From an uncultured Desulfovibrio sp. (lineage in GTDB: Bacteria > Desulfobacterota > Desulfovibrionia > Desulfovibrionales > Desulfovibrionaceae): a DNA stretch of 64,000 nucleotides. Below, piece by piece: positions 1 through 64,000 of the stretch. The stretch spans positions 1-64,000 of the forward strand of contig CAJXYU010000009.1 of assembly GCA_913063155.1 (NCBI GenBank), given 5' to 3'. Every line of letters starts with the position of its first letter. The stretch's first letter is position 1. Under the pieces are notes generated by a model. The model was not told where the DNA came from, ran no database searches, and saw only the letters and a list, made by a program, of their open reading frames with translations. Position numbers and translations under genes: made by a program.

Positions 1-480
1 CTGTCCTCGCTGTCGCAGATTCGCGGCCGGCCGATCATCGACCGCAACCGCGTCTACGCGATCAGCCACAGCGGCCTGACCGCGGCGATCGACCTGCGCA
101 GCGGCCAGCGCATCTGGGACGCCGAGATCGGCGGGCCGGAAAGCCCCTGGATCGCCGGCGATTACCTGTTCCTGCTGACCAACGACTTCGATCTTCTGTG
201 TCTGTCGCGCGATACCGGCCGCATCTTCTGGATTCGTCCCCTGCCCCGTTTCGAGGATCCGGACGACAAGGAGGACCCGATCGTCTGGACCGGGCCGGTC
301 CTGGCCAGCGACCGGCTGATCGTTGCCGGATCGCAGGGCATCGCCTACGCCATCTCGCCCTATGACGGGCGGATCATCGGCGAGCAGGAACTGCCGGACG
401 GCGTGTCCGTCGCGCCCATCGTGGCCAACGACACCCTGTACGTGCTGACCGACGACGCCGAAGTCGTCGCCCTGAGATAA
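1..480 (+). CDS. bamB: BamB-like outer membrane assembly lipoprotein, C-terminal part (alphaproteobacterial type)
   Basis: An open frame runs from the first base to a TAA at 478-480, so only about the last 159 residues are present. They read as repeated beta-propeller blades of the PQQ-like type, ending with a segment like IVANDTLYVLTDDAEVVAL, which is the usual final blade of BamB. BamB is the lipoprotein of the BAM complex that helps insert outer membrane beta-barrels. In Rhodospirillales bamB lies directly before der, as here (49-bp gap). The codon use (CGC, CTG, ATC, GCC) and protein style differ from everything right of about position 660. This looks like alphaproteobacterial DNA joined to a Desulfovibrio contig. 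Confidence 0.78.
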   Translation: MSSLSQIRGRPIIDRNRVYAISHSGLTAAIDLRSGQRIWDAEIGGPESPWIAGDYLFLLTNDFDLLCLSRDTGRIFWIRPLPRFEDPDDKEDPIVWTGPVLASDRLIVAGSQGIAYAISPYDGRIIGEQELPDGVSVAPIVANDTLYVLTDDAEVVALR

Positions 481-529
481 TCGCGACAGACGCGTCACCT
501 CAGTTACCCCCAAGGGGATATCGAACGGA

Positions 530-2032
530 ATGACCTTCACCGTGGCCATCATCGGCCGGCCCAATGTCGGCAAGTCGACGCTGTTCAACCGGCTGGTCGG
601 CAAGCGGCTCGCCATCGTCGACGACACGCCGGGCGTGACCCGCGACCGCATCTACGGCGATTGCACCATGAAGGACGTGAAGTTCTCCCTAGTGGATACC
701 GGTGGCATGGTGCTGGAAAGCGAAGCGATTCCGGAACTTTCCAAGGACTTCGAAGATGAGATCTTTGATCAGGCCAGGGAGGCTCTGGAAGAAGCCCACG
801 CCCTCATCTTCGTTGTGGACGGCAAGGAAGGCCTTTCCCCGCTGGACATGCAGGCCGCAGAGTTCATCCGTAAAAGCGACAAACCCATGCTCATGCTCGT
901 AAACAAGGTGGACGGCGCTGAACATGAGGATACGGCCCTGGCGGATTTCTGGCAGCTCGGCCTGGAGATGATGCCCGTGTCCGCCGCCCACGGCTACAAT
1001 CTGCAGGAAGTGCGCGACACCGTCCGCAGGATGGTCAAGGGCCTGAATCTGCCCGAGGAAGAGGACGACGGCATTGAGCGCGGCCTGAAGATTTCCATGC
1101 TCGGCCGCCCCAACGCGGGCAAGTCTTCCATGGTCAACAAGCTCATCGGCTCCAACCGCATGATCGTCAGCGACGTGGCGGGCACCACCCGCGATTCCAT
1201 CGACGTGACCGTGGATATCAAGGACAGGCGTTACACTTTTGTGGATACGGCCGGTATCCGCAAACGCGCCAATATCACGGACTCCCTGGAGCGCATCAGC
1301 GTGCTGCGCGCGCTCAAGAACAGCAGACGCTCGGAGGTGACCGTGCTGGTCATCGACGCCACCCTGGGAGTGGGGCGGCAGGATAAACGGCTTATCGACT
1401 TCCTGGCAAAGGAGAAGGTGCCGTTCATCGTGGCCGTGAACAAGATCGACATGGTGCCGCGCGACGAGACCGAGTTCGTCATGCGCGGTTTCGAGCACGA
1501 GTTGCGTATCGTGCCGCACGTGCCGGTGGTCATGACCTCCACGGTCAAGGGGCTGGGCGTTCACAAGATTCTCAAGCTGGCCGGGCAGATCGTGGAAGAG
1601 GGGCAGACCCGCGTGGGAACCGGTGAACTGAACCGGGCCATGCAACTGGTCATCCAGAAACACCAGCCGCCCGTGGTCAAGCGCCGCAGGCCAAAGTTTT
1701 TCTACATGACCCAGGCCAAGGACGAGGATGTATTGACGTTCGTGTTTTTCGTCAACGACCACACCATCGTCAAGGCTTCCTACGAGCGTTACCTGGAAAA
1801 CCAATTGCGCAAATTGTTCGGCGTCAAGATGGCTCCCATCAACGTGATATTCCGCTCCAGCCACGACAAGAAGGAGTGGGAGAAACGCCGGGGCATTTCC
1901 GCCATCGGCAAGACCGGGCCGGGCAAGAACCTGGGCACGGCCAAGAAGCGTTCTCATGTCAAGGAGCAGCAGAAGGTGCGCCAGGCCCAGTGGGAGCAGC
2001 GCGTTGAATTGGAAAAATCCAAGAAAAAATAG
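530..2032 (+). CDS. der: GTPase Der (EngA), ribosome assembly; N-terminus chimeric
   Basis: This 500-residue protein has the two tandem GTPase domains of Der, which helps mature the 50S ribosomal subunit. The first P-loop GRPNVGKS is at residues 9-16 and the second, GRPNAGKS, is near residue 192. Each is followed by a DT(P/A)G switch and an NKxD motif (NKVD, NKID). A KH-like domain and a lysine-rich tail close the protein. The ATG at 530 follows a GGGG/GGAA-rich leader. Residues 1 to about 42 match alphaproteobacterial Der (KRLAIVDDTPGVTRDR). From about residue 43 the sequence is deltaproteobacterial in style (FSLVDTGGMV). The frame is intact across the join, so a working Der could be made, but the join may be artificial. 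Confidence 0.93.
   Translation: MTFTVAIIGRPNVGKSTLFNRLVGKRLAIVDDTPGVTRDRIYGDCTMKDVKFSLVDTGGMVLESEAIPELSKDFEDEIFDQAREALEEAHALIFVVDGKEGLSPLDMQAAEFIRKSDKPMLMLVNKVDGAEHEDTALADFWQLGLEMMPVSAAHGYNLQEVRDTVRRMVKGLNLPEEEDDGIERGLKISMLGRPNAGKSSMVNKLIGSNRMIVSDVAGTTRDSIDVTVDIKDRRYTFVDTAGIRKRANITDSLERISVLRALKNSRRSEVTVLVIDATLGVGRQDKRLIDFLAKEKVPFIVAVNKIDMVPRDETEFVMRGFEHELRIVPHVPVVMTSTVKGLGVHKILKLAGQIVEEGQTRVGTGELNRAMQLVIQKHQPPVVKRRRPKFFYMTQAKDEDVLTFVFFVNDHTIVKASYERYLENQLRKLFGVKMAPINVIFRSSHDKKEWEKRRGISAIGKTGPGKNLGTAKKRSHVKEQQKVRQAQWEQRVELEKSKKK
636..690. other. Probable chimeric junction inside der
   Basis: Left of about 640, protein style, codon use and neighbour (bamB) are alphaproteobacterial. Right of about 665 everything is Desulfovibrio-like. 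The switch falls within or just after the codons for the conserved motif GVTRDR, where two unrelated der genes share enough identity to be joined in frame by assembly or by recombination. Confidence 0.6.
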
Positions 2033-2117
2033 CTAATTTGACCATGCGTTCTTGACAAGCGGCGGGGATAAAGGTAGACGCTTTTTCCCTGACGCCGAAA
2101 GGCGCGGGACCATAAGC

Positions 2118-2208
2118 GGAGAAGTGGCCGAGCTGGCTGAAGGCGCACGCCTGCTAAGCGTGTATAGGGGAAACTCTATCGGGGGTTCAAATCCCCCCTT
2201 CTCCGCCA
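2118..2208 (+). tRNA. tRNA-Ser(GCU)
   Basis: This is a complete class II tRNA of 91 nt with the CCA end encoded (2206-2208). The acceptor arms GGAGAAG (2118-2124) and CTTCTCC (2198-2204) pair perfectly. The anticodon GCT is at 2153-2155, a long variable arm follows, and the T arm holds GGTTCAAATCC. The 3' portion from 2149 onward is repeated at 35707, so this gene is the integration site of the prophage and its 3' half is phage-supplied or regenerated. Confidence 0.95.
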
Positions 2209-2213
2209 TAAGA
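2149..2213. repeat. attL, 65-bp direct repeat
   Basis: This sequence is identical to 35707-35771. It begins four bases before the tRNA-Ser anticodon and runs five bases past the CCA end, which is the usual shape of an anticodon-loop tRNA attachment core for a tyrosine integrase. Confidence 0.93.
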
Positions 2214-2216
2214 AAC

Positions 2217-2252
2217 AAGGACTTACGCGGTTTGTGCGCAAGTCCTTTTTCT
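2217..2252 (+). terminator. Intrinsic terminator after tRNA-Ser
   Basis: The arms AAGGACTT-A-CGC (2217-2228) and GCG-C-AAGTCCTT (2236-2247) pair and are followed by a T-rich run to 2253. It lies just inside attL, so it is phage DNA that replaces the host terminator now found after attR. Confidence 0.8.
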
Positions 2253-2268
2253 TTGCTGTGCCCCCTTT

Positions 2269-2292
2269 CCGTGCCACAATCCGTGCCACAAT
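2269..2292. repeat. Two tandem 12-bp repeats, candidate integrase arm sites (left)
   Basis: CCGTGCCACAAT occurs twice without a gap (2269-2280, 2281-2292), about 55 bp inside attL. Related copies lie inside attR in both orientations. Clustered short repeats near both ends fit arm-type integrase or excisionase sites. No gene covers them. Confidence 0.6.
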
Positions 2293-2493
2293 GGGGAAAA
2301 AAGGGGAGAGCTTGGCTTTGGTTTCCCTCTCCAAAAAAAGAAATGATGCTTGCATAGATGACAAAATATAGTTTATCCTCTTGATAGGCGGTGCCCATTT
2401 GAACGTCTCCAACCTAGGTAGCAGGTCAAAGCCGGTTAACAATGACGGCAATGGCCCAGAAGAATGACTTCTTAGTTACCAGGATGGCGACAT

Positions 2494-2586
2494 ATGAATA
2501 GTAAAAAGCTGTTCGAGTGGGCTGCAAGGCTCGCCAAGCTTGCCGAGGCAGTCGTTAGGCTGATCTTGGTTTGTATGAGCGAGTAG
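2494..2586 (+). CDS. Possible 30-residue amphipathic peptide
   Basis: A short frame with ATG at 2494 encodes MNSKKLFEWAARLAKLAEAV and ten more residues to TAG. An AGGA lies nine bases before the start. The peptide could form an amphipathic helix with a hydrophobic tail. It sits alone in the 446-bp stretch between the tRNA and the integrase, which otherwise holds only the terminator and the 12-bp repeats. There is no family recognition, so it may be chance. Confidence 0.25.
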   Translation: MNSKKLFEWAARLAKLAEAVVRLILVCMSE

Positions 2587-2646
2587 GGGGTCCACCTAGA
2601 TGGGTACCGCCCTTCAACTAAATGGTTTGGCCAGCTATGTAAAAAA

Positions 2647-2682
2647 AGGGGTGGCCTACTTGACCACCCTGATATTTTTTTG
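2647..2682. terminator. Hairpin with A and T tracts at the integrase 3' end
   Basis: An A tract, then GGGTGG (2649-2654) pairing with CCACCC (2664-2669), then a T run gives a stem able to stop transcription from either side. The integrase stop codon (2656-2658) lies in the loop. Confidence 0.5.
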
Positions 2683-3825
2683 CCTTTTTTCGACTTGTCG
2701 CTCTCGCCGTAATTGCTCCAGCTTTTCCGCTGGGGCTTGGTCTACCCGCATTTCGTCTAGATATATGGATGTGGTGGTTTCCCGTTGATGTCCAAGCATG
2801 TTCCCAATCTGCTTTTGTGAGACTCCATTAGCATCCAGTTCATGGGCTCCCCAATGGCGTAGGGCGTGGCCGGTGATCTTTTCCACCTTGATATCCATTT
2901 CATCCTTTATGCGCTCCTGAAGGCGCGAAAAAAGGTCCTTGATGAATCTGTTGTTGCGATAGAAGCGGTCTCCTGTCTCGGGATTTATGAATACGTATTG
3001 GTCGGCGTCTCCTCGACGTTCAAAACGTTTTTTCAGGATGTCGAGCATTGTATCATTGAGATAGACCCAAACCACTTTTCCCCCGCCGCCTTTTCGCTTT
3101 TTATGGACGAAGCCGGCCTTTCGGTCTGCAAAGTGGATCAGGTCCCAAGATAGGCAACGGACAGAGCGTCCGCGTTGGATCGTGTTGCACATTATTTCAA
3201 TGTAATCGGATTCATCTCCCTGTGCCGCCGCCCGGTAGAGCTCCACGGTTTCAAAGGTGGGTACCGGGCGGACATAGTGGTTTTCCGCAAAGGGTTCTAT
3301 GTCCCGGCAAGGGTTGTTGATGTTCTGGCGTATCCGTTCGGCTCCCGTCAAAATCCCACGGTTTATAATATGGTTGAATACCGCGCCAATTTCCCGCTTA
3401 TGCCTATTACTCGTTTTTGACGAACATTTTGGTTTCACGGCTAGTTCGTACATGTGTCGTTCGATCAGGGCGGATGAAATTTCTTCCGGCGCGGCGTTGA
3501 TCCCGTCCGGGTGGTTGACTTTAAGGAAGGCTAAAAAAGCGCGGTAGACGCCGCGCTTGTAAACGTATGTGTTTCTATCCCAGCGGGGTTCTCCCCAGCT
3601 TAGATAGTCATTGGAGGCCGACAAGTAGGTTGTGACGGTCGGCGCATTGGCTTTTTCCCACTCCTGGGTCATCCGGGTTTCTTCCTCGTTTGCCCACTCC
3701 TTCGCTGCCTTCTTTGTTGTAAACCCTTGCTTGCTTGCCAGTCGTTTGCGGCCTTTTTTGAGCCACACCCGCCAGCGTTGCCCTTTTGCCGTTTCGTACT
3801 TGCTGAATGCTCTTGTCAGTTCCAT
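2656..3825 (-). CDS. int: Prophage tyrosine integrase
   Basis: This 389-residue tyrosine recombinase catalyses integration and excision at the tRNA-Ser site. An N-terminal AP2-like region (residues about 5-55, with WRVWLKKGRKR) would bind arm sites. A SAM-like core-binding domain follows (about 60-180). The catalytic domain holds an Arg in RGRSVRCLSWD (about 215), the HxxR pair in HALRHWG (about 322) and the tyrosine in TSIYLDE (about 355). It reads leftward toward attL, the standard place for a phage integrase. The ATG at 3825 has only a weak GGGAT ribosome site and the gene may be translationally linked to the small frame upstream. Confidence 0.95.
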   Translation of the reverse strand: MELTRAFSKYETAKGQRWRVWLKKGRKRLASKQGFTTKKAAKEWANEEETRMTQEWEKANAPTVTTYLSASNDYLSWGEPRWDRNTYVYKRGVYRAFLAFLKVNHPDGINAAPEEISSALIERHMYELAVKPKCSSKTSNRHKREIGAVFNHIINRGILTGAERIRQNINNPCRDIEPFAENHYVRPVPTFETVELYRAAAQGDESDYIEIMCNTIQRGRSVRCLSWDLIHFADRKAGFVHKKRKGGGGKVVWVYLNDTMLDILKKRFERRGDADQYVFINPETGDRFYRNNRFIKDLFSRLQERIKDEMDIKVEKITGHALRHWGAHELDANGVSQKQIGNMLGHQRETTTSIYLDEMRVDQAPAEKLEQLRRERQVEKRQKNIRVVK

Positions 3826-4009
3826 AGTAATTTATCCCATTGGTGCGGATCAGGTAAGCTTCTACTTCAATAGGGTTGAAAAGGGCGGAACGAAGATTAC
3901 GCCCTTTGGTGGCAAACGTGTGTGGCCATTCCTTCCACACCTTGCGGGCGGCCTCAAATCCCAAGCCTTTGATATGTTCTTCTAGCAATGTGCGGATATC
4001 AACCAACAT
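3608..4009 (-). CDS. Small prophage protein upstream of integrase, overlapping it
   Basis: This 133-residue frame starts at an ATG with a clear GAGGG ribosome site seven bases upstream. The first 60 or so residues, before the integrase start, look genuine (SALFNPIEVEAYLIRTNG, mixed helix-forming sequence) and could be a small DNA-binding protein. The last 70 residues overlap the integrase N-terminus in another frame and are low in hydrophobic residues, so they may be read-through of no importance. An excisionase-like role is only a guess from position. The good ribosome site is the main support. Confidence 0.4.
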   Translation of the reverse strand: MLVDIRTLLEEHIKGLGFEAARKVWKEWPHTFATKGRNLRSALFNPIEVEAYLIRTNGINYYGTDKSIQQVRNGKRATLAGVAQKRPQTTGKQARVYNKEGSEGVGKRGRNPDDPGVGKSQCADRHNLLVGLQ

Positions 4010-4065
4010 TTTTCAACCCTCGGCATGTTCCGGGGCCGGGTCTCCACACCCTGCCCCGGAGTTAA

Positions 4066-4791
4066 TTAGGCAATGACCGTAACGCCTTCCGGCAGGGTCT
4101 CCTCCAGCCAATCTTTGACGCTCAAAGCGGCTACCTGCTTCCACGCGCCGCCGTCCGCTTCAATGAGGCGGCAAGACGCATTATCCTTCATGCGGAAAGT
4201 GAACAGGCGGTTGGGCTGTTCAACGTCGGGGAACGTGCAGTAAGGCTTCAGGGTCACCGGGTTGGGGATTTCCGCGCTTTCCATGAACGCGGCTCCGGTT
4301 TTGATTGTGACAGTCTGCGTCATGCCGTCGTCTTTGAGGTCGGCACCGTTGTCGATCCTCACGGATCCGAGCAGTCGGAGCAGTGCTTTCTGGTGGGGGG
4401 TCTCCAGGAAAAGCGATTGCAGTAGGGGAATGAAGTCTTCCGAGGCCCACCAATTGTCCAGGGCGCGTCCGTAGTCCGGGAGCATGGGTTCAGCTACCAG
4501 ATGGCATGCGCGTTGCTCGAAATCGCCCAGCAGGGTGGAGAGGACACGCACCTTTGTGGGGCCAGCAACGTGCACGATCAGGGTTTCAATCGCCAGATTG
4601 TCCCGGTTGGAGTGCAGGTAGTCCTTGACGGCGGTCAATGTGCTGACTCGCAAGGTGTCCGGTGTCGGGTTCAAGACGGGATGCACCTTTCCCGTGGTGT
4701 AGGGACGACCATCCAGCGTGATTTCCTTGGGTTCTGCCAGCGCCAACACGTCATGCATCATGTCGGTGTTCATGTCGTTGAATTTGGGCAT
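4066..4791 (-). CDS. DUF2303 (YfdQ-like) phage protein
   Basis: This 241-residue protein matches the DUF2303 family, which includes E. coli prophage protein YfdQ. The most telling part is near residues 175-205, PNPVTLKPYCTFPDVEQP, close to the family pattern NPVxLKPYRTFxEVEQP. An FMESAEI segment and a DDGMTQTVTIKTG segment lie before it. The biochemical role of the family is unknown to me. It is found in phage early operons near recombination or replication genes. It starts two bases after the stop of the gene above it, so the two are co-transcribed leftward, away from the regulator region. Confidence 0.7.
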   Translation of the reverse strand: MPKFNDMNTDMMHDVLALAEPKEITLDGRPYTTGKVHPVLNPTPDTLRVSTLTAVKDYLHSNRDNLAIETLIVHVAGPTKVRVLSTLLGDFEQRACHLVAEPMLPDYGRALDNWWASEDFIPLLQSLFLETPHQKALLRLLGSVRIDNGADLKDDGMTQTVTIKTGAAFMESAEIPNPVTLKPYCTFPDVEQPNRLFTFRMKDNASCRLIEADGGAWKQVAALSVKDWLEETLPEGVTVIA

Positions 4792-4793
4792 GG

Positions 4794-5201
4794 TTAGTTT
4801 GCTCCCTGCGCCCGTTTGAGGGGCGTTACATTGTCTGCGGTTTCCATTTCGGGGCGTTCGTCGTTTTCTTCAGCGTCCTCAGTGGTGCCGGGTAAGAGGT
4901 GTTGGTTGGGGTTAAACGCACCGTATTCGGCAGCGGTTGCAAGTCCATTTTCATCCCGGCCAAAGCCCACCTTGGCGTCAATAGGAGCCTGGGGTGCGAG
5001 TTTGGCAGTGGGCTTGATTTGCACAATGCCAACTTCCCTGTCTTTGTCCGGTGTGAAAATGACTTCCAGAACTACCTTGCGTTGGGCGGTTGCCTTAGTG
5101 TTGGGGTCCATGACGTTTTCCCACACGTCCAAAAGCAGGGCGTCAACGGCTTCGATGGCTGCGCCTCCCTTGAGGGTGGCAAGGGTGAGAGGTTGGTGCA
5201 T
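4794..5201 (-). CDS. Phage early protein, family often labelled replication terminator protein
   Basis: This 135-residue acidic protein begins with MHQPLTLATLKGGAAIEAVD. A middle part such as DPNTKATAQRKVVLEVIFTP and KLAPQAPI resembles a small phage family seen in Gram-positive phages and often labelled replication terminator protein, although that function is not well supported. The pairing of this protein with a DUF2303-like neighbour supports a conserved early module of unknown role. An AGGAAGAG ribosome site precedes the ATG at 5201. It is the first gene of the leftward early transcript. Confidence 0.55.
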   Translation of the reverse strand: MHQPLTLATLKGGAAIEAVDALLLDVWENVMDPNTKATAQRKVVLEVIFTPDKDREVGIVQIKPTAKLAPQAPIDAKVGFGRDENGLATAAEYGAFNPNQHLLPGTTEDAEENDERPEMETADNVTPLKRAQGAN

Positions 5202-5552
5202 TCGCTCTTCCTCCGGTTAAAGGTTTCGTCTTTGTCGGAGCCTTGCGGAGTGCGGCGACCTATTCGCCGCACCCGGAACATATCCTGATAATTAATCGTT
5301 GCAGGCCGGTCCGATCCCGACCCCGGAAGGCTCCGAAATATCCGTCTGGCCCTGGCGCAGCATTTTCACGCCTCACCGTTGCCCGACGTCTTAAGGTGTA
5401 GAACTTAATCTGCTACTAGTCAATAGAAAAATAGCAGTATATATGCTATTAAACTAGGCCTAAGTAAAGTTTGGGACGTAGTTTTGCAAAGACGTTTTTT
5501 TGATTGATTAAGGTATAAGCGTGGACGTTTTAACTATGGAGACAATAAGGTC
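5202..5552. promoter_or_regulatory. Intergenic control region of the leftward early operon
   Basis: This 351-bp stretch has no convincing gene. A GC-rich left part holds a perfect 9-bp hairpin (GTGCGGCGA 5250-5258 with TCGCCGCAC 5264-5272) that would lie in the leader of the leftward transcript. An AT-rich right part holds the operator-like palindrome at 5432-5448. Base composition changes sharply near 5400. Confidence 0.5.
5432..5448. promoter_or_regulatory. Operator-like palindrome TAGCA-N7-TGCTA
   Basis: TAGCA (5432-5436) and TGCTA (5444-5448) form an inverted repeat, extended to AATAGCA/TGCTATT. The same half-sites recur at 6072-6088 and 6112-6124 around the divergent regulators, so all three may bind the same repressor. 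Confidence 0.55.
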
Positions 5553-5753
5553 ATGAATGGGAATATAGTATTCGAGGAAGACATAGACCCACTGTTTGAA
5601 ATCATGCAGTTAAGTACAGCGCTGGAAGCAATAGGGGTATTGCTCTCACGGGGGGGAGGGGGGCTAGTGCCGCAACAAATTAGAAGCTTGGCCTACGTGC
5701 AGCGCATGGTTTCTACAGCTATTTTTGACTTGGTAGGGGAGGTGGACAGCTAG
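5553..5753 (+). CDS. Small prophage protein of unknown function
   Basis: This 66-residue frame starts at the ATG at 5553 after a weak AAGG ribosome site. It encodes an acidic N-terminus, a hydrophobic helix around residues 15-32 and a four-glycine run. I recognise no family. It faces right, between two leftward genes and inside the regulator region, and stops six bases before the end of the leftward regulator gene. Its position suggests a lysogeny-associated or early small protein. It could also be a chance frame, but the start and length are reasonable. Confidence 0.4.
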   Translation: MNGNIVFEEDIDPLFEIMQLSTALEAIGVLLSRGGGGLVPQQIRSLAYVQRMVSTAIFDLVGEVDS

Positions 5754-5759
5754 GGGGCT

Positions 5760-6077
5760 TTAGTCCTGTCTATCAAAATCGTCGGCGGTCCAGCCCTGGT
5801 CTATTAGCATTTTGGCTTCAAGGGCAAGCTCAGGGAAGGATAAGTCGACCACTTCGCAAAGGGCAACCGTATCGCTAATTGTTATGCGCTGCGGTTGTCT
5901 TGTTTTTGGTGCGTTTCGAATAGCGCGCCAAGCCACGCTAGGGGAACTGAGGTGCGGCCATGCCTTTTCCGCAACGGGTTTGTGTTTAAGTCCTTTCGTC
6001 TTCATTTTATTGACGATTAGGTAAACGATGCACCGTTCAAAATGGTATGCTTTCGAATTCATAGCTCTAGCTAGCAT
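5760..6077 (-). CDS. Putative prophage repressor or Cro-like regulator
   Basis: This frame of up to 105 residues may really start at Met 25 (6005), giving 81 residues from MKTKGLKHKPVAEKAWP. The segment VAEKAWPHLSSPSVAWRAIRN has the spacing of a helix-turn-helix. The following QRITISDTVALCEVVDLSFPE resembles the C-terminal part of short phage regulators where a second helix set packs on the first. It is divergent from the gene at 6147, and the shared 69-bp gap holds two operator-like repeats. That layout is the classic lysis-lysogeny switch, so a repressor role is inferred from context and weak motif evidence. Confidence 0.5.
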   Translation of the reverse strand: MLARAMNSKAYHFERCIVYLIVNKMKTKGLKHKPVAEKAWPHLSSPSVAWRAIRNAPKTRQPQRITISDTVALCEVVDLSFPELALEAKMLIDQGWTADDFDRQD

Positions 6078-6088
6078 ATTATATACTA
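6072..6088. promoter_or_regulatory. Operator-like repeat TAGCA-N7-TACTA
   Basis: TAGCA (6072-6076) and TACTA (6084-6088) copy the 5432-5448 palindrome with one mismatch in the second half-site and the same 7-bp spacing. It overlaps the start of the leftward regulator gene. Confidence 0.45.
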
Positions 6089-6110
6089 CCCTAAATCATA
6101 TAAATTCTGC

Positions 6111-6146
6111 TTGCTATAGTAGCAGTTTATATTCTATTATCTCTCT
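6111..6146 (+). promoter_or_regulatory. Promoter with embedded operator, predicted leaderless start
   Basis: TTGCTA (6111-6116) and TATTAT (6135-6140) are separated by 18 bp. Transcription would begin at or next to the A of the ATG at 6147. The palindrome TGCTA-TAG-TAGCA (6112-6124) covers the -35 element. No ribosome site is visible before the ATG. Confidence 0.5.
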
Positions 6147-6398
6147 ATGGATATTTCAGCGCTTCTTAGGCTTGTCGGACAACGCGCCCTAAACTCTGAA
6201 GATTTTGAAATCCTTCGGGCGCGCTTCGGAAATCATTCCAAGGTTGCCCGCATTCTCGGGATCAGTCCAGCTCATTACCGTTTGGTCCGTGCAACTGGCG
6301 GCACCTCGCGGATTACGGCTAATTTGATTTGTCTACTTTCCGATTTGATTCAGGCAGAAAACAAGAAGTTGCCGCCGAAATCTACATCTAAATCTTAG
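6147..6398 (+). CDS. Small helix-turn-helix regulator (Cro/Cox-like by position)
   Basis: This 83-residue protein has a helix-turn-helix pattern in residues about 25-50: FGNHSKVARILGISPAHYRL, where a first helix, a GI turn and a recognition helix can be seen. The C-terminus is basic. It is divergent from the putative repressor and is preceded by operator half-sites. No Shine-Dalgarno sequence is visible before the ATG at 6147. A -10-like TATTAT ends seven bases upstream, so the mRNA may be leaderless. It may set the lytic side of the switch; its exact class is not clear. Confidence 0.6.
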   Translation: MDISALLRLVGQRALNSEDFEILRARFGNHSKVARILGISPAHYRLVRATGGTSRITANLICLLSDLIQAENKKLPPKSTSKS

Positions 6399-6513
6399 AA
6401 GATGAGTCTCTATCTGGCGAGTGGAAAAAACTACTTATAATTCATTCAAACGAGTAAAGCCCCGTCGGGTGGGCATATCCTGGCGGATTAATGTCGATTT
6501 TGGAGGGAAAGCA

Positions 6514-6975
6514 ATGATGCAGGAAAAGAACGGATTGCAGGCATGGGAGATGATGAACGAGGCAAAAGAGGCTATAGGCATGTCTGCCCTGTCCCGTATT
6601 TTCAAGGTAGGGTATCAGGCTTTATATAAATGCATGCGCAACCCTGAGTATTCCGGGGATAGCGCCCGCCCGCCTTTCCAGCGTGTCCGCATGCTGCTTC
6701 ATGATCTTCATACCGCAGGGGCAACCGATCTTGCCCACGCGATGCTAAACTATATGGCCTCTGCACTTGATATGCATGTGGTCCCCAACGCTGTGGGCAT
6801 CCCGGATAAGGACGATATTGCCGGGGAGTGCCTTGACGATTACCCACCCCTGACGCGGTTGCATGATGCAATCAAAGACGGGGCGGATGTGCGTCAAGTA
6901 GAGGCATTGGCCGAAGTGGTGACCCGCGAGGTAGCCGAAACCGTCACCTTGTACCGGGACAAGCTGGAGGGATAG
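6514..6975 (+). CDS. Putative phage regulatory protein, CII-like by position
   Basis: The open frame extends upstream to 6421, but the ATG at 6514 has GGAGGG at a good distance and is preferred, giving 153 residues. The N-terminal half has a helix-turn-helix-like stretch (MSALSRIFKVGYQALYKCMR) followed by a cluster of leucine-rich helices. It is reminiscent of phage CII/CP76-type regulators, but the match is weak. It follows the small regulator and precedes two tiny genes, so it probably belongs to the rightward early transcript. A structural search would be needed to name it. Confidence 0.5.
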   Translation: MMQEKNGLQAWEMMNEAKEAIGMSALSRIFKVGYQALYKCMRNPEYSGDSARPPFQRVRMLLHDLHTAGATDLAHAMLNYMASALDMHVVPNAVGIPDKDDIAGECLDDYPPLTRLHDAIKDGADVRQVEALAEVVTREVAETVTLYRDKLEG

Positions 6976-6977
6976 CC

Positions 6978-7154
6978 ATGAAGAACCGGGACACGATTTT
7001 ATCAAACCTGCTGTTGTTGCTGGCTGCTGCTGGCGTGGGCCTACTGGTCTACTTGAATGATTACCTGACCATATTGGGCCTTTTCGCCGGTTGCATGCTT
7101 TTCGTGCCGTGGCGGTCCGTTTTCTCTCGCAAGTCAGGGGTGGATCATGCCTAG
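6978..7154 (+). CDS. Small two-helix membrane protein
   Basis: This 58-residue protein starts at the ATG at 6978, two bases after the previous stop, with GGAGG nearby in that gene end. It has two hydrophobic stretches, residues about 8-24 (LSNLLLLLAAAGVGLLVYL) and about 28-44 (LTILGLFAGCMLFVPW), separated by a short polar ND turn and followed by a basic tail. That is the shape of a helical hairpin membrane protein. It may be a superinfection exclusion or holin-like protein, but there is no direct evidence. It overlaps the next gene by eight bases. Confidence 0.55.
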   Translation: MKNRDTILSNLLLLLAAAGVGLLVYLNDYLTILGLFAGCMLFVPWRSVFSRKSGVDHA

Positions 7155-7287
7155 ATTCAAATACGTCTGCCCCGAGTGCGGCACCCTCTATCGGGATTGG
7201 GACGATCTGGCCCATGAAGTTGATTGCCCTGCCTGCAATGTTCCTGCGGATTGCTGGTGGGAAGATGCGACCGAGAATGGAGGGTAG
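7147..7287 (+). CDS. Small zinc-ribbon protein
   Basis: This 46-residue protein contains a CPEC pair at residues about 8-11 and a CPAC pair near 28-31, the spacing of a rubredoxin-like or zinc-ribbon fold. A further CWW lies near the C-terminus. It overlaps the preceding membrane protein gene and its own end carries the GGAGGG that serves the next gene, so the three are translationally linked. Such mini zinc ribbons are common in phage early regions and usually mediate protein or nucleic acid contacts. The exact role here is unknown. Confidence 0.6.
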   Translation: MPRFKYVCPECGTLYRDWDDLAHEVDCPACNVPADCWWEDATENGG

Positions 7288-7294
7288 GTTTACA

Positions 7295-7915
7295 ATGGCT
7301 ATCAAACCCATACTTTTCAGCGGTCCTATGGTGAGGAAGATTCGCTCCGGTCACAAGACGCAGACTCGACGGGCTGTGAAGCCTTACCCGGTCTTCTCCA
7401 AGACAGAACTGGGCGTCGACTATTTCGTCTTTGAACAGAACGGTCCGCTGCCCGTATCTGGTATGACTCCCAACATTCGCATGAACGCTCTTTATCAGGT
7501 CGGTGACATCCTTTGGGTGCGTGAAGCCTTCGCCGCGTTTGACGCGGATTGGAAGCACCCAGGAAAGCCTAGCGATCTGGAAGACGGTCCATGGCCGAAT
7601 ATTGCCTACGCTGCCGACGAGCCGCTTAAAGGTTTTGGCCGTCCCTCTATCCATATGCCTCGGTGGGCATGCCGTCTTTTCCTCCGCGTTGTCTCTGTGC
7701 GTGTCGCACGACTCCACGCCATGAGCGAGGAAGACGCATACGTGGAAGGTGTCGTGATTGGCTCCGCCCCCTCTGACTCTTGCTATGATGGATTCCAAAA
7801 ACTTTGGGATGACTTCTACGGCGAATGCCAGAGCGAGTGTTGGGATGCCAACCCATGGGTATGGGTCTTTGAGTTTGAACGCACCACCAAGCCCGCCGGA
7901 TGGCCGGGGAATTGA
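7295..7915 (+). CDS. ASCH-like phage protein
   Basis: The ATG at 7295 is chosen because GGAGGG lies upstream and because MAIKPILFSGPMVRKIRSGH is the usual opening of this phage family (pattern KPILFxxxMVxAIxxGxKTQTRR). The KTQTRR motif is at residues about 25-30. A WVREAF segment (about 75) and a C-terminal WVWVFEFER strand complete an ASCH-like, RNA-binding beta-barrel pattern. The protein is 206 residues. Its function in phages is not settled. It lies directly before the DNA methyltransferase gene and may act in the same early module. Confidence 0.65.
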   Translation: MAIKPILFSGPMVRKIRSGHKTQTRRAVKPYPVFSKTELGVDYFVFEQNGPLPVSGMTPNIRMNALYQVGDILWVREAFAAFDADWKHPGKPSDLEDGPWPNIAYAADEPLKGFGRPSIHMPRWACRLFLRVVSVRVARLHAMSEEDAYVEGVVIGSAPSDSCYDGFQKLWDDFYGECQSECWDANPWVWVFEFERTTKPAGWPGN

Positions 7916-7922
7916 TAGTTCT

Positions 7923-8990
7923 ATGACACTCACAGTTGGAAGTCTTTTTAGCGGGTTTGGCGGCCTGGAACTCGGCCTGGAATGGGCCGGAATGGAAGTT
8001 CTCTGGCAAGTCGAAAACAACCCGCATTGCGTCCGGGCCCTGGAAGCGAATTGGCCCCACGTCAAACGGTACGGAGATATAAATGAACTCGACTTCACAA
8101 GCCTTGCTCCCGTTGACCTCCTCTGCGGGGGATTCCCCTGTCAGCCCTTTTCCAACGCCGGGAAGCGAAAAGGCAAAGCGGATGACCGCTACCTCTGGCC
8201 GAGAATGCTTGAGACAATCAAGGCTGTCCGGCCCACTTGGATTCTTGCTGAAAATGTTGATGGAATCCGATCAATGGTCTTCGAGCGAACACCTTTTGAA
8301 GTGGTCAGCCGAACCGTTACCCGCGGTGAGGACCGTGACGATTTCCACTCTGTACTCACACAACAAGAAATCATGCAGCTTGATCAAGTATGCCAAGAAA
8401 TCGAAGAAGCGGGTTACGAAGTCCAACCGATTGTTGTTCCGGCTTGCGCCGTTGATTCACCGCAAATCAGAGCCCGTATTTTCATCGTGGCCCACGCCAA
8501 AAGCTTCGGCCGGCGGACCGGATTTCGCCAAGGTGGAGAGGAGCCCGAAATCGGGGTTGTCTCTCCCGACAGTGGCCGTGTGGTCAACGCCGATTGCCAG
8601 CGACGGGGAGAAAGGCGGTCCGAACATGAGGTACAGCAACGGCACTCTGGGCCTTCCGGCGCAAGCAGCGAAGGCAGTATGGGCAACACCGACCGTTTCC
8701 GGGAACGGGAATCGGAAGGGTTCCTCTCAGAAGGCGGGGGACGGCTTGAGTACCCAGGCGAAGGAAGCCCACTTGACTTCTGGAAGGACCACGGAACCGT
8801 CTACTGCCAGCACGACAACAAAGTCAGACGCACCCCCTCCATTGAATCCGGAATTTGTCTGTTGGCTGATGGGGTTCCCGGAAGGGTGGGCCAAATCAGT
8901 GGGTTCGGCAACTCAGTCAGCCCCGTCGTCGCCTACCAAATAGGTGGGGCCCTGGTGGCAAGTCACAAGCAATACACGTTTTCAAAATAA
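7923..8990 (+). CDS. DNA (cytosine-5) methyltransferase, phage type
   Basis: This 355-residue enzyme would transfer a methyl group from S-adenosylmethionine to cytosine C5 in a short DNA site, probably to guard phage DNA from host restriction. Motif I is FSGFGGLELG (residues 8-17). Motif IV with the catalytic cysteine is GGFPCQPFSNAGKRKG (about 65-80). Motif VI is AENV (about 105). Motif VIII is QIRARIFIVA (about 180). Motif X is GFGNSVSPVVAYQIG near the C-terminus. The target-recognition region (about 195-300) is polar and unusual because a second gene is read in another frame there. No partner restriction gene is present. The ATG at 7923 is set by the motif I distance. Confidence 0.93.
   Translation: MTLTVGSLFSGFGGLELGLEWAGMEVLWQVENNPHCVRALEANWPHVKRYGDINELDFTSLAPVDLLCGGFPCQPFSNAGKRKGKADDRYLWPRMLETIKAVRPTWILAENVDGIRSMVFERTPFEVVSRTVTRGEDRDDFHSVLTQQEIMQLDQVCQEIEEAGYEVQPIVVPACAVDSPQIRARIFIVAHAKSFGRRTGFRQGGEEPEIGVVSPDSGRVVNADCQRRGERRSEHEVQQRHSGPSGASSEGSMGNTDRFRERESEGFLSEGGGRLEYPGEGSPLDFWKDHGTVYCQHDNKVRRTPSIESGICLLADGVPGRVGQISGFGNSVSPVVAYQIGGALVASHKQYTFSK
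8083..8943 (+). CDS. Gene overprinted in the methyltransferase, WPTP / LNPEFVxWLMGFPxGW phage family
   Basis: This 286-residue frame lies wholly inside the methyltransferase gene, shifted by +1. It looks real for two reasons. First, its ATG has GGAG exactly six bases upstream (8073-8076), an ideal site with no reason to exist in the methyltransferase frame. Second, its protein shows motifs I recall from a phage family found beside dcm genes: SGPLGFLLKMLMES, RLLFRLAP, the repeated WPTP/WSTP/WATP segments, and the end LNPEFVCWLMGFPEGW. The function is unknown to me. Because its best-conserved part lies opposite the recognition domain of the methyltransferase, the two proteins must evolve together. 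Confidence 0.7.
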   Translation: MNSTSQALLPLTSSAGDSPVSPFPTPGSEKAKRMTATSGRECLRQSRLSGPLGFLLKMLMESDQWSSSEHLLKWSAEPLPAVRTVTISTLYSHNKKSCSLIKYAKKSKKRVTKSNRLLFRLAPLIHRKSEPVFSSWPTPKASAGGPDFAKVERSPKSGLSLPTVAVWSTPIASDGEKGGPNMRYSNGTLGLPAQAAKAVWATPTVSGNGNRKGSSQKAGDGLSTQAKEAHLTSGRTTEPSTASTTTKSDAPPPLNPEFVCWLMGFPEGWAKSVGSATQSAPSSPTK

Positions 8991-9057
8991 TATGACATTT
9001 TTCGCTCTGGCTTGGCTGGTTGTGGCAGTGCAGCGTTTGGTTGGGCAGGGCGTGGCT

Positions 9058-9136
9058 AGGCAAGGAAAGTATTTAACGAGGCAAGGCGTGGCCGGGTGCG
9101 GCACAGTTAGGCAAGGCTAGGCGCGTCGAGGCAAGG
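9058..9136. repeat. Four phased AGGCAAGG direct repeats, iteron-like
   Basis: AGGCAAGG occurs exactly at 9058-9065, 9079-9086, 9109-9116 and 9129-9136. The starts are 21, 30 and 20 bp apart, close to whole helical turns, so bound proteins would line up on one face. Degenerate TGGCNNGGC-like copies extend left to about 9010. The tract has no convincing gene and lies before the RAMP-like gene. Confidence 0.65.
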
Positions 9137-9156
9137 AAAACAACAAAGGATTCGTC

Positions 9157-9741
9157 ATGGAACAGATCAAAGTAAAGATTACCGGCACATCCCCGTTGCT
9201 CATGCACAGTGAACGGTTGAGCAATCCTTTCGACCCACTGACCAAAGAGCAAAAGAAACTCTCTTCCAAGCGCAAAAAGACGGAAGAGGACCACGAGGAA
9301 ATGGCAAAGAACGAGTGGACCGGGGGTCTGTATCACGACAAAGAGATCGGCCCCTACATCCCCGCAAGAATGTTGAAAGCTGCAATCCGAGACGGTGCGA
9401 AACTGTCACGTGGCGGCAAGAAAATTAGCCGCGCCGTTCAGGTTTTGGAGAACCGTTTGCCCCTTCAATACAAGGGGCCGCGCACGGTCAAGAAGTTGTG
9501 GGATGATGGGCGGTTTATGGACATTCGTTCTGTTGTTGTCCAGCGTTCCCGCCTCATGCGCTGCCGCCCTGTATTCCATGAATGGTCGGTGGAAGCCACT
9601 CTCATGTTCATGGCTGACCAAATCGACAAGGCCGACCTTGTTGCCAATCTTGAAACGGCTGGCTTGCTTATCGGCATGGGCGACTTTCGCCCCGACAAAG
9701 GCGGTGACTTTGGCCGTTTTGATGTTGAGGTCGTAGCATGA
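9157..9741 (+). CDS. Conserved phage protein with RAMP/Cas7-like features
   Basis: This 194-residue protein opens with VKITGTSPLLMHS and then has a charged insert (about 30-50). GPYIPARMLKAAIRDGAK follows (about 65-82), which resembles the xIPGSSLKGALR signature of RAMP proteins. The C-terminus, GLLIGMGDFRPDKGGDFGRF, resembles the glycine-rich loop (GxGxxxGxGR) of Cas7-like folds. This suggests a ferredoxin-like RNA- or DNA-binding fold, but it is inference from pattern only. It is followed by a second conserved gene overlapping by four bases, so the two products may act together. The phage family has no known function that I can name. Confidence 0.55.
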   Translation: MEQIKVKITGTSPLLMHSERLSNPFDPLTKEQKKLSSKRKKTEEDHEEMAKNEWTGGLYHDKEIGPYIPARMLKAAIRDGAKLSRGGKKISRAVQVLENRLPLQYKGPRTVKKLWDDGRFMDIRSVVVQRSRLMRCRPVFHEWSVEATLMFMADQIDKADLVANLETAGLLIGMGDFRPDKGGDFGRFDVEVVA

Positions 9742-10205
9742 GCGAACTCGAATACGTCAAATACAAGGACTATTGGAAGGCGGCAATAATCGAACTTCGA
9801 GAAATGGGCCTGTCATACGGCGACAGGATTACGCATGAAGACATGTATGCCCTGCTCGGCATACCCCGCCCCAAGGATTTGAGGAGCTTTGACGATATCA
9901 AAAAGTCTCAGCTTGCCTATGTCCACAATGTTGAGTGCATCCGGCGCGAACTGCTCGAAGACGATCAAATGGATATGCAGAATGTCCGAGGCTTCGGCTA
10001 CGAGATTGTCAAGCCGGAAGTACAGACACAAAAAGCTGTTGGCGACCTCATGGACGAAATCAAGCGGGCAATGCGGAAGACGGCCAAGCGAATCAGTTAC
10101 GTGGACATGTCGCAACTGTCAGCCGAGGAACAGCGGGAAAACACCGATGCGCGGGCGCGGCTTTCATTTTTCAGGAAGTCCATGCGTAAGGGTTTGCCCG
10201 AATAA
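9738..10205 (+). CDS. Conserved phage protein, partner of the RAMP-like protein
   Basis: This 155-residue protein starts inside the stop of the upstream gene (ATGA overlap). The N-terminal part reads YWKAAIIELREMGLSYGDRI and the centre has VRGFGYEIVKPEVQTQKA, a pattern (RGxGYxVxxPxEQT) I recall from phage proteins of unknown function. Helical content is high and no catalytic motif is seen. The tight coupling with the RAMP-like gene suggests they form one unit. It could be a DNA-binding or regulatory partner. The following gene is separated by 29 bp and has its own ribosome site. Confidence 0.5.
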   Translation: MSELEYVKYKDYWKAAIIELREMGLSYGDRITHEDMYALLGIPRPKDLRSFDDIKKSQLAYVHNVECIRRELLEDDQMDMQNVRGFGYEIVKPEVQTQKAVGDLMDEIKRAMRKTAKRISYVDMSQLSAEEQRENTDARARLSFFRKSMRKGLPE

Positions 10206-10234
10206 ATCTTACTATCAGCAGTAAGGAGATCATC

Positions 10235-10510
10235 ATGGATAAATTCAAGGTAGGCGATTGGGCCGCACAAAACAGTTGCTTTGGCAAGCAGTTCGGAAAG
10301 GTCAAGAGTGTGTACCCGGACGGCAGTATTGATGTCGTTATCTATGACCTTGACGGTACGCGTCTTGGACGAACTTCACCGGCCATGGGTGGCCCGAAGC
10401 ATTTTGAGCCATACTGCGCCGCTGACGGGTGGATAAAGGTTGAAGATGGTGAGCCTGATTTTCCCGTTGATTCCTGGGGCTTTGATGACAACTACATCAA
10501 CGTCCACTGA
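10235..10510 (+). CDS. Small acidic phage protein, SH3-like
   Basis: This 91-residue protein follows a strong AAGGAGAT ribosome site. Its N-terminal part alternates short strands with glycines (KVGDWAAQNSCFGKQFGKVK, then SIDVVIYDLDG), the look of a small SH3 or KOW-like barrel. The C-terminus is acidic. I recognise no family. It stands between the RAMP-like pair and the replication genes, so it may be part of the same early transcript. Confidence 0.5.
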   Translation: MDKFKVGDWAAQNSCFGKQFGKVKSVYPDGSIDVVIYDLDGTRLGRTSPAMGGPKHFEPYCAADGWIKVEDGEPDFPVDSWGFDDNYINVH

Positions 10511-10570
10511 CATGAGAACATTGGTCGGCATACCCCAAAGAAGCGACGGGGCATTAAAAAAAATGGAAAA

Positions 10571-10590
10571 GCCCCGGCGGCAACCGGGGC
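10571..10590 (-). terminator. GC hairpin, terminator-like on the minus strand
   Basis: GCCCCGG (10571-10577) pairs with CCGGGGC (10584-10590). On the minus strand it is followed by a T-rich run (opposite the A tract at 10557-10570). No leftward gene is known to the right, so it would stop antisense transcription. Confidence 0.4.
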
Positions 10591-10661
10591 AAGACGAAAG
10601 TAACGGCAGCATTGAGCCGCCGTCTTTTCATAGCAACGGTCAAGTAACACAAGGAAAACCC

Positions 10662-10856
10662 ATGAACAAGAACGTTCAACACTGCGCGGATGATCGGTGC
10701 CCTTCCAAGGGCGAATGCGCTCGGTATTGCCCTCTCTCCAGGGCCGAGGTTGGCACGGAATACGATACCAATCGGTTCCGGGGGAATAGGGGAGGGAACA
10801 CCTTTTGCGGCTATCTTTTGGCCTCAGTGCAGGCCGAGGGCGAAAAACACTCATAA
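10662..10856 (+). CDS. Small cysteine-rich phage protein
   Basis: The frame is open further upstream, but the ATG at 10662 has AAGGAAA before it and begins the sensible part of the protein, giving 64 residues. It contains CADDRCPSKGECARYCPLSR, four cysteines in a tight pattern, and a fifth near the C-terminus (FCGYLL). Such short cysteine clusters often bind zinc. No family name can be given. It lies just before the replication initiator gene. Confidence 0.5.
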   Translation: MNKNVQHCADDRCPSKGECARYCPLSRAEVGTEYDTNRFRGNRGGNTFCGYLLASVQAEGEKHS

Positions 10857-10927
10857 GCGACCGTGGAGGGAAGCGTAATGGTATATTCAGACAGGATTCA
10901 ACGCAGACAACAGGGGAGGGCATAATC

Positions 10928-11938
10928 ATGGCACGGCTCAAGTATCGTAAGATTTCCCCCTACATTTGGAATGATCGGAAATTTAAAAAATTCCCTGAAA
11001 AGGCCCAATTCCTGATGCTGTTCATGTTGACACACCCAAACATGACCCCGCTGGGGGCGGTCCGGGCCAATATGCCAGGGCTTGCGTGTGAACTGAAGTG
11101 GACTCTTGAAGCCTTTGCGGAAGCCTTCAGGGAACCCTGCACACAGGGTATGGTTAAGCATGACGAAGAAGGGCCGCTTTTCTGGTTCCCGAACTTCCTG
11201 AAGCATAATTTGCCCGAGTCTCCCAATGTAATCAAATCTTGGGCGGGGGGCTGGCATGAGCTGCCGGAATGCGACTTGAAAGAGGAGCTTCTGGAACATG
11301 CCGCATGCACGGTTGGCGGACTTTCCGACCCCTTTCAAAAAGCCTTTTCAGAAGCCTTTGACGTAGACTGCCGCCAGCCTTCCCCCGACCCTATCGCTAA
11401 TCAGGAACAGGAACAGGAACAGGAACAGGAACAGGAAGAAGACACAAATACGTCACCCACCACGGTGGGAGACGCCCCTGCGTGTGATTCTCCCGCGGGT
11501 TTTCCCGAAGAAAAAAATCCGGCCACCCCGCTCGAGGAAGAACCGGAGCCTGCCAAGAAGTCCGGTCCGAAGCCGTGCCCTTTCCAGAAAATTGCCGATG
11601 CGTACAACCGCAATCTGCCGCAGTTGCCGCAGGTGAAAGAGGTAACCGACGCTCGCAAGAACCGGCTGCGTATCGCCTGGAGGGCCAGCAAGGAGCGTCA
11701 AACGCTGAAGTGGTGGGAAGAATATTTCCAGCTTGTGGCGAGGTGCCCTTTCCTGCTGGGCGAAAGCAAGCGGGGGTGGAAGGCCGGTTTTGATTGGCTC
11801 CTCACGCCCACAAACATGGTCAAGGTGCGGGAACGCAACTTCTTGCCCGAGGAAGGCGGCAACAATGAGTCCTTGCCGCCGGAACTCCGTAACGCACCGC
11901 CGCAGAACGACAGCCTTCCGCCGGAACTGAGGGGGTAA
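10928..11938 (+). CDS. Putative phage replication initiator (replisome organizer type)
   Basis: The ATG at 10928 is preceded by GGAGGG. This 336-residue protein has an N-terminal winged-helix-like part (residues about 1-115: ISPYIWNDRKFKKFPEKAQF, and FWFPNFLKHNLPESP), as in phage replisome organizers that open the origin. A glutamate-glutamine repeat (about 158-170) and a proline-rich linker follow. The C-terminal domain (about 210-290) has an amphipathic helix set with WWEEYFQLV and WKAGFDWLLTP, similar to the end of other phage initiators. The next genes probably include its helper. The phased repeats at 9058 or sites within this gene could be the origin. Family assignment is by pattern. 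Confidence 0.65.
   Translation: MARLKYRKISPYIWNDRKFKKFPEKAQFLMLFMLTHPNMTPLGAVRANMPGLACELKWTLEAFAEAFREPCTQGMVKHDEEGPLFWFPNFLKHNLPESPNVIKSWAGGWHELPECDLKEELLEHAACTVGGLSDPFQKAFSEAFDVDCRQPSPDPIANQEQEQEQEQEQEEDTNTSPTTVGDAPACDSPAGFPEEKNPATPLEEEPEPAKKSGPKPCPFQKIADAYNRNLPQLPQVKEVTDARKNRLRIAWRASKERQTLKWWEEYFQLVARCPFLLGESKRGWKAGFDWLLTPTNMVKVRERNFLPEEGGNNESLPPELRNAPPQNDSLPPELRG
11402..11437. repeat. Six copies of the hexamer CAGGAA within the initiator gene
   Basis: Six perfect tandem CAGGAA units encode an alternating Gln-Glu stretch between the two domains of the initiator. As a hexamer it changes linker length without shifting the frame. Confidence 0.85.
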
Positions 11939-11941
11939 CGC

Positions 11942-12373
11942 ATGGACTACCAGAAACAACAGGAAATCCGGTGGAATATTTTCGTGAACACCGTTGACCG
12001 AATTTATCGCGTATTCGGCATGGAGCCGCCAAACAAGCCAGTCAAGGACGCCATATGGCCCCTAGTCAGCAATATCCCTGACGACGCTTGGCTCTACATT
12101 GAGCGCAATATTTGCGCCATGAACGAAAAGCCCAAAAACCTCGGGAAGTGCATGTATGCGCTTGCGGTGAAGTGGCGTGATTCCCGCGCAAACCGGCAGA
12201 GCTACCCCGGTGGAAGGGCTATAGCTCCAAGCGGCGGGAGGCACTTCCAAGCCCCCAAAAGTCCCATTGGCGACCGGGTGGCGCAGATTCGTCGGAACAA
12301 TCCCGGCCTGAGTACCGTGCAGGCGCTGGGTATGGCTTTAGCCGAAACCAAGGGGGTTCCGAATGTTCGATGA
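11942..12373 (+). CDS. Phage protein downstream of the initiator, possible helicase-loader analogue
   Basis: This 143-residue protein begins three bases after the initiator stop. The N-terminal half is helical (NIFVNTVDRIYRVFGMEPPN, then IWPLVSNIPDDAWLYIER), with a pattern seen in small phage replication proteins. The C-terminal half is basic and ends with a helix (STVQALGMALAETKG). In lambda and similar phages the gene after the initiator encodes the helicase loader, so that role is a fair guess from position. No Walker motif is present, so it is not a DnaC-type ATPase. Confidence 0.45.
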   Translation: MDYQKQQEIRWNIFVNTVDRIYRVFGMEPPNKPVKDAIWPLVSNIPDDAWLYIERNICAMNEKPKNLGKCMYALAVKWRDSRANRQSYPGGRAIAPSGGRHFQAPKSPIGDRVAQIRRNNPGLSTVQALGMALAETKGVPNVR

Positions 12374-12569
12374 CGTATCTCCTTCGCCGCGAACGGATCG
12401 TATCGTGATTTGCGAACATTGCGCCGGGTGCGGTGTGGTGGACCGAATGGACGGTCACCCGCACAAGCCCGAGTACACCACAGAAGTGTGCCCCAAGTGC
12501 AAAGGCACGGGCCGTTTGCTGCGGACTGTTGAAATTTCAGAAAGGCCGTATCGCGGCGAAGGAGTCTAG
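12363..12569 (+). CDS. DnaJ-type zinc-finger phage protein
   Basis: This 68-residue protein carries CEHCAGCGVV (residues about 18-27) and CPKCKGTGRL (about 43-52), two halves of a CxxCxGxG zinc finger as found in the centre of DnaJ. No J domain is present. It overlaps the end of the upstream gene by 11 bases. Small phage proteins of this type are common in replication modules and may bind single-stranded DNA or partner proteins. The role here is not known. Confidence 0.6.
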   Translation: MFDDVSPSPRTDRIVICEHCAGCGVVDRMDGHPHKPEYTTEVCPKCKGTGRLLRTVEISERPYRGEGV

Positions 12570-12572
12570 AAA

Positions 12573-13100
12573 TTGTTTAAACCGAAGTCCTTCCGTCTGG
12601 AAGAATTGTTGCCGCCGTCCAGCTTTTTGCCGGTTCGCCTGCGGGTGGTCTACCAACGTGACCCGGAACGCCTCTGGAGATGCTTCCCCGTGCCTTTTCT
12701 CTGGACTCTGGACGCCTTGCGGGAGCGTTACGGCGTCATGACCGTGAACAACTGGTATTTTCTCAAATCCGAGGAGTGGGATAAGCCGTATTGCCGCCGT
12801 TGGTCCGGGTATCGCCCGCTTGATTGCGAGGTTGGCGCAGAGCTTTCCGAGCACCGCTTTTTCAGGGCTTTTGATACCATTTTTCGGGACGTGCAGCCGG
12901 GTGAAGTGTGGGCGGATATGCGGGACAACCCGGACCTGCCATGCTTTAGTTACATCCAGCGGATTGAAGCATATGAGGGGATGGGCTGGTTTCATGCGGA
13001 CTTTGGGACGCATGACCGCTTCGGTAAGGCTATCCGGGTGATCCCCTACAAGGGCAACCGTGCCGGGCTCCCCGAGTACATAGAGAGGGCGGCTGCATGA
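12573..13100 (+). CDS. M15-type (D-Ala-D-Ala carboxypeptidase-like) phage protein
   Basis: This 175-residue protein resembles peptidase family M15_3. RRWSGYRPLDCEVGAELSEH is followed by FFRAFD, giving the SxH(x)6D zinc-binding pattern at residues about 92-101. GMGWFHADFG (about 140-149) supplies the third ligand region. M15 enzymes cut peptidoglycan cross-links. No other endolysin is seen in the prophage, so this may be the lysis enzyme, though it lies about 1.6 kb before the lysis cassette and inside the replication region. It could instead be a non-catalytic relative. The next gene overlaps its end by four bases. Confidence 0.55.
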   Translation: MFKPKSFRLEELLPPSSFLPVRLRVVYQRDPERLWRCFPVPFLWTLDALRERYGVMTVNNWYFLKSEEWDKPYCRRWSGYRPLDCEVGAELSEHRFFRAFDTIFRDVQPGEVWADMRDNPDLPCFSYIQRIEAYEGMGWFHADFGTHDRFGKAIRVIPYKGNRAGLPEYIERAAA

Positions 13101-13717
13101 GAGGATGCCGTCCGTTGACCGACGCGGAGATACGCCGCGCCCTGGACTCTTTTACAGGTCGCCATGCGGTGCGCAACCGCTGTTTGTTTGTGCTTGGGCT
13201 TGTCTGCGGCTTTCGCGTCTCGGAAATGCTTTCTCTGCGTGTCCGGGACGTGGTGGCCGCTGGCCGGGTGCGATTTCTGGTAACGGTGCCGCGTCGGAAT
13301 ATGAAGGGCAGCAAGGAAGGTCGGACAGCCTTCCTTCCTCCCGAGGGGCAGCGGGCGGTTTTAGATCAGGTCCGGGCGTTGGAATATCCGGCCCCGGCCT
13401 TTTTCTTGTTTCGGTCACAACGCGGCGAAAATAGGCCCATAAGTCGGGCGCAGGCGCACCGGGTGCTTGTGGAGTGTTTTACGGCCTGCGGTATTGTGGA
13501 TCAGGTGGCAACTCATTCTTTGCGCAAGACCTTCGCAGACCGCACCTATTCGTATTTCCTGGGGCTGGTGGCCGCCGGTGATGGTGTGGACGCATTTACG
13601 GAAACGTCGCTTGCGTTGGGACATTCGGACCCGGCCAGCACTCGCTATTATCTGAGTTTTCGCGATGAAAAGCGGCGTGATGCAGCCCGAGAGATTGGGA
13701 GAAGTCTGCATGTCTGA
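13097..13717 (+). CDS. Second tyrosine recombinase, catalytic domain only
   Basis: This 206-residue protein has all the marks of a tyrosine recombinase catalytic domain: Arg in CGFRVSEMLSLRVRD (residues about 38-52), HSLRKTF with the HxxR pair (about 140), LGHSDPASTRYYLSF with the second His and the tyrosine (about 178). It lacks the N-terminal core- and arm-binding domains of the integrase at 2656. It sits in the replication region, not at an attachment site, and overlaps a helix-turn-helix gene. It may resolve genome multimers or act as a DNA-binding partner. Its role in this phage group is unknown to me. Confidence 0.85.
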   Translation: MRGCRPLTDAEIRRALDSFTGRHAVRNRCLFVLGLVCGFRVSEMLSLRVRDVVAAGRVRFLVTVPRRNMKGSKEGRTAFLPPEGQRAVLDQVRALEYPAPAFFLFRSQRGENRPISRAQAHRVLVECFTACGIVDQVATHSLRKTFADRTYSYFLGLVAAGDGVDAFTETSLALGHSDPASTRYYLSFRDEKRRDAAREIGRSLHV

Positions 13718-13919
13718 TGTAATTTTGACTGTGGCCGACGTGGCGGATCGTCTGAAGGTACAACCCAAGACAGTACGCAAGTTTATTCAAGCCGGAGCCT
13801 TGAAAGCCTCAAATATAGGCACAAGGAAACGGCCACGGTATGCCATTAGGGAAGCCTTCCTTGAAGCCTTTCTTGAAGCCCGCGCAGTGACGGGCATTGA
13901 GGAAGAAGGGGAAGAGTAA
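13710..13919 (+). CDS. Excisionase-like helix-turn-helix protein
   Basis: The ATG at 13710 overlaps the recombinase stop and gives 69 residues, starting MSDVILTVADVADRLKVQPK. This is the HTH_17 / MerR-like winged-helix pattern (TVxDVAxxLxVxxxTVxxxI). An arginine-rich wing follows (GTRKRPRY) and the C-terminus is acidic. Proteins of this type act as excisionases or accessory DNA binders. Being fused translationally to the second recombinase rather than to the integrase is notable. The stop overlaps the next start as TAATG. Confidence 0.75.
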   Translation: MSDVILTVADVADRLKVQPKTVRKFIQAGALKASNIGTRKRPRYAIREAFLEAFLEARAVTGIEEEGEE

Positions 13920-14110
13920 TGCTTGTTTGTCCTAAATGTCTTGCTGATTCGCGTGTTTTACGCTCTTTTGACGATGATAGGACTGTTGTTCGTCTGCGAG
14001 AGTGTAAGCGGTGTTCTCACCATTTCATGACAACTGAAATGATAAATAAAGATGTTATGGCGATAATGGAGATATTGGCAAAGCTTCATAAGGATGAAAT
14101 GCAAGAATAA
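13919..14110 (+). CDS. Zinc-ribbon protein resembling NrdR or Ogr N-terminus
   Basis: This 63-residue protein contains CPKC (residues 4-7) and CKRC (about 32-35). The pattern CPxCxxxSxVxRSxxxxxxxRxRECxxCxxxFxTTE is like the zinc ribbon of NrdR, and the size is similar to the P2 Ogr late activator. It is the last gene before a terminator and the lysis cassette. A role in switching on late genes is possible but rests on position and size only. The region downstream changes to the late module. Confidence 0.6.
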   Translation: MLVCPKCLADSRVLRSFDDDRTVVRLRECKRCSHHFMTTEMINKDVMAIMEILAKLHKDEMQE

Positions 14111-14137
14111 AATATTATAGTGCATATATGTTCGTAT

Positions 14138-14168
14138 AGGCGTTGTCAAAAAGGCAACGCCTTTTTTA
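14138..14168 (+). terminator. Intrinsic terminator closing the early/replication module
   Basis: AGGCGTTG (14138-14145) pairs with CAACGCCT (14155-14162) and is followed by a run of T. It separates the replication and recombination genes from the lysis cassette. Confidence 0.88.
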
Positions 14169-14211
14169 TTTACATTGCATCATCACTAACAGCTAATTGG
14201 AGGATTTTGCA

Positions 14212-14706
14212 ATGTATGAAATTTTTGTGCAGAGGATTAAAGGCGCTGCGGTGCCTTTCATGCTTGTTGTTATGGTGGCTATGTCACTTGCAGCATGCAA
14301 TGGATTTGAAGAGAAGTCTTACAAGTCTATCAAATCTGCGGCTATTGCATATGACGCGGCAATGCAGATTGCAGCCGAGTATTACAAGTCCATCGACGAT
14401 ACGGACGAACAAGCCGAGTTTTGGGAGAACGTGGAAACCGTTGCCAAACCGGTACGCGCGAGCATCGTAACGGCAAAAACAGCTTGCATGGCTTACTCCA
14501 AAGCCCTGGCCGCGTACACCAGCGCCAAAGCCGTCGCAGATGAAAAAGAGGATTCCGGCGAGGAATTGACCGAAGACGAGGAAAATACCCTCTCCACCCT
14601 CACCGCCGAACTGACCGCCGCAAAGGCCGCAGCTACTGCCGCACTCAATGCCGTGGACGCTGACAGCCTTGCCGACGCCATTCAGACCATCATTGACCTG
14701 TTCTAG
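14212..14706 (+). CDS. Prophage lipoprotein, possible outer spanin
   Basis: The ATG at 14212 has GGAGG eight bases upstream. The 164-residue product has a signal peptide with a lipobox LAAC (cysteine at residue about 30), so it should be a lipoprotein. The mature part is rich in alanine, helical, and has an acidic middle (DEKEDSGEELTEDEEN). It heads the lysis cassette before a holin-like gene. An outer-spanin-like role is possible, although it is longer than most outer spanins. A lysogenic conversion function is the alternative. No close family is recognised. Confidence 0.6.
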   Translation: MYEIFVQRIKGAAVPFMLVVMVAMSLAACNGFEEKSYKSIKSAAIAYDAAMQIAAEYYKSIDDTDEQAEFWENVETVAKPVRASIVTAKTACMAYSKALAAYTSAKAVADEKEDSGEELTEDEENTLSTLTAELTAAKAAATAALNAVDADSLADAIQTIIDLF

Positions 14707-14714
14707 GGGGACGC

Positions 14715-14906
14715 ATGAGCATTATTTCCATCCTCACTCTGTTGGTTAAGGCCTTGCAGTACACCCCCGACGCATATAGCGCGGTCCAGAAAATCGTGGC
14801 GGTATGGGAGGAACAGACCGGCGAGACGATCACGGATGAAGAGTGGGCCACTATCGACGACCTACTCAAGTCCCCGAGCGAATATATCTCCGATTCGGAG
14901 AGCTAA
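14715..14906 (+). CDS. Small protein in the lysis cassette
   Basis: This 63-residue protein begins with a hydrophobic stretch (MSIISILTLLVKALQYTPDA) and continues acidic. It follows a GGGGGAC ribosome site and lies between the lipoprotein and the holin-like gene. No family is recognised. The N-terminal helix could lie in a membrane. It may be an antiholin or inner-spanin fragment, but that is only a guess from position. Confidence 0.5.
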   Translation: MSIISILTLLVKALQYTPDAYSAVQKIVAVWEEQTGETITDEEWATIDDLLKSPSEYISDSES

Positions 14907-14909
14907 AAT

Positions 14910-15221
14910 ATGCCGGATCGTCTCTCATCCATAGCACAGTTAATAGGGGGCATTGCGCCCCCTATCCTAGTGGCTCTTGGCGGCGGGGCTGTGCGTGTGC
15001 TGCGTGGGCCTGGACCATGTTCCCTTCGGTATGTTTTCGCAACCATCGTGACCGCTGCATTCACCGGTTACCTGACTCATGCAGCCCTGTCGTCCGTGCC
15101 TGCCGTACCGGACGGGGTGCGGACCGCCTGTGTTGGTATCGCCGGATATGCTGGCGGGAAACTGTTGGACATCGTGGCCGAACGCTTTTGCAAGGTCGCT
15201 GGCAAGGTCGACTTGGAGTAG
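14910..15221 (+). CDS. LydA-like phage holin
   Basis: This 103-residue membrane protein has three hydrophobic stretches, about residues 10-27 (IGGIAPPILVALGGGAVRVL), 41-62 (YVFATIVTAAFTGYLTHAAL) and 72-87 (TACVGIAGYAGGKLLDI). The GIAGYxGGxLLD pattern fits the LydA / holin family 3 type. Holins form membrane holes at the end of infection and release the lysis enzyme. It is in a lysis cassette just before the Mor-like activator and terminase genes. Confidence 0.72.
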   Translation: MPDRLSSIAQLIGGIAPPILVALGGGAVRVLRGPGPCSLRYVFATIVTAAFTGYLTHAALSSVPAVPDGVRTACVGIAGYAGGKLLDIVAERFCKVAGKVDLE

Positions 15222-15224
15222 GGC

Positions 15225-15584
15225 ATGCAAGTCGCTGAACTCCCTCCAACCGCTCAAGTCGTGGCCGAGGTGATAGGCAGGGATATGACTTTACGCCTAG
15301 CCCGTGCCGTCAAGTTTCGATCCCTGTATGTCCCCAAGTATTTACCCACGCGCCATTGGCTGCGGGACGTGCTGGGGGATCAGGCAGCCGAAACGCTGGC
15401 ACATGAGTTCCAGGGCATGCAGTTGCCGCTGGCCCGTTGCTCCAACGTGTACCGCGCAGACCGTGACAGGAAGATTCTCGCGATGCGTGAGCAGGGGCAG
15501 TCCGCCAAGGACATAGCCTGCGCTCTGGACCTCAAGGAAAGCACTGTCTGGACAGTCATTTATCGTAAGCGCCGGGCGCATTAG
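15225..15584 (+). CDS. Mor-like transcription activator
   Basis: This 119-residue protein fits the Mor/C activator pattern of Mu-like phages. The N-terminal part has the dimerisation region with the YVP segment (residues about 36-45) and a G-rich turn. The C-terminal part reads RDRKILAMREQGQSAKDIAC and then a second helix (LKESTVWTVIYRK), a helix-turn-helix. Mor-type proteins activate middle or late phage promoters by binding just upstream of the -35. A 227-bp gap with tandem 9-bp repeats follows, directly before the terminase genes, so it may switch on packaging and structural genes. Confidence 0.65.
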   Translation: MQVAELPPTAQVVAEVIGRDMTLRLARAVKFRSLYVPKYLPTRHWLRDVLGDQAAETLAHEFQGMQLPLARCSNVYRADRDRKILAMREQGQSAKDIACALDLKESTVWTVIYRKRRAH

Positions 15585-15811
15585 GAGGCATTCAGGGTTT
15601 GAAATGTAACATTCCCTACAAACATAGCGGATTGAACACCAAAAGCACCTAGACGGACATAAACGACCCTAAACGCATCTACGGGTCCTTTCCAGGGGGG
15701 GAGGTATGAGGGTGAATGCTGCGCGCAGGTTCTTTTTTGTGCGAGGGGAATTGCCGTAGTTGCCGTAGTTGGTGCAATTGAAGCTGTGGAAAAGTATACT
15801 AGGTGGTTGGA
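15585..15811 (+). promoter_or_regulatory. Candidate late promoter region with tandem 9-bp repeats
   Basis: This 227-bp gap has no convincing gene. TTGCCGTAG occurs twice in tandem (15751-15759, 15760-15768) and a third partial copy TTGG follows. The repeats lie about 45 bp before the terminase small subunit start and could be the activator site for late transcription. Confidence 0.45.
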
Positions 15812-16348
15812 ATGAAAACGAAAACAACAACGGGAATTGAACGGCAAAAACAGGTTGTTGACCGCAATACCCTTTCCGTTGCTTTGGGGATTGCGGAGAA
15901 CACCGTGTTAGCGCGAGTCCGTGAAGGCATGCCTTATGTTCAACGGGGCAGCCGGGGCCGCCCTTGGCAATTCGATATTGCCGAGTGTGTGGCGTGGGAT
16001 CGTGACAGGGCGGTGAAGAAGGCAACCGGCGTGGTCAAGGGGGACGAGACTGACGCAATGCTTAATCGTCGGTTACTCACGGCACGGGTCAAGCGTGAGG
16101 AGATAGAGGCGGCGAAGGTGGCCGAGGAAGTTGTGCCGGTGGATGAAGTGGAAACCGCCGTGGTATCAGCCTTCACCGGGGTACGGCAAGCCATGCTTGC
16201 CTTGCCTGAACGGTCGGCGCTTCGGTTGCTGGCTGCCCAGGATGAAACCGAGATCAAGGAAATACTGCGCGAGGAAATAGACCTTGCGTTGCACGCCCTG
16301 GCTGACTTGGACCTGTTGGAAAGTTGGGACGATGATACAGGCGATTAG
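15812..16348 (+). CDS. Terminase small subunit (Nu1-like)
   Basis: This 178-residue protein resembles lambda Nu1, which recognises the packaging site and guides the large subunit. The N-terminal part (residues 12-60) holds a winged-helix pattern: VDRNTLSVALGIAENTVLAR and then WQFDIAECVAW. The C-terminal part is a long helical region for binding the large subunit. The ATG at 15812 is chosen over a GTG at 15803 because AGGTGG lies five bases upstream. The large subunit gene overlaps its end by 17 bases. Confidence 0.8.
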   Translation: MKTKTTTGIERQKQVVDRNTLSVALGIAENTVLARVREGMPYVQRGSRGRPWQFDIAECVAWDRDRAVKKATGVVKGDETDAMLNRRLLTARVKREEIEAAKVAEEVVPVDEVETAVVSAFTGVRQAMLALPERSALRLLAAQDETEIKEILREEIDLALHALADLDLLESWDDDTGD

Positions 16349-18254
16349 CCCGCGCATAACCAACAGGCGCGCGGTTAAAAAGATTTTTCACCGGGCGGGG
16401 CGGCACCTTCGTCCGCCGATCCGTTGCTCTGTCTCGGAATGGGCCGACAAGCACCGCATTGTCGGTGCGGCCAATGCTATGCCCGGCCCCTGGAGGACGG
16501 CGAACGCTCCGTATCAGCGCGAGCCCATGGACGTGATGGGTGACCGGCGGACAAGGCGCGTGACCCTCATGTGGTCCGCTCAGACGGGGAAAACAGAGTG
16601 TATTAATAACGCCATTGGCTACTATATCGCCCAGGACCCGAAAAGCGTCATGGTCATGCAGCCGACCCTTTCCGACCTCAAGACCTGGACCGAAACCAAA
16701 CTTACCCCCCTGATTGTTGACACCCCCGAGGTGTGCGGAGCGGTCGCCAAACCGCGCGCCCGCAATGGCGTGAACAATTCGACCATGAAGAGTTACCCGG
16801 GCGGGTTCCTCATGTTCGCGTGGTCGGGCAGCCCAAACACCATGCGGGGCCGCTCCGCGCCGGTCATCATAGGCGACGAAATAGACGGCTATACCATGAC
16901 CGAGGAAGGCGAGCCTATGGAATTGCTCTGGCAGCGGGCGGCCACCTTCGGGGACCAACGCAAGCGCATTGAAACGAGTACGCCGACCATCAAGAATTTT
17001 TCAAAGGTTGAAAAGGCGTTCGAGGCGGGCGACAAACGGCGCTATTTCCTGCCCTGCCCACATTGCGGCGGGCGTCAGCATCTACAGTGGGCGCACGTCA
17101 AGTGGGATAAGGACGCCGACGGCAACCATTTGCCGGAAACCGCCCGCTATATCTGCGAACATTGCGGCGGGGAGATACACGACAAACACAAACCGGCCAT
17201 GCTCCGGGCCGGGGAGTGGCGCGCCGAAAAACCTTTCCGGGGACATGCGTCTTTCCACCTCAACGAACTGTATTCGCCGTGGCGTACCTTTGCGGACGTG
17301 GTGCAATCCTTCCTGGACAAAAAGGACGCCGGAACCCTGCAAACTTTTGTCAATGTGTCCCTTGCCGAGACATGGGAGGAAACCGGGGAAACCGTGGACG
17401 AAACCGGGCTTATGGACCGCAGGGAGAAATACGCCGCTCCGGTTCCCATGGGCGGCGTGGTCCTGACCGCCGGGGTGGACGTGCAGCCCGACCGCCTTGA
17501 ATGCGAGGTGGTGGCCTGGGGGGGGCGTGAACAATCGTGGTCGGTTGATTACAATGTTTTATATGGCGACCCGGACCGGCCCGAGGTGTGGCAGGAACTT
17601 GACGACTATCTTGACGGACGATGGAGGCATGAAAGCGGCGTCGAGTTGAGCATATATGTTACCGCCATCGACTCGGGCGGCGCGAATACCCAAGCGGTTT
17701 ACAACTATTGCAAAAAGCGCAAATCATCGCGGCGGTTCGCCATCAAGGGCAAGGGCGGGGAGGGTATCCCCATTGTCAGCGCGCCCACCAAGCGCAAGAC
17801 GGGCCGCCGCGCTGGCCGCCCGGTTGAACTGTTCACCCTTGGCGTGGATCAGGCAAAGACACTGATTTACAAGCGGCTCCCCCTGGAGGGCGACGGGCCG
17901 GGGCATTGTCATTTCCCGGAACACTACCAAGAGGAATATTTCCGGCAGCTAACGGCGGAGAAGTGCGTCACCCGTTATGTCAAAGGCTTCCCCAAGCGGG
18001 AATGGATCAAGACCTATACCCGAAACGAGGCGTTGGATTGCCGAGTGTATGCGTATGCCGCCCTGCTTATCATCCATCCCAACATTGAACGCCATCGCTC
18101 TCGGCTTCTGGCGAGAGCTGAGATGCAAGACCCGCCCAAAGAAGAACAGCCCGTAATTGCTCAAACCGCAGTGGTGCAAAAAGCGGAACCCCGGCAGAAA
18201 CGGAAAAAGATCAAGAAAAAACGCCGTAACCGGCGGAGTTTTGTAACAGCATGA
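16332..18254 (+). CDS. Terminase large subunit (GpA family)
   Basis: This 640-residue ATPase-nuclease packages phage DNA. The lambda gpA-type Walker A variant SAQTGKTE is at residues about 80-87 and the Walker B region APVIIGDEIDGY near 177-188. A zinc-ribbon pair (CPHCGG and CEHCGG) is at about 243 and 278, and the nuclease domain (about 380-600) begins with TAGVDVQPDRLECEVVAWG. The basic C-terminal tail (KKIKKKRRNRR) probably contacts the portal or DNA. The ATG at 16332 overlaps the Nu1-like gene. Bases 18155-18176 near its 3' end are repeated exactly at 24385-24406. Confidence 0.93.
   Translation: MIQAISPRITNRRAVKKIFHRAGRHLRPPIRCSVSEWADKHRIVGAANAMPGPWRTANAPYQREPMDVMGDRRTRRVTLMWSAQTGKTECINNAIGYYIAQDPKSVMVMQPTLSDLKTWTETKLTPLIVDTPEVCGAVAKPRARNGVNNSTMKSYPGGFLMFAWSGSPNTMRGRSAPVIIGDEIDGYTMTEEGEPMELLWQRAATFGDQRKRIETSTPTIKNFSKVEKAFEAGDKRRYFLPCPHCGGRQHLQWAHVKWDKDADGNHLPETARYICEHCGGEIHDKHKPAMLRAGEWRAEKPFRGHASFHLNELYSPWRTFADVVQSFLDKKDAGTLQTFVNVSLAETWEETGETVDETGLMDRREKYAAPVPMGGVVLTAGVDVQPDRLECEVVAWGGREQSWSVDYNVLYGDPDRPEVWQELDDYLDGRWRHESGVELSIYVTAIDSGGANTQAVYNYCKKRKSSRRFAIKGKGGEGIPIVSAPTKRKTGRRAGRPVELFTLGVDQAKTLIYKRLPLEGDGPGHCHFPEHYQEEYFRQLTAEKCVTRYVKGFPKREWIKTYTRNEALDCRVYAYAALLIIHPNIERHRSRLLARAEMQDPPKEEQPVIAQTAVVQKAEPRQKRKKIKKKRRNRRSFVTA
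18155..18176. repeat. 22-bp exact repeat, copy 1 (terminase 3' end)
   Basis: It is identical to 24385-24406, over 6 kb away. Here it encodes the segment IAQTAVV near the terminase C-terminus. Confidence 0.9.
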
Positions 18255-18760
18255 TACAACAAGCCATCCCATCCAGGATCATAGCAGGGTCAACTACAAC
18301 ATGTAGCATATCCTGCGGCTTCTCTCCCCAAGAGGGGTGGGCGTTATCGCTCGCCCTTCGCGGGGCGGGGGACCCCATGGACGTGGACGGCATCGCCTAC
18401 GGTAACGGCTTCCAGGTTGATTTGCCGTCTTTGTCCGCCGGGCGGTGGTGGTGGCAGGTCAAAGTTACCGACGGCACGGAATCCCATATGCCCGAAACCG
18501 GGGAACTGTTGGTTGAATCCAACCTGTTTGATGAAAGCGGTTCCTACGACGGGCGGAGTGAGGCGCGTATTGCCTTGGACAATATTAACGCTGTCCTTGC
18601 AAACAAAGCCACCCAAGACCAGCAATCATACACCATCAAAGGCCGCACCCTGCAACGCTACACCGTAGCCGACCTGCTCAAGCTGCGGACTTTTTTCGTG
18701 GCGCGGGTGCGCAAAGAGCGTGGAGATAGCGGCTTCCGCAAGATAGGGGTTCGTTTTTAA
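18251..18760 (+). CDS. gpW-like head-tail joining protein with an extra N-terminal domain
   Basis: This 169-residue protein has an N-terminal beta-rich domain (residues 1-95, with WALSLALRGAGDPMDV and WWWQVKVTDG) and a C-terminal part of about 70 residues that looks like lambda gpW: EARIALDNINAVLANKATQD, then SYTIKGRTLQRYTVADLLKL. gpW closes the packaged head. Its position between terminase and portal matches lambda. The N-terminal extension is common in phages of this group but I have no function for it. It overlaps both neighbours by a few bases. Confidence 0.65.
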   Translation: MIQQAIPSRIIAGSTTTCSISCGFSPQEGWALSLALRGAGDPMDVDGIAYGNGFQVDLPSLSAGRWWWQVKVTDGTESHMPETGELLVESNLFDESGSYDGRSEARIALDNINAVLANKATQDQQSYTIKGRTLQRYTVADLLKLRTFFVARVRKERGDSGFRKIGVRF

Positions 18761-20301
18761 TGGGCATTCTTTCATGGCTCCGTGGAGATAACCCCGCCCC
18801 GGCCCGTCAGCGCCGTCATTTTCCCCGTATTGTTTTTCGTGGGTACGGCGAAAAGGCAGGCATGCCCGAGGCTGGGGATACGGACCGTTTGACAACCGGG
18901 TGGACGACAAACCCGGTTTCCATCCTGACCATCATTGAGCAGAAGTGGCGCGTCATGTGCGCCCGTGGCCGCGAAGCCGCGTTTAATACGGACCACGGCA
19001 AGCATTTTTTACGGTTGGTCAAGCAGAACGTAATCGGTCCTAAAGGCGTGGTTGTGGTCCCCACGGTGACGCTTGCAGACGGTTCACCGGATACTATGGC
19101 GCGGAAAGCTCTTCGCACGGCTTTGGATGAATGGGGGCGAGAACCAGAAGTAACCGGAACCATGTCAATAGAGGACGTGGAAAATTTGCTTATCGAAACC
19201 GCTGCCAGAGACGGCGAAGCCTTTGTTCGGCGGTTGAAAGGCCGCCGGTACGGGAAATTTCATTATCAGCTTCAATTGATTGACCCGGTACGGGTGCCGG
19301 TTAACTACCGGACCAAGTTGCCTAACGGTAACCGGGTTCGCGCCGGGATTGAGTTCACCGCAGAAGGACGGCCAGTAGCCTACTATGTGCGCACTGATCT
19401 GGATGATTTTGTGGAGGCCGTGGAATATTCCGGGGCCAAATATGAACGTATTCCAGCCTCTGAAGTGTGGCATCTTTTTGTGCCTGAGTTCATCAACCAG
19501 CCGCGCGGCCTGTCCTGGATGGGAACTGCTCTGACTCGGCTGCATCACCTGAGTAAATTTGAATCCGCTGCCGTTATCAATGCCCGCCTGGGTGCTTCGA
19601 AAATGGGCTTTTTCGAACCGAACCCGGAGTTCGTCGACTTTGAGGATGACGAGGATTCGGAAGAAAGCCTGCCCATGGATGCCGCCCCCGGAACTTTTGA
19701 GGAGCTTCCGCCCGGTTATTCATTTCGGGAATGGAATCCGCAATACCCGCAAGGCGATTTTGAACCCTTCACCAATGCTGTGTTGCATTCCGTGTCGGCA
19801 GGGCTGGGAGTAGCTTTTGCTTCCTTGTCGGGCCACTTGGGGGAGGGCAGCTATTCCAGCAACCGGAGCGGAGAACAAACAGAACAAGACCGGTGGGTTG
19901 GTATACAGTGGTGGTTTATTCGGAAATTTGTCCGCCATCTTTATGAAGAATGGGTGTCTATTGCCGTCCTGGCCGGGGCTGTGACCATCGGCAATACGCC
20001 TTTGAAAGTGGAGCGCGTGGCACAGTACAAGGCCGCTCGCTATCAGGGCCGCCGGTGGTCTTGGTGGGACCCTAGCAAAGACATTCCGGCTCACCGTGCG
20101 GCCCAAGACGGACGGATGAGGTCCATATCTTCCACCATCCGGGAACGTGGAGAGGACCCGGACGAAGTGTTCGACGAGATAGCGGAGGAGCGGGCGAAAA
20201 TGCGCGAGCTTGAAATTTTACCCGCATCGAAGGCCAGTACACCAAAGGCCAAGAAAGCCGAGGAAAACGAGGAAATAGAACATGAACAAGCCGAATATTG
20301 A
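18760..20301 (+). CDS. Portal protein (lambda gpB family)
   Basis: This 513-residue protein forms the portal vertex through which DNA enters the head. The family signature HLFVPEFINQPRGLSWMG is at residues about 237-254, followed by a helical region LHHLSKFESAAVINARLGAS. The N-terminal part has FNTDHGKHFLRLVKQNVIG, also typical. The acidic, lysine-rich C-terminus overlaps the next gene by 20 bases. TAATG couples its start to the upstream stop. Confidence 0.92.
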   Translation: MGILSWLRGDNPAPARQRRHFPRIVFRGYGEKAGMPEAGDTDRLTTGWTTNPVSILTIIEQKWRVMCARGREAAFNTDHGKHFLRLVKQNVIGPKGVVVVPTVTLADGSPDTMARKALRTALDEWGREPEVTGTMSIEDVENLLIETAARDGEAFVRRLKGRRYGKFHYQLQLIDPVRVPVNYRTKLPNGNRVRAGIEFTAEGRPVAYYVRTDLDDFVEAVEYSGAKYERIPASEVWHLFVPEFINQPRGLSWMGTALTRLHHLSKFESAAVINARLGASKMGFFEPNPEFVDFEDDEDSEESLPMDAAPGTFEELPPGYSFREWNPQYPQGDFEPFTNAVLHSVSAGLGVAFASLSGHLGEGSYSSNRSGEQTEQDRWVGIQWWFIRKFVRHLYEEWVSIAVLAGAVTIGNTPLKVERVAQYKAARYQGRRWSWWDPSKDIPAHRAAQDGRMRSISSTIRERGEDPDEVFDEIAEERAKMRELEILPASKASTPKAKKAEENEEIEHEQAEY

Positions 20302-22108
20302 CCAGATAGCCGGTTCCGTCCAACGGGCTTACTTCCCTACCGAGGCAGTCCGCACGGTTGACGAGGAAAAACGCACTGTTGAATTGGCGTTTTCTTCGGA
20401 CCGTGAGCTGGAACAGTGGTGGCATACGCTGCTGGTGTTGGAACATACCGCCGATGCCTGCGATCTAATCCGACTTAACAACAGCGGCGCGGTCCTGTTT
20501 AACCACAATCGAAATGACCACGTTGGCGTGGTGGAGTCGGCCCGTATTGATGCGGACGGCAAGGGCCGGGCTGTTGTTCGGTTCGGCCACAGTGAACGAG
20601 CTGAAGAAGTTTACCGCGACGTGAAAGATGGCATTTTGCGGCATGTCTCCGTGGGCTTTGCGGTCCAGGAAATCAAGCTGGTGGAGGAGCGGGAAAACGA
20701 CATTGACGTATATCGGGCAACCAAGTGGGAGCCCTATGAAATATCCATAGTAACCATTCCGATGGACGATTCCGTCGGCGTTGGACGCGCTCTTGAAGAC
20801 GGCGGCGCTTTCAACGAACGCACGATCAAACAGGAGGAAGATACCATGCCCCCCGAAGGACAGACCGTACAGGTTGACGTTGACGCCGAACGCGCCGCCG
20901 CCATCCAGGCCGAGCGCAATAGGACCAACGGCATTCTCGCGCTCGGGCGCGAGTACAACGCCCCGGATGATGCTCTCAAATTTGCCGAAGAAGGCAAAAC
21001 CCCAGAGGACTTTCAGCGCCATTTGCTGGGCGTCCTGAACCAGCGACAGACCCAGCCGAGCCCGGATGAAATGAATGCGGACATCGGCCTGACCCAGAAT
21101 GAAGTGGCCCGCTACTCTTTCGTCAAGGTTCTTCGCGCCTTGGACCCCAACAATCTGGATGCCCAAAAGGACGCGGCCTTTGAATTGGATTGCTCCAGGG
21201 CTGCGGCTCGGAACCTGGGCCGAACGATTCGCGGCATTGTGATTCCGCCCGACGTGCTGAGGCGTGCTTATACCACGGACACCACGGCGGCACCTCATGG
21301 CGGCAATTTGATCGGCACTGACCTGCTGGCAGGCAGTTTTATCGAAATGCTGCGCAAGCGGTGCATGTTTCTGCAACTGGCGACCTCTTTGGGCGGTCTC
21401 GTCGGCAATGTCGACATCCCCAAACAGATTTCCGGCGCAACCGCCTACGTGGTGGGCGAAGGTGATGCCCCGGACGAATCCTCCGGCGACTTCGGGCAGG
21501 TTGGAATGACCCCGTATACTGTGGGTGCCCGCTCCAATATATCCCGTCGCATGCTCATGCAGGCCACCCCGGATATTGAAGGTCTGGTACGCCTTGACCT
21601 TGCAAAGGCCGTCGGGACAAAAATTGACTATCTCGGCCTGTACGGTTCCGGTACCGACGAACCCACCGGCATCCGGTACACCGACGGCGTGAACGCCATC
21701 ACCTTCGCCGCTGATGGCGCACCGACTTGGAAAGAGTTCGTATCCATGGAAAGCGAAGTCGCCGCCGACGACGCCGACGTGGAAAGCATGGCTTATCTGT
21801 TCAATGCCCGCATGCGCGGACATTGCAAAACCGCCGTGAAATTCGAAAACACCGCCCCCACCATTTGGGAGGATGGCAACACCGTGAACGGTTACCGCAC
21901 TGGTGTTACCAATCAGGTCGAGGACAGTGATTGCTTTTTCGGCAACTTCTCCGACGCCTTTGTGGGCCTTTGGGGTGGCCTGGAACTGACGCTTGACCCC
22001 TACAGTAAGGCGGAATCCGGCACTTTGCGCATTGTCGCCTTCCAAGATGTGGACGTAGCCGCACGGCATGGTGAGTCCTTCACCTTCGGTACCTACAGTG
22101 CATCTTAA
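20282..22108 (+). CDS. Fused prohead protease and HK97-fold major capsid protein
   Basis: This 608-residue protein has an N-terminal U35-like prohead protease (residues about 10-185), seen from GAVLFNHNRNDHVGVVES with its histidine and GILRHVSVGFAV with the catalytic serine, then EISIVTIPMDDSVG. A helical delta-like linker follows (about 189-300), then the HK97-fold capsid domain (about 310-608) with GNLIGTDLLAGSFIEMLRKR and NVDIPKQISGATAYVVGEGD. In many phages protease and capsid are separate. An in-frame ATG at 20846 with a perfect ribosome site could also make the capsid alone. It overlaps the portal gene by 20 bases. Confidence 0.92.
   Translation: MNKPNIDQIAGSVQRAYFPTEAVRTVDEEKRTVELAFSSDRELEQWWHTLLVLEHTADACDLIRLNNSGAVLFNHNRNDHVGVVESARIDADGKGRAVVRFGHSERAEEVYRDVKDGILRHVSVGFAVQEIKLVEERENDIDVYRATKWEPYEISIVTIPMDDSVGVGRALEDGGAFNERTIKQEEDTMPPEGQTVQVDVDAERAAAIQAERNRTNGILALGREYNAPDDALKFAEEGKTPEDFQRHLLGVLNQRQTQPSPDEMNADIGLTQNEVARYSFVKVLRALDPNNLDAQKDAAFELDCSRAAARNLGRTIRGIVIPPDVLRRAYTTDTTAAPHGGNLIGTDLLAGSFIEMLRKRCMFLQLATSLGGLVGNVDIPKQISGATAYVVGEGDAPDESSGDFGQVGMTPYTVGARSNISRRMLMQATPDIEGLVRLDLAKAVGTKIDYLGLYGSGTDEPTGIRYTDGVNAITFAADGAPTWKEFVSMESEVAADDADVESMAYLFNARMRGHCKTAVKFENTAPTIWEDGNTVNGYRTGVTNQVEDSDCFFGNFSDAFVGLWGGLELTLDPYSKAESGTLRIVAFQDVDVAARHGESFTFGTYSAS
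20832..20848 (+). promoter_or_regulatory. Internal ribosome site and in-frame start for the free capsid protein
   Basis: AGGAGG (20832-20837) is eight bases before an in-frame ATG (20846-20848), exactly at the protease-capsid boundary. Translation from it would give a 420-residue capsid precursor that carries its own delta region. Confidence 0.6.
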
Positions 22109-22122
22109 ATTAAGAGGATAAC

Positions 22123-22329
22123 ATGAGAAAGAGCAAGAAAGACAAAACGATGACTGTTGAAATACTCGGCTCAAACCCGAACGTCGGGGTACTGGTCAAC
22201 GGTGAGATTTGCAAGCCCGGTGATGTGGTGCCAGCGGGAGTGTTGACCGGCAAAGGGTTGATTCACCGAGGGCGGGCAAAACCTTATACCGAGGCATCCG
22301 CAAAGGCTTCGGCCAAGGCTTCCAAGTAG
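22123..22329 (+). CDS. Small phage protein after the capsid gene
   Basis: This 68-residue basic protein starts at 22123 (RBS AGAGGAT), or possibly at Met 10 (22150). The centre has a beta-like part, VGVLVNGEICKPGDVVPAGV, and the C-terminus is an Ala-Lys-Ser repeat (ASAKASAKASK). The position between capsid and head-tail genes suggests a head decoration or head-completion role. No family can be given with confidence. Confidence 0.5.
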   Translation: MRKSKKDKTMTVEILGSNPNVGVLVNGEICKPGDVVPAGVLTGKGLIHRGRAKPYTEASAKASAKASK

Positions 22330-22340
22330 CGGAGGCCCCC

Positions 22341-22634
22341 ATGCAGGAAGACTTTAACGCCTTCCTTAATACTGATGATTTCGCCGTGGAGGTGCAGGCG
22401 GTCAACCCGGCCCGCACCTTCCCGGCGATTTTTGATAATGAGTTCACGCTTGCCAGCTTGGGGGGGATGGAGTTGGAAACCACGGTGCCGCAGTTTGAAA
22501 CCAAAGCGGAAAACGTGGCCGATTTCGTTCGGGGGGAAACTACGGTCACGATACCGGGTATTGATGATCCTTTTACCGTGGAACGTGTGAAGCCTGACGG
22601 GACCGGCTGGGCCGTTGTGGAGTTGGTTCCGTGA
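22341..22634 (+). CDS. Head-tail joining protein (lambda gpFII-like)
   Basis: This 97-residue protein resembles the Phage_attach family of head-tail connectors. It begins MQEDFNAFLNTDDFAVEVQA, and an F-DNEF segment and a terminal VERVKPDGTGWAVVEL are typical. It lies in the lambda order after the capsid gene. The next gene overlaps its end by four bases. The protein would sit between the portal ring and the tail. Confidence 0.68.
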   Translation: MQEDFNAFLNTDDFAVEVQAVNPARTFPAIFDNEFTLASLGGMELETTVPQFETKAENVADFVRGETTVTIPGIDDPFTVERVKPDGTGWAVVELVP

Positions 22635-23158
22635 GTGAGCCCCATCTGTTTAAGGTCCAGGGCGGTGATGTGGATATGGCCGCCCTGGTCAATTCGTGGC
22701 TGCCGGACCAAAAGCAATTGCACAACGCGGTCCGTTCCGCCACCCGCAAGACACTGCGTTGGGCGCGAGCTTTGGCCGTGCGGGAAATACGGGCTGAAAC
22801 CGGGCTCCCGGCGGCAATATTGCGGGATCGGATTATTCTGCGCTTAACCAATAACAAAGACCGGGCGCGGTTGTTCTTTGGCCTTCGTCCGGTTCCTGCC
22901 ACGCGGTTACATCCTCGCCAAGGTAAAGCCGGGGTTAAAACAAAGGGCGGCGGCCTGTTGTCCAGTGCGTTTCTGGTGGACCTAGGCGCATATGACGGGG
23001 TTTTCAAACGGGTGGGGAAAGAGCGTTATCCTTTGGCCTATCAACGCGTGTTTTTTCATAAGCAAGCGGAGCGTGTTATTCGGGGGACAATTATGCCGGG
23101 CTGGCGTGATGTCTATTTGAAAAATTTGGAGCAGGAATTGAGATGGCGGACACGTTGA
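22631..23158 (+). CDS. Minor tail protein Z-like
   Basis: This 175-residue basic protein resembles the minor tail protein Z family. Typical parts are ALVNSWLPDQKQLHNAVRSA, VREIRAETGLPAAILRDRI, and RLFFGLRPVPATRLHP. In lambda gpZ works at the tail top and is needed for connection and DNA injection. It is the last lambda-type protein before the P2-type tail genes. The next gene overlaps by 16 bases. Confidence 0.7.
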   Translation: MSEPHLFKVQGGDVDMAALVNSWLPDQKQLHNAVRSATRKTLRWARALAVREIRAETGLPAAILRDRIILRLTNNKDRARLFFGLRPVPATRLHPRQGKAGVKTKGGGLLSSAFLVDLGAYDGVFKRVGKERYPLAYQRVFFHKQAERVIRGTIMPGWRDVYLKNLEQELRWRTR

Positions 23159-23679
23159 CCATTGAAGACATTCATGAGGGCATCAAGGAAGCCTTATCAA
23201 AAGCCTTTCCGAGCCTGGAGACGGTGGACGACTACCCCACGGAAGAGGGGAAGATAGCCACCCCTGCGGCATTTCTTAATTTGGCCGCCATTGAGCCGGA
23301 CGACGAAGGCGACGGGGACGACGGTACCGAGCGCCTTATCAGTACGTTACGCTGGGAACTGTCTTTAGTGCTGGGCAAAGTCCCCACCAAAGAAATTAAG
23401 CGTCAAACCCGTGTTATGGCCGCCAATGTGTCCCTTTGGGTAAAAGGTAACCGTTTTGGGCTGCGTGTTCGCCCGGCGGCGTTTATGCGGGCGGAACCAG
23501 ACGATTTTTCACCGGTTCTGTCCCGCTATGCCCCTTGGGTGGTGGAGTTTGAGCAAACTGTTGCCCTAGGTGAATCCGTTTGGGATGACACCGCCGTGGT
23601 GCCTGATGCCATCTATGTGAGCATGGTCCCCTATACCGGCCTGGAACATGTGGATGATTATGTGGAGGTGACCGCATGA
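23143..23679 (+). CDS. Tail completion or terminator protein
   Basis: This 178-residue protein follows minor tail protein Z and precedes the baseplate spike gene. It begins with a helical region (LTIEDIHEGIKEALSKAFPS), then alternating strands (STLRWELSLVLGKVPT, APWVVEFEQTVALG), a layout common in tail terminator proteins that cap the finished tail. No sequence signature gives a firm name. Position and fold pattern support a tail completion role. ATGA overlap with the spike gene links them. Confidence 0.5.
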   Translation: MADTLTIEDIHEGIKEALSKAFPSLETVDDYPTEEGKIATPAAFLNLAAIEPDDEGDGDDGTERLISTLRWELSLVLGKVPTKEIKRQTRVMAANVSLWVKGNRFGLRVRPAAFMRAEPDDFSPVLSRYAPWVVEFEQTVALGESVWDDTAVVPDAIYVSMVPYTGLEHVDDYVEVTA

Positions 23680-24380
23680 GCTACCCTCTTGCTGATCTTG
23701 AGCGCCGCCTTGCCAATCTCCTCCGGGTGGGTACTGTGGAAGAAGTAGACCATAACAATGCCCTTGCCCGCGTACAGCTTGGGAACAATCACACCGTTGC
23801 CTTGCCGTGGCTGACCCAACGTGCTGGAGGGGACCGGACATGGTGGCCGGTGGAGGTAGGGGAACAAGTGGTGATCCTTTCGCCATCTGGAGACCTGACG
23901 CAAGGCATTATCCTGGGTGCGCTTTACAGCGGTGCCGCTTCTGCTCCGTCGTCTTCGGCTGGCGTGTACCGCACCGAGTACAGCGACGGCGCAGTAATCC
24001 AGTATGACCGCAATACCCACCAACTGACCGCCGATATTCCCGGCGACGTGTCTGTAACCGCTAACGGGAATATTTCGGCCCAAGCTGGTGGCGATATAAC
24101 GGCCACTGCCGTCGGGAATATAACCGGCACTGCCGGGGATACGATCAGTCTGGACGCGACCAATATTATTTTATCTGCTGGTTTGATTCGTCTAGCTGGG
24201 CCCATGGTGGCCGCTGGCCGGAATGGGGAGTCATACAGCGCGGCATTTTATGGCCCTATTACTCATAAAAATGGGGACTATACCAACGAATCCGGTGATG
24301 TGGTGGCCGAGGATATTTCTCTGAAGAAGCACACCCACACCGAGCAGGGCGACCTGGCCGAAACCAGCACACCGAACTAG
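23676..24380 (+). CDS. Baseplate spike protein gpV
   Basis: This 234-residue protein is the P2 gpV-type spike that pierces the outer membrane. An N-terminal OB-like domain (about 20-90: VDHNNALARVQLGNNHTVAL, then PVEVGEQVVILSPSGDL) is followed by a short beta-helix with repeats (VSVTANGNISAQAGGDITAT). The C-terminal KHTHTEQGD holds the HxH motif that binds iron at the spike tip in P2 and phi92. It is the first gene of the tail module and is coupled to the upstream gene. Confidence 0.9.
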   Translation: MSYPLADLERRLANLLRVGTVEEVDHNNALARVQLGNNHTVALPWLTQRAGGDRTWWPVEVGEQVVILSPSGDLTQGIILGALYSGAASAPSSSAGVYRTEYSDGAVIQYDRNTHQLTADIPGDVSVTANGNISAQAGGDITATAVGNITGTAGDTISLDATNIILSAGLIRLAGPMVAAGRNGESYSAAFYGPITHKNGDYTNESGDVVAEDISLKKHTHTEQGDLAETSTPN

Positions 24381-24384
24381 CTGC

Positions 24385-24406
24385 AATTGCTCAAACCGCA
24401 GTGGTG
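24385..24406. repeat. 22-bp exact repeat, copy 2 (between gpV and gpW genes)
   Basis: It is identical to 18155-18176. Its last bases form the GTG GTG start region of the gpW-like gene. Read in that gene frame, the copy again spells IAQTAVV. Confidence 0.9.
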
Positions 24407-24778
24407 ACGGCTGCGGGCTACGGGTATCCAACCCGTATGCGCGGAATAGAGAATACAACGGGCAAAGCTTTGGAGGGGTTGGACCACCTCAAGCAGTCTT
24501 TGCAAACTCTTCTTTCAACCCCCATAGGCTCGCGGGTTATGCGCCGTGACTATGGCAGTAAATTGCCGCGCCTTATTGACGCACCGACGAACCAGACAAC
24601 TAAGCTGGATGTTTACGCGGCCTCTGCCGAGGCAATCCAGAAATGGGAACCTCGTTTTGATCTTAAAGCCACTTCCGTAGCCTCCTCGGAACCGGGAAAA
24701 CTCTTTTTGGATTTGAACGGCTACTATCTGCCCGAGGGCAAGGTTATTACTCTTGAAGGGGTGGAGGTGACCGCATGA
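24401..24778 (+). CDS. Baseplate wedge protein gpW (gp25-like)
   Basis: This 125-residue protein matches the GPW/gp25 family, which forms the wedge of contractile tail baseplates. The family signature is LSTPIGSRVMRRDYGSKLPR with a following LIDAPTN at residues about 38-65. The start is uncertain. GTG at 24401 lies inside the 22-bp repeat and has no clear ribosome site; ATG at 24437 is an alternative that would begin at MRGIENTTG, close to the usual family start. The downstream gene gpJ begins inside its stop. Confidence 0.88.
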   Translation: MVTAAGYGYPTRMRGIENTTGKALEGLDHLKQSLQTLLSTPIGSRVMRRDYGSKLPRLIDAPTNQTTKLDVYAASAEAIQKWEPRFDLKATSVASSEPGKLFLDLNGYYLPEGKVITLEGVEVTA

Positions 24779-25662
24779 GCACTTTCTCGTCAATTGACCT
24801 CTCCGGCCTGCCCTGCCCGAACGTGGTGGAAGCGCTCGACTTTGAAACGATTTTCGCGGACATGCTCGCAAAGTTGCAGTCCTTGGATGACTCCTTTTCC
24901 GCCCTGGTCGAATCCGACCCGGCTTATATTGTCTTGGAGGTGGCCGCATACCGTGAGCTTAACTTGCGCCAACGGGTGAACGACGCGGCTAAAGCCGTGA
25001 TGCTGGCTTATGCTACCAAAACCGACTTGGACAATCTGGCTGCCTTGGTGCCTATGGAACGTAAGGTTGAAGTGGTAGGCGACGACACTGCCGTACCGCC
25101 CACCGAGGACGAAATGGAAGAGGATGATGATTTTCGTTCCCGAGTACAGCTTGCCCCCGAGGGATTCAGCACTGCCGGGCCTGACGGTGCTTATATTTAT
25201 CACGCCTTGACCGTCTCGGGTGTTTCTTCGGCTTCGGTTGACTCTCCTACCCCCGGATGTGTCGTAGTCCCCATCCTTTCCAATGAGGGGAACGGAACCC
25301 CGAGCGCGACTTTGCTGGCCGAGGTCGAAGGGGTCCTGTCCGCAAAGAATATGCGACCGCTGACTGACAATGTTAGTGTGACGGCTGCAACCATCATTGA
25401 ATACACGGTTGTTGCAACACTGACTCTTGAAGACGGCCCGTCAACCGATACGGTGCTGGCTGAGGCGCAGAGAGCGCTGGAAAGCTATGTGGCCGCGCGT
25501 CACGGTATGGGGCTGGCTGTTCCTCTGTCCGGCATCTACAACGCCCTTCACGTTTCCGGCGTGGTGAGCGTTGCCCTTGCATCACCAACCGCAGACATAG
25601 CCGTGGAAGAAACAGAGGCGGCTTATTGTACCGGCATTACCGTGTCCGTGGAGGCTGCATAG
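24775..25662 (+). CDS. Baseplate protein gpJ
   Basis: This 295-residue protein belongs to the baseplate J family, which connects wedges around the hub. The N-terminal PCPNVVEALDFETIFADMLA and YIVLEVAAYRELNLRQRVND are hallmarks. The central part, PEGFSTAGPDGAYIYHAL, is the usual J core. It follows gpW and precedes gpI in the standard P2 order. The next gene begins at GTG in the TAGTG overlap. Confidence 0.93.
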   Translation: MSTFSSIDLSGLPCPNVVEALDFETIFADMLAKLQSLDDSFSALVESDPAYIVLEVAAYRELNLRQRVNDAAKAVMLAYATKTDLDNLAALVPMERKVEVVGDDTAVPPTEDEMEEDDDFRSRVQLAPEGFSTAGPDGAYIYHALTVSGVSSASVDSPTPGCVVVPILSNEGNGTPSATLLAEVEGVLSAKNMRPLTDNVSVTAATIIEYTVVATLTLEDGPSTDTVLAEAQRALESYVAARHGMGLAVPLSGIYNALHVSGVVSVALASPTADIAVEETEAAYCTGITVSVEAA

Positions 25663-26282
25663 TGTCTGACTTGCTGCCATCCAATGCCACGGCCCAAGAA
25701 CGGGCCATGTCCAACGCAACGGCACGCATTGGCGAAATTGATGTCCCCATAAATACTTTGTGGAACCCCAAGACTTGCCCGGAAGCCTTTTTGCCTTGGC
25801 TGGCTTGGGCGCTCTCTGTGGATGTTTGGGACGAGTCCTGGAGTGAAAAGCAGAAGCGCGCAACTATAGCGGCGTCTGTCAGCGTTCACCGAATTAAAGG
25901 GACGCGTGGAGCCGTTACCGCCGCGCTTGATGCTTTGGGCTATGCCGTAACGCTGGTCGAATGGTTCGAGGATGACCCGGAGGGTGATCCGTATACATTT
26001 CGGCTTGTGATCGAGGTGGACGACAGGGGCGTGGACGAAGCTCTGTACACCTCTTTGGTACAGGTGGTGAACCGCACCAAAAACACCCGCTCACATCTTT
26101 CAAAAATTTCCGTGGCTGCAAAAAGTTCTGGCACCACGTTTGTGGGCGGCGTTCCCATCCTCGGGGATGTCGTGACCGTATCCCCCTGGTCGATCAGTGA
26201 ACGGACAAACGAAAGTCCTACTCGCGTGGGCTCGACTGTAGCCGCTTATGACATACTGACCGTTTCGCCTTTGGAGGCATGA
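25662..26282 (+). CDS. Tail protein gpI
   Basis: The GTG at 25662 overlaps the gpJ stop and gives 206 residues starting with SDLLPSNATAQERAMSNATA, the standard opening of the gpI family (LLPxxATxxERAL). WNPKTCPEAFLPWLAWALSV follows. gpI links the baseplate to the tail fibre. The C-terminal part (about 150-206) is beta-rich. The next start, ATG at 26282, sits in the stop. Confidence 0.92.
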   Translation: MSDLLPSNATAQERAMSNATARIGEIDVPINTLWNPKTCPEAFLPWLAWALSVDVWDESWSEKQKRATIAASVSVHRIKGTRGAVTAALDALGYAVTLVEWFEDDPEGDPYTFRLVIEVDDRGVDEALYTSLVQVVNRTKNTRSHLSKISVAAKSSGTTFVGGVPILGDVVTVSPWSISERTNESPTRVGSTVAAYDILTVSPLEA

Positions 26283-27163
26283 TGTCCGACGATTCGAAGT
26301 ATTACAGCATATTAACAAAGATTGGTAAGGCGGAGGTGGCGAACGCCACGGCCCTGGGCAAAACGGTGACCCTGACCAAAATGGCTTTGGGTGACGGTGG
26401 CGGGGCGGCAGTTACTCCGACTGAAGACATGGCCGCTTTGACCAATGAGGTCTACCGGGCCGAAATCAACACTTTGGCGGTTGAGAATGACGTCACCATG
26501 CGGGCGGAGCTGGTTGTCCCCACGGATGAGGGGGGCTGGTATGTGCGCGAGGTGGGCTTGTTTGACGAAGACGGCCAATTGTTTGCCGTTGCCAGCCTGC
26601 CGGAGACCTACAAGCCGGCCTTGTCCCAAGGTGCTGGGCGTGAATTGACCATTATCCTGTTAATGGAAATTTCTGATTCCGAATCTATCACGCTCAAAAT
26701 AGATCCGACGGTGATACTGGCCACGCGTGGATATGTGGATGACTCCATTGATGCCCATAACAGCGACGAAGATGCCCACGGCGGCCATGCCGCCCTTACC
26801 GACAACCCGCACGGTGTGACCATAGCTCAAGCGGCGGCGGCTGGGAATCTCTTGAATAAAGCCATCGAAGAGCCGTCCGCCAGCATCGATGGCGACATAG
26901 CCACGGATACCGCCCTGAAGAAACGCAACCGCTTTGCGTGCAAACTTACGGACAACTACGAACTGCCCGTATTGACGCCGCCATTTGAAAGTGAGTGGGT
27001 GATTCACATTTATCCCAATGGCAACAATCTGACCCTGGCAAGCGGGTGGTCGGACATGTTGTCCGGCGAACCGGACAGTGACGCGACATTGGTGCGGCTC
27101 AATCTGTCGCATGACAGCATCGGCACCACCCTGGTCGTTCAAAATATTACCAAGGGGGCGTAG
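26282..27163 (+). CDS. Tail fibre protein gpH-like, N-terminal attachment type
   Basis: This 293-residue protein has the DUF3751 tail-collar domain at its N-terminus: YYSILTKIGKAEVANATALG, LTKMALGDGGG, and GGWYVREVGLFDEDGQLFAV. This part attaches the fibre to the baseplate. The C-terminal third has a short alpha/beta segment, ending TLVVQNITKGA, and is short for a P2-type fibre, so the receptor-binding part may be the next gene. Two ATG codons (26279, 26282) lie close to GGAGG. Confidence 0.85.
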   Translation: MSDDSKYYSILTKIGKAEVANATALGKTVTLTKMALGDGGGAAVTPTEDMAALTNEVYRAEINTLAVENDVTMRAELVVPTDEGGWYVREVGLFDEDGQLFAVASLPETYKPALSQGAGRELTIILLMEISDSESITLKIDPTVILATRGYVDDSIDAHNSDEDAHGGHAALTDNPHGVTIAQAAAAGNLLNKAIEEPSASIDGDIATDTALKKRNRFACKLTDNYELPVLTPPFESEWVIHIYPNGNNLTLASGWSDMLSGEPDSDATLVRLNLSHDSIGTTLVVQNITKGA

Positions 27164-27164
27164 G

Positions 27165-28310
27165 GTGTTGACCCCTAAATCCCTCATTGTCTCCGGCGGC
27201 AACTGGTTCGGTGACGGTTCGGACGGACATATTCGTATCACCAGCGACGGCGCCGAACAGTCGTTTGACGGTGTAGTTTGGGCGGCCATATCCGGCTGGC
27301 AGTCGTCCGACGACACCGTGTTTGTCCCGTCCATCGAGGACGGGGACATGGTGGTGCTCAATGCCGTCACCCTGCAGATCGACGCTGGCATGACCCTGAC
27401 AACGCTGTATCGTTGCCGGGGGCTGCTCATCTATACTCAGTCTGACCTAACCAACAACGGCACCATATCCATGACGGCAAGGGGATGTAGAGCCAACCCC
27501 GCAGACGTCGAGGCCTCGGACGACACGCCCGTGGCTCCCACCGACGGCAACGCCGTGCCCGAGGGCGGTATCGTTATCCGCAGATTGGCGGACGGATACA
27601 CCGACACTCATACCGATGACACGTTGATGCAGGGGTGTGGGCTGGCCGCAGTTACATCTGAGGCCAATCAGCCCGTTGCCCAGGGTAACGGCATCGTTAT
27701 CCAGATACCCCGCGTAGGCGGATCGGGCGGCACCTCGCCTACAAGCGGGACTTCCCGCACCGGGCTGACTGGCGGAGCCGTGACGCGCGGTACGGGAGGC
27801 GGTGGTGCCGGATCAGGCTTACGTGCAACACCGGGGTTCGGCAGCGCTGGTACATGTTTTAGCGGCGGTGCGGGCGGCGGTGGCTGCCAGGACGTGGCCG
27901 CCTTCAGTGGGGCCGAGTATGGTGGACAGGGCGGAACTGGACGATGTTCCAACAGCTCCGGCGGAGGTGGCGGTGCGGGCAACCCCGCAGGCACAAATAA
28001 ATCTCCGGCGACGGACGCTGGAGACGGTACTGGTGCGCTGCTATTGATGCTTGTCGGCGGGGATCTGCTCGGCAGTGGCACAATCGTCAACAACGGCACT
28101 CAGGGCGGTGGGTATACCGTCAACACATCAGGCGGCGGCGGATCGGGGGGCGGCGTTACCGTAGCCCTGTACGCTGGAGCTAATCAATTTACCGGCACAA
28201 TTGAGGCTGCGGGGGGGCTCGGCGGCGTTGGGTCGTCAACCTCCATCGCAGGTGCGCCCGGTGGCGACGGTTCGGTGATCGGTCCCCACAAAATTGATCC
28301 AAGGAGTTGA
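27165..28310 (+). CDS. Glycine-rich tail-tip adhesin
   Basis: The frame starts at GTG 27165 with AAGGGGG six bases upstream. The N-terminal half (about 1-180) is beta-rich with repeating strands. From residue about 185 to 345 it is very glycine-rich in clusters (GGSGGTSPTSG, TRGTGGGGAGSG, SGGAGGGGC, SNSSGGGGGAGN, GGGGSGGG). Such glycine clusters can form a polyglycine II sandwich, as in T-even phage gp38-type receptor-binding tips. That would make this the host-recognition protein. The family is not certain, but its place between fibre and chaperone genes fits. Confidence 0.65.
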   Translation: MLTPKSLIVSGGNWFGDGSDGHIRITSDGAEQSFDGVVWAAISGWQSSDDTVFVPSIEDGDMVVLNAVTLQIDAGMTLTTLYRCRGLLIYTQSDLTNNGTISMTARGCRANPADVEASDDTPVAPTDGNAVPEGGIVIRRLADGYTDTHTDDTLMQGCGLAAVTSEANQPVAQGNGIVIQIPRVGGSGGTSPTSGTSRTGLTGGAVTRGTGGGGAGSGLRATPGFGSAGTCFSGGAGGGGCQDVAAFSGAEYGGQGGTGRCSNSSGGGGGAGNPAGTNKSPATDAGDGTGALLLMLVGGDLLGSGTIVNNGTQGGGYTVNTSGGGGSGGGVTVALYAGANQFTGTIEAAGGLGGVGSSTSIAGAPGGDGSVIGPHKIDPRS

Positions 28311-28311
28311 T

Positions 28312-29004
28312 ATGTCGTTTGATGAGTATTGGATAGTTCCAGACATCGGGAAAGTAACGCTGCTGCCTCATGTTCAAATCAGCAATGAACTACCTATCCC
28401 GACCCGGTGGTCTGATGGGGAGGATATCGCCAAGACCAACGGCGCACTGTTTTGCCGTGATGAGCGCTTGCCAGAATATTACAGCCATCCCGAGGATGGA
28501 ACCGCCTACGTGGAGGAGACAGAGGACGGCGTAAGATCCCGGACCCTGGATACCTCGTTGCTGGTTTACGATGCCGCCGCCCATTACAGCGCGGTCAAGA
28601 AGGCCAAGCAGGACGATATTGTGGATAGCGCAGATGCGCTGCTTCAGTCCGTGGGCTCCGAATATAGCGAGTCGGAGCGCGCTGGGTGGGATCAGCAATT
28701 TGATGAAGCGCAGAGATATCAGAACGACAATAGCGCAGACGTGCCCATGCTGAAGGGGATTGCCACTGCCCGAGGCGTTACGGTGGCCTATTTGGTCGAA
28801 CGTGTCATTGAAAAGCGTGATGAATGGGTGGCAGCTTACACCGCTGTCATTGGTGCGCGGCAAGCATATCAAGACACCCTGGACACTGCTGTGGCCACCT
28901 ACAAAGCCGCCGAAGACGACGACGCCAAAGCAGAAGCGATAGCCACCATTCAGGATATTGAAGTGTCCTATTCCATAACCGAAACCGAAGAAAGCGAGGA
29001 ATAG
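28312..29004 (+). CDS. Tail fibre assembly-like protein with DUF4376-type C-terminus
   Basis: AAGGAG sits five bases before the ATG at 28312. The 230-residue protein has an N-terminal beta-rich part (EYWIVPDIGKVTLLPHVQI) and a C-terminal helical domain of the DUF4376 kind (about 115-190: ERAGWDQQFDEAQRYQNDNS, PMLKGIATARGVTVAYLVER). Genes in this place in P2-like phages assist fibre folding or attach to it. It ends with a glutamate-rich tail. Its role is inferred from position and the DUF4376-like domain. Confidence 0.6.
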   Translation: MSFDEYWIVPDIGKVTLLPHVQISNELPIPTRWSDGEDIAKTNGALFCRDERLPEYYSHPEDGTAYVEETEDGVRSRTLDTSLLVYDAAAHYSAVKKAKQDDIVDSADALLQSVGSEYSESERAGWDQQFDEAQRYQNDNSADVPMLKGIATARGVTVAYLVERVIEKRDEWVAAYTAVIGARQAYQDTLDTAVATYKAAEDDDAKAEAIATIQDIEVSYSITETEESEE

Positions 29005-29007
29005 CCC

Positions 29008-30210
29008 ATGAGTGAAGATTTCCTTCATGGTTTGGAGGTGCTGGAGATTGACGATGGCTCCCGCACCATTACCACCGTCAAAATGTCCGTTATCGGTATC
29101 GTGGGCACCGCCCCGGACGCCGACGCGGACAAGTTCCCGTTAAATACGCCGGTTATGGTGGCCGGGAATCGGACCAAGGCCGCCTATCTGGATACCGTAG
29201 GCGACGGTAACGGAACCCTGCCCAACGCCATGGACGCCATATTTGACCAGATCGGTGCCGCCGTGATTGTCGTGCGTGTCGAAGAGGGCGCGGACGACAA
29301 TGCCACCATGACCAATATTGTCGGCGGCACGGACACCGACGGCAACTATACCGGCATGTATGCTCTGCTGGGTGCCCAGTCTGCGGTTGGATACAAACCG
29401 CGTATTATGTGTGTTCCTGGCTACACCCACCAACGTGAATACGACGAGGACAATTCGACGTATCTCGCCAACCCGGTTGCAGCCGAACTACTTAGTATTG
29501 CCGAGCAGTTGCGGGCCGTTGTCATTGTGGACGGTCCCAATAGCACGGATGATGCCGCAGTTTCCGCAATTGGGGACTTTGGGTCCGGGCGTATCTATAT
29601 GGTTGACCCGTGGGTCAAGGTGTACCGCAACGGGTCCTATGTCAACGAACCTGCAAGCCCTCGCGTGGCCGGGGGTATTGCCAAGATGGATAACAAGAAG
29701 GGATTTTGGTGGTCCCCGTCCAATCAAGTCATTAACGGGATCAGTGGCGTGGCCCGGTCCGTTGATTTCACCATGGGGGACGCCAACTGCCGCGCCAACC
29801 TGTTAAACGAGCAGAACATAGCTACAATCATTTATGAGGACGGCTATCGTTTGTGGGGCAACCGGACACCCTCTACGGACTCCAGGTATAAATTCTTGTG
29901 CGTCCGGCGCACTGCCGACGCCATTATGGACAGTATCCAGACAAATCATCTGTGGGCCGTGGACCGTCCCATAACACGCACGTATGCGGATGATGTGGCC
30001 GAAGGAGTTTGTAAATACCTGCGCACTCTTAAAACCAAGGATGCTATTTTGGGCGGTTCCTGTTGGGTTAACAAGGAATTGAGCACTTCGGACAATATTC
30101 CCGATGGGAAAATATATTGGGACTATGACTTTTGTCCCACCTATCCGGCGGAACGGATGGTTTTCCGCTCCCGCCTGAATACTGACTACATTGAGGAGGT
30201 GTTTGACTAA
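29008..30210 (+). CDS. Contractile tail sheath protein gpFI
   Basis: This 400-residue protein is the sheath of the contractile tail. It begins MSEDFLHGLEVLEIDDGSRT with a typical GIVGTAPDADADKFPLNTPV segment. A central FGSGRIYMVDPWVKVYRNGS and C-terminal KYLRTLKTKDAILGGSCWVN with YPAERMVFRSR are strong family marks. It stands before the tail tube gene in the P2 order. TAATG links the two genes. Confidence 0.95.
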   Translation: MSEDFLHGLEVLEIDDGSRTITTVKMSVIGIVGTAPDADADKFPLNTPVMVAGNRTKAAYLDTVGDGNGTLPNAMDAIFDQIGAAVIVVRVEEGADDNATMTNIVGGTDTDGNYTGMYALLGAQSAVGYKPRIMCVPGYTHQREYDEDNSTYLANPVAAELLSIAEQLRAVVIVDGPNSTDDAAVSAIGDFGSGRIYMVDPWVKVYRNGSYVNEPASPRVAGGIAKMDNKKGFWWSPSNQVINGISGVARSVDFTMGDANCRANLLNEQNIATIIYEDGYRLWGNRTPSTDSRYKFLCVRRTADAIMDSIQTNHLWAVDRPITRTYADDVAEGVCKYLRTLKTKDAILGGSCWVNKELSTSDNIPDGKIYWDYDFCPTYPAERMVFRSRLNTDYIEEVFD

Positions 30211-30719
30211 TGGGAGCCGCCGAAAAAGTTCTCAAAAACTTCGCCCTGTCTCTGGATGGTTACGGCTTTGCAGGGAACCTGGAGGAAGTTCAGTTGCCCG
30301 AGTTGACCTTGATTACCGAGGGTTTCCGGGGCGGGGGCATGGACAGCTCCGTGCCGGTTGAAATGGGCATGGAGCCCCTGGAAATGTCCTTTACCACTAC
30401 GAAAATATGCGCGGATACGCTGCAACTGTTCGGCGTGGCCGAAAACAGTTTTATTTCCTGCGTGGTGCGCGCCGCTCTGGAAGATTTGGACGGCACGGTG
30501 ACCGCCGTAACTGTGACCATGACCGGCAAGGTGACCAGTATAGCCCCGTCGGCCTGGAGTTCGGGCAGCAAAGCGACGAATCAATATAAATTAGGGCTGG
30601 AATACTACCGGTATGTCCAAGGAGATACCACGATTCACGAAATCGATATTCCCAACATGATCAGAATTGTCAACGAAACCGACCAGCTGGAAGCCAAACG
30701 CAACGCTCTTGGCATCTAG
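30210..30719 (+). CDS. Tail tube protein gpFII
   Basis: This 169-residue protein is the tail tube inside the sheath. It has the family pattern EKVLKNFALSLDGYGFAGNL, then EVQLPELTLITEGFRGGGMD with the GGGMD turn typical of FII, and a C-terminal EYYRYVQGDTTIHEIDIPNM. Its length is normal. It overlaps the sheath stop and is followed by a 53-bp gap with a hairpin-like GGCGGGG/CCCCGCC sequence, which may lower expression of the downstream genes relative to the abundant tube. Confidence 0.94.
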   Translation: MGAAEKVLKNFALSLDGYGFAGNLEEVQLPELTLITEGFRGGGMDSSVPVEMGMEPLEMSFTTTKICADTLQLFGVAENSFISCVVRAALEDLDGTVTAVTVTMTGKVTSIAPSAWSSGSKATNQYKLGLEYYRYVQGDTTIHEIDIPNMIRIVNETDQLEAKRNALGI

Positions 30720-30772
30720 CCTCCTCTACAACCGGCGGGGGCTCCGGTCCCCGCCATTCAAAAAGGAAGACC

Positions 30773-31018
30773 ATGCAGGATAATACTCTGACCCTGAAAA
30801 CTCCCATTGAACACAAAGGGCATACCTATTCCACCCTGACCATGCGGGAGCCTCGGGTGCGTGACACCGTTATAGCCGATAAGCAGGGCGGCACTGACGC
30901 GGAAGTTGAAATCCGCATATTTGCGAACCTGTGCGAGGTGCCGCCCGCCGTGGTGGAAAATATGGCTATGCGTGACTACCGGGGGCTGCAAAGTATTTAT
31001 GAAGGTTTTTTATCCTAG
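30773..31018 (+). CDS. Tail assembly chaperone gpE, unshifted form
   Basis: This 81-residue protein matches the gpE tail assembly chaperone of P2-like phages (NTLTLKTPIEHKGHTYSTLT, REPRVRDTVIAD). It is the short form of a pair produced by ribosome frameshifting in such phages. It ends at 31018, six bases after the slippery heptamer TTTTTTA (31006-31012). It lies directly before the tape measure gene, as in P2. Confidence 0.85.
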   Translation: MQDNTLTLKTPIEHKGHTYSTLTMREPRVRDTVIADKQGGTDAEVEIRIFANLCEVPPAVVENMAMRDYRGLQSIYEGFLS

Positions 31019-31152
31019 GCCGGGACGCTACCCGGCAAGCGGTTCTTTTCCTGGCCCATTATACCGGTTGGAGCCGTTCCGAACTCATGGACATGCCCGT
31101 ATCGGAACTTTTGTGGTGGGTTGAGGCCATCCCCCAAAGTGAGCATCAATGA
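30773..31152 (+). CDS. gpE-gpE' fusion by -1 ribosomal frameshift
   Basis: Slippage at T-TTT-TTA (31006-31012) moves the ribosome from the gpE frame to the -1 frame, which is open to the TGA at 31150-31152. This adds 46 residues (starting ILGRDATRQAVLFLAHYTGW and including SELMDMPVSELLWWVEAI), giving about 126 residues. The WWxEA end is typical of E'. Tape measure chaperones of P2 and lambda use the same trick to make two forms in a fixed ratio. The E' part ends overlapping the tape measure start. Confidence 0.8.
31006..31012 (+). other. Slippery heptamer TTTTTTA
   Basis: It fits X-XXY-YYZ in the gpE frame (T TTT TTA), the most slippery class, and the -1 frame is open for 46 codons after it. 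Confidence 0.78.
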
Positions 31153-32984
31153 GCAGTAAAAAATATTCCGCCATTTTTGAAGTGGGCGCTACTGTGGCGT
31201 CCAGTGTTTCCACTGTCGGCAAGGCGGCGCGCGGGGATTTTTCGGGCATGACCAAGGCCATGCGCGATCTGCAACGGCAGCAAGACAAATTGAATCAATA
31301 TGATCCGCAAGGTGTGCGCTCCATGGGAAGGGAGTACCGCGACCTGAAGCGGGACGCGGCCAAGCTGACCAGAGTGTTTGAAAAATCCAAGAAACCGACA
31401 AAGGAAATGAGGCGGGAAATGCTGGCCGCCCAACGTTCTGCGGATAAAGCGGGCAAGGCTTTTCATGCCGAGCGGAAGCGCCTGCAGGCCCTTGAAATCG
31501 AATTGGAGGAATCTGGTGTAAACACTAAAAACTTCCGGCAGGAACAACGCCGCCTTGCCACAGAGGTGGATCGAACCAGCAATAAACTGAAAAATCTTCA
31601 AGGGGTTGTTGGAGCCGGGGCCGGGGTGGGCTCCGCTGTAGCCTCTACAACCCATGAAGTAGGTCGTTTGGCCGCCGGGTTTGGTTTGGTAGTGGGGGCC
31701 GCAGGTACGGCCCTGACCATGACAAACAAAGTCACGGCGGAGCAAGAGGCGTTGGCGCGGGCCGTGGGGGTTTCCTCCAATGAATTTGACGCCTGGGCGG
31801 GGCTGTCCCATGAAATGGGCTTTGAAGCGGACAATGTAGGGGATATGGTCGAAGAGATGAATAACAAGCTTGGCGAGTCCGCCGGGCTTGAAGAAATTTC
31901 GGCGGTCAAGGACTCCCTGCAAATGCTTGGCTTGGAGTTTGACGATATCCGGGACATGGCCCCCGAAGAACAGTTCCGCACAATAGCAAAGGCCATCAAG
32001 GAGACAAACGACGCACAAACAGCCGTTTCCGCCGCTGACATGCTTTTCGGGGGGGAAGCAAACAAGTTCTTTGGCTATCTGCGCAGCCGCAAGGAAGGCG
32101 TAGACGACCTGCTGGCGCAACAAAAGGAACTGAATCTTCTTTCCGATGAAGGTCGGGCTGGTGCCGCCGCTTACAACACAGCCTTTAGTCGCCTGACTAC
32201 CGTTGTAGGCTCCGCCGCGCGTGAGGTTTCCGGGTTGGTTGGTGGTGCCCTGGCTCCCTACGTCAAGGATATTGCCCCTAAAGTTGGGGCTTGGATGAAG
32301 GAACACCGGAAAGACGTTGTAGACTTTGCGAAAGGTATAGGGGAAGCCTTGCCGAAGATAGGGGCTTTTGCTTCCGGCTTGCTAAGTGTTTTGGGTTCGG
32401 TCGGTTCCGCTCTGGACACTGTAGCCGGTGCCCTTGGGGGATGGGAAAATATGGCCTGGGTTGTCGGCGGGCTGATTTCATCTAAGCTGGTTGTATCCAT
32501 GTTTACCCTGGGTAAGTCTGTTTTTACTCTTTACTCGGCCCTGACCCCAGTCATAGGCTCGGTATTGCCCGCCCTTGCCGTAGGCATCAAAGCCGTCGGC
32601 GCTGCTGTCATGGCAAACCCCATAGGCATAGTTATCGGCGCGGCAGTCATTGCCGTATATCGGCTGGTCACGGCTTGGGAAGATCTCAAAAAGTCTTTTT
32701 CCGTTGGCGGGGTATGGGGAGCCGTGAAAACCTTTTTTGGAGCCGGGGAGGACGCCCAAAACAATGGGGCTACGGCTGGCTCGCCCTCGGCGGCCCCGGC
32801 AGTGCCGGCCCTGCCCGCAGCTGGTGGGGGGCAGAATATCAGCGTCCGACAGGAAATCCCGATACAGATTCATGCGGCCCCCGGCCAGTCCGCCGAAGAG
32901 GTCGCGGAGCATGTCATGCGTAAAATGGACGAACGGCAGCGCGATGTTGGGCGCGGCGCACTGTATGATGGGGCTACGGCATGA
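31149..32984 (+). CDS. Tail tape measure protein gpT
   Basis: This 611-residue protein sets tail length. A long helical N-terminal region (residues about 20-170) contains RQQDKLNQYDPQGVRSMGRE and many coiled-coil heptads. A hydrophobic stretch near 175-200 and a second at about 470-510 (PVIGSVLPALAVGIKAVGAA) are typical of tape measures. The C-terminus has NISVRQEIPIQIHAAPGQSA. It follows gpE/E' and precedes gpU. P2-type gpT is longer (about 815 residues), so a short tail can be expected. Confidence 0.9.
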   Translation: MSSKKYSAIFEVGATVASSVSTVGKAARGDFSGMTKAMRDLQRQQDKLNQYDPQGVRSMGREYRDLKRDAAKLTRVFEKSKKPTKEMRREMLAAQRSADKAGKAFHAERKRLQALEIELEESGVNTKNFRQEQRRLATEVDRTSNKLKNLQGVVGAGAGVGSAVASTTHEVGRLAAGFGLVVGAAGTALTMTNKVTAEQEALARAVGVSSNEFDAWAGLSHEMGFEADNVGDMVEEMNNKLGESAGLEEISAVKDSLQMLGLEFDDIRDMAPEEQFRTIAKAIKETNDAQTAVSAADMLFGGEANKFFGYLRSRKEGVDDLLAQQKELNLLSDEGRAGAAAYNTAFSRLTTVVGSAAREVSGLVGGALAPYVKDIAPKVGAWMKEHRKDVVDFAKGIGEALPKIGAFASGLLSVLGSVGSALDTVAGALGGWENMAWVVGGLISSKLVVSMFTLGKSVFTLYSALTPVIGSVLPALAVGIKAVGAAVMANPIGIVIGAAVIAVYRLVTAWEDLKKSFSVGGVWGAVKTFFGAGEDAQNNGATAGSPSAAPAVPALPAAGGGQNISVRQEIPIQIHAAPGQSAEEVAEHVMRKMDERQRDVGRGALYDGATA

Positions 32985-33385
32985 GCAATCACACCAGAAT
33001 TATGATGAAGCTGGGGAGCTACACTTTTGGCGTGGACACCGCCGCGTATCAAAGCCTATCGCGGACCACTAAATACCGATGGGCCAAACATGACCGCCCT
33101 GGCAAAAGGCCTCGTTTGGAGTGGAGCGGGCCGGGCGAGGAAATCATCTCTTTGCCCGGCACGGTGTACCCAACCTATGCGGGAGGCCTGGACCAGATTG
33201 ACGACATGCGCGAGATAGCCGGGGCTGGTGATCCGCTACAGATGGTGGATGGATACGGGACTGTTCACGGATATTGGTGCATCACCAATATCCGTGAAAC
33301 CGGGCGCTATTTTCTGCCCGGCGGTGCCCCCCAAAAAATCGATTTTACCATGGACCTTATCTATTATGGAGCGTCATTGTCGTGA
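32981..33385 (+). CDS. Tail protein gpU
   Basis: This 134-residue protein matches P2 gpU, a baseplate-related tail protein. The pattern MMKLGSYTFGVDTAAYQSLS at the start and a GGLDQIDDMREIAGAGDPLQ segment and a C-terminal GGAPQKIDFTMDL are characteristic. ATGA overlap with the tape measure stop and GTG overlap with gpX follow the P2 order. Confidence 0.92.
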   Translation: MSNHTRIMMKLGSYTFGVDTAAYQSLSRTTKYRWAKHDRPGKRPRLEWSGPGEEIISLPGTVYPTYAGGLDQIDDMREIAGAGDPLQMVDGYGTVHGYWCITNIRETGRYFLPGGAPQKIDFTMDLIYYGASLS

Positions 33386-33588
33386 CCACTTACACAACCA
33401 CAGACGGTGATACCCTGGACGCGATATGTTGGAAATTCTATGACCAGCAATCCGGGGCCGTGGAAACAGTTCTGGTCGCTAACCCTGGGTTGGCGGCCAA
33501 AGGGACGATTTTGGAAGCGGGGGTAGTCATTACCCTGCCCGAGATTGATACCTCCGGGAAAACCGAAGGGGTCAGCTTGTGGACGTAA
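33382..33588 (+). CDS. Tail protein gpX, LysM-like
   Basis: This 68-residue protein starts at GTG 33382 and contains one LysM-like domain (YTTTDGDTLDAICWKFYDQQ, then VLVANPGLAAKGTILEAGVV). LysM modules bind peptidoglycan or glycans. P2 gpX has the same size and place, between gpU and gpD, and is a baseplate hub part. The next gene begins inside it. Confidence 0.9.
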   Translation: MTTYTTTDGDTLDAICWKFYDQQSGAVETVLVANPGLAAKGTILEAGVVITLPEIDTSGKTEGVSLWT

Positions 33589-34565
33589 AGCCCTGGCGGC
33601 CTACGTTCGTTCTCCAGGCGGACGGTTCAGACATTACTGCCACGATCAAGCAAAATCTCAAAAGCCTGACATTGACCGATGAAGCGGGCATGTCCTCGGA
33701 TGCCCTGACTATTGTCTTGTCCGATGATGACATAGCGCTGCCCCCCACTGGCGCAGAATTGCGATTATGGCTCGGCTATCAGGGGGCTGTCCGCTATATG
33801 GGGCTTTACGTGGTGGATGAAATTATTTTGAGCGGTCCGCCTGACATCATGACTATCAAAGCCCTTGCCGCCCCGTTTAAGAAATCATCCACGTATGCCG
33901 CGCTTCAGGATCAAAAAACGCGATCCTGGGACCCTTGTACCGTGGAAACCCTGGTCAAGACCATTGCCAAGGATCACGGCTTGACGGCGGCGGTATCAAC
34001 GGCCTTGGCCGGAATCACCTTGGACCACATAGACCAGACCAACGAAAGCGATATGAATTTGTTGACCCGCGTGGCCCGCTCTATGGACGCCATTGCCAAG
34101 GCTGGGGGAGGGCGGCTCATTTTCGTGCCGCAGGGGGAGAATTCTTCGGTATCGGGAAAGAGTCTTCCCACTGTTTCGTTGGCTCGTTCCGAATTGGATA
34201 ATTGGGGGGTGACGATCAGCGACCGGGGGAATTACGCTCAAGTCGTGGCCGTGTGGCGAGACAAGAAAGCGGCGGAAGATAAAGAGGTGACCATAGGGGA
34301 AGGGACGCCATCTTGTAGACTTCGGCATATCTATCCTTCGGAAGAAGCCGCCACAAGGGCGGCCAAAGGGCGCTACAAGAGTATCACGCGAGGAACAAGC
34401 AAGCTTTCCCTGACCATGAGCGGACGCACGGACATTTTAGCGGAAAGCCCTCTGGAAGTGTCGGCGGTGCGTACCGGCGTTAATGGATCTTGGAGCGTGA
34501 CGCGCATCACCCATACCCTCAACAATAAATTGACCACCACTGTGGAGGCAGAGGTGCCGAATTAA
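33579..34565 (+). CDS. Late control / baseplate hub protein gpD
   Basis: This 328-residue protein matches gpD of P2, now known as the baseplate hub. It starts at GTG 33579. The N-terminal part reads PTFVLQADGSDITATIKQNL and LTDEAGMSSDALTIVLSDDD, and the middle has TNESDMNLLTRVARSMDAIA with KAGGGRLIFVP, which are strong family marks. The C-terminal part (about 270-328) is beta-rich. It is the last gene of the tail operon. Confidence 0.94.
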   Translation: MDVKPWRPTFVLQADGSDITATIKQNLKSLTLTDEAGMSSDALTIVLSDDDIALPPTGAELRLWLGYQGAVRYMGLYVVDEIILSGPPDIMTIKALAAPFKKSSTYAALQDQKTRSWDPCTVETLVKTIAKDHGLTAAVSTALAGITLDHIDQTNESDMNLLTRVARSMDAIAKAGGGRLIFVPQGENSSVSGKSLPTVSLARSELDNWGVTISDRGNYAQVVAVWRDKKAAEDKEVTIGEGTPSCRLRHIYPSEEAATRAAKGRYKSITRGTSKLSLTMSGRTDILAESPLEVSAVRTGVNGSWSVTRITHTLNNKLTTTVEAEVPN

Positions 34566-34652
34566 GTTTTCTGACGGAGTGTTATAACTTGTAGCGGATA
34601 GTTGATAATAAAGGTCGTATGTTTATTCTCTTTTTCAAAAAGGAGGTTTATT

Positions 34653-34844
34653 ATGGCTGATAAATTGCAAAAACCGGGCGAGACACCAGACAGGCCGGGC
34701 GAGTATTTAGAAAGAGGCCCTCGCGGAGGAAAAGTCCATAAACCTCGGCAAGTCACAATTGAACCAGGTGACAACCCACTTCCACCAACTCAAGAGGAAG
34801 GGCGCACTTGGGAAAGAATCGGACCTCCAAAATCCAACAAATAA
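34653..34844 (+). CDS. YjzC-like small protein
   Basis: The ATG at 34653 has AAGGAGG six bases upstream. The 63-residue product reads KPGETPDRPGEYLERGPRGG, then QVTIEPGDNPLPPTQEEGRT, which fits the YjzC family pattern (xPGxxxxxxGxYxxxGxxG, xVxLxxGxxFPPTxxxxRxW). The family function is unknown to me. It lies between the tail operon and the HicAB pair, in the position of accessory (moron) genes, probably with its own promoter. Confidence 0.6.
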   Translation: MADKLQKPGETPDRPGEYLERGPRGGKVHKPRQVTIEPGDNPLPPTQEEGRTWERIGPPKSNK

Positions 34845-34871
34845 CGATCTAAAGGCCGTGATGGGGAAGGT

Positions 34872-35273
34872 TTACGCTTCCCCACGGGCTACTTTCTTTG
34901 ATGCCGAAACCATGAATGCAGTGCGGTCTAGGTGTCGGGCGGCGGCAGCGCTGTCGATGATGGCAAGGTCTATTTCGGAGACGCGCAAGCTGATAGGACG
35001 CCGCGTGACCTGCTCCGGCACGGACACCAGCACAACCCCATAGAAACCTTCATCTTCCGCATGGGTGGCATACACTTCTTCAAAGCTGCTGGGGGCTGGG
35101 ATCGTATCGCCGTCCTCGCGCATTCCCTCAAGGTGGAATTGCAATGCCTCACGCGCCAGGGCGTCAACTTCCCCCAAAGAGTCGGCAGCGGAGGTGCAGC
35201 CGGGCAGATCGGGCCAGGATACGCCGTAGGTGCTCCCCTCGTCCTTATGGATAACTGCAAAATATGCGGGCAT
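34872..35273 (-). CDS. hicB: HicB antitoxin
   Basis: This 133-residue protein has the HicB RNase H-like fold: FAVIHKDEGSTYGVSWPDLP and GCTSAADSLGEVDALAREAL at residues 5-45. The C-terminal part ends with a ribbon-helix-helix or similar DNA-binding region (RPISLRVSEIDLAIIDSAAA). HicB binds and blocks HicA and represses the operon. The gene follows hicA on the minus strand (42-bp gap). Together they stabilise the prophage or limit other phages. Confidence 0.93.
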   Translation of the reverse strand: MPAYFAVIHKDEGSTYGVSWPDLPGCTSAADSLGEVDALAREALQFHLEGMREDGDTIPAPSSFEEVYATHAEDEGFYGVVLVSVPEQVTRRPISLRVSEIDLAIIDSAAAARHLDRTAFMVSASKKVARGEA

Positions 35274-35315
35274 GTCTCGTCTCCTATATATTGTTGTGGA
35301 GTAGGGCCGCTGGCC

Positions 35316-35504
35316 CTACCTTAATTTAACCCCGGACTGGTTTTCAATGCTTTTCAGGGTCCCTATAGGCATGTCCTTTCTTGGGTGGGTCACTGTCACG
35401 CGTCCAGGCTTCGTGGGATGCTTGAATTGTTTGTGGTCACCGCTGTGAGCCACTTCATACCAGCCGTCTTTTTTGAGCCGCTTTATGATTTCCCTGCTGT
35501 GCAT
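35316..35504 (-). CDS. hicA: HicA mRNA interferase toxin
   Basis: The start is placed at Met 20 of a longer frame (35504), giving 62 residues. The protein begins SREIIKRLKKDGWYEVAHSG, followed by DHKQFKHP with the catalytic histidine and TVTHPRKDMPIGTLKSI, the standard HicA pattern. HicA cuts mRNA and stalls growth when HicB is lost. It lies upstream of hicB, with an operator-like pair in front (35509-35558). Confidence 0.93.
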   Translation of the reverse strand: MHSREIIKRLKKDGWYEVAHSGDHKQFKHPTKPGRVTVTHPRKDMPIGTLKSIENQSGVKLR

Positions 35505-35508
35505 AAAT

Positions 35509-35558
35509 ACAATGTATATACAGTCAGTGGGCGTGTCAAGTGAAAAATATACATTGTA
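35509..35558 (-). promoter_or_regulatory. HicAB operator pair
   Basis: TACAATGTATAT (35509-35520) and ATATACATTGTA (35547-35558) are perfect inverted copies 26 bp apart, just before hicA. Each contains a TACAWTGTA near-palindrome. This layout fits autoregulation by HicB dimers. Confidence 0.6.
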
Positions 35559-35593
35559 CATACGAAAGTTGGAGGGCGGGGGAAAGGGAAAAG

Positions 35594-35666
35594 CCGTGTC
35601 ACAATCCGTGCCACCAGCCCTTAAAAAGCCCTCATTCTATCCCATTGTGGCACGGTTGCGGCACAG
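35594..35666. repeat. 12-bp repeats in both orientations, candidate integrase arm sites (right)
   Basis: CCGTGTCACAAT and CCGTGCCACCAG are tandem at 35594-35605 and 35606-35617. The inverse, ATTGTGGCACGG (35644-35655), is followed by TTGCGGCACAG (35656-35666). They match the left-end pair and end 40 bp before attR. Confidence 0.6.
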
Positions 35667-35706
35667 TTATTTCAATAACTTACTGATATTATTGGTCTTG
35701 GACTCT

Positions 35707-35771
35707 GCCTGCTAAGCGTGTATAGGGGAAACTCTATCGGGGGTTCAAATCCCCCCTTCTCCGCCATAAGA
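35707..35771. repeat. attR, 65-bp direct repeat with tRNA-Ser 3' fragment
   Basis: It is identical to 2149-2213. It holds only the tRNA-Ser part from before the anticodon to CCA, so it cannot make a tRNA. It marks the right prophage end and the original host tRNA 3' side. Confidence 0.95.
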
Positions 35772-35775
35772 GAAT

Positions 35776-35806
35776 AAAAGGACCGGATGATTTCGGTCCT
35801 TTTTTC
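35776..35806 (+). terminator. Original host terminator of tRNA-Ser
   Basis: AAAAGGACCG (35776-35785) pairs with CGGTCCTTTT (35794-35803), followed by T. It lies just outside attR and would have ended tRNA-Ser transcription before the prophage came in. Confidence 0.85.
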
Positions 35807-35905
35807 GTTTTTGATGGCGAATTCCCTTTATCTGTTCCGTTGAAAATCGTCCTTCAAAGAGGTAGGAACAGTTCCCGTCTGATAAAACAACCCAGAGGAG
35901 TTTCC

Positions 35906-36706
35906 ATGTTTTCCCCGAGCACCATGATCAAGGACCTGGACCAGCTGCGCGAGAAAAAGCCGCTCGTCACCAACATCACCAACTACGTGGTGACCAACTC
36001 CACGGCAAACGCCTTGCTGGCCATCGGAGCCTCGCCGATCATGACCCATGCGGTGGAAGAGGTGGAAGACCTCATGAACATCAGCAGCTCTTTGGTCATC
36101 AATCTGGGCACGGTTGCCCGAACCTATCTTGAAGCCATGCCCGCGGCCTGGGCGGCAGCCAACAAAAGGGGCGTTCCCGTGGTGCTCGATCCGGTGGGGG
36201 CGGGAGCCTCCCGCGTGCGCACCGAAGCGCCCGCAAGCATGCTCAGCAAGTACCAGCCCGCCATTGTCCGCGGCAACGCCTCGGAGATCATGACCCTGGC
36301 CGGTGAGTCCGGGGAGGCCAAGGGTGTGGACAGCACCATGGGAGCCGACGCCGCCGAACTGGCCGCCAAGGCTTTGGCCGGTGTGCACAAGTGCACGGTG
36401 GTGGTCAGCGGCGAGGTGGACGTGGTCACGGACGGCGAGCGGGTGGTCCGCGTGGCCGGGGGCAGCGACATGATGCCGCAGGTGACGGGACTGGGCTGTA
36501 CCGCCAGCGCCTTGTGCGGCGCGTTTGCGGCGGTGAGCGGCAGCTTCCTCGAAGCTGCGGTGCACGCCATGGCGGCCATGAATGTGGCCGGAGAGATTGC
36601 CGCGGAGCAGGCCAAGGGGCCGGGAAGCCTTCAGCTCCATTTTTACGACGCCCTGTACTCCATGGGGCGGGACGACATTGAAAAACGCATGCGCATTGAA
36701 GGCTGA
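35906..36706 (+). CDS. thiM: Hydroxyethylthiazole kinase
   Basis: ThiM phosphorylates 4-methyl-5-(2-hydroxyethyl)thiazole to recycle the thiazole half of thiamine. The ATG at 35906 has GAGGAG five bases upstream, giving 266 residues. Family marks are KKPLVTNITNYVVTNSTANA, ALLAIGASPIMTHA, VVLDPVGAGAS and a C-terminal GLGCTASALCGAF with the catalytic cysteine. It overlaps thiE by TGATG. No TPP riboswitch (CTGAGA element) was seen in the 134 bp upstream, so thiamine control is not evident here. Confidence 0.95.
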   Translation: MFSPSTMIKDLDQLREKKPLVTNITNYVVTNSTANALLAIGASPIMTHAVEEVEDLMNISSSLVINLGTVARTYLEAMPAAWAAANKRGVPVVLDPVGAGASRVRTEAPASMLSKYQPAIVRGNASEIMTLAGESGEAKGVDSTMGADAAELAAKALAGVHKCTVVVSGEVDVVTDGERVVRVAGGSDMMPQVTGLGCTASALCGAFAAVSGSFLEAAVHAMAAMNVAGEIAAEQAKGPGSLQLHFYDALYSMGRDDIEKRMRIEG

Positions 36707-37341
36707 TGAACAGGCGAGTCGATTACAGCGTCTATCTGGTCACCGACCGTCCCCTTTGCGGCGCACGGGACCTGCTGGACGTGGTCGCCGAGGCCGTTCA
36801 GGGGGGAGTGACCCTGGTGCAACTGCGCGAGAAGCATGCGGACACGCGTGAATTCATTGAGCTTGCCCGTGGGCTTCAGGCCATCGTGCGACCGGCGGGC
36901 ATTCCCTTGCTCATCAACGACCGCATTGACGTGGCCCTGGCCGTGGGCGCGGACGGCGTGCACGTGGGGCAGAGTGATATGCCCTATGAACAGGCTCGGC
37001 TGCTGCTGGGTCCGGATGCCGTCATCGGCCTGAGCGTGGAGAACATGGAGCAGGTTCGCGAGGCCGTTGCCTGGGATGTCGACTACCTGGGCGTGAGTCC
37101 GATTTTCGCCAGCGCCACCAAAACCGATACGGGCGCTCCCTGGGGGCTGGACGGTCTTGCGGCAGTGCGCAAAGCGACCAGCAAGCCCTTGGTGGGCATC
37201 GGGTCCATAGGCCCCTTGAACGCCGGGGAGGTCATCTGCGCCGGAGCGGATGGCGTGGCGGTTGTTTCAGCCATCTGCGCAGCCGAATCGCCTCGGGAAG
37301 CAACCAGCATACTTCGTCGGTCCGTAGCCGGGGTCCGCTAG
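36706..37341 (+). CDS. thiE: Thiamine-phosphate synthase
   Basis: ThiE joins the thiazole phosphate to hydroxymethylpyrimidine diphosphate to give thiamine phosphate. The 211-residue barrel shows VTLVQLREKHADTREF, INDRIDVALAVGADGVHVGQ, YLGVSPIFASATKTD, and GIGSIGPLNAGE, the binding loops of the family. It is coupled to thiM by overlapping stop and start. The pair is a salvage unit. Confidence 0.95.
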   Translation: MNRRVDYSVYLVTDRPLCGARDLLDVVAEAVQGGVTLVQLREKHADTREFIELARGLQAIVRPAGIPLLINDRIDVALAVGADGVHVGQSDMPYEQARLLLGPDAVIGLSVENMEQVREAVAWDVDYLGVSPIFASATKTDTGAPWGLDGLAAVRKATSKPLVGIGSIGPLNAGEVICAGADGVAVVSAICAAESPREATSILRRSVAGVR

Positions 37342-37505
37342 AAGGGGGCGGTCTTTTTTAACTCTTCACGAAATCTTGTTTTCTTGCCTTCCGGGGGTCC
37401 CGACTTATATAGGAGAAGGGGAGATGCAAGGTATTGTTCTTGCACGATTCTTCCCATGAAGTTCTCGACGGAAAAAAACTCCATGACCAGGGTGGCGTAT
37501 CGGAA

Positions 37506-38501
37506 ATGACACCTCTCGGACAGCTTGATTATCTGCGTGACGTGCAGCAGACCTTTGCCCACGGATCGGGACGCCTCGAACTTGTCGAGGTGTTCGGCAT
37601 CATTCTGGCCATTGTCGGACCTTTGGTGCTGCTGGCCGCCCTGTGGTATTACCGGCGTTATCTTTGGTTCCTGATTGTGCGCGGTTTCACCCGCGTGTTC
37701 ATGTTCAAGCGGCAGGGACTTATTGAGACCTACCTGGTTTCCAAGGGCATCATCCTTGAAGTCTCCATCCTGGAAAAAGACGGCACAGTGGGACGGCATG
37801 TCTGCTATGCGCGTATCGAAACCGTTCTCGGCGGCAAGCTCATGCTTCAGATCGTTGAAGCCGCGCCAACCAGGGTGGATCTCCGCGGCAAGCGGGTGAT
37901 CTGTTTCGTCAAGCAGTTCGCCCTGCGGGGGAACAAGTACAATTCCTTTGTCACTTACATTCACAGCTTCGACCGCAAGGGAATCGTGCTCAAGAAGCTG
38001 ATCCTGCTCACGCCCATGCGCTACCGCTTCATCATCCGGCGCAAGCATGTGCGCAAGAAGGTCAATCGGCCGGACATCATACGGGTCAAGGCGTGGGATG
38101 TCGTGAAGCGCCATACGTTCGCTTCCAAGAAGCCGGACCTGTACACGGTGTCGGAGCCCGCACGCTACAAAGGCAAGACTTACATGCAGGTGGGGAACAT
38201 CTCCCCCGGCGGCATACGCCTCTTTGTCTTCAATCCCCGCAAGGAACTTCCGCCCATGCAGGTCGGCGACCAGCTGGTGCTGCGGATCAGCATCAAGGAC
38301 CCGGGGTCCCGACAGTTTTTCTTTTTCACGGTCATCGGTACCATTCGGAGCCGGTTCAAGGGCAAGGACGGTTCGATCGGGCTGGGAATTCAATTTTCGT
38401 CGTTGGGAGAGAAGATGCCGGACGGCAGTGGGCGGTTCCACTGGAGGAAGGTTTCCGACGAAGTTACTGTGCTGAAACGTTTTTTGGAGAAATTCAAGTA
38501 G
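37506..38501 (+). CDS. Membrane-anchored PilZ domain protein (c-di-GMP receptor)
   Basis: The 331-residue product from ATG 37506 (a TTG at 37434 is possible) has a transmembrane helix near residues 28-50 (VFGIILAIVGPLVLLAALWY). The PilZ c-di-GMP binding motif is visible: RRKHVRKKVN (RxxxR type, residues about 178-187) and GNISPGGIRL (about 230-239). The region between may be a PilZN/YcgR-like segment. It could link c-di-GMP to motility or surface behaviour. It is the only gene between thiE and the bidirectional terminator. Confidence 0.8.
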   Translation: MTPLGQLDYLRDVQQTFAHGSGRLELVEVFGIILAIVGPLVLLAALWYYRRYLWFLIVRGFTRVFMFKRQGLIETYLVSKGIILEVSILEKDGTVGRHVCYARIETVLGGKLMLQIVEAAPTRVDLRGKRVICFVKQFALRGNKYNSFVTYIHSFDRKGIVLKKLILLTPMRYRFIIRRKHVRKKVNRPDIIRVKAWDVVKRHTFASKKPDLYTVSEPARYKGKTYMQVGNISPGGIRLFVFNPRKELPPMQVGDQLVLRISIKDPGSRQFFFFTVIGTIRSRFKGKDGSIGLGIQFSSLGEKMPDGSGRFHWRKVSDEVTVLKRFLEKFK

Positions 38502-38506
38502 AATGA

Positions 38507-38532
38507 AAAAGGCGGCCTTGAGGCCGCCTTTT
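38507..38532. terminator. Bidirectional terminator between pilZ gene and fur-family gene
   Basis: AAAAGGCGGCC (38507-38517) pairs with GGCCGCCTTTT (38522-38532) around a TTGA loop. It serves the convergent genes on both sides. Confidence 0.9.
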
Positions 38533-38543
38533 GATTTGCTATT

Positions 38544-38978
38544 TTATTTGCCCTTACGGCAGTCGTTGCATATGCCGTACAAATACATCTTGTGGCTGGA
38601 AAGTTTGAACCCTTGTTCCTTGGCGATCTGCTCCTGGCGTTTCTCAATGGTCGGATCCAGGATTTCGATGTTCTTGCCGCAGACCGTGCAGATCAAGTGG
38701 TCGTGATGCTCCTCGCCGTAGGAGGGCTCGTAGCGGGTTACGCCGTCCGCAAAGTCCAGGGGTTCCACGATGTCGGCGTCCACAAGCAGTTTCAGCGTAC
38801 GGTAGACCGTGGCTTGGCCTATGGAAGAATCCCTCGCCTTGACCTTGGCGTAAAGTTCCTCGGAAGACAGGTGGTCCTTCTGCTTCAGGATCGTATCCAG
38901 GATCAGGCGGCGTTGCGGCGTCGCTTTCAGGTTTTTTTCAGCCAGATATGCGTCGAAGACTTCTTGAGGCTCTTTCAT
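38544..38978 (-). CDS. Fur/PerR-family transcriptional regulator
   Basis: This 144-residue protein (start at 38978; an earlier ATG at 38990 is possible) is a Fur-family metalloregulator. The N-terminal winged helix (ATPQRRLILDTILKQKDHLS, QATVYRTLKLLVDADIVEP) is followed by the metal-binding part HHDHLICTVCGK and a second CxxC (ICNDCRKGK). Two CxxC pairs suggest a structural zinc, as in PerR and Fur. Its promoter region has a Fur-box-like sequence, so it may be autoregulated. PerR (peroxide) and Fur (iron) cannot be told apart by sequence alone here. Confidence 0.88.
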   Translation of the reverse strand: MKEPQEVFDAYLAEKNLKATPQRRLILDTILKQKDHLSSEELYAKVKARDSSIGQATVYRTLKLLVDADIVEPLDFADGVTRYEPSYGEEHHDHLICTVCGKNIEILDPTIEKRQEQIAKEQGFKLSSHKMYLYGICNDCRKGK

Positions 38979-39016
38979 TATCAATATCATCCGGTTTGTT
39001 TAATCAAGTATTCCGA

Positions 39017-39063
39017 CAAATACGGAAGAGAGTCCAGAGTGTCAATGCAATTCATTATCATTT
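39017..39063 (-). promoter_or_regulatory. Promoter with Fur-box-like site
   Basis: On the minus strand, TTGACA (39040-39045) and TATTTG (39017-39022) are 17 bp apart. Just upstream lies AAATGATAATGAATTGCA (39046-39063), a good match to the left part of a Fur box, GATAATGATAATCATTATC. Confidence 0.65.
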
Positions 39064-39154
39064 GTGGGGGATTTTGGGGGCACGGCAGTGTGTGTCCGCT
39101 GTTTCTGCTTGACAGGGAGGGCGTTCTGTACAAAATAATGCACCTCAACCACGC

Positions 39155-39246
39155 GGCGGGATGTCCGAGTCCGGTTTAAGGAGGCGGTCTTGAAAACCGT
39201 TGACCCTTCACGGGGTCCGTGGGTTCGAATCCTACTCCCGCCGCCA
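39155..39246 (+). tRNA. tRNA-Ser(UGA)
   Basis: This 92-nt class II tRNA has acceptor arms GGCGGGA (39155-39161) and TCCCGCC (39236-39242), the anticodon TGA at 39191-39193, a long variable arm and an encoded CCA. The GGGTTCGAATCC T arm is standard. Confidence 0.95.
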
Positions 39247-39280
39247 TTTGATAGTCCAGCCTCGTTCAAAGAGGTGCAGA

Positions 39281-39315
39281 AAAGCCCCGATAAAACGGGG
39301 CTTTCTTCGTTTTTT
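39281..39315 (+). terminator. Terminator after tRNA-Ser(UGA)
   Basis: AAAGCCCCG (39281-39289) pairs with CGGGGCTTT (39296-39304), followed by a T-rich run. Confidence 0.85.
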
Positions 39316-39439
39316 GCGTCTAATAAGGCCCCGAAAGGCGAACTTTTCGAGTGGGGAGGCATCGACGACGGCCTCGACATCATCGTGAATATCCCTGCCA
39401 AATGATCGAACCGGATCGTTTGGTATCGGGGAAAAGGCC

Positions 39440-40267
39440 TCAAACCTGGGTCAGAGAAGCCGGTTCCCGACCGAAGGGCAGGTAATTGTCCCCCATTCTA
39501 TCCTTGAGTTCCACCCCGCTTCCCTGAATGCGGAACGCCTCCTCGATGAGATAAGCCAGCTTTCGCACGGCCTCCGGAACCGACAATCCCGCCTTGCGTA
39601 TATTGGAGATACAGTTCCGGGCTTCGTCCGTGGTGCCCGGCTGGGGGGTCCATGTCAGGTAGATTCCCATGGAGTCCGGCGAACTGAGGCCGGGACGTTC
39701 GCCTATGAGGATCACGGACAGCCTTGCCCCGAGCAGTTGTCCGACTTCGTCGGCCACAGCCACGCGTCCGTTGCGTACCACATTCACAGGCGACAGGGTC
39801 AGGCTGGTGGAGGCCAGGGTTTCGGCGAAGGTGTTTATGAACGGCGCGGCGTTCTCATGCACCGCCCGTGAGGAAAGGCCATCACTTACCGCCAGGCAGA
39901 TGTCGAATCCTTTGTGTGGGTACTCTTTTAACCGGGCTTTGGATTTTTCGCTTAAGCAGCGTCCCTTGTCAGGCCGGGTCAGATATTCGTCCCGGCTGGA
40001 TACGGCGGAATGCAGTTCCAGGCATTCAAGCCCGTCCGTCTCCAGTTCCCGGATGAGCTCTTCGGCCTGAAAGGGGGAGTGGACGGCGTCCCGGGCGCGG
40101 GCATGATCCAAACGAAAGGAAAGGCTCTCACGAAGCGGCAGGCTCACTCCACTGCGCCCCAGGGCGATGCGTGCGTCTGTAAAGCATTTGAGGCCGTCCC
40201 AAGGGTCATCGGAAATGATGTTGGCGTCGATTTCTTCGACAGGGGGGGGGACGTTTTTCTTGGTCAT
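39440..40267 (-). CDS. eutC: Ethanolamine ammonia-lyase small subunit
   Basis: EutC with EutB splits ethanolamine to acetaldehyde and ammonia using adenosylcobalamin. The start is at MTKKNVPPP (40267), giving 275 residues. Family marks are ARIALGRSGVSLPLRESLSF, LDHARARDAVHSPF, and FDICLAVSDGLSSRAVHENA. It follows eutB by seven bases on the minus strand. No reactivase (eutA), aldehyde dehydrogenase or microcompartment gene is in the window, so acetaldehyde may be used by a cytosolic enzyme elsewhere. Confidence 0.95.
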   Translation of the reverse strand: MTKKNVPPPVEEIDANIISDDPWDGLKCFTDARIALGRSGVSLPLRESLSFRLDHARARDAVHSPFQAEELIRELETDGLECLELHSAVSSRDEYLTRPDKGRCLSEKSKARLKEYPHKGFDICLAVSDGLSSRAVHENAAPFINTFAETLASTSLTLSPVNVVRNGRVAVADEVGQLLGARLSVILIGERPGLSSPDSMGIYLTWTPQPGTTDEARNCISNIRKAGLSVPEAVRKLAYLIEEAFRIQGSGVELKDRMGDNYLPFGREPASLTQV

Positions 40268-40274
40268 GGCATCC

Positions 40275-41636
40275 TCACTGAATTGCGTCGGGCAGGGCCA
40301 ACAGTCCATTACCGGGTTGCATGGGGCGCAGTTTGCCTGTTTCGTCCAATACTCCTGCGGAGCGTAGCCATGCTTCGAATTCCGGAGCGGGGCGAAGCCC
40401 CATAAGACGCCGCAGGTAGGCCGCGTCGTGGAACGAAGTTGACTGGTAGTTGAGCATGATGTCGTCGGCTCCGGGAACGCCCATGATGTAAGTACAGCCC
40501 GCCGATCCCAACAGGGTGAGCAGGGCATCCATGTCGTCCTGATCCGCCTCGGCATGGTTGGTGTAACAGACGTCTACCCCCATGGGCAGGCCCAGTAGCT
40601 TGCCGCAGAAGTGATCCTCCAGACCTGCACGAATGATCTGCTTGCCGTTAAAGAGGTATTCGGGACCAATGAAGCCCACCACCGTGTTCACCAACAGGGG
40701 ATCAAAGCGGCGGGCCACGGCGTAGGCCCTGGCCTCTATGGTTTGTTGGTCCACTCCGTGATGGGCCCCCGCAGACAGAGCGCTGCCCTGTCCCGTTTCG
40801 AAGTACATGACATTGTCCCCCAACGTGCCGCGTGCAAGCGACCGTGTGGCTTCCAAGGCTTCCTGAAGCAGCGGGAGGTTCACCCCGAAGCTGGCGTTTG
40901 CCCGTTCCGTGCCGGCGATGGACTGGAAGCAGAGGTCCACAGGTGCTCCCCGCTCGATGGCCTCCATGGTGGTGGTGACGTGGGTGAGCACGCAGGTTTG
41001 CGTCGGAATGTCGTATCGTGCGATGAGGTCGTCGAGTATTTCGGAAATGCGTACGATGTTGTCCAGACTGTCCGTGGCCGGGTTGATGCCTATGACGGCG
41101 TCGCCGCAGCCGTAGCAAAGACCGTCCAGGGTGGAGGCGGCGATCCCTTTGAGGTCGTCGGTGGGGTGGTTGGGCTGGAGGCGGACGGAAAAGGTGCCGG
41201 GAAGCCCGATGGTGTTGCGGAATCGGGTAACCACCCGGCATTTGGAGGCTACCAGAATGAGGTCCTGAAGCCGCATGAGTTTGCTTGCTGCGGCAACCAT
41301 TTCAGGAGTCAGGCCCGGTGCCAGTGCGGCCAGGGTTTCAGAGTCGGCCTCCTCGGTGAGCAGCCAGTCGCGTAGCTGCCCCACAGTGAAGGAACGCACC
41401 GGGGAAAAGGCGTTTTCATCGTGGGTGTCGATGATGAGTCGAGTGATCTCGTCCTCCTCGTAGGGAATGACGCACTCGTTGAGGAAACGGGTCAGAGGCA
41501 CGTCCGCCAGTTCCATCTGGGCCCGGACGCGTTCTTCCTCGCTTGTGGCGGCCACCCCGGCCAGAACATCCCCGGAGCGAAGAGGAGTGGCCTTTGCCAA
41601 TAATTCCTTGAGTGTCTTTTGCGGTGATGCAGTCAT
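40275..41636 (-). CDS. eutB: Ethanolamine ammonia-lyase large subunit
   Basis: EutB is the catalytic B12-dependent subunit. The 453-residue protein is full length and shows FRNTIGLPGTFSVRLQPNHP, GDAVIGINPATDSLDNIVRI, and YFETGQGSALSAGAHHGVDQ, which form the barrel and substrate site. The start ATG (41636) lies downstream of a hairpin separating it from dctM. The whole order is dctP, dctQ, dctM, eutB, eutC, so the transporter likely supplies ethanolamine or a close compound. Confidence 0.96.
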   Translation of the reverse strand: MTASPQKTLKELLAKATPLRSGDVLAGVAATSEEERVRAQMELADVPLTRFLNECVIPYEEDEITRLIIDTHDENAFSPVRSFTVGQLRDWLLTEEADSETLAALAPGLTPEMVAAASKLMRLQDLILVASKCRVVTRFRNTIGLPGTFSVRLQPNHPTDDLKGIAASTLDGLCYGCGDAVIGINPATDSLDNIVRISEILDDLIARYDIPTQTCVLTHVTTTMEAIERGAPVDLCFQSIAGTERANASFGVNLPLLQEALEATRSLARGTLGDNVMYFETGQGSALSAGAHHGVDQQTIEARAYAVARRFDPLLVNTVVGFIGPEYLFNGKQIIRAGLEDHFCGKLLGLPMGVDVCYTNHAEADQDDMDALLTLLGSAGCTYIMGVPGADDIMLNYQSTSFHDAAYLRRLMGLRPAPEFEAWLRSAGVLDETGKLRPMQPGNGLLALPDAIQ

Positions 41637-41655
41637 ATGAAGTCGTTTGCGTATG

Positions 41656-41681
41656 GCCTGGGGGAGGTGTTTCCCCCAGGC
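41656..41681 (-). promoter_or_regulatory. Intercistronic hairpin between dctM and eutB
   Basis: GCCTGGGGGA (41656-41665) and TCCCCCAGGC (41672-41681) form a perfect 10-bp stem. No T run follows on the minus strand, so mRNA stabilisation or processing is more likely than termination. Confidence 0.6.
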
Positions 41682-41695
41682 GGTTTGGGGTCATA

Positions 41696-43018
41696 CTATC
41701 CGGCAAAGTACAAATCGGGCAAGTAGGTTGCAATTTCCGGGAAGGCCATGATGAGCCCCAGCCCGGTGGTCATGACAATGACGAAGGGCACAATGGAGGC
41801 GTAAATGTCCATCAATGTGATTTCCTTTGGCGCCATGGCCTTCATCAGGAACAGATTGTACCCGAAAGGTGGGGTCATATAGGCTATCTGGCAGGTGATG
41901 GTGTACAGGACGCCGTACCAGACCGGGTTGAAGCCCAACTGGATGATCAGTGGGATATACAGCGGCGCCACGATGACCAGCATGGCCGTGTCGTCCAGGA
42001 ACATGCCCATGACGATGTAGGATAGCTGCATCATGATGAGCACTCCCCAGGGGCTCAGTCCCCAGTTTTCCAGGAACAGGGACTTGATGGCGTTGACCGC
42101 GCCAAGTCCGTCGAAGACGGCACCGAAGCTCAACGCCGCCATGATGATCCACATGAACATGCAGCTCACGCCCAAAGTGTCGTGAAGTGCGCTGTTCATC
42201 ACCTTTCGGGTCAGGCGGCCTTTGATGGCGGCGGCGATCATGGCTGCAGCGGCGCCCACGGCCGAGCTTTCCACCAGGTTGGTGACACCCATCATGAACA
42301 GCCCGGTGACCGAAAAGACGATGAACAGCGGCATGATGCCGGCGCCCAGCAACTTGAGCTTTTCATTGAAGGGCAGATTACGTTCTTCGGGGGGCAGGGC
42401 CGGTCCCATTTTGGGCTGGAGCTTGCATCGTACAATAATGTAGATGGCGAACATCGCCGCCAGCAACAGGCCCGGGAAGACTCCGGCCAGCCACAATTGG
42501 CTCACTGGCTGCCGGGCGATCATGCCGTAGAGCACCAGCACGATGCTTGGCGGAATCATGATTCCCAACGAACTGCCTGCCTGGATGACGCCGGAGATCA
42601 TTTTCTTGTCGTAGCCGCGTTTGAGCATTTCCGGCAGGGCGATGCTGCTGCCGATGGCCATGCCGGCCACGCTCAGGCCGTTCATGGCGGAAATAGCCAC
42701 CATGAGGACGATGGTGCCCAAGGCCAGTCCGCCGGGAATGGGTCCCATGAAAACATGGAACATTTTGTACAGATCACTGGCGATGCCGGATTCCGACAAG
42801 ATATACCCCATGAAGATGAACAGGGGCAGGGTGAGAAGCGGATACCAATTGAGCAGCACGATGGCCGCGTTGAAAGGCATTTCCGCACCTCCGTCACCCC
42901 ATAGAAGCAAGGAGGAAGCTGCCGCAACGAAACCCACGGCTCCGAAAAAGCGTTGCCCTGTTATGAGGAGCATTACAAGAGACAAGAACATCATCAGGGC
43001 GATCATTTCGTAGCTCAT
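41696..43018 (-). CDS. dctM: TRAP transporter large membrane subunit DctM
   Basis: This 440-residue protein is the large membrane subunit of a TRAP transporter, which couples solute uptake to a sodium or proton gradient. It has many hydrophobic helices, and family marks such as GMAIGSSIALPEMLKRGYDK, GSSLGIMIPPSIVLVLYGMI and LNPVWYGV-type C-terminal segments. It is coupled to dctQ (ATGA overlap) and followed by eutB after a hairpin. Confidence 0.95.
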   Translation of the reverse strand: MSYEMIALMMFLSLVMLLITGQRFFGAVGFVAAASSLLLWGDGGAEMPFNAAIVLLNWYPLLTLPLFIFMGYILSESGIASDLYKMFHVFMGPIPGGLALGTIVLMVAISAMNGLSVAGMAIGSSIALPEMLKRGYDKKMISGVIQAGSSLGIMIPPSIVLVLYGMIARQPVSQLWLAGVFPGLLLAAMFAIYIIVRCKLQPKMGPALPPEERNLPFNEKLKLLGAGIMPLFIVFSVTGLFMMGVTNLVESSAVGAAAAMIAAAIKGRLTRKVMNSALHDTLGVSCMFMWIIMAALSFGAVFDGLGAVNAIKSLFLENWGLSPWGVLIMMQLSYIVMGMFLDDTAMLVIVAPLYIPLIIQLGFNPVWYGVLYTITCQIAYMTPPFGYNLFLMKAMAPKEITLMDIYASIVPFVIVMTTGLGLIMAFPEIATYLPDLYFAG

Positions 43019-43527
43019 GACAAATCCTCACCGCGCGCTTTGGCGAAATCCTTGAAGAAAGTGGCGATGGCCTGCAGAAGCATCAAAATGATCCCGATGA
43101 CCATGACTATTTTGATCGGGGCCAGGGGCGGAGCCCATGCCGTGTGGTTATGCTGTCCGTATTTCAGGGAATAGGAGGCGCTTGAAATGCCGCCATAAAG
43201 CAGTACCCCGAGATAGAAGAGCATGAAGAATATGGTGAAACGATCCACCTTGGCTTTGGTTTTGGTGAACCATCGGCTGTAGAGTACGTCCATCCGTACA
43301 TGCGCCCGCATGAGCAAGGAAAATCCGCCGCCGAGCATATAATATGCCGCCATGGTGAATTGGGCGGATTCCATGGTCCAGATGTGCGGGGTGTCGAAGA
43401 ACGTCCGCGATATGGATTCGCACAACAGGATTCCCATCATCAGAAAGATCAACAGCATGGCGAATTTTCCAACGATGGTATTGAGCCTGTCAACGAACCG
43501 TACGTAGGCTCGAATGGGCCGTAACAA
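43015..43527 (-). CDS. dctQ: TRAP transporter small membrane subunit DctQ
   Basis: This 170-residue protein has four hydrophobic helices, as usual for DctQ: FAMLLIFLMMGILLCESISR, FTMAAYYMLGGGFSLLMRAH, FTIFFMLFYLGVLLYGGISS and a last IVMVIGIILMLLQAIATF. DctQ stabilises DctM. It lies between dctP and dctM, after a hairpin that separates it from dctP. Confidence 0.93.
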   Translation of the reverse strand: MLRPIRAYVRFVDRLNTIVGKFAMLLIFLMMGILLCESISRTFFDTPHIWTMESAQFTMAAYYMLGGGFSLLMRAHVRMDVLYSRWFTKTKAKVDRFTIFFMLFYLGVLLYGGISSASYSLKYGQHNHTAWAPPLAPIKIVMVIGIILMLLQAIATFFKDFAKARGEDLS

Positions 43528-43570
43528 GGAAGTCCCTCCTCTGTTTAATGTGAACCTGCAGGAGACTGTC

Positions 43571-43595
43571 GCCTCCCCGGAACTTCCAGGGAGGC
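43571..43595 (-). promoter_or_regulatory. Intercistronic hairpin after dctP (eut operon)
   Basis: GCCTCCC (43571-43577) pairs with GGGAGGC (43589-43595). It lies directly after the dctP stop, where TRAP operons often keep the binding protein at a higher level than the membrane subunits. Confidence 0.55.
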
Positions 43596-43632
43596 GCTGT
43601 CCGTGCCTGCACGGGGATGCCGGGCCCAGCGC

Positions 43633-44685
43633 TTAGTAACGGTAGGGCTTGCCCGCCTTGCGCATTGTTTCCACGTAGTCCTTGAGGATACCGACAACCT
43701 TGGCGTTGCGGGGGCTCTTGGAGGCGATATCGTCCCAGAACTTGAAGGCTTCGTCCTCGACGGTCTGCCATTCCGCGTCCGGGATGGAGGTGAGTTCGAG
43801 CTTTCCGCCTTTGGTGCGGTAGTGGGCCTCGCCCCACCAGTACCAGTGCAACCGGTAGTAGTTGGAGCTGTCCATGCTGAGTTTGAAAAGGGTCTTGAGG
43901 TGGTCGGGCAGGGCGTTCCATTTGTCGCTGTTTGCGAAATAGGAACCGGCCCATGCTCCGGAAATGTTGTTGGTCAGGTAATACTTGGTCACATCGGCCC
44001 ATCCCACGGTGTAGCATTCAGTGATGCCCGACCATGCTATTCCGTCGAGTTCACCGGTCTGCAGAGCCACCTGGACGTCTTCCCACGGCAGGGTCACGGG
44101 CACTACGCCGAAGCGCTGCAGGAAACGGCCGCCGGTGGGGAAGGTGAAGACTCGCTTGCCCTTGAGGTCCTTGATGCTGCGGATTGGCTGACGTGTGGCG
44201 AAGTTGCAGGGGTCCCATGCTCCGGCTGAAAGCCAGCTCACCCCTTCCACCTCGTTGTAGGCCTCTTCCCATATTTCCTTGAGTCCGTAATGGTGGAACA
44301 GAGTGGGAATGTCGAGGGAATAACGAGAGGCAAAGGGGAAGTAAGCCGCGAAAACAGCCACGTCCACCGGCGCCCCGATGGAGTCGTCGTCGCTCTGGAC
44401 TGCGTCGATGGTTCCGCGCTGCATGGCTCGAAAGAGTTCGCTGGTGGGCACGAGCTGATCGGAGTTGTACAGTTCGATGACCATTTCGCCTTTTGCGGCC
44501 TTATTGAAGGCGTCGATCTGCGGCTTGATGACATGTTCGGCAAGAGCCGGGCCGGCATAGGTCTGAAGACGCCATTTGATGGTGGTTTTTTTTGAGGCGT
44601 GCACAAAGGGGGCATTGACAACGGTCGACACGGCAGCGGCTGTCGCTCCTGTTCCGGCTGCCTTGATGAACTCCCGTCTTTTCAT
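43633..44685 (-). CDS. dctP: TRAP transporter solute-binding protein DctP, Tat-exported
   Basis: The 350-residue binding protein starts at 44685 after AAAGGAG. The signal peptide has a twin-arginine motif (KRREFIKAAG), so it is exported folded by Tat. The DctP domain shows LYNSDQLVPTSELFRAMQRG, NFATRQPIRSIKDLKGKRVF with the conserved ligand arginine, and LQTGELDGIAWSGITECYTV. Its ligand is unknown. Being in one operon with eutBC suggests ethanolamine or a choline- or carnitine-related compound, unusual for TRAP, which mainly carries organic acids. Confidence 0.94.
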   Translation of the reverse strand: MKRREFIKAAGTGATAAAVSTVVNAPFVHASKKTTIKWRLQTYAGPALAEHVIKPQIDAFNKAAKGEMVIELYNSDQLVPTSELFRAMQRGTIDAVQSDDDSIGAPVDVAVFAAYFPFASRYSLDIPTLFHHYGLKEIWEEAYNEVEGVSWLSAGAWDPCNFATRQPIRSIKDLKGKRVFTFPTGGRFLQRFGVVPVTLPWEDVQVALQTGELDGIAWSGITECYTVGWADVTKYYLTNNISGAWAGSYFANSDKWNALPDHLKTLFKLSMDSSNYYRLHWYWWGEAHYRTKGGKLELTSIPDAEWQTVEDEAFKFWDDIASKSPRNAKVVGILKDYVETMRKAGKPYRY

Positions 44686-44906
44686 AAACTTCACTCCTTT
44701 TTTCGTATTCTTACAAGAGCTTGAGAATGCTCGGCGCCGTCTGCTTATCAGGGGGGGCCAAGCCGGCACTATTCGCGGAATCCCAATGGGAACAATAGGC
44801 AGCCACCGGGCAATCCATGTGCCATCGTTGAAAAAGATGTGTTATATTAACTGGTTGATTGTATGTTTTTGAAAATATGGCGGTTTTGTTTTTTACGTTT
44901 ATTGTA

Positions 44907-44952
44907 AAAATAATTGAGTTTTTTGTAGCGTCAATGTTAAAAAATTAACATT
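44907..44952 (-). promoter_or_regulatory. Leftward promoter overlapped by a 20-bp palindrome
   Basis: On the minus strand TTGACG (44929-44934) and TATTTT (44907-44912) are 16 bp apart. AATGTTAA (44933-44940) and TTAACATT (44945-44952) form a perfect palindrome that shares two bases with the -35, so a bound protein would block or recruit polymerase. Confidence 0.5.
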
Positions 44953-45241
44953 TTTGTCTTTATTTTTACGTATTAAGTTTATGCATCGGGCCGATGTGAG
45001 TGGGACGGGACGATCTTTCAGAGAGTTTTGTGTGGAGTGGGGGGGGGGCGGTGTCAGGGCGGCAGCTCTTGATCCATTGTAATTATTGGTTTTATTTTGA
45101 CTTTTTCCGAGCGCCGAATCCATGTCTTGGTCGCTGCTTGATCACAGGGGGATCCTCATGTTCCGGGAAAGGTCACGGAAATGCAGAGCCTGTCTGATTT
45201 GGAGTTTCGGGGTTGACACGTTGTGGATTTCGTGAAACCCT

Positions 45242-45278
45242 GTCTCACATAGTAGAACATTGTTCCACATAGTGGAAC
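45242..45278. promoter_or_regulatory. Two tandem IclR-type operators
   Basis: GTTCCAC-ATA-GTGGAAC (45262-45278) is a perfect 17-bp palindrome. GTCTCAC-ATA-GTAGAAC (45242-45258) is a near copy. Their centres are 20 bp apart, two helical turns, directly before iclR. Confidence 0.7.
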
Positions 45279-45293
45279 GGAGGGGGCATTGAG

Positions 45294-46076
45294 ATGAAAA
45301 AAGAGCCGAAGCTCGCGCAGACCCTTGAAAGAACAAACACGATTCTTGACGTATTGGGCCGGCAGCCGTCAGGGGTGTCGCTTGCCATGCTTGTCGAGCA
45401 GACTCAATTGGCGAAGAGCACTCTTCACAGGCTTCTCGCCAACCTTGTCCATTTCAGGCTCGTGCGGCAGGACCCTGCTACCAAACAATACTTCCTCGGT
45501 TTCAAGTTGTTGGAACTCGGCAATATCCTGTTGCGGCAGATCGATATCAGAAGGGAAGCAAATCCCCTGTTGACCAGGTTGAGCCATTCCATCGGCGAAA
45601 CCGTCCATCTGGTCATCCGCGAAGGGGGATCAGCCATCTATATAGACAAGGTCGACTCCGGCATCCAGGGGGGGCTGCAGATGGCCTCCAGGGTCGGCAT
45701 GGCCATTCCGTTGTATTGCTCGGCGGTAGGCAAGGTCTTTTTGGCCCACATGCCCGGGAGTGAAGCCAGGGCTCTGCTTGCAGACGTGGAGCTCGCCCGG
45801 CTGACCGAAAAAACGATCACCGACATGGACGATTTGTTGAAACACCTGCAGGAAGTGCGGAATGCCGGGTTTGCCGTGGACGATGAGGAGAACGAATACG
45901 GCATCTGCTGCGTGGCCGCTCCCATCAAGGATAGCACCGGGCAGGTTGTGGCCGCCATGAGTGCATCCGGCTCGTCCGCCCAAGTCACTCTTGAGAGGAT
46001 CAGGAGCGGTCTGGCCGAGCAGGTTATTGATACGGCCCGTAAAATATCAGAGTCCCTGGGTTGTATGGACTATTGA
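45294..46076 (+). CDS. IclR-family transcriptional regulator
   Basis: This 260-residue regulator has an N-terminal winged helix (residues 10-70: LAMLVEQTQLAKSTLHRLLA) and a C-terminal effector domain (about 90-255) with CSAVGKVFLAHMPG and a VDDEENEYGICCVAAPI segment typical of IclR proteins. GGAGG lies before the ATG. It is flanked by the eut-TRAP operon (divergent) and the sugar-acid operon (downstream). The two palindromes in front of it suggest autorepression. A sugar acid or KDG-like effector is likely because KdgR-type regulators of such pathways belong to this family. Confidence 0.92.
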   Translation: MKKEPKLAQTLERTNTILDVLGRQPSGVSLAMLVEQTQLAKSTLHRLLANLVHFRLVRQDPATKQYFLGFKLLELGNILLRQIDIRREANPLLTRLSHSIGETVHLVIREGGSAIYIDKVDSGIQGGLQMASRVGMAIPLYCSAVGKVFLAHMPGSEARALLADVELARLTEKTITDMDDLLKHLQEVRNAGFAVDDEENEYGICCVAAPIKDSTGQVVAAMSASGSSAQVTLERIRSGLAEQVIDTARKISESLGCMDY

Positions 46077-46171
46077 GCGTGAGGACTCATTCCATACGAC
46101 TTCATGAATATTGCCGGGCGGGCGCCTGGCGGCAACTGGGGGAAGTCCAACGTAAGTGTCAAGGAGGTATT

Positions 46172-47164
46172 ATGAAAAAGGCAGTATTTACAGTTTGTTT
46201 GGGGCTGATTATGTCGGCCATGGTGTTCGTTGTCGGCGGCGGAGCCGCCCTGGCGAAAAATCTGGAGATCATGGTGGCCTACTCAAACCAACCGGGTGAG
46301 CCTGTTGATCAGGCCGTCACCCGTTGGGCCGAGTTGTTGGAAAAGGAATCCAAGGGAACCATCAAACTCAAGCAGTTCCCCAGCGGGCAGCTCGGTGGCG
46401 AAGTTGTCGTGCAGCAGCAGGCCAAAATGGGCGCTCCCATTATCGCCATCGCTTCCTACGGCTCCCTTGCCGACCTGGTCCCCGATCTGGGCGTCATCAA
46501 CGCCCCCTATGTGGGCACCAACGTTGCCCAGAAAGTCGATCTGGTGCGGTCCGAAAAATTCACCAAGCTGATCAACCAGCTTGAGCCCAAGGGCTTCCAT
46601 GTGGTCGTTCCCGACTTCTATTACGGCACCCGTCAGCTCCTGGCCAAGCGCAAGGCCATGAAGCCCGAGGACATGAAAGGCGTAAAGATCCGCGTCCAGA
46701 ACGCAAAGATCGCCAACTACTGGGCCAAGTCCATCGGCGCCGTGCCCACTCCCATGGCTTTGTCCGAGGCCTACACTTCCATGTCCCAAGGCATCGTGGA
46801 CGGCATCGAGAATCCCGCAGGCACCCTGTATGGCGGCAAGTTCTACGAGCAGGCCAAGTACCTTGTTCTGACCAATCACGATGTTCACATGACGCCGTGG
46901 ATCGTCGGCACCGCTTTCTGGAAGTCTCTGACGGACGAGCAGCGTAGGCTCATCAGCTCCACCGGTCGGAAGATGTCCGAGTACGGTTCCGAGCTGATCA
47001 GGGGCACCGAGCAGGGCTACATCGACAAACTGGTCGCCGGTGGCGTCGAAGTCGTCAAGGTCGACATGGGGCCGTACGTTGAAAACGCCAAGAAGGTGAT
47101 GAAGGGCGCGTTCCCCGAGTGGCCCCCCGGACTGTACGAAGAGACCATGAACAGCCTGAACTAA
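46172..47164 (+). CDS. dctP: TRAP transporter solute-binding protein DctP (sugar-acid operon)
   Basis: AAGGAGG lies before the ATG at 46172. The 330-residue protein has a Sec signal peptide (AALA end near residue 27). The DctP domain shows GQLGGEVVVQQQAKMGAPII, KAMKPEDMKGVKIRVQNAKI with the conserved arginine, and EAYTSMSQGIVDGIENPAGT. Neighbouring genes suggest an aldonate such as L-galactonate or altronate as ligand. A large hairpin follows the stop. Confidence 0.93.
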   Translation: MKKAVFTVCLGLIMSAMVFVVGGGAALAKNLEIMVAYSNQPGEPVDQAVTRWAELLEKESKGTIKLKQFPSGQLGGEVVVQQQAKMGAPIIAIASYGSLADLVPDLGVINAPYVGTNVAQKVDLVRSEKFTKLINQLEPKGFHVVVPDFYYGTRQLLAKRKAMKPEDMKGVKIRVQNAKIANYWAKSIGAVPTPMALSEAYTSMSQGIVDGIENPAGTLYGGKFYEQAKYLVLTNHDVHMTPWIVGTAFWKSLTDEQRRLISSTGRKMSEYGSELIRGTEQGYIDKLVAGGVEVVKVDMGPYVENAKKVMKGAFPEWPPGLYEETMNSLN

Positions 47165-47172
47165 TTAAACTT

Positions 47173-47220
47173 CCGCAACTTCCCCACGGCCGTTGCGGCG
47201 GCCGTGGGGAAGTCCTGCGG
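47173..47220 (+). promoter_or_regulatory. Large intercistronic hairpin after dctP (sugar-acid operon)
   Basis: ACTTCCCCACGGCCG (47178-47192) and CGGCCGTGGGGAAGT (47199-47213) form a perfect 15-bp stem. CCGCA (47173-47177) and TGCGG (47216-47220) extend it. It has no T run. As in the eut operon it separates dctP from dctQ. Confidence 0.75.
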
Positions 47221-47231
47221 TGGAAGAGACT

Positions 47232-47741
47232 ATGAGAACTTTTCTGGGAAAATTTTTTGCCGTGACGGACAGGATAGGCCGCATCGACATCGCCATATCC
47301 TCTCTGCTCATGTTCGGCATCGTCTGTATTTCGGTATGGGGAGTGATCGCCAGGTATTTTCTGGGCAATCCGTCCGGCTGGGTTGAGGAGCTTTCACTGG
47401 CGATGTTCGTATGGTTGTCGTTTTTCGGCCTGAGTCTTCTCGCAAGGCGGGGAGAGGTCGTCAATATCGAATTTCTGCTGAGTCTGGTTCCCAGGGGAGT
47501 GGCTTTTCTCCTGAGAAGGATTTTGTCGCCGACTCTTTTTGCGGCATGCCTCGTGGTGATCATCTACCTGGGCTTCCAGCTGGTGCTTTTTTCTCACGAC
47601 AGCTACACGTCCATTCTCCGTATCCCCTACAGTTACGTGTATCTCGGCATTCCGCTGGGCTCGCTGTTCACCCTGTATCACGTGTTGCGTCATGCAGTGA
47701 TCGGCCCTCAATTTTTTGAAGAACTGGATACAGAGTTATGA
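47232..47741 (+). CDS. dctQ: TRAP transporter small membrane subunit DctQ
   Basis: The ATG at 47232 gives 169 residues with four hydrophobic helices, for example IDIAISSLLMFGIVCISVWG, EELSLAMFVWLSFFGLSLLA (with the usual EE/W motif), and SYVYLGIPLGSLFTLYH. It overlaps dctM by four bases. It stabilises the large subunit. Confidence 0.93.
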   Translation: MRTFLGKFFAVTDRIGRIDIAISSLLMFGIVCISVWGVIARYFLGNPSGWVEELSLAMFVWLSFFGLSLLARRGEVVNIEFLLSLVPRGVAFLLRRILSPTLFAACLVVIIYLGFQLVLFSHDSYTSILRIPYSYVYLGIPLGSLFTLYHVLRHAVIGPQFFEELDTEL

Positions 47742-49027
47742 ACGTATATATTCCCATCGCCGTCATGTTCATTCTGCTGCTTCTGGAGTTCCCGGTGGCG
47801 TTCTCCATTTTTGTCAGCACGATGACGTATTTCCTGTTTTTTTCCTATCTGCCCTTGATGATGGTGGTGCAGCGGATCGCCGAGGGCCTCAGCTCCTATG
47901 CGCTCCTTGCCATCCCGTTCTTCATCATGGCCGGTATCTTCATGAACCATTCCGGCATAAGCCGAAGGCTGTTGTCGTTCAGCAGCCTGCTCACCGGCCA
48001 TATGGCGGGCGGCCTCGCCCAGGTGAACATCGTGCTGAGTACTCTCATGGGCGGCCTGTCCGGTTCCAACCTGGCCGACGCGGCGATGAACGCCAAGCTC
48101 ATTGTCCCGTTCATGCTGAAAAAGGGCTACTCCAAGGGGTTCTCCGCAGCGGTCACTGCGGCATCCTCCCTGATCACGCCGATCATTCCTCCGGGCATCG
48201 CCCTCATTCTTTTCGGCTACATCAACAACGTGTCCATCGGCAGGCTCTTCCTCGCAGGCGTCATGCCTGGGGTGATGATGTGCGTTCTGATGATGCTGCT
48301 GGTCAGCAGGATCGCCAAGAAGCGCGGTTACCTTCCTGAAAGGGAAAAAAGGGCGAGCATGAAGGAGATCGCTTTCGGTCTCAAGGACGCCGCCATCGCC
48401 TTCACCCTGCCGATCATCATTATCGTGGGCATTCGTTTCGGGGTGTTCACGCCCACCGAAGCCGGAGCCATCGCGGTCCTTTTCTCCGTGATCATCGGCG
48501 CCTTCGTCTATCGAACCATGAACCTGCGGAAGTTTCAGATGGGGTTGGTGGAATCGGTGCTGGCCTCGGCCAACGTGCTGGTCATCATTGCCGTGTCCTA
48601 CGGCTTTTCGAAGTTCCTGACCTGGGAACAGCTCCCCCAGAACATAGCCGCATTCATTGCGGCCAATGTGCACAGCCAGACGCTGTTTCTGATCCTGGTG
48701 AACTTCATTCTGATCATTCTCGGCATGTTCATCGAAGGAAACGCCATTCTCATCGTGCTGTCGCCCCTGCTTGTGGCGGCCGCCAAAGTCATGGGGATTG
48801 ATCTCGTCCATTTCGGCATCATCGTGATTCTCAACTGCGCCATAGGGACGCTCACGCCGCCCCTGGGAACGGTCATGTTCACCACCTGCACCATCGTCAA
48901 GGTCCAGGTGACGGAGTTCATCCGTGAGGTCCTGCCGTTCTGGTTGATGCTCGTCGTGTCGTTGATCCTGGTCACGTTCATTCCGCAAATCAGCCTGTTC
49001 CTGCCGAATCTCGTTTTCGGCCAATAA
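47738..49027 (+). CDS. dctM: TRAP transporter large membrane subunit DctM
   Basis: This 429-residue protein has about twelve hydrophobic helices. Typical parts are ALLAIPFFIMAGIFMNHSGI, STLMGGLSGSNLADAAMNAK, SSLITPIIPPGIALILFGYI, and NCAIGTLTPPLGTVMFTTCT. Together with DctP and DctQ it forms a tripartite importer. It is followed by the catabolic genes. Confidence 0.96.
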   Translation: MNVYIPIAVMFILLLLEFPVAFSIFVSTMTYFLFFSYLPLMMVVQRIAEGLSSYALLAIPFFIMAGIFMNHSGISRRLLSFSSLLTGHMAGGLAQVNIVLSTLMGGLSGSNLADAAMNAKLIVPFMLKKGYSKGFSAAVTAASSLITPIIPPGIALILFGYINNVSIGRLFLAGVMPGVMMCVLMMLLVSRIAKKRGYLPEREKRASMKEIAFGLKDAAIAFTLPIIIIVGIRFGVFTPTEAGAIAVLFSVIIGAFVYRTMNLRKFQMGLVESVLASANVLVIIAVSYGFSKFLTWEQLPQNIAAFIAANVHSQTLFLILVNFILIILGMFIEGNAILIVLSPLLVAAAKVMGIDLVHFGIIVILNCAIGTLTPPLGTVMFTTCTIVKVQVTEFIREVLPFWLMLVVSLILVTFIPQISLFLPNLVFGQ

Positions 49028-49063
49028 CAATAATAAAATGACGCAATTTGCAAGGAGGCGGTC

Positions 49064-50107
49064 ATGAAAGCTTTCATGATCAACAAGCCGGGCGAGCACA
49101 GCATCGCCCACAATGTGGAGAAACCGACCATCACTGAGGACGAAGTCCTCGTCAGGGTCCGGCGCGTCGGCTTCTGCGGCAGCGACCTGAACACGTTCCG
49201 GGGCACCAACCCCATCGTGCAGTACCCGCGCATTCCCGGTCATGAAATCGCCGCGGAGGTCGTGGAGAGGGGAGCGAATGTTCCCGAGAAATTCCGGACG
49301 GGCGACAAGGTGCTGATCCTTCCGTACACCACGTGCGGAGAATGCTGGTCGTGCCTGAATAATCGTCCCAACGCCTGCAAGTCCAACAAGACGCTGGGCG
49401 TGCAGCAGGATGGCGGCATGACCGAATATCTGGCTGTTCGGCACGAAAAACTTATCGGCGGCATCAACCATATGTCGCTCGACGAGATCGCGCTGGTCGA
49501 ACCGCTGGCCGTCGGGTTCCACGCCGCTTACCGGGGAGAACCGAAGAAGGGCGAGACGCTCCTGGTCTTCGGCTGCGGCCTTGTGGGCCTTGGAGCCATT
49601 GCCGGCGGGAGCCAGGCCGGAGCCAAGGTCATTGCCGTGGACATAGACGACGGCAAACTGGAGCTGGCCAGGAAATTCGGAGCTTCTCACGGCATCAATT
49701 CCATGACGCGGAATCTGGAAGAGGAAGTGATGAAGTTGACCGACGGCCATGGCGCCTCGGTTACCGTTGAGGCCATCGGCCTTGGGCAGACTTTTGTTTC
49801 CGCCGTGAACCTCGCCGCCTTCTCGGGCCGCGTCGTGTATGTGGGGTACGTCAAGGATGCGGTGGCCTTCGACACCAAGCACTTCATCATGAAGGAGATC
49901 CAGATCCGCGGTTCGCGCAACGCCCTCAAGTCGGACTTTGAAAATGTCCTGAAGTTCATGAGCAGCGAACAGCCCCCCCTTGATGAACTGATCTCCATGG
50001 AAGTTCCGCTGGAAGAAGCCGGCGCTGCCCTGCAGCAGTGGGCCGACAACCCCGGAGCGATTACCAAGATTCTCGTGTCGTTCGATGAGGACGGCAAGGA
50101 AGGGTAG
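49064..50107 (+). CDS. Zinc-dependent dehydrogenase, probably L-galactonate 5-dehydrogenase type
   Basis: This 347-residue medium-chain dehydrogenase/reductase has the catalytic zinc site (CGSDLNTF at residues 38-45, GHEIAAEV near 60) and a structural zinc loop with four cysteines (CGECWSCLNNRPNAC). A Rossmann-like fold follows with VFGCGLVGLGAIAGG. In the order of this operon, an enzyme making tagaturonate would be L-galactonate 5-dehydrogenase (LgoD of E. coli). L-idonate or D-altronate dehydrogenases of the same family are alternatives. Substrate is inferred from the operon. Confidence 0.85.
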   Translation: MKAFMINKPGEHSIAHNVEKPTITEDEVLVRVRRVGFCGSDLNTFRGTNPIVQYPRIPGHEIAAEVVERGANVPEKFRTGDKVLILPYTTCGECWSCLNNRPNACKSNKTLGVQQDGGMTEYLAVRHEKLIGGINHMSLDEIALVEPLAVGFHAAYRGEPKKGETLLVFGCGLVGLGAIAGGSQAGAKVIAVDIDDGKLELARKFGASHGINSMTRNLEEEVMKLTDGHGASVTVEAIGLGQTFVSAVNLAAFSGRVVYVGYVKDAVAFDTKHFIMKEIQIRGSRNALKSDFENVLKFMSSEQPPLDELISMEVPLEEAGAALQQWADNPGAITKILVSFDEDGKEG

Positions 50108-50114
50108 TAAGGAT

Positions 50115-51575
50115 ATGGGAAACACCGTGACGAAACTTGAGCGCAAGGTGACGCATCCGGAAAGAATCCTGCAGGTCGGCAGCGGCAACTTCCTGAGGGG
50201 CTTTGTCGGCTGGATCGTGGACATCCTCAATGAGGGAGGCCTGGATTCCGGTATCGTCATTGCCCGTCCCACCTCTTCCGAGCCACGCTCGGAGTGGGCG
50301 GAGCAGCGGTACCTCTACACCACGGTCATGCGGGGGTACGATTCGGAAAACGTTCTGCAGAACGAGAAGAGGGTCATCTCGTCGGTCAACCGTGAACTGT
50401 CCACATACCGTGACTTCGAGGCGTTTCTTGATGTGGCCCGGAACCAGGATATCCGTTTCGTCTTTTCCAACACCACCGAGGCGGGTATCGCATTCGACGG
50501 GAACGACCGTTTCGACGACGTCCCGCCCGGCTCGTTCCCAGCGAAGATGACCCGTTTTCTGTACGAACGGTTTACGGTTCTGGGCGGCTCCGCCGAATCC
50601 GGACTCATTTTCCTGCCCTGCGAGCTCATCGACAACAACGGAGATGCGCTCAAGGAATGCATTCTGAAATATGCCGAGGCTTGGGGGCTGGAAAGCGGTT
50701 TCACTGATTGGGTGAGAAACGCCAACACCTTCTGTTCCACCTTGGTGGACAGGATTGTCACGGGTTTTCCTGACGAGGATTTTCCGGCGATTTCACAGGA
50801 ACTGGGCTATGAAGACCGGTTCATGGTCGCGGGCGAATTCTACCACCTGCTCGTTATCCAGGGGCCGGAGTTTGTCGGCAGGGAACTCAAGCTGGAGGAC
50901 TGCGGCCTGAATATCCGTATCGTCGAGGATCTGAAGCCGTACAAGGAACGCAAGGTCGGAATCCTGAATGGGTGCCATACGGCCCTGACGCCCGTGGCGT
51001 TGCTCGGCGGCATCGACCATGTCCGGGAGGCGGTGACCGAACCCCGCCTGGCCGCGTATCTGGACAGGATGACCAGGGAGGAGATTATTCCCTGCTTGAA
51101 TATGTCTGCAGATTCCCTGGCCGAATACGCCGCCGGGGTCATGGGGCGTTTCAGGAACCCGTTCATCCGACACCGTCTGCTGGATATCTCCCTGAACTCC
51201 ATGTCCAAGTTCAAGGCCCGTCTGCTTCCGCAACTGCTGAAGTACCATGCCGAAAACAAGGCCGTTCCTCCGTTCATGTCCCTTGCCCTGGCGGCGTTGA
51301 TCTGCCTGTATCGCGGCAAGGGCGAGGGAAGGACGTTCCAGCTCAAGGACGAACAGCGATTTATGGACCTGTTTTCCGAGCTGTGGGATGCCGCCGGGAA
51401 CGAGTTGCTGACGGCTGACCGGGCCCGGACCATCTCGGAAAAGGTGCTTTCCCTGGAAAGTCATTGGGGAGTGGATCTGACTTCCCTGGGCGGGCTGACG
51501 GAGAAAATCGCCGACGACATTCTGAGTATCAGGAACCAGGGTATGATGAAGACCCTGGAGGAGTATCTGGCATGA
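50115..51575 (+). CDS. uxaB: Tagaturonate reductase (altronate oxidoreductase)
   Basis: UxaB reduces D-tagaturonate to D-altronate with NADH. The 486-residue protein belongs to the mannitol dehydrogenase superfamily and shows ILQVGSGNFLRGFVGWIVDI at the N-terminus, RFVFSNTTEAGI, the catalytic KPYKERKVGILNGCHTAL (lysine and N-x-x-H), and FIRHRLLDISLNSMSKF. The start is the ATG at 50115 after AAGGAT. It overlaps uxaA by ATGA. Confidence 0.94.
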   Translation: MGNTVTKLERKVTHPERILQVGSGNFLRGFVGWIVDILNEGGLDSGIVIARPTSSEPRSEWAEQRYLYTTVMRGYDSENVLQNEKRVISSVNRELSTYRDFEAFLDVARNQDIRFVFSNTTEAGIAFDGNDRFDDVPPGSFPAKMTRFLYERFTVLGGSAESGLIFLPCELIDNNGDALKECILKYAEAWGLESGFTDWVRNANTFCSTLVDRIVTGFPDEDFPAISQELGYEDRFMVAGEFYHLLVIQGPEFVGRELKLEDCGLNIRIVEDLKPYKERKVGILNGCHTALTPVALLGGIDHVREAVTEPRLAAYLDRMTREEIIPCLNMSADSLAEYAAGVMGRFRNPFIRHRLLDISLNSMSKFKARLLPQLLKYHAENKAVPPFMSLALAALICLYRGKGEGRTFQLKDEQRFMDLFSELWDAAGNELLTADRARTISEKVLSLESHWGVDLTSLGGLTEKIADDILSIRNQGMMKTLEEYLA

Positions 51576-53071
51576 GCACCCTGTACCGAATCGACGAAGC
51601 CGACAATGTGGCCGTCACCTTTCATTCCCTAGAGCGGGGAAGCGAAGTGAGCTTGGACGGCGAATCCTTTGTGGTCGCCGATGCCGTGGCCGCAGGGCAC
51701 AAGATCGCCTTGCGCGATATCAAAAATGGGCAGGACGTCGTGAAGTACGGGGCCTCCATCGGGGTGGCCAGGGAAGACATCGGCAAGGGGCAATGGGTCC
51801 ACACCCATAACGTGCGCACCGGGCTGCAGGAGGAAATGAAGTACGCGTACACTCCGGTGGAAGCGGCGCCGTCCTCCTTTTCCTGGAAGGAATCCACTCC
51901 GCTCAATGTTTACAAAAGAGCCAACGGCAAGGTCGGCATCAGGAACGAACTGTGGATCATTCCCACTGTGGGCTGTGTGAACAGCGTGGCGCAGAATATC
52001 GTCGATGCCTTCAAGGCGGCCGGGCCGTACGAGGGCATCGATGGAGTGTACTGCTTTTCCCACCCCTATGGATGTTCACAGCTCGGGGATGATCATGAGA
52101 GAACGAAAAGCATTCTGCAGAACATGGCTCTTCATCCCAATGCGGGGGGAGTGCTGGTCCTTGGACTCGGTTGCGAAAACAACCAGGTGGACCGTTTCCG
52201 CGAGACCATGCCCGAGGTCTTTGATCCCGAGCGGATGCTGTTTCTGGAAGCCCAATCGGTCCAGGACGAAGTCGAAGCCGGTGTGGAAATGCTTCGGCAG
52301 TTGTACGGCAAGGCCTCCAGGGACAGGCGGGAGCCGGGGGCGTGGAAGGATATTGTTCTCGGCCTTGAATGCGGCGGTTCGGATGCGTTTTCCGGCATAA
52401 CCGCCAATCCGTTGATCGGCAGGGTGTCCGACTATGTCGTCGAGAACGGTGGGACAGCGGTTCTGACCGAGGTCCCGGAAATGTTCGGGGCCGAGCAGGT
52501 GCTGATGAACAATAGCGAGAACGAAGATGTTTTCGACAGAACCGTGGAGATGGTCAACGAGTACAAGCGCTACTACAGTTCACACGGCCAGCCGATCTAC
52601 GAGAATCCGTCCCCGGGCAACCACGCCGGGGGAATAACGACCCTTGAGGACAAATCGTTGGGGTGCATCCGCAAAGCGGGCACGTCGAAGATTGTGGATG
52701 TGGTCGGAACGGACGCCCGGGTGGGCCGGACAGGCTTGAACCTGCTCTACTCGCCGGGCAACGACCTCGTGGCCACCACCACCCTCGGCGCCGCCGGGTG
52801 TCAGCTGATCCTTTTTTCCACCGGGCGTGGAACACCTCTCGGTGGTTTTGTCCCGACCATGAAGATAGCCAGCAACTCCGCCCTTGCCGAGCGCAAGCCT
52901 GGGTGGATCGACTTCAACGCCGGAGTGCTGGCCGATGTCGGAACTGATCATGACGCGGTCTTGTCCGAGTTGTTGAAAAGCATCGCAGGAATCATCAATG
53001 GTGTCCCCACTTCCGCCGAACAGCGGGGCGATCGGCAGATAGCCATCTTCAAGACCGGGGTCACCCTTTAA
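51572..53071 (+). CDS. uxaA: Altronate dehydratase
   Basis: UxaA removes water from D-altronate to give 2-keto-3-deoxygluconate (KDG). The 499-residue protein has an N-terminal SAF domain (residues about 10-90, VAVTFHSLERGSEVSLDGES, HKIALRDIKNGQDVVKYG) and the large C-terminal dehydratase domain (RANGKVGIRNELWIIPTVGC, HPYGCSQLGDDHERTKSILQ, LECGGSDAFSGITANPLIGR). Conserved cysteines are likely metal ligands. It is full length and follows uxaB. Confidence 0.95.
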   Translation: MSTLYRIDEADNVAVTFHSLERGSEVSLDGESFVVADAVAAGHKIALRDIKNGQDVVKYGASIGVAREDIGKGQWVHTHNVRTGLQEEMKYAYTPVEAAPSSFSWKESTPLNVYKRANGKVGIRNELWIIPTVGCVNSVAQNIVDAFKAAGPYEGIDGVYCFSHPYGCSQLGDDHERTKSILQNMALHPNAGGVLVLGLGCENNQVDRFRETMPEVFDPERMLFLEAQSVQDEVEAGVEMLRQLYGKASRDRREPGAWKDIVLGLECGGSDAFSGITANPLIGRVSDYVVENGGTAVLTEVPEMFGAEQVLMNNSENEDVFDRTVEMVNEYKRYYSSHGQPIYENPSPGNHAGGITTLEDKSLGCIRKAGTSKIVDVVGTDARVGRTGLNLLYSPGNDLVATTTLGAAGCQLILFSTGRGTPLGGFVPTMKIASNSALAERKPGWIDFNAGVLADVGTDHDAVLSELLKSIAGIINGVPTSAEQRGDRQIAIFKTGVTL

Positions 53072-53130
53072 TATTATTTTTAACGGAATCAACGTATTGA
53101 GTTGTTTCTGTGTGCAAGGAGGATTTTGGA

Positions 53131-53766
53131 ATGACAAAGACATTGCACGACGCTTTGACCAGCCGTCTTGTTCCGGTGGCCGTCATTGACGACGCGGTCC
53201 ATGCCGCTCCCTTGGTGGACGCCCTGAAACGGGGCGGACTTGCCAGTATTGAAATAACGCTCCGCACTTCCGCAGCCCTGGAGGCCATTTCCATCGCCGC
53301 TTCCGAGGCCGACTTTTGCGTGGGAGCCGGAACTGTTCTGACTGTGGAGCAGGTTGACGCCGCAGTTGAGGCCGGAGCCGGGTTCATTGTCGCCCCCGGA
53401 TTCGACTCCAAGGTCGTCCGGCACTGCCTGGACAAAGGAGTCGAAGTCATTCCCGGTGTCTGTACTCCGTCCGAGGTGCAGGCCGCCATGGGACTCGGCC
53501 TCAAGCTGATCAAATTTTTCCCGGCCGAGGCCATGGGCGGCCCCAAGCTGCTGAAGGCTCTCGGCAGTGTTTATCGGGAGGTCCGCTTCATGCCCACCGG
53601 CGGCATCTCGTCCGCGAATCTGAACGACTACCTTAAGCTCGGCAATGTGGCCGCGTGTGGCGGCAGCTGGATGGTGAAGAAGGATCTCATGGCCGCCGGC
53701 GACTGGGAGACCATCACCAGGCTGACAAGGGAGGCCGTTGCTTGTGCGGAAGGTTCAGGGGCGTAG
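53131..53766 (+). CDS. eda: 2-keto-3-deoxy-6-phosphogluconate aldolase
   Basis: Eda cleaves KDPG to pyruvate and glyceraldehyde 3-phosphate. The start ATG (53131) has AGGAGG nine bases upstream, giving 211 residues. Catalytic parts are IEITLRT with the general base glutamate, VIPGVCTPSEVQAA, LIKFFPAEAMGG with the Schiff-base lysine, and FMPTGGISSANL with the phosphate loop. It comes before kdgK, so the order of genes is not the order of steps. It ends two bases before the kdgK start. Confidence 0.95.
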   Translation: MTKTLHDALTSRLVPVAVIDDAVHAAPLVDALKRGGLASIEITLRTSAALEAISIAASEADFCVGAGTVLTVEQVDAAVEAGAGFIVAPGFDSKVVRHCLDKGVEVIPGVCTPSEVQAAMGLGLKLIKFFPAEAMGGPKLLKALGSVYREVRFMPTGGISSANLNDYLKLGNVAACGGSWMVKKDLMAAGDWETITRLTREAVACAEGSGA

Positions 53767-53767
53767 A

Positions 53768-54715
53768 ATGGGAAAGCATCCGGATATTATTGCCCTTGGG
53801 GAACCCCTGTATGAGTTGAGTTCGACCGAAGAGGGCGACCTCGGGTCCGCCAAGTCGTTTCAGGTCGGTTTTGGAGGGGATTCCTCCAACTTCGCCGTTG
53901 CCGCCGCGCGTTCGGGAGGCTGTGTCGGATACCTGACGCGGTTGGGCGCCGACTCCTTTGGCGACGCCCTCATTGATCTCTGGGAGCGTGAAGGGATCGA
54001 CCATTCGCATGTGGTTCGTGACAAGGACGCCAAAACCGGCATCTATTTCATCAGCCGGGGCAACGGGGAACACTCGTTCACCTATTATCGTGCGGATTCC
54101 GCCGCCAGCCGCATGCAGCCCGGTTTCTTTCCGGATGCTTACATTGCGGAAGCCAAGCTCCTGCATATTTCCGGCATTAGCCAGGCGATCAGCGATTCGG
54201 CCCGCGCCACGACGATCCGGGCCATGGAAGTGGCCCGTGAGTCCGGCACATTGATCAGTTACGATACCAACCTGCGGTTGAACTTGTGGCCGCTGGAGCA
54301 GGCCCGCGAGACTATTCATCATGCAGCTTCACTTTGCGACATCTTTCTGCCGAGTCATGACGACGTCACCCGGCTTACCGGTCTGGAAGATCCGAAGGCG
54401 ATAATCGATTTTTATCTGGAGTTGGGCGTCAGGACCATTGTTCTGAAGATAGGCGGCGAAGGGGCGCTTCTGGCTCATGAGGGCGGTATTGAACACGTTC
54501 CCGGTTTTCCGGCGGAGCAGGTGGACGCCTCCGGGGCAGGCGACTGTTTTTGCGGGGCCTTTGTGGCCAAGTTGATCAGCGGCCACAGCATGAGGGACAG
54601 TGTGCGTTATGCCTGTGCCGCCGCCGCAATTTCAGTGACAGGGCTCGGTGCCGTACCGTCTTTTCCCCGTCAGGAGGCGGTGAAGGCGAAATTCCCGGAA
54701 GTCGAAGGCGTTTGA
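53768..54715 (+). CDS. kdgK: 2-keto-3-deoxygluconate kinase (PfkB family)
   Basis: KdgK phosphorylates KDG to KDPG. The 315-residue protein has the PfkB signatures VGFGGDSSNFAVAAARSG (residues about 38-55) and DASGAGDCFCGAFV (about 254-267) with the catalytic aspartate. GKTGIYFIS-like parts and IRTIVLKIGGEGALL agree. Its place between eda and mgsA supports KDG as substrate over other sugars. Confidence 0.92.
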   Translation: MGKHPDIIALGEPLYELSSTEEGDLGSAKSFQVGFGGDSSNFAVAAARSGGCVGYLTRLGADSFGDALIDLWEREGIDHSHVVRDKDAKTGIYFISRGNGEHSFTYYRADSAASRMQPGFFPDAYIAEAKLLHISGISQAISDSARATTIRAMEVARESGTLISYDTNLRLNLWPLEQARETIHHAASLCDIFLPSHDDVTRLTGLEDPKAIIDFYLELGVRTIVLKIGGEGALLAHEGGIEHVPGFPAEQVDASGAGDCFCGAFVAKLISGHSMRDSVRYACAAAAISVTGLGAVPSFPRQEAVKAKFPEVEGV

Positions 54716-54763
54716 TTCGTCGATTTTCGCGGGGAGGCACATTGTTTGGAAAGGGGAAGGGAT

Positions 54764-55228
54764 ATGAAGGATTCCAAAAGAATTGCTCTCGTCGCCCATG
54801 ACAACTGCAAGAAAGCTCTTCTTGAGTTTGTCGAAAACAATCTCGAGGCGCTTCATGTGCATGAGCTTATAGCAACGGGAACAACGGGTGGGTTGATTGA
54901 ACGACTCTTGAACGAAAGAATGCCGGAACGGGAAAAGGAAAGGGGCGGCGTCTTCAAGCTGAAGTCCGGTCCCCTGGGGGGAGACCAGCAGTTGGGAGCT
55001 CTCATCGCCGAAGGCGGAATAGACGTTTTGATTTTTTTCTGGGACCCGATGGAGCCCCAGCCGCATGACGTGGACGTGAAGGCGCTTCTTCGTCTGTCCG
55101 TGCTGTACAACATTCCAACGGCAAGCAATATGTCTTCTGCGGAATTTCTTGTCGGCTCACCATATTTTCATGCCGATTACACGATCCGGGAAGGATATTT
55201 TTCGGAGTATCTCGGACGAAGTCTCTGA
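54764..55228 (+). CDS. mgsA: Methylglyoxal synthase
   Basis: MgsA converts dihydroxyacetone phosphate to methylglyoxal and phosphate. The ATG at 54764 follows a GGGGAAGGG, giving 154 residues. Family marks are [49 protein letters not shown] with the catalytic aspartate, and [20 protein letters not shown]. It is the last gene before a strong terminator and so probably part of the sugar-acid operon. A role in relieving sugar-phosphate build-up is possible. Confidence 0.94.
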
Positions 55229-55249
55229 CGCCCCTCACGCGTCCATGAG

Positions 55250-55277
55250 GCCCGCAGCAAGTGCTGCGGGCTTTTTC
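55250..55277 (+). terminator. Strong terminator of the sugar-acid operon
   Basis: GCCCGCAGCA (55250-55259) pairs with TGCTGCGGGC (55262-55271) around AG, followed by TTTTTC. Confidence 0.92.
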
Positions 55278-55359
55278 TTGCAAAATAAATGTATTACAAA
55301 TCGAGGAATTGTAAGGTATACATTTCAGTTGTAAGGGTGTTTTTGCTTGATGAATACTT

Positions 55360-56199
55360 ATGGAGATCGGTCCGATTTTCCCAAAGGGGTTCATATTGCG
55401 AAGGCTGCGGGGGATCGTTTTTGGAGCGTTCATTGCGATCGTACTGGTTATGTGGTTTGCCGGGCCTCAGGCGTACGCCGAAAAACCGCTGGTGATTGAT
55501 TACCCTGATTTCTATCCCTTTTTTACCCGTGACGCATCCGGCCGGATGACGGGTTTTTTCTATGAAATCATCACCGGGGCGCTGACGGAACGTATGGGCA
55601 TAGAGGTCGAATGGCGACGTTTCCCCTGGGGGCGCTGCCAAGCCAATGTGCGTGATGGATTTGCCGACGCCATAGTTACGGTCCCGACGAAGAAACGTCT
55701 GCAATATACGCTTACCCATCCGACTCCTTTTTATAGGAAGTCGCTGCATCTGTTCACCCGGAGCGACCACCCCAGGATGGGTGATGTTCTGCGGGTTAAA
55801 TCCATTGCCGATATTGCGGAGATGAAGTTTTCCGTGGTCACCTATGTGGCCAACGACTGGAATAAAACCCATGTGGAGTCCCTGGGGATCAGGACGTATA
55901 AGACGCCGCAGCTCAATGGGGTTTGGCTGATGCTGGCCGAGGGCAGGGGTGATATAGCCATTGAGTGGCCTTTCGCGGCTTGGCCTGAAATCAAGGAGCA
56001 GAGTCTGTCCGCTTTGCTCATCGACACAGGGACCGTACTCGGTTCCATGCCCTTTCATCTGCTGGTCGGCAAGGAATCGGCCTATCTGTCCGTTCTGGGG
56101 GAGTTTGAAAAGACCATCCTGGATATGAAGGCGGACGGCGTCATTGATGCCGTCGTCAAACGGTACAAAAGAGAGCTGGAAGCGGAATATCTTCACTGA
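55360..56199 (+). CDS. Periplasmic solute-binding protein (SBP_bac_3 type)
   Basis: This 279-residue protein has a signal peptide (hydrophobic stretch about residues 18-38, cleavage after AYA) and the extracellular solute-binding family 3 fold: VIDYPDFYPFFTRDASGRMT, FFYEIITGALTERMGIEVEW, then GFADAIVTVPTKKRLQYTLT. No permease genes are nearby, so it may be a sensor or orphan binding protein rather than an ABC transporter part. The start at ATG 55360 is chosen because it allows a proper signal peptide. Confidence 0.8.
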   Translation: MEIGPIFPKGFILRRLRGIVFGAFIAIVLVMWFAGPQAYAEKPLVIDYPDFYPFFTRDASGRMTGFFYEIITGALTERMGIEVEWRRFPWGRCQANVRDGFADAIVTVPTKKRLQYTLTHPTPFYRKSLHLFTRSDHPRMGDVLRVKSIADIAEMKFSVVTYVANDWNKTHVESLGIRTYKTPQLNGVWLMLAEGRGDIAIEWPFAAWPEIKEQSLSALLIDTGTVLGSMPFHLLVGKESAYLSVLGEFEKTILDMKADGVIDAVVKRYKRELEAEYLH

Positions 56200-56208
56200 G
56201 GAGGGCAG

Positions 56209-56243
56209 CCCCGCCCCCCCTGAACGCGAAGAGGGGGACGGGG
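56209..56243. terminator. GC hairpin between convergent genes
   Basis: CCCCG-CCCCC (from 56209) pairs with GGGGG-A-CGGGG (to 56243) around a 12-base loop. There is no T run, but it separates convergent transcripts. Confidence 0.4.
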
Positions 56244-56274
56244 ACGTCCGGAAAAGGCGTTATTCCCGGCGCTG

Positions 56275-56562
56275 CTAGATCGTCATGTTGGAGATGACCC
56301 CCATGCCCGTGTAGGCGCTGAGGACATCCTTCTGGAAGTTGTAACTCTGGGACATGCCGGTCTTGTCGGACCCGCCGCCCGGGTTCATGTAGTCCAGTGT
56401 TTTGCTGACGAGAGCCCCCTCAAAGGATGTTTTGTCCACCGGAGCGGGGCTGCTGCCACTGCTGTTCATGTAATCCAGGGTCTTGGTCACAAGTTGGGCA
56501 TTGAACAATTGCTGGTCCATACCCGTGCTCGTACTCCCGACCCCGCCTGAGATTGTGTTCAT
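56275..56562 (-). CDS. Small protein with internal repeats
   Basis: This 95-residue protein contains two near-identical units: NAQLVTKTLDYMNSSG (residues about 21-36) and EGALVSKTLDYMNPGG (about 49-64), joined by flexible Gly/Ser/Pro. The C-terminus has NFQKDVLSAYTGMGVI. There is no signal peptide. Similar short LVxKTLDYMN proteins occur in Desulfovibrio, but I know no function. It may form filaments or bind a partner with repeated helices. It is transcribed leftward, convergent with the binding protein. Confidence 0.55.
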   Translation of the reverse strand: MNTISGGVGSTSTGMDQQLFNAQLVTKTLDYMNSSGSSPAPVDKTSFEGALVSKTLDYMNPGGGSDKTGMSQSYNFQKDVLSAYTGMGVISNMTI

Positions 56563-56942
56563 TGTCTACCCTCCCGGTCACAGGCCGGAAATAACGCCTA
56601 TCCGTCATATCGGACATATTCTGAAAGACTTTATATTCACTCCTTAGAATCTTGAGGCGGCGGCTCTTGATGCCGGGGATCGGAAAAGTCGTATGGTCTG
56701 GCCGGGAGTGTTCCCGATGCAGCGTTCATGGGACACAGGCGCGTTGTGTGCGGGAGTATTCAAGATGTAGTGCGGTCCGCGATCGCTGTTGCCCGACTTG
56801 GCCGGAGGCGGGGAGGGTGGCGTATTATCTGCTGAAAATGTTGTTGGAGAATGCAGCGAAGGTGCCGCCAATGTCTTTTGAGAGGGAAGGTGCTTGTGGA
56901 AGGGAGGCATTTTCGGCAAAGGGACCTCCCTTCCACAAGAAT
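56563..56942. other. Gap of 380 bp with a 15-bp inverted repeat
   Basis: No gene is convincing here. Near mazG, CTTGTGGAAGGGAGG (56893-56907) and CCTCCCTTCCACAAG (56925-56939) form a perfect hairpin immediately downstream of the mazG stop. Without a T run it may serve as an mRNA 3' end barrier. The rest likely contains the promoter of the leftward repeat-protein gene. Confidence 0.5.
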
Positions 56943-57734
56943 CTATTCTTTCACTTCGTCCCAGAGGGCATTCATTTGATCGAGGGTAAGCTCGGAGAAC
57001 TTCAACCCCCGTTCTTCGGCCAGGGCTTCCATTTGGGCGAATCTGCCCAGGAACTTCTGGTTGGCGAAGTCGAGGGCGGCGTTGGCCTTGATTCCCTTGC
57101 GGCGGCCGAGCTCCACGAGGGTGAAGAGGTAGTCGCCGAACTCCTGCTCGGACGCCTGCTCGTCACCGGCCGCCAGAGCCTGTTGCCATTCGTTCCATTC
57201 GGACTTGAGTTGTGTTTCCACGGCTTCGTCGCTGTCCCAGGTGAAATGGTTGCGCGCAGCCTTGGAGTTGATGCGGTAGGCCCGGAGAAGGGGAGGGAGT
57301 CCTTTGGGCAGCGAGTCGAACACGTGCTTTCTGCCGTTCTCCCGGTTTTCCTCGCGTTTGGTCTTTTCCCAGTTGTCCCAGAGTTCCTCGATGTTGTCGA
57401 AGCTCTTGTCGCTGAATACGTGCGGATGACGTCGGATCATTTTGGCCGCGCTGTAACGCAGGCTTTCGGTCAGACTGAAAGTGTCCTCCCTGGCGTAGAG
57501 CGTGGCCATGAACAGGAGGATGAACATGACGTCGCCGAGTTCCTCCATGGCCTCGCGGGCATTGTCCGCCCTGATGCCTTCAATGAGTTCGAAAGCTTCT
57601 TCAGCCAGATAGTCGCACATGCTTTTGGGGGTCTGCTTCTGGTCCCAAGGGCAGCCGCCCGGGCCGAGCAGAGCCTCGATGACATCCAGCAGTTCTTCCA
57701 GTGCCGCTGCATGAGGCGTTCGCGTGTCGTTCAT
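56943..57734 (-). CDS. mazG: Nucleoside triphosphate pyrophosphohydrolase MazG
   Basis: MazG hydrolyses non-canonical or excess NTPs. The 263-residue protein carries two MazG domains, as in E. coli. The first has GGCPWDQKQTPKSMCDYLAE, EEAFELIEGIRADNAREAME, and EELGDVMFILL with the metal-binding EExxE and ExxD motifs. The second begins about residue 165 and has EQEFGDYLFTLVELGRR. It starts at 57734 and is followed by cvpA upstream on the same strand (49-bp gap). Confidence 0.95.
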   Translation of the reverse strand: MNDTRTPHAAALEELLDVIEALLGPGGCPWDQKQTPKSMCDYLAEEAFELIEGIRADNAREAMEELGDVMFILLFMATLYAREDTFSLTESLRYSAAKMIRRHPHVFSDKSFDNIEELWDNWEKTKREENRENGRKHVFDSLPKGLPPLLRAYRINSKAARNHFTWDSDEAVETQLKSEWNEWQQALAAGDEQASEQEFGDYLFTLVELGRRKGIKANAALDFANQKFLGRFAQMEALAEERGLKFSELTLDQMNALWDEVKE

Positions 57735-57783
57735 ATCGTATATTTTCCTTATGTCTGTTTGGGGAAATGGAAACGGGGACCGT

Positions 57784-58356
57784 TTAGCTCTGGTCCCCGT
57801 TTATGGTCTGGTCGATCTTCTCTGCGGCTTCATCCGCCTTTTTTTTGACAGCCTCCGCATCGGGCAGTCCCAGCTTGTTGAGCGTCCGGCCCAGCCTGGA
57901 GGGCTCGAAGTCAGAGAGGGCGTCGAGCGCGGGTTTGGCGCGCGGCGCCAAGGTAGACTCTTGCATGAAGCTTGCATTGGGGAAGTAGTTTTGCAGCAGT
58001 AACAGGCACAACAGGGCGATGAGCACCCCTTCGGCTGCACCAAAGACCGCCCCGGCCGTGCGGTCGAGCCATCCCAGCAGGGCAAGTTCGAGAAATTCGC
58101 GGATGAGTTTGGCGATGATCCAGCAGACCACCAGCACGCCGATGAAGATGATGACGGTGCTCAAGGCCCAGATGGTTGTTTCGTTGGTGATGTAAAGTTT
58201 CAGATGCGGTTCAAGCAGGTTGTTGTAGCGGGTCGCCAGAAAGTAGGCCAGCCCTATGGAGGCCAGGGAAAACACTTCCTTGACGAAGCCGCGGAGAAAG
58301 CCGCGGACCAGGAAGAGGGCGGCGACAATGATGAGGATTATGTCCAGCAGGTTCAT
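57784..58356 (-). CDS. cvpA: CvpA family membrane protein
   Basis: The 190-residue protein starts at MNLLDIILIIVAALFLVRGF (58356). Four transmembrane helices are visible (about residues 4-24, 28-45, 65-87, 103-125), with RGFLRGFVKEVFSL typical of CvpA. The C-terminal tail is charged and helical. CvpA was named from colicin V production and is linked to envelope stress and cell-surface homeostasis. It is co-directional with mazG. Confidence 0.85.
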   Translation of the reverse strand: MNLLDIILIIVAALFLVRGFLRGFVKEVFSLASIGLAYFLATRYNNLLEPHLKLYITNETTIWALSTVIIFIGVLVVCWIIAKLIREFLELALLGWLDRTAGAVFGAAEGVLIALLCLLLLQNYFPNASFMQESTLAPRAKPALDALSDFEPSRLGRTLNKLGLPDAEAVKKKADEAAEKIDQTINGDQS

Positions 58357-58465
58357 GGCAGTCCTTTTCGGGTTATGACGAATTTCGTCTCTGGAAGGAA
58401 CTAACAGACTGGGCGCTGAATGTGAACAACAGAGCATGGTTTTTTCCCGTTCAGTAAAAAAAAGG

Positions 58466-58485
58466 GCCGACAAGCTTGTGTCGGC
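58466..58485. other. Small hairpin between cvpA and rfbC
   Basis: GCCGACA (58466-58472) pairs with TGTCGGC (58479-58485). An A run before it means a terminator on the minus strand, but no leftward gene lies to the right, so it may belong to the rfbC leader. Confidence 0.35.
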
Positions 58486-58546
58486 TTCGGAACTTGGATA
58501 ATCATTCATCAGATCGTCATGTTGGCGAATGATACGAGGAGGATGC

Positions 58547-59119
58547 ATGAAAGTTACTGAAACTTCGTTTCCGGGGCTGCTTGTTCTGGAGCCGAAGGTG
58601 TTCAGGGATAACCGGGGATTTTTTCTGGAAAGTTATAACCGGAGCAGGTTCCTGAAGGCTGGAGTCGATGCCGATTTCGTGCAGGACAACCACGCCTACT
58701 CCCGTGATGCCGGTGTTCTGCGCGGTTTTCATTTTCAATTGCCGCCGGCTTCCCAGGCCAAGCTGGTCTGGGTGACCCGGGGAGCGGTGCTTGATGTCGT
58801 CGTGGATCTCCGAAGAGGAGCGCCTACGTACGGGGAGGCCTATTCCACCGAACTTTCGGCTGAAAATTTCAAGCGCATGTTCATTCCTAAAGGATTCGCC
58901 CACGGCTATTTGACTTTGCAGCCGGACACGGAATTCATATACAAGGTGGATGCTCCCTATTCCCCGGAGCATGACTTCGGCCTGAAGTACGACGATCCCG
59001 ATATCGGTTTCGACTGGGGGGGGTATCTGAAGGGAGCCGAGCCGATTCTATCGGAAAAGGACACCAGGCTTGGTGCGCTGGTCGATTTTGATTCCCCTTT
59101 TACCTATCAAGGAGACTAG
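58547..59119 (+). CDS. rfbC: dTDP-4-dehydrorhamnose 3,5-epimerase
   Basis: RfbC makes dTDP-4-keto-L-rhamnose, a precursor of surface polysaccharides. The ATG at 58547 follows GAGGAGG. The 190-residue cupin shows VLEPKVFRDNRGFFLESYNR, FVQDNHAYSRDAGVLRGFHF with the catalytic histidine, VLDVVVDLRRGAPTYGEAYS, and MFIPKGFAHGYLTLQPDTEF. It ends three bases before the manC start, so both supply sugar nucleotides for a surface glycan. Confidence 0.94.
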   Translation: MKVTETSFPGLLVLEPKVFRDNRGFFLESYNRSRFLKAGVDADFVQDNHAYSRDAGVLRGFHFQLPPASQAKLVWVTRGAVLDVVVDLRRGAPTYGEAYSTELSAENFKRMFIPKGFAHGYLTLQPDTEFIYKVDAPYSPEHDFGLKYDDPDIGFDWGGYLKGAEPILSEKDTRLGALVDFDSPFTYQGD

Positions 59120-59122
59120 GGC

Positions 59123-60556
59123 ATGTCTGATGCCGGTAAAGAAAAGAAGGTTGCCGTTATTCCCGATTGTCACGCCGTCATTCTCGCGGGCGGTTCCGGT
59201 ACGCGGCTGTGGCCCCTTTCCCGTAATCTGCTTCCCAAACAGCTGCTGGCCCTGGACGGAGACGAGACGCTGCTGCAGCAGACGGTAAAGCGCACCTTGG
59301 ACCTTTTTCCCGCGGACAATATCTGGATCGTCACCAATGAAGAGCATGTCTTCGAGGTGCGCAAGCAGGTCAAGGAGATCGACGAGGCTCTGCTTGAGCA
59401 GATTTTGGCGGAGCCTGTGGGGCGCAACACTCTTCCCGCCACCCTGCTGGCCATGAGCCGGGTCGTGGAGGAGGAGCCGGAAAGCACTGTAGCGGTTTTC
59501 CCGTCCGACCATCTCATCAACGAAAACGGGACCTGGAGGAAAAACATGGTCAAGGCCGGAGAAATGGCCGCCAAAGGATACATGGTCACCTTCGGGATCG
59601 AACCTTCCAAGCCCGAAACCGGTTACGGGTACATCGCTTTGGGGAAGAAGATTGCGAATGGGGTTTTCGAGGGGAAAGGTTTTGTGGAGAAGCCGGATTT
59701 TACCGTGGCCAAGAAATACTACGAATCCGGCAGCCATTATTGGAACAGCGGTATTTTCCTATGCCGGTGCGATGAATTTCTCAAGGCCGTGGCCCAGCAT
59801 CAGCCCGAGTTGTGGAATTGGTGGGTCGGCAGGGAGGAACGTCCGTTGGAGGAAGGGTTCGGTCGTATACCGGACATTTCCATCGACTATGGTATCGCCG
59901 AGATGGTCGAGAACATGGCCGTGGTCAAGGCCGGGTTCGGATGGGAAGACCTGGGAAGCTGGGAAGCCATGTACCGGCTGGGCAAGAAGGACAAGGACGG
60001 CAACGTGATCCAGGGCGACGTCATGGCCATGGACTGCCGCAATTGCCTGCTGGTTTCGCGGGGCAGCAAATTGGCGGCCGTGGGCATGCAGAACATGATC
60101 ATGGTTCAGACCCGGGACGCCACTCTGACCTGCCCCATGCCTCATGTGCAGCGGGTTCGTGAAATCGTGGACAGGCTCAAGGCCGAAGGCAGCAAGTTGG
60201 TGGAAAGCCCCGCCCTGGTGAACCGCCCTTGGGGCAATTATATTGTTCTGGAAGAGGGAAACAGCTACAAAATCAAACGAATCGTGGTCAACCCCGGCGC
60301 GCGCCTGAGTTCCCAAATGCACCACCACCGCAACGAGCACTGGGTGGTGGTGGAGGGCACGGCTGCCGTGGAAATTGATGGTAAACGGGAGATTCTTATT
60401 GAAAATCAGTCTGTTGACATCTTGAAGGCGACCCGGCATCGTTTGGGGAATCCCGGCAAGGTTCCGCTGGAAATCATTGAAATACAAAGCGGTCCCTACC
60501 TGGAAGAGGATGACATCGTGCGTTTCGAGGACGCCTACGGCCGGACGGATTGCTGA
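59123..60556 (+). CDS. manC: Mannose-1-phosphate guanylyltransferase / mannose-6-phosphate isomerase
   Basis: This 477-residue bifunctional enzyme makes GDP-mannose and its precursor. The N-terminal nucleotidyltransferase has AVILAGGSGTRLWPLSRNLL with the GTP loop and the FPSDHLINEN segment. YGYIALGKKIANGVFEGKGF with FVEKPD and WNSGIFLC follow. The C-terminal cupin isomerase reads RPWGNYIVLEEGNSYKIKRI and QMHHHRNEHWVVVEGTAAVE with the metal-binding histidines. It follows rfbC and is closed by a terminator. Confidence 0.96.
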   Translation: MSDAGKEKKVAVIPDCHAVILAGGSGTRLWPLSRNLLPKQLLALDGDETLLQQTVKRTLDLFPADNIWIVTNEEHVFEVRKQVKEIDEALLEQILAEPVGRNTLPATLLAMSRVVEEEPESTVAVFPSDHLINENGTWRKNMVKAGEMAAKGYMVTFGIEPSKPETGYGYIALGKKIANGVFEGKGFVEKPDFTVAKKYYESGSHYWNSGIFLCRCDEFLKAVAQHQPELWNWWVGREERPLEEGFGRIPDISIDYGIAEMVENMAVVKAGFGWEDLGSWEAMYRLGKKDKDGNVIQGDVMAMDCRNCLLVSRGSKLAAVGMQNMIMVQTRDATLTCPMPHVQRVREIVDRLKAEGSKLVESPALVNRPWGNYIVLEEGNSYKIKRIVVNPGARLSSQMHHHRNEHWVVVEGTAAVEIDGKREILIENQSVDILKATRHRLGNPGKVPLEIIEIQSGPYLEEDDIVRFEDAYGRTDC

Positions 60557-60581
60557 CCGCTTTCACGGAAAAACACAAAAT

Positions 60582-60618
60582 AAGTCTGTTATTTCTTGAA
60601 ATAGCAGACTTTTTTTAG
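60582..60618 (+). terminator. Terminator after manC
   Basis: AAGTCTGTTATTTC (60582-60595) pairs with GAAATAGCAGACTT (60598-60611; one G-U pair), followed by a run of T. Confidence 0.9.
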
Positions 60619-60650
60619 TATAAACCACTCGTGAATTTTTTCATATGTAC

Positions 60651-60690
60651 TTGACATGGAAAAGAACTTCGACGTAAGCAGTCGTAGTTC
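60651..60690 (+). promoter_or_regulatory. Candidate qrc promoter with inverted repeat
   Basis: TTGACA is at 60651-60656. Beginning eight bases after it, GAACTTCGAC (60664-60673) and GTCGTAGTTC (60681-60690) form an inverted repeat with one mismatch around a 7-bp centre that covers the expected -10. This is a likely operator, or a leader hairpin. Confidence 0.45.
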
Positions 60691-60752
60691 TATGGTTTGA
60701 TTTATTTCATTAACTTTAGGAGTGATGGGGCGAGGTTATGGAGGAAAGAAAA

Positions 60753-61499
60753 ATGTCCGGAAGGTGTGGAGGTGTGCTCCCGTTCTTCTTGGGTTTCCTG
60801 CTTGCCTGCATCGTTGGTTGGGCCGTGTTTCCGCCTCTGTTGTATACAGACGTGGAGCAACCGGTGAGATTCAGCCACAAGGTGCACGTGGAGGGGCAGG
60901 AAATGGAATGTGACAGCTGTCACTTTTTCAGGGATGACGGCTCTTACGCCGGTTTTCCGACCAACGAGCAGTGTGCGGAATGTCACGCTGTCGACGAACC
61001 TGAAGCTGTTGTCGAAGCCGTTCGTGGTGTGGTCGGCGAAGACGGCAAGCTTGAGGACATCCTCAAACTCCCGGTGGACGAAATGCCGGAAGAGCTGACC
61101 GAATTGGTTCAGAGTGGTGACGAGGCCGATGTGAAGGCCGAACTGGACTATTTGGTGAAATACGCCATTCAGGGCAAAGAAGTCCCTTGGCTGAACTACC
61201 AGGCTCAACCCGACAACGTGCTTTTTTCTCACAAGGCGCACGAAGGCCTGACCTTTGAAATGCTCAAGGAAAAGCATGTCGATCTGAGTGGTATCGTCGA
61301 CGACGCGGTCATGGAACAGGGCGGCGATTACAACTGTAATCTCTGTCACCTCAAGGATATCGAAAAGACCGACACTCCGCCTGCCTTCCAGCGCAATGTC
61401 CTGACAACCTACAGCAAGATCACGATGAAAATGTGGCAATGTGAGCGGTGCCATGCCCAGATGGGCCAGGTAAACGCCTGCTATGTTTGCCATAAGTAA
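60753..61499 (+). CDS. qrcA: QrcA, multiheme cytochrome c of the quinone reductase complex
   Basis: QrcA is the electron entry subunit of Qrc, taking electrons from periplasmic cytochrome c3 (fed by hydrogenases and formate dehydrogenases) and passing them toward menaquinone. The ATG at 60753 is chosen because GGAGG is eight bases upstream; ATG 60738 is possible. The 248-residue product has one N-terminal membrane anchor (about 10-32) and five CXXCH heme sites: CDSCH, CAECH, CNLCH, CERCH and CYVCH. Extra histidines (FSHKVHVEG, FSHKAHEG) supply axial ligands. It is followed by qrcB at 14 bp. Confidence 0.9.
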   Translation: MSGRCGGVLPFFLGFLLACIVGWAVFPPLLYTDVEQPVRFSHKVHVEGQEMECDSCHFFRDDGSYAGFPTNEQCAECHAVDEPEAVVEAVRGVVGEDGKLEDILKLPVDEMPEELTELVQSGDEADVKAELDYLVKYAIQGKEVPWLNYQAQPDNVLFSHKAHEGLTFEMLKEKHVDLSGIVDDAVMEQGGDYNCNLCHLKDIEKTDTPPAFQRNVLTTYSKITMKMWQCERCHAQMGQVNACYVCHK

Positions 61500-61513
61500 A
61501 GAGGGGTGCATCA

Positions 61514-63496
61514 ATGGGTTTTGATCGCAGAACATTCATACAGGCTTCTGTAGGCGTCACCGTTGGCATCCTGTTCACTCCGGTGCCTTGGAAGCTTGCC
61601 GACGACGTGTCCATCTGGACGCAGAACTGGCCGTGGATTCCGAAATTGAAATATGGCGAGCAGCTCGACAAGCCCGCCGTGTCCAAGCTGTGCGATTCCG
61701 GTTGCGCCGTGAATGTCCGTACCGTCGCCGGCAATGCCTTCGGAACCGAAGGCAACGTGGACAATCCGCTCAGCCGGGGCGGCATCTGTCCCATCTGCGC
61801 CAATGGCGTGCAGGTGATGAACAGCCCCAACCGTGTCAAAGGCCCCATGAAGAAAGTGGGCGACACGTTCGAGCCTGTCACTTGGGACGATGCACGGGCC
61901 CTGCTGGCCGATAAGCTGGCCGCCGGCGGCGGTAAGGTCGCCGTCATTTCCGGCGACCAGACCGGCACTGCCAACGAAGTGTTTTCCGGTTTCCTCGCCG
62001 GATTGGGCAGTGAGGACTTCTTCCAGATGCCTTGCGACATGCAGGCCGCCAGCCGCGCCTACAACGGTGTCATGGGCGGAGCCGGCCAGGTTGGGTATGA
62101 CCTCGAGAATGCGGACTATGTGTTGCTCGCAGGAGCGGACGCTTTTGAGTCCTGGGGACCGACGGTTTCCAACATGAAGACTTTCTCCGCCACCGCCGCA
62201 AAATATGTGTTCGCCGGACCGGTGCAGACCCGTACCGCTTCCGTGACCGCCAGGTGGGTGCCCGTGCCGGAAGAAGGCATGGCCGCATTCATTCTGGGCA
62301 TCGCCCATCACGTGTTGAAAGCCGGCAAGAGCGTTGCTGCGGCCGATTTCGCCAAGTTCCGCTCCGTGGTCATGGATGGTTTTAGTCCGGCCAAGGTCGA
62401 GGCCGCCATCGGCGTCAAAAGCGCCGTCACCGCCGCCTTGGCCCAGGATCTATTGGCTGCTTCCAAGCCGGTCGTTGTTCCATCCGGTCTGTCCGTAGCG
62501 GCTGCCAACGCCGCCTTTGCCCTGAACCTGCTGCTGGACGGCGGCATGGTTTCGGTTCCTGAGTTCCCGAAAGTCATCGACTCCGCACTTTCCGTATCCC
62601 AACGTATGGAAAAGGATCTTCTGGCTTGGGTCAATAAAGGTTCCAACCCGGCGGTAGCCTTGGTGTACGAAGCCAATCCGGTCTATGCACTGCCTGAAGA
62701 GTTCAAGGCAGGTTTCCTGGTCAGCTTCAGTTCCGTTTGGGACGAGACTTCCGAAAAGGCCGACCTGGTGCTTCCTGCAACGTTCACCTACGAGCGTTTC
62801 GACGATATCCAGTCCCCTTACGGCATCGCCAAGCCCGTCTACACTGCGGGTGTCCCGGTCTCCAGGAAGTTCCTGGACGTCATGACGCCCGCCGACTTCA
62901 TTCTCGGCTTGGCCGCCAAGATGGACATCGACCTCGGTTTCGAGACCTTCGCGGAAGTTATCGCGGCCAAGGCCGAAGCCGTGGGCGCAGACTATGACGA
63001 GGAAGTCGGCGGATTTTTCGAAGGCGAAACTGTCGTTCCTGAAGTGGCGACTCTCGGTGCTTCGGTACTGGCCCGAGGCGCTGCGCCGGTCCGCGGCACA
63101 GGCGCCGTTTCCCTGGCTCCCTACAGCCAGCTCATCATCGGCAGCCAGAATGTGGCCACCACTCCGAACGCTCCTTGCGTCATCAGCAACAACCAGCTCG
63201 TGGGTACGACCATGGTCGTCATGATGTCCGGTATGACCGCCCAGAAGCTCGGGGTCGCTGCAGGCGACAAGGTCAAACTTTCCGGAGGCAACGGTGAAGC
63301 CACCGCCCTGGTCAAGCTCAACGAGGGCGTTCTGCCCGGCGTCGTGGCCGCACCATTCGGCTTCGGACATACCGTCGGCGATGAATTCTCCAAGGGCAAG
63401 GGCGATAACGTGTACAAGATTCTCACGGTTCGTTTTGAAGCCGCCACTGGCGCGAGCGTCTGGAACGGCTCCACCGTGAACGTCGCCAAAATGTAG
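61514..63496 (+). CDS. qrcB: QrcB, molybdopterin-oxidoreductase-like subunit
   Basis: This 660-residue protein belongs to the molybdopterin oxidoreductase family. In the Qrc complex that subunit is known to lack molybdenum cofactor. It begins with a Tat signal (GFDRRTFIQASVGVTVG), then a cysteine part (KLCDSGCAVNVRTVAGNAFG, GICPICANGVQVM) and several domains with low conservation of the cofactor-binding residues. It sits between QrcA and QrcC in the complex and is exported. The order qrcA, qrcB, qrcC matches known operons. Confidence 0.92.
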   Translation: MGFDRRTFIQASVGVTVGILFTPVPWKLADDVSIWTQNWPWIPKLKYGEQLDKPAVSKLCDSGCAVNVRTVAGNAFGTEGNVDNPLSRGGICPICANGVQVMNSPNRVKGPMKKVGDTFEPVTWDDARALLADKLAAGGGKVAVISGDQTGTANEVFSGFLAGLGSEDFFQMPCDMQAASRAYNGVMGGAGQVGYDLENADYVLLAGADAFESWGPTVSNMKTFSATAAKYVFAGPVQTRTASVTARWVPVPEEGMAAFILGIAHHVLKAGKSVAAADFAKFRSVVMDGFSPAKVEAAIGVKSAVTAALAQDLLAASKPVVVPSGLSVAAANAAFALNLLLDGGMVSVPEFPKVIDSALSVSQRMEKDLLAWVNKGSNPAVALVYEANPVYALPEEFKAGFLVSFSSVWDETSEKADLVLPATFTYERFDDIQSPYGIAKPVYTAGVPVSRKFLDVMTPADFILGLAAKMDIDLGFETFAEVIAAKAEAVGADYDEEVGGFFEGETVVPEVATLGASVLARGAAPVRGTGAVSLAPYSQLIIGSQNVATTPNAPCVISNNQLVGTTMVVMMSGMTAQKLGVAAGDKVKLSGGNGEATALVKLNEGVLPGVVAAPFGFGHTVGDEFSKGKGDNVYKILTVRFEAATGASVWNGSTVNVAKM

Positions 63497-63507
63497 GGGA
63501 CTACCTC

Positions 63508-64000
63508 ATGCAGACAAAAGAATTCAAAGTAAAGTGGGGCATGGTCATCGACATTGACAAGTGCACGGGTTGCGGTGCTTGCATGGTCGCCTGCCAGGTG
63601 GAGAACAACATTGCTCCAATGACCGCCAAGGACCCCCATAACTATGTCCAGGCAATCACCACGGACAGGGACGACGCTTCCAACAAGCTGCGTACCCTGA
63701 CCTGGATGAACGTCTATGAACTGTCCAACGGGAAAAGTTTCCCGGATCACGAAGTTGCCTACCTGCCCAGGCCCTGCATGCAGTGTGAAAATCCCGCATG
63801 CGTCCCTGTGTGCCCGGTCGTGGCCACGGACAAGAACGAAGAGGGCGGCATCGTCAGCCAGATTTATCCGCGCTGCATCGGTTGCCGGTACTGCATGGCT
63901 GCATGCCCGTACCACGCCCGTTACTTCAACTGGTGGGACCCGCTTTACCCTGTGGGTATGGACAAGCAGCTCAGCCCTGCGGCCTCTCCGAGACCCCGCG
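63508..64000 (+). CDS. qrcC: QrcC, iron-sulfur subunit (5' part only)
   Basis: The ATG at 63508 lies eleven bases after qrcB and the frame stays open to the window end, giving about 164 residues. It has ferredoxin-type cluster motifs: CTGCGACMVACQVEN, then CMQCENPACVPVCPVV, and CIGCRYCMAACPYHARYF. It resembles the four-cluster electron transfer subunit of the CISM family (DmsB/PsrB-like). QrcC carries electrons from QrcA to the membrane subunit QrcD, whose gene would follow outside the window. No signal peptide is seen, so it is probably exported with QrcB. Confidence 0.92.
   Translation, partial: MQTKEFKVKWGMVIDIDKCTGCGACMVACQVENNIAPMTAKDPHNYVQAITTDRDDASNKLRTLTWMNVYELSNGKSFPDHEVAYLPRPCMQCENPACVPVCPVVATDKNEEGGIVSQIYPRCIGCRYCMAACPYHARYFNWWDPLYPVGMDKQLSPAASPRPR

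Follow-up and report, generated by a model that had tools for sequence, protein, structure and literature searches.

An overprinted +1 reading frame in a prophage cytosine methyltransferase gene as the probable small subunit of a two-chain enzyme

Can a phage gene for a C5 cytosine methyltransferase also carry, in a second reading frame, a further part of the same enzyme? This question is raised by one locus in DNA of an uncultured Desulfovibrio sp. The locus lies in a window of 64,000 nucleotides, by which we mean the whole stretch of DNA that was analyzed. The original prediction described there an 861-nt frame in +1, placed inside the methyltransferase gene and having its own ATG with a GGAG six bases upstream, and these coordinates were borne out (Table 1). 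The prophage portion in the window was recognized by PHROGs matches to integrase, replication protein, terminase, portal, capsid, tape measure, and tail (10 open reading frames scanned, 9 matched). Two integrase-like genes were present in this one prophage region (13097-13717 and 2656-3825), one of 388 aa on the minus strand matching phrog_1 and the other of 206 aa on the plus strand matching phrog_216.

Frame 0 of the methyltransferase gene begins with an ATG at 7923, ends with a stop at 8988-8990, and is open in the 5' direction as far as a TTG at 7758. Its product, here called alpha, matched PF00145 (E 6e-44, best stretch residues 4-122) and phrog_363 (E 8e-70). The frame had been said to keep the methyltransferase motifs, and PCQ, ENV, RARIFIVAH, and GFGNSVSP were all located in it. 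The inner frame runs from an ATG through 286 codons to a TAG, wholly within the methyltransferase frame, with an offset of +1 ((8083-7923) mod 3 = 1). The motifs originally quoted for its product, here called beta, were also present, namely SGPLGFLLKMLMES, RLLFRLAP, the WPTP-type segments, and LNPEFVCWLMGFPEGW. Beta matched phrog_1008, whose label is DNA methyltransferase (E 1e-19, best stretch residues 103-277), and it matched no Pfam or NCBIfam model at E values up to 1. In the window gene alone, the openness of the +1 frame was mildly unusual, with a frame this long arising in 15 of 500 synonymous-codon shuffles.

Another genome from the genus of the window (L109, G533:C45:3-842) carries, at a contig edge, a copy of the beta reading that is 100% identical over 280 residues. 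Between the methyltransferase gene and the next open reading frame of the window, imperfect AGGCAAGGC / GGCTAGGC-like repeats were seen at 9010-9150.

Table 1. Coordinates of the two frames and their parts in the window
Feature	Coordinates	Strand	Details
Alpha, predicted large subunit: C5 cytosine methyltransferase	7923..8990	+	frame 0; 355 aa; motifs I-VIII and X, without motif IX
GGAG, putative ribosome binding site	8073..8076	+	6 nt 5' of the beta ATG
Beta, putative small subunit: overprinted open reading frame	8083..8943	+	+1 frame; 286 aa
Motif IV (GGFPCQPFSNAG; PCQ)	8127..8162	+	frame 0
Beta motif SGPLGFLLKMLMES	8227..8268	+	+1 frame
ENV	8247..8264	+	frame 0
Beta motif RLLFRLAP	8428..8451	+	+1 frame
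Motif VIII (PQIRARIFIVAH; RARIFIVAH)	8460..8495	+	frame 0; closes the catalytic half
Variable region VIII-IX, candidate target-recognition region in beta	8485..8841	+	+1 frame; WPTP/WSTP/WATP repeats, segments starting near 8485, 8581, and 8680
Motif IX (LNPEFVCWLMGFPEGW)	8842..8889	+	+1 frame
Motif X (GFGNSVSP)	8901..8924	+	frame 0

Stop codons in the +1 frame

For the survey of stop codons, 80 viral loci were fetched with an alignment of the catalytic half that combined window-type and actinophage sequences. They are the best 80 of 595 and represent the nearest relatives by catalytic half rather than a random sample of phage methyltransferases. Among these best 80 of 595, the segment from motif IV (PCQ) to motif VIII was free of +1 stops in every locus, against 3.6 expected from synonymous resampling. 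The whole overlap was stop-free in 75 of the 80, with a mean of 0.11 +1 stops against 4.01 expected, and the part of the gene upstream of PCQ was stop-free in only 2, against 3.7 expected. When loci were picked by the whole methyltransferase, the PCQ-VIII segment was again free of +1 stops in 16/16 (1.1 expected). Several genes with an open +1 frame have just 36-45% G+C.

The control set consisted of viral methyltransferases picked by the canonical cellular catalytic half, using an alignment of seven; a single canonical methyltransferase used as the query returned 1 viral locus, which was left out of the set. None of the 80 canonical-type viral methyltransferases of this control contained the nested-type motif IX profile in any frame. 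Their +1 stops in the PCQ-VIII segment stood at 5.67 against 5.77 expected, and the segment was stop-free in 0/78. A chance opening of the +1 frame, for which the shuffles of the window gene alone leave room (15/500), was ruled out by the family stop counts together with this clean control. The original suggestion of a general and under-annotated feature thus held widely for one subfamily and failed for phage methyltransferases as a whole, given the 0/80 among canonical ones.

Of 30 methyltransferase loci from bacterial genomes, 27 did not have the nested form and 3 did (L239, L244, and L246). These three lie in bacterial genomes of the window's own family. The non-nested bacterial loci showed a weak excess of open PCQ-VIII segments (4 of 26 examined among the 27, 1.0 expected). 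As for a +1 frame broken in relatives, a case that the original prediction had raised, stops occurred in 2 (L110 and L121) among the 17 host-family matches listed, most of which are partial and distant.

Motif IX in nested, split, and fused relatives

In one-chain C5 enzymes, motif IX packs the small domain against the large one. In these enzymes, motif IX stands between VIII and X of a single frame, a layout that was not found in the window alpha. Profiles built from 70 nested loci were compared with 20 canonical enzymes. The alpha profile aligned with the canonical one over motifs I-VIII (columns 1-160), skipped the columns of motif IX, and resumed at the end of IX to continue through X. The beta profile gave one meaningful alignment to the canonical enzymes, of 17 columns (E 4.7e-4, probability 32%), located at motif IX and pairing PLNPEFVCWLMGFPEGW with LT.REaARLqgfPddf. 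Against a profile of actinophage methyltransferases, made of three fused chains and two split C-terminal halves, beta aligned over 106 columns (E 7e-15), spanning both the WPTP repeats and motif IX.

A sequence search of beta against the PDB found no methyltransferase; lectins and agglutinins appeared at E 0.066 or worse and were taken as noise. The structural model of beta was poor (pTM 0.27, mean pLDDT 61.9), and a fold search with it in the PDB and viral libraries gave no match at E 0.001 or better. One of the naturally fused enzymes, L249, was modeled as M.HhaI-like along its whole length (Z 22.5, rmsd 3.5, 238 residues), with the recognition region at low confidence.

In the survey of viral loci, the motif IX profile was found in the +1 frame of 76/80 (best 80 of 595), a count that is partly circular since the profile was made from 58 of the surveyed 80; the control used the same profile. 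Of the remaining four loci, three are on contigs that end 213-284 nt past motif VIII, and one (L184) has motif IX in the +2 frame. The placement in L184 suggests a local frameshift or a sequencing error.

Three arrangements of the same parts were met in actinophages. In PFR2, Rita, and Rabbitrun, a single fused chain holds the sequence along with motifs I-VIII and X. In Streptomyces phage Euratis (gp33/gp34) and Mycobacterium phage Blue7 (gp92/gp91), the sequence is split: frame 0 stops a few codons past motif VIII, and the +1 frame holds the recognition region, IX, and X. The mycobacteriophages Spikelee and Rhynn have the nested form. A further 77 Rita-related loci were sorted by form, at a lower score limit than that of the 80-locus survey. 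The fused form accounted for 19, motif IX stood in +1 with frame 0 running on in 30, and 2 were without a motif IX match. In the other 26, motif IX was in another frame while frame 0 stopped no more than 60 codons past VIII; the other frame was +1 in 25 of these, 24 of which stop within 7 codons, and +2 in 1. Across the split and fused actinophage forms, what moves between frames appears to be one and the same domain.

In the split actinophage class, the PCQ-VIII segment was free of +1 stops in 0/23 (23 examined of 25), with 2.7 expected. The N-terminal extension of beta is not kept open there, which fits a later beta start in these phages. In the fused class (L249-L264, L267, and L293), the segment was without a +1 stop in 8 of 17 examined (of 19), with 1.9 expected; the open +1 frame in some fused genes hints at a possible relic of a nested ancestor.

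An in-frame +1 ATG was found shortly 5' of PCQ in 78/81 loci, against 57.0 expected. Shine-Dalgarno-like sites were not clearly enriched, occurring in 44/70 loci versus 35/70 in the control frame, and were not counted as support. The ATG before motif IV, together with a PCQ-VIII extension open in all 80 loci (best 80 of 595), favors a start of its own, and the simplest reading is that beta would be translated from this internal start. The alternative that survives best, although we consider it improbable, is that no internal start is used and that ribosomes shift frame past motif VIII, so that the +1 reading becomes part of a single chain, either a longer or an alternative one. Such a mechanism would agree with the position of the frame switch, which sits at the boundary between VIII and the recognition region, and with the split actinophages, in which frame 0 stops soon after VIII and IX follows in +1 (with X as well in Euratis and Blue7, the two examined over their full sequence). 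However, a shift at VIII does not need the nested +1 frame to be stop-free over PCQ-VIII, as it is in 80/80 loci (best 80 of 595), and the in-frame ATG ahead of PCQ in 78/81 also speaks against it. A frameshift fusion in the window was disfavored, as the +1 frame is open upstream of the would-be shift and the product would be without motif X, which lies in frame 0.

Matches of the beta profile bear on whether beta belongs to the methyltransferase at all. They were collected from 107 loci, 91 found by +1 similarity and 16 by the methyltransferase. This set includes the window's own DNA (L100) and three repeats (L105-L107, which repeat L101, L103, and L104), and in three cases (L009, L010, and L073) both profiles matched the open reading frames. 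Of 111 matches, 110 overlapped a methyltransferase match and lay in its +1 frame; the sole other one (L006, 3648-3947) is just 3' of the main match. No free-standing relative of beta was seen among these 111 matches in the 107 loci. A phage family found beside dcm genes had been proposed for beta; the phage relatives were confirmed, as by the phrog_1008 match, while their position proved to be inside the gene. Likewise, homologues outside the shadow of a dcm gene were seen in no free-standing form and did appear as split and fused parts of actinophage methyltransferases.

A second alternative, still less likely than frameshifting, is that frame 0 encodes a complete one-chain methyltransferase and that the +1 product overprinted on it is an independent phage protein, such as a regulator or an anti-restriction factor. 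Beta does have its own PHROGs family (phrog_1008), and frame 0 is unbroken to motif X. However, motif IX is in beta and not in frame 0, the same sequence forms part of the methyltransferase chain in actinophages, and the matches fall inside a methyltransferase gene in 110/111 cases. Rather than an unrelated protein, beta is most likely this enzyme's own small subunit.

Relatives of the +1 protein were found in 85 phage records at E 0.01. Two features were annotated in 29 of the 60 entries listed from these records, all of them Paenibacillus larvae phages, and in 0/11 of the entries among the 60 that come from other phages; in a separate search, 2 of the 43 non-Paenibacillus entries listed had two features. 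The claim of under-annotation therefore stood in part. In Paenibacillus phage Diva (gp49/gp50), the depositors used the label 'g49 internal gene', and in Escherichia phages K1ind3 (ORF30/ORF29) and fTaEco03 (TE3_032/TE3_033), the inner gene is annotated as 'Mte8-like protein'. For Xanthomonas phage FoX4, the gene listed is the +1 frame. Phage genes surround the match in two chromosome records of E. coli, which list, respectively, one methyltransferase gene and two incomplete pieces, with no inner gene. The latter locus (L326, 2363-3532) lies amid phage genes, and its two incomplete methyltransferase pieces are marked as a pseudogene. Mte8 receives a mention in the available text of PMC5582158. 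The portions available of PMC6070908 and PMC5723332 hold nothing on a nested methyltransferase arrangement, and the accessible extracts of the literature on overlapping, nested, or internal phage methyltransferase genes, two-subunit C5 enzymes, and EcoHK31I did not tie the arrangement to phages.

Selection on the two frames

Substitution classes were scored by their effect in both frames for 61 pairs drawn from the first 107 loci, most of which were found via +1 similarity; results are given for three distance bins of 13, 26, and 20 pairs. In the 13 closest pairs, dNN/dNS for the +1 frame was 0.44 (0.35-0.58) in the overlap against 1.02 before it, and dSN/dSS was 0.32 (0.24-0.41) against 1.01. 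In the more distant pairs (26 and 20), dNN/dNS in the overlap was 0.60 and 0.83, against 0.98 and 0.93 before the overlap, so that the +1 effect faded with distance over the three bins. Frame 0 was constrained both before and inside the overlap in this pair test. In the closest pairs, the p3/p1 change rate was 3.50 before the overlap and 1.03 within it, a figure obtained from the 7 pairs of this bin with changes, one of which is doubled by an identical locus. The substitutions indicate purifying selection on both frames. The claim of a real second gene is backed by this selection and by the depletion of stops in relatives.

A region-wise test used a larger set of 64 pairs from 68 sequences, with frame 0 expressed as dNN/dSN and the +1 frame as dNN/dNS, on an alignment that was made on frame 0 and is thereby biased toward it. 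Frame 0 and the +1 frame gave, respectively, 0.18 and 0.93 before PCQ, 0.22 and 0.57 in PCQ-VIII, 0.90 (0.85-0.95) and 0.64 (0.57-0.71) in VIII-IX, 0.62 and 0.38 in IX-X, and 0.34 and 0.95 after X. When VIII-IX was aligned on the +1 frame (56 pairs), the same picture was obtained, with 1.09 for frame 0 and 0.59 for +1. In the fused actinophage enzymes, whose frame 0 reads this kind of sequence, the constraint was on frame 0 (0.36) and was weak on +1 (0.85; 15 pairs). In VIII-IX, the +1 frame is the constrained reading and frame 0 is near neutral; thus, the target-recognition region is probably read in beta. The polar frame-0 region, which the original prediction took as the specificity domain of the methyltransferase, is probably not that domain, since selection there acts on the +1 reading.

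Several of these measures have limits. In PCQ-VIII, dNN/dNS does not discriminate, being 0.61 (0.41-0.77) in the fused and 0.52 (0.42-0.62) in the split class, where no beta is expected, and before PCQ it was already 0.72 and 0.77 in these two classes. Since the ratio fails to separate the classes, the case for PCQ-VIII rests on the stop counts. In the region-wise test, dSN/dSS, which has few sites, was already 0.54 (0.46-0.68) in the control segment before PCQ and 0.70 (0.53-0.94) in VIII-IX, and it was given little weight. Frame-0-silent changes that would stop the +1 frame scored 0.38 in VIII-IX despite the open frames, which shows that single-change scoring is noisy in this divergent stretch. 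In a leave-cluster-out profile test, which is secondary evidence, the control frame +2 was also above the null in 28/30 clusters, by a smaller margin.

It is scarcely credible that the +1 frame is an untranslated by-product of frame-0 conservation, composition, and repeats: high G+C does lower +1 stops, the window gene gave 15/500 in shuffles, the control frame shares some similarity, and dNN/dNS falls below 1 even in the two classes (fused and split) that should have no +1 product, but the frame is open in relatives with genes of 36-45% G+C, is stop-free in 80/80 (best 80 of 595) against 3.6 expected, passes selection tests with in-gene controls, and has no such signal in canonical phage methyltransferases.

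A two-chain reading and the known systems

The best explanation, to which we assign a probability of roughly 85%, is that the locus would encode one C5 methyltransferase in two chains, alpha and the overprinted beta, similar to M.EcoHK31I and assembling in trans. This reading is drawn from the selection on both frames in relatives, the presence of motif IX in +1 and not in frame 0, and the nested, split, and fused relatives. Frame 0 would make the large subunit, a SAM-binding catalytic domain with motifs I-VIII and X. The internal start at 8083 would make the small subunit, consisting of an N-terminal extension, the variable recognition region with WPTP-type repeats, and motif IX. The two chains would join in trans into an active methyltransferase in which the small subunit may read the DNA target. 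The enzyme probably shields phage DNA from host restriction. We also lean, with less assurance, toward a wider view, in which the specificity domain and motif IX of a large phage C5 subfamily would lie wholly in +1, frame 0 would serve there as a near-neutral linker, and specificity and catalysis would evolve in different frames.

C5 methyltransferases of two polypeptides are described as exceptions in the part of PMC3404938 available, which names M.AquI and M.EcoHK31I. In one phage subfamily, the nested form is the rule (76/80, best 80 of 595 by catalytic half). Outside P. larvae phages, the entries listed often lack an annotation for the subunit that probably sets specificity, and the annotated gene expressed alone would likely yield an inactive enzyme. 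The locus offers two long overlapping proteins that should cooperate, with region-wise selection readable in both frames, and the split and fused forms that occur in nature show how an overlap of this kind may form or resolve.

M.HhaI and other one-chain C5 enzymes share with the window pair the catalytic half and the motif order, and the fused relatives from actinophages can be aligned with them from end to end. They differ in that their motif IX and recognition domain share one chain and one frame. The internal genes of Diva, K1ind3, and fTaEco03 have the same nested +1 arrangement as the window; in the entries listed, the inner product is named DNA methyltransferase, putative methyltransferase, or Mte8-like, without a subunit role. 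M.AquI is a split enzyme whose second, small chain carries motifs IX and X, according to the available part of PMC3404938. It is like the window pair in having a split second chain that bears IX, and unlike it in that motif X is in the small subunit rather than in the frame 0 large subunit; as far as the partial source allows, the actinophage split genes (L133 and L137, with IX and X) are closer to M.AquI than the window is.

M.EcoHK31I (YGGCCR) has a small subunit of 176 aa, and M.EaeI is similar. In a 1995 paper on M.EcoHK31I, the small subunit reportedly came from a different frame within the gene for the large one. If so, it resembles the window in having the small subunit frame nested in the large gene, which in the window is an open, selected frame. 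The window beta differs in length, with 286 aa against 176 aa. As described in the available part of PMC3404938, the large subunit of M.EcoHK31I has motifs I-VIII and X and is predicted to hold the recognition region as well, and motif IX is on the small polypeptide. The window alpha likewise has I-VIII and X without IX, which is found on the second reading. The location of the recognition region may differ, since selection here points to beta (frame 0 0.90-1.09, +1 0.59-0.64); the published placement is a prediction. Within what this partial source gives, the window pair appears to fit the motif plan of M.EcoHK31I, and would thus belong to a two-polypeptide kind that is already known.
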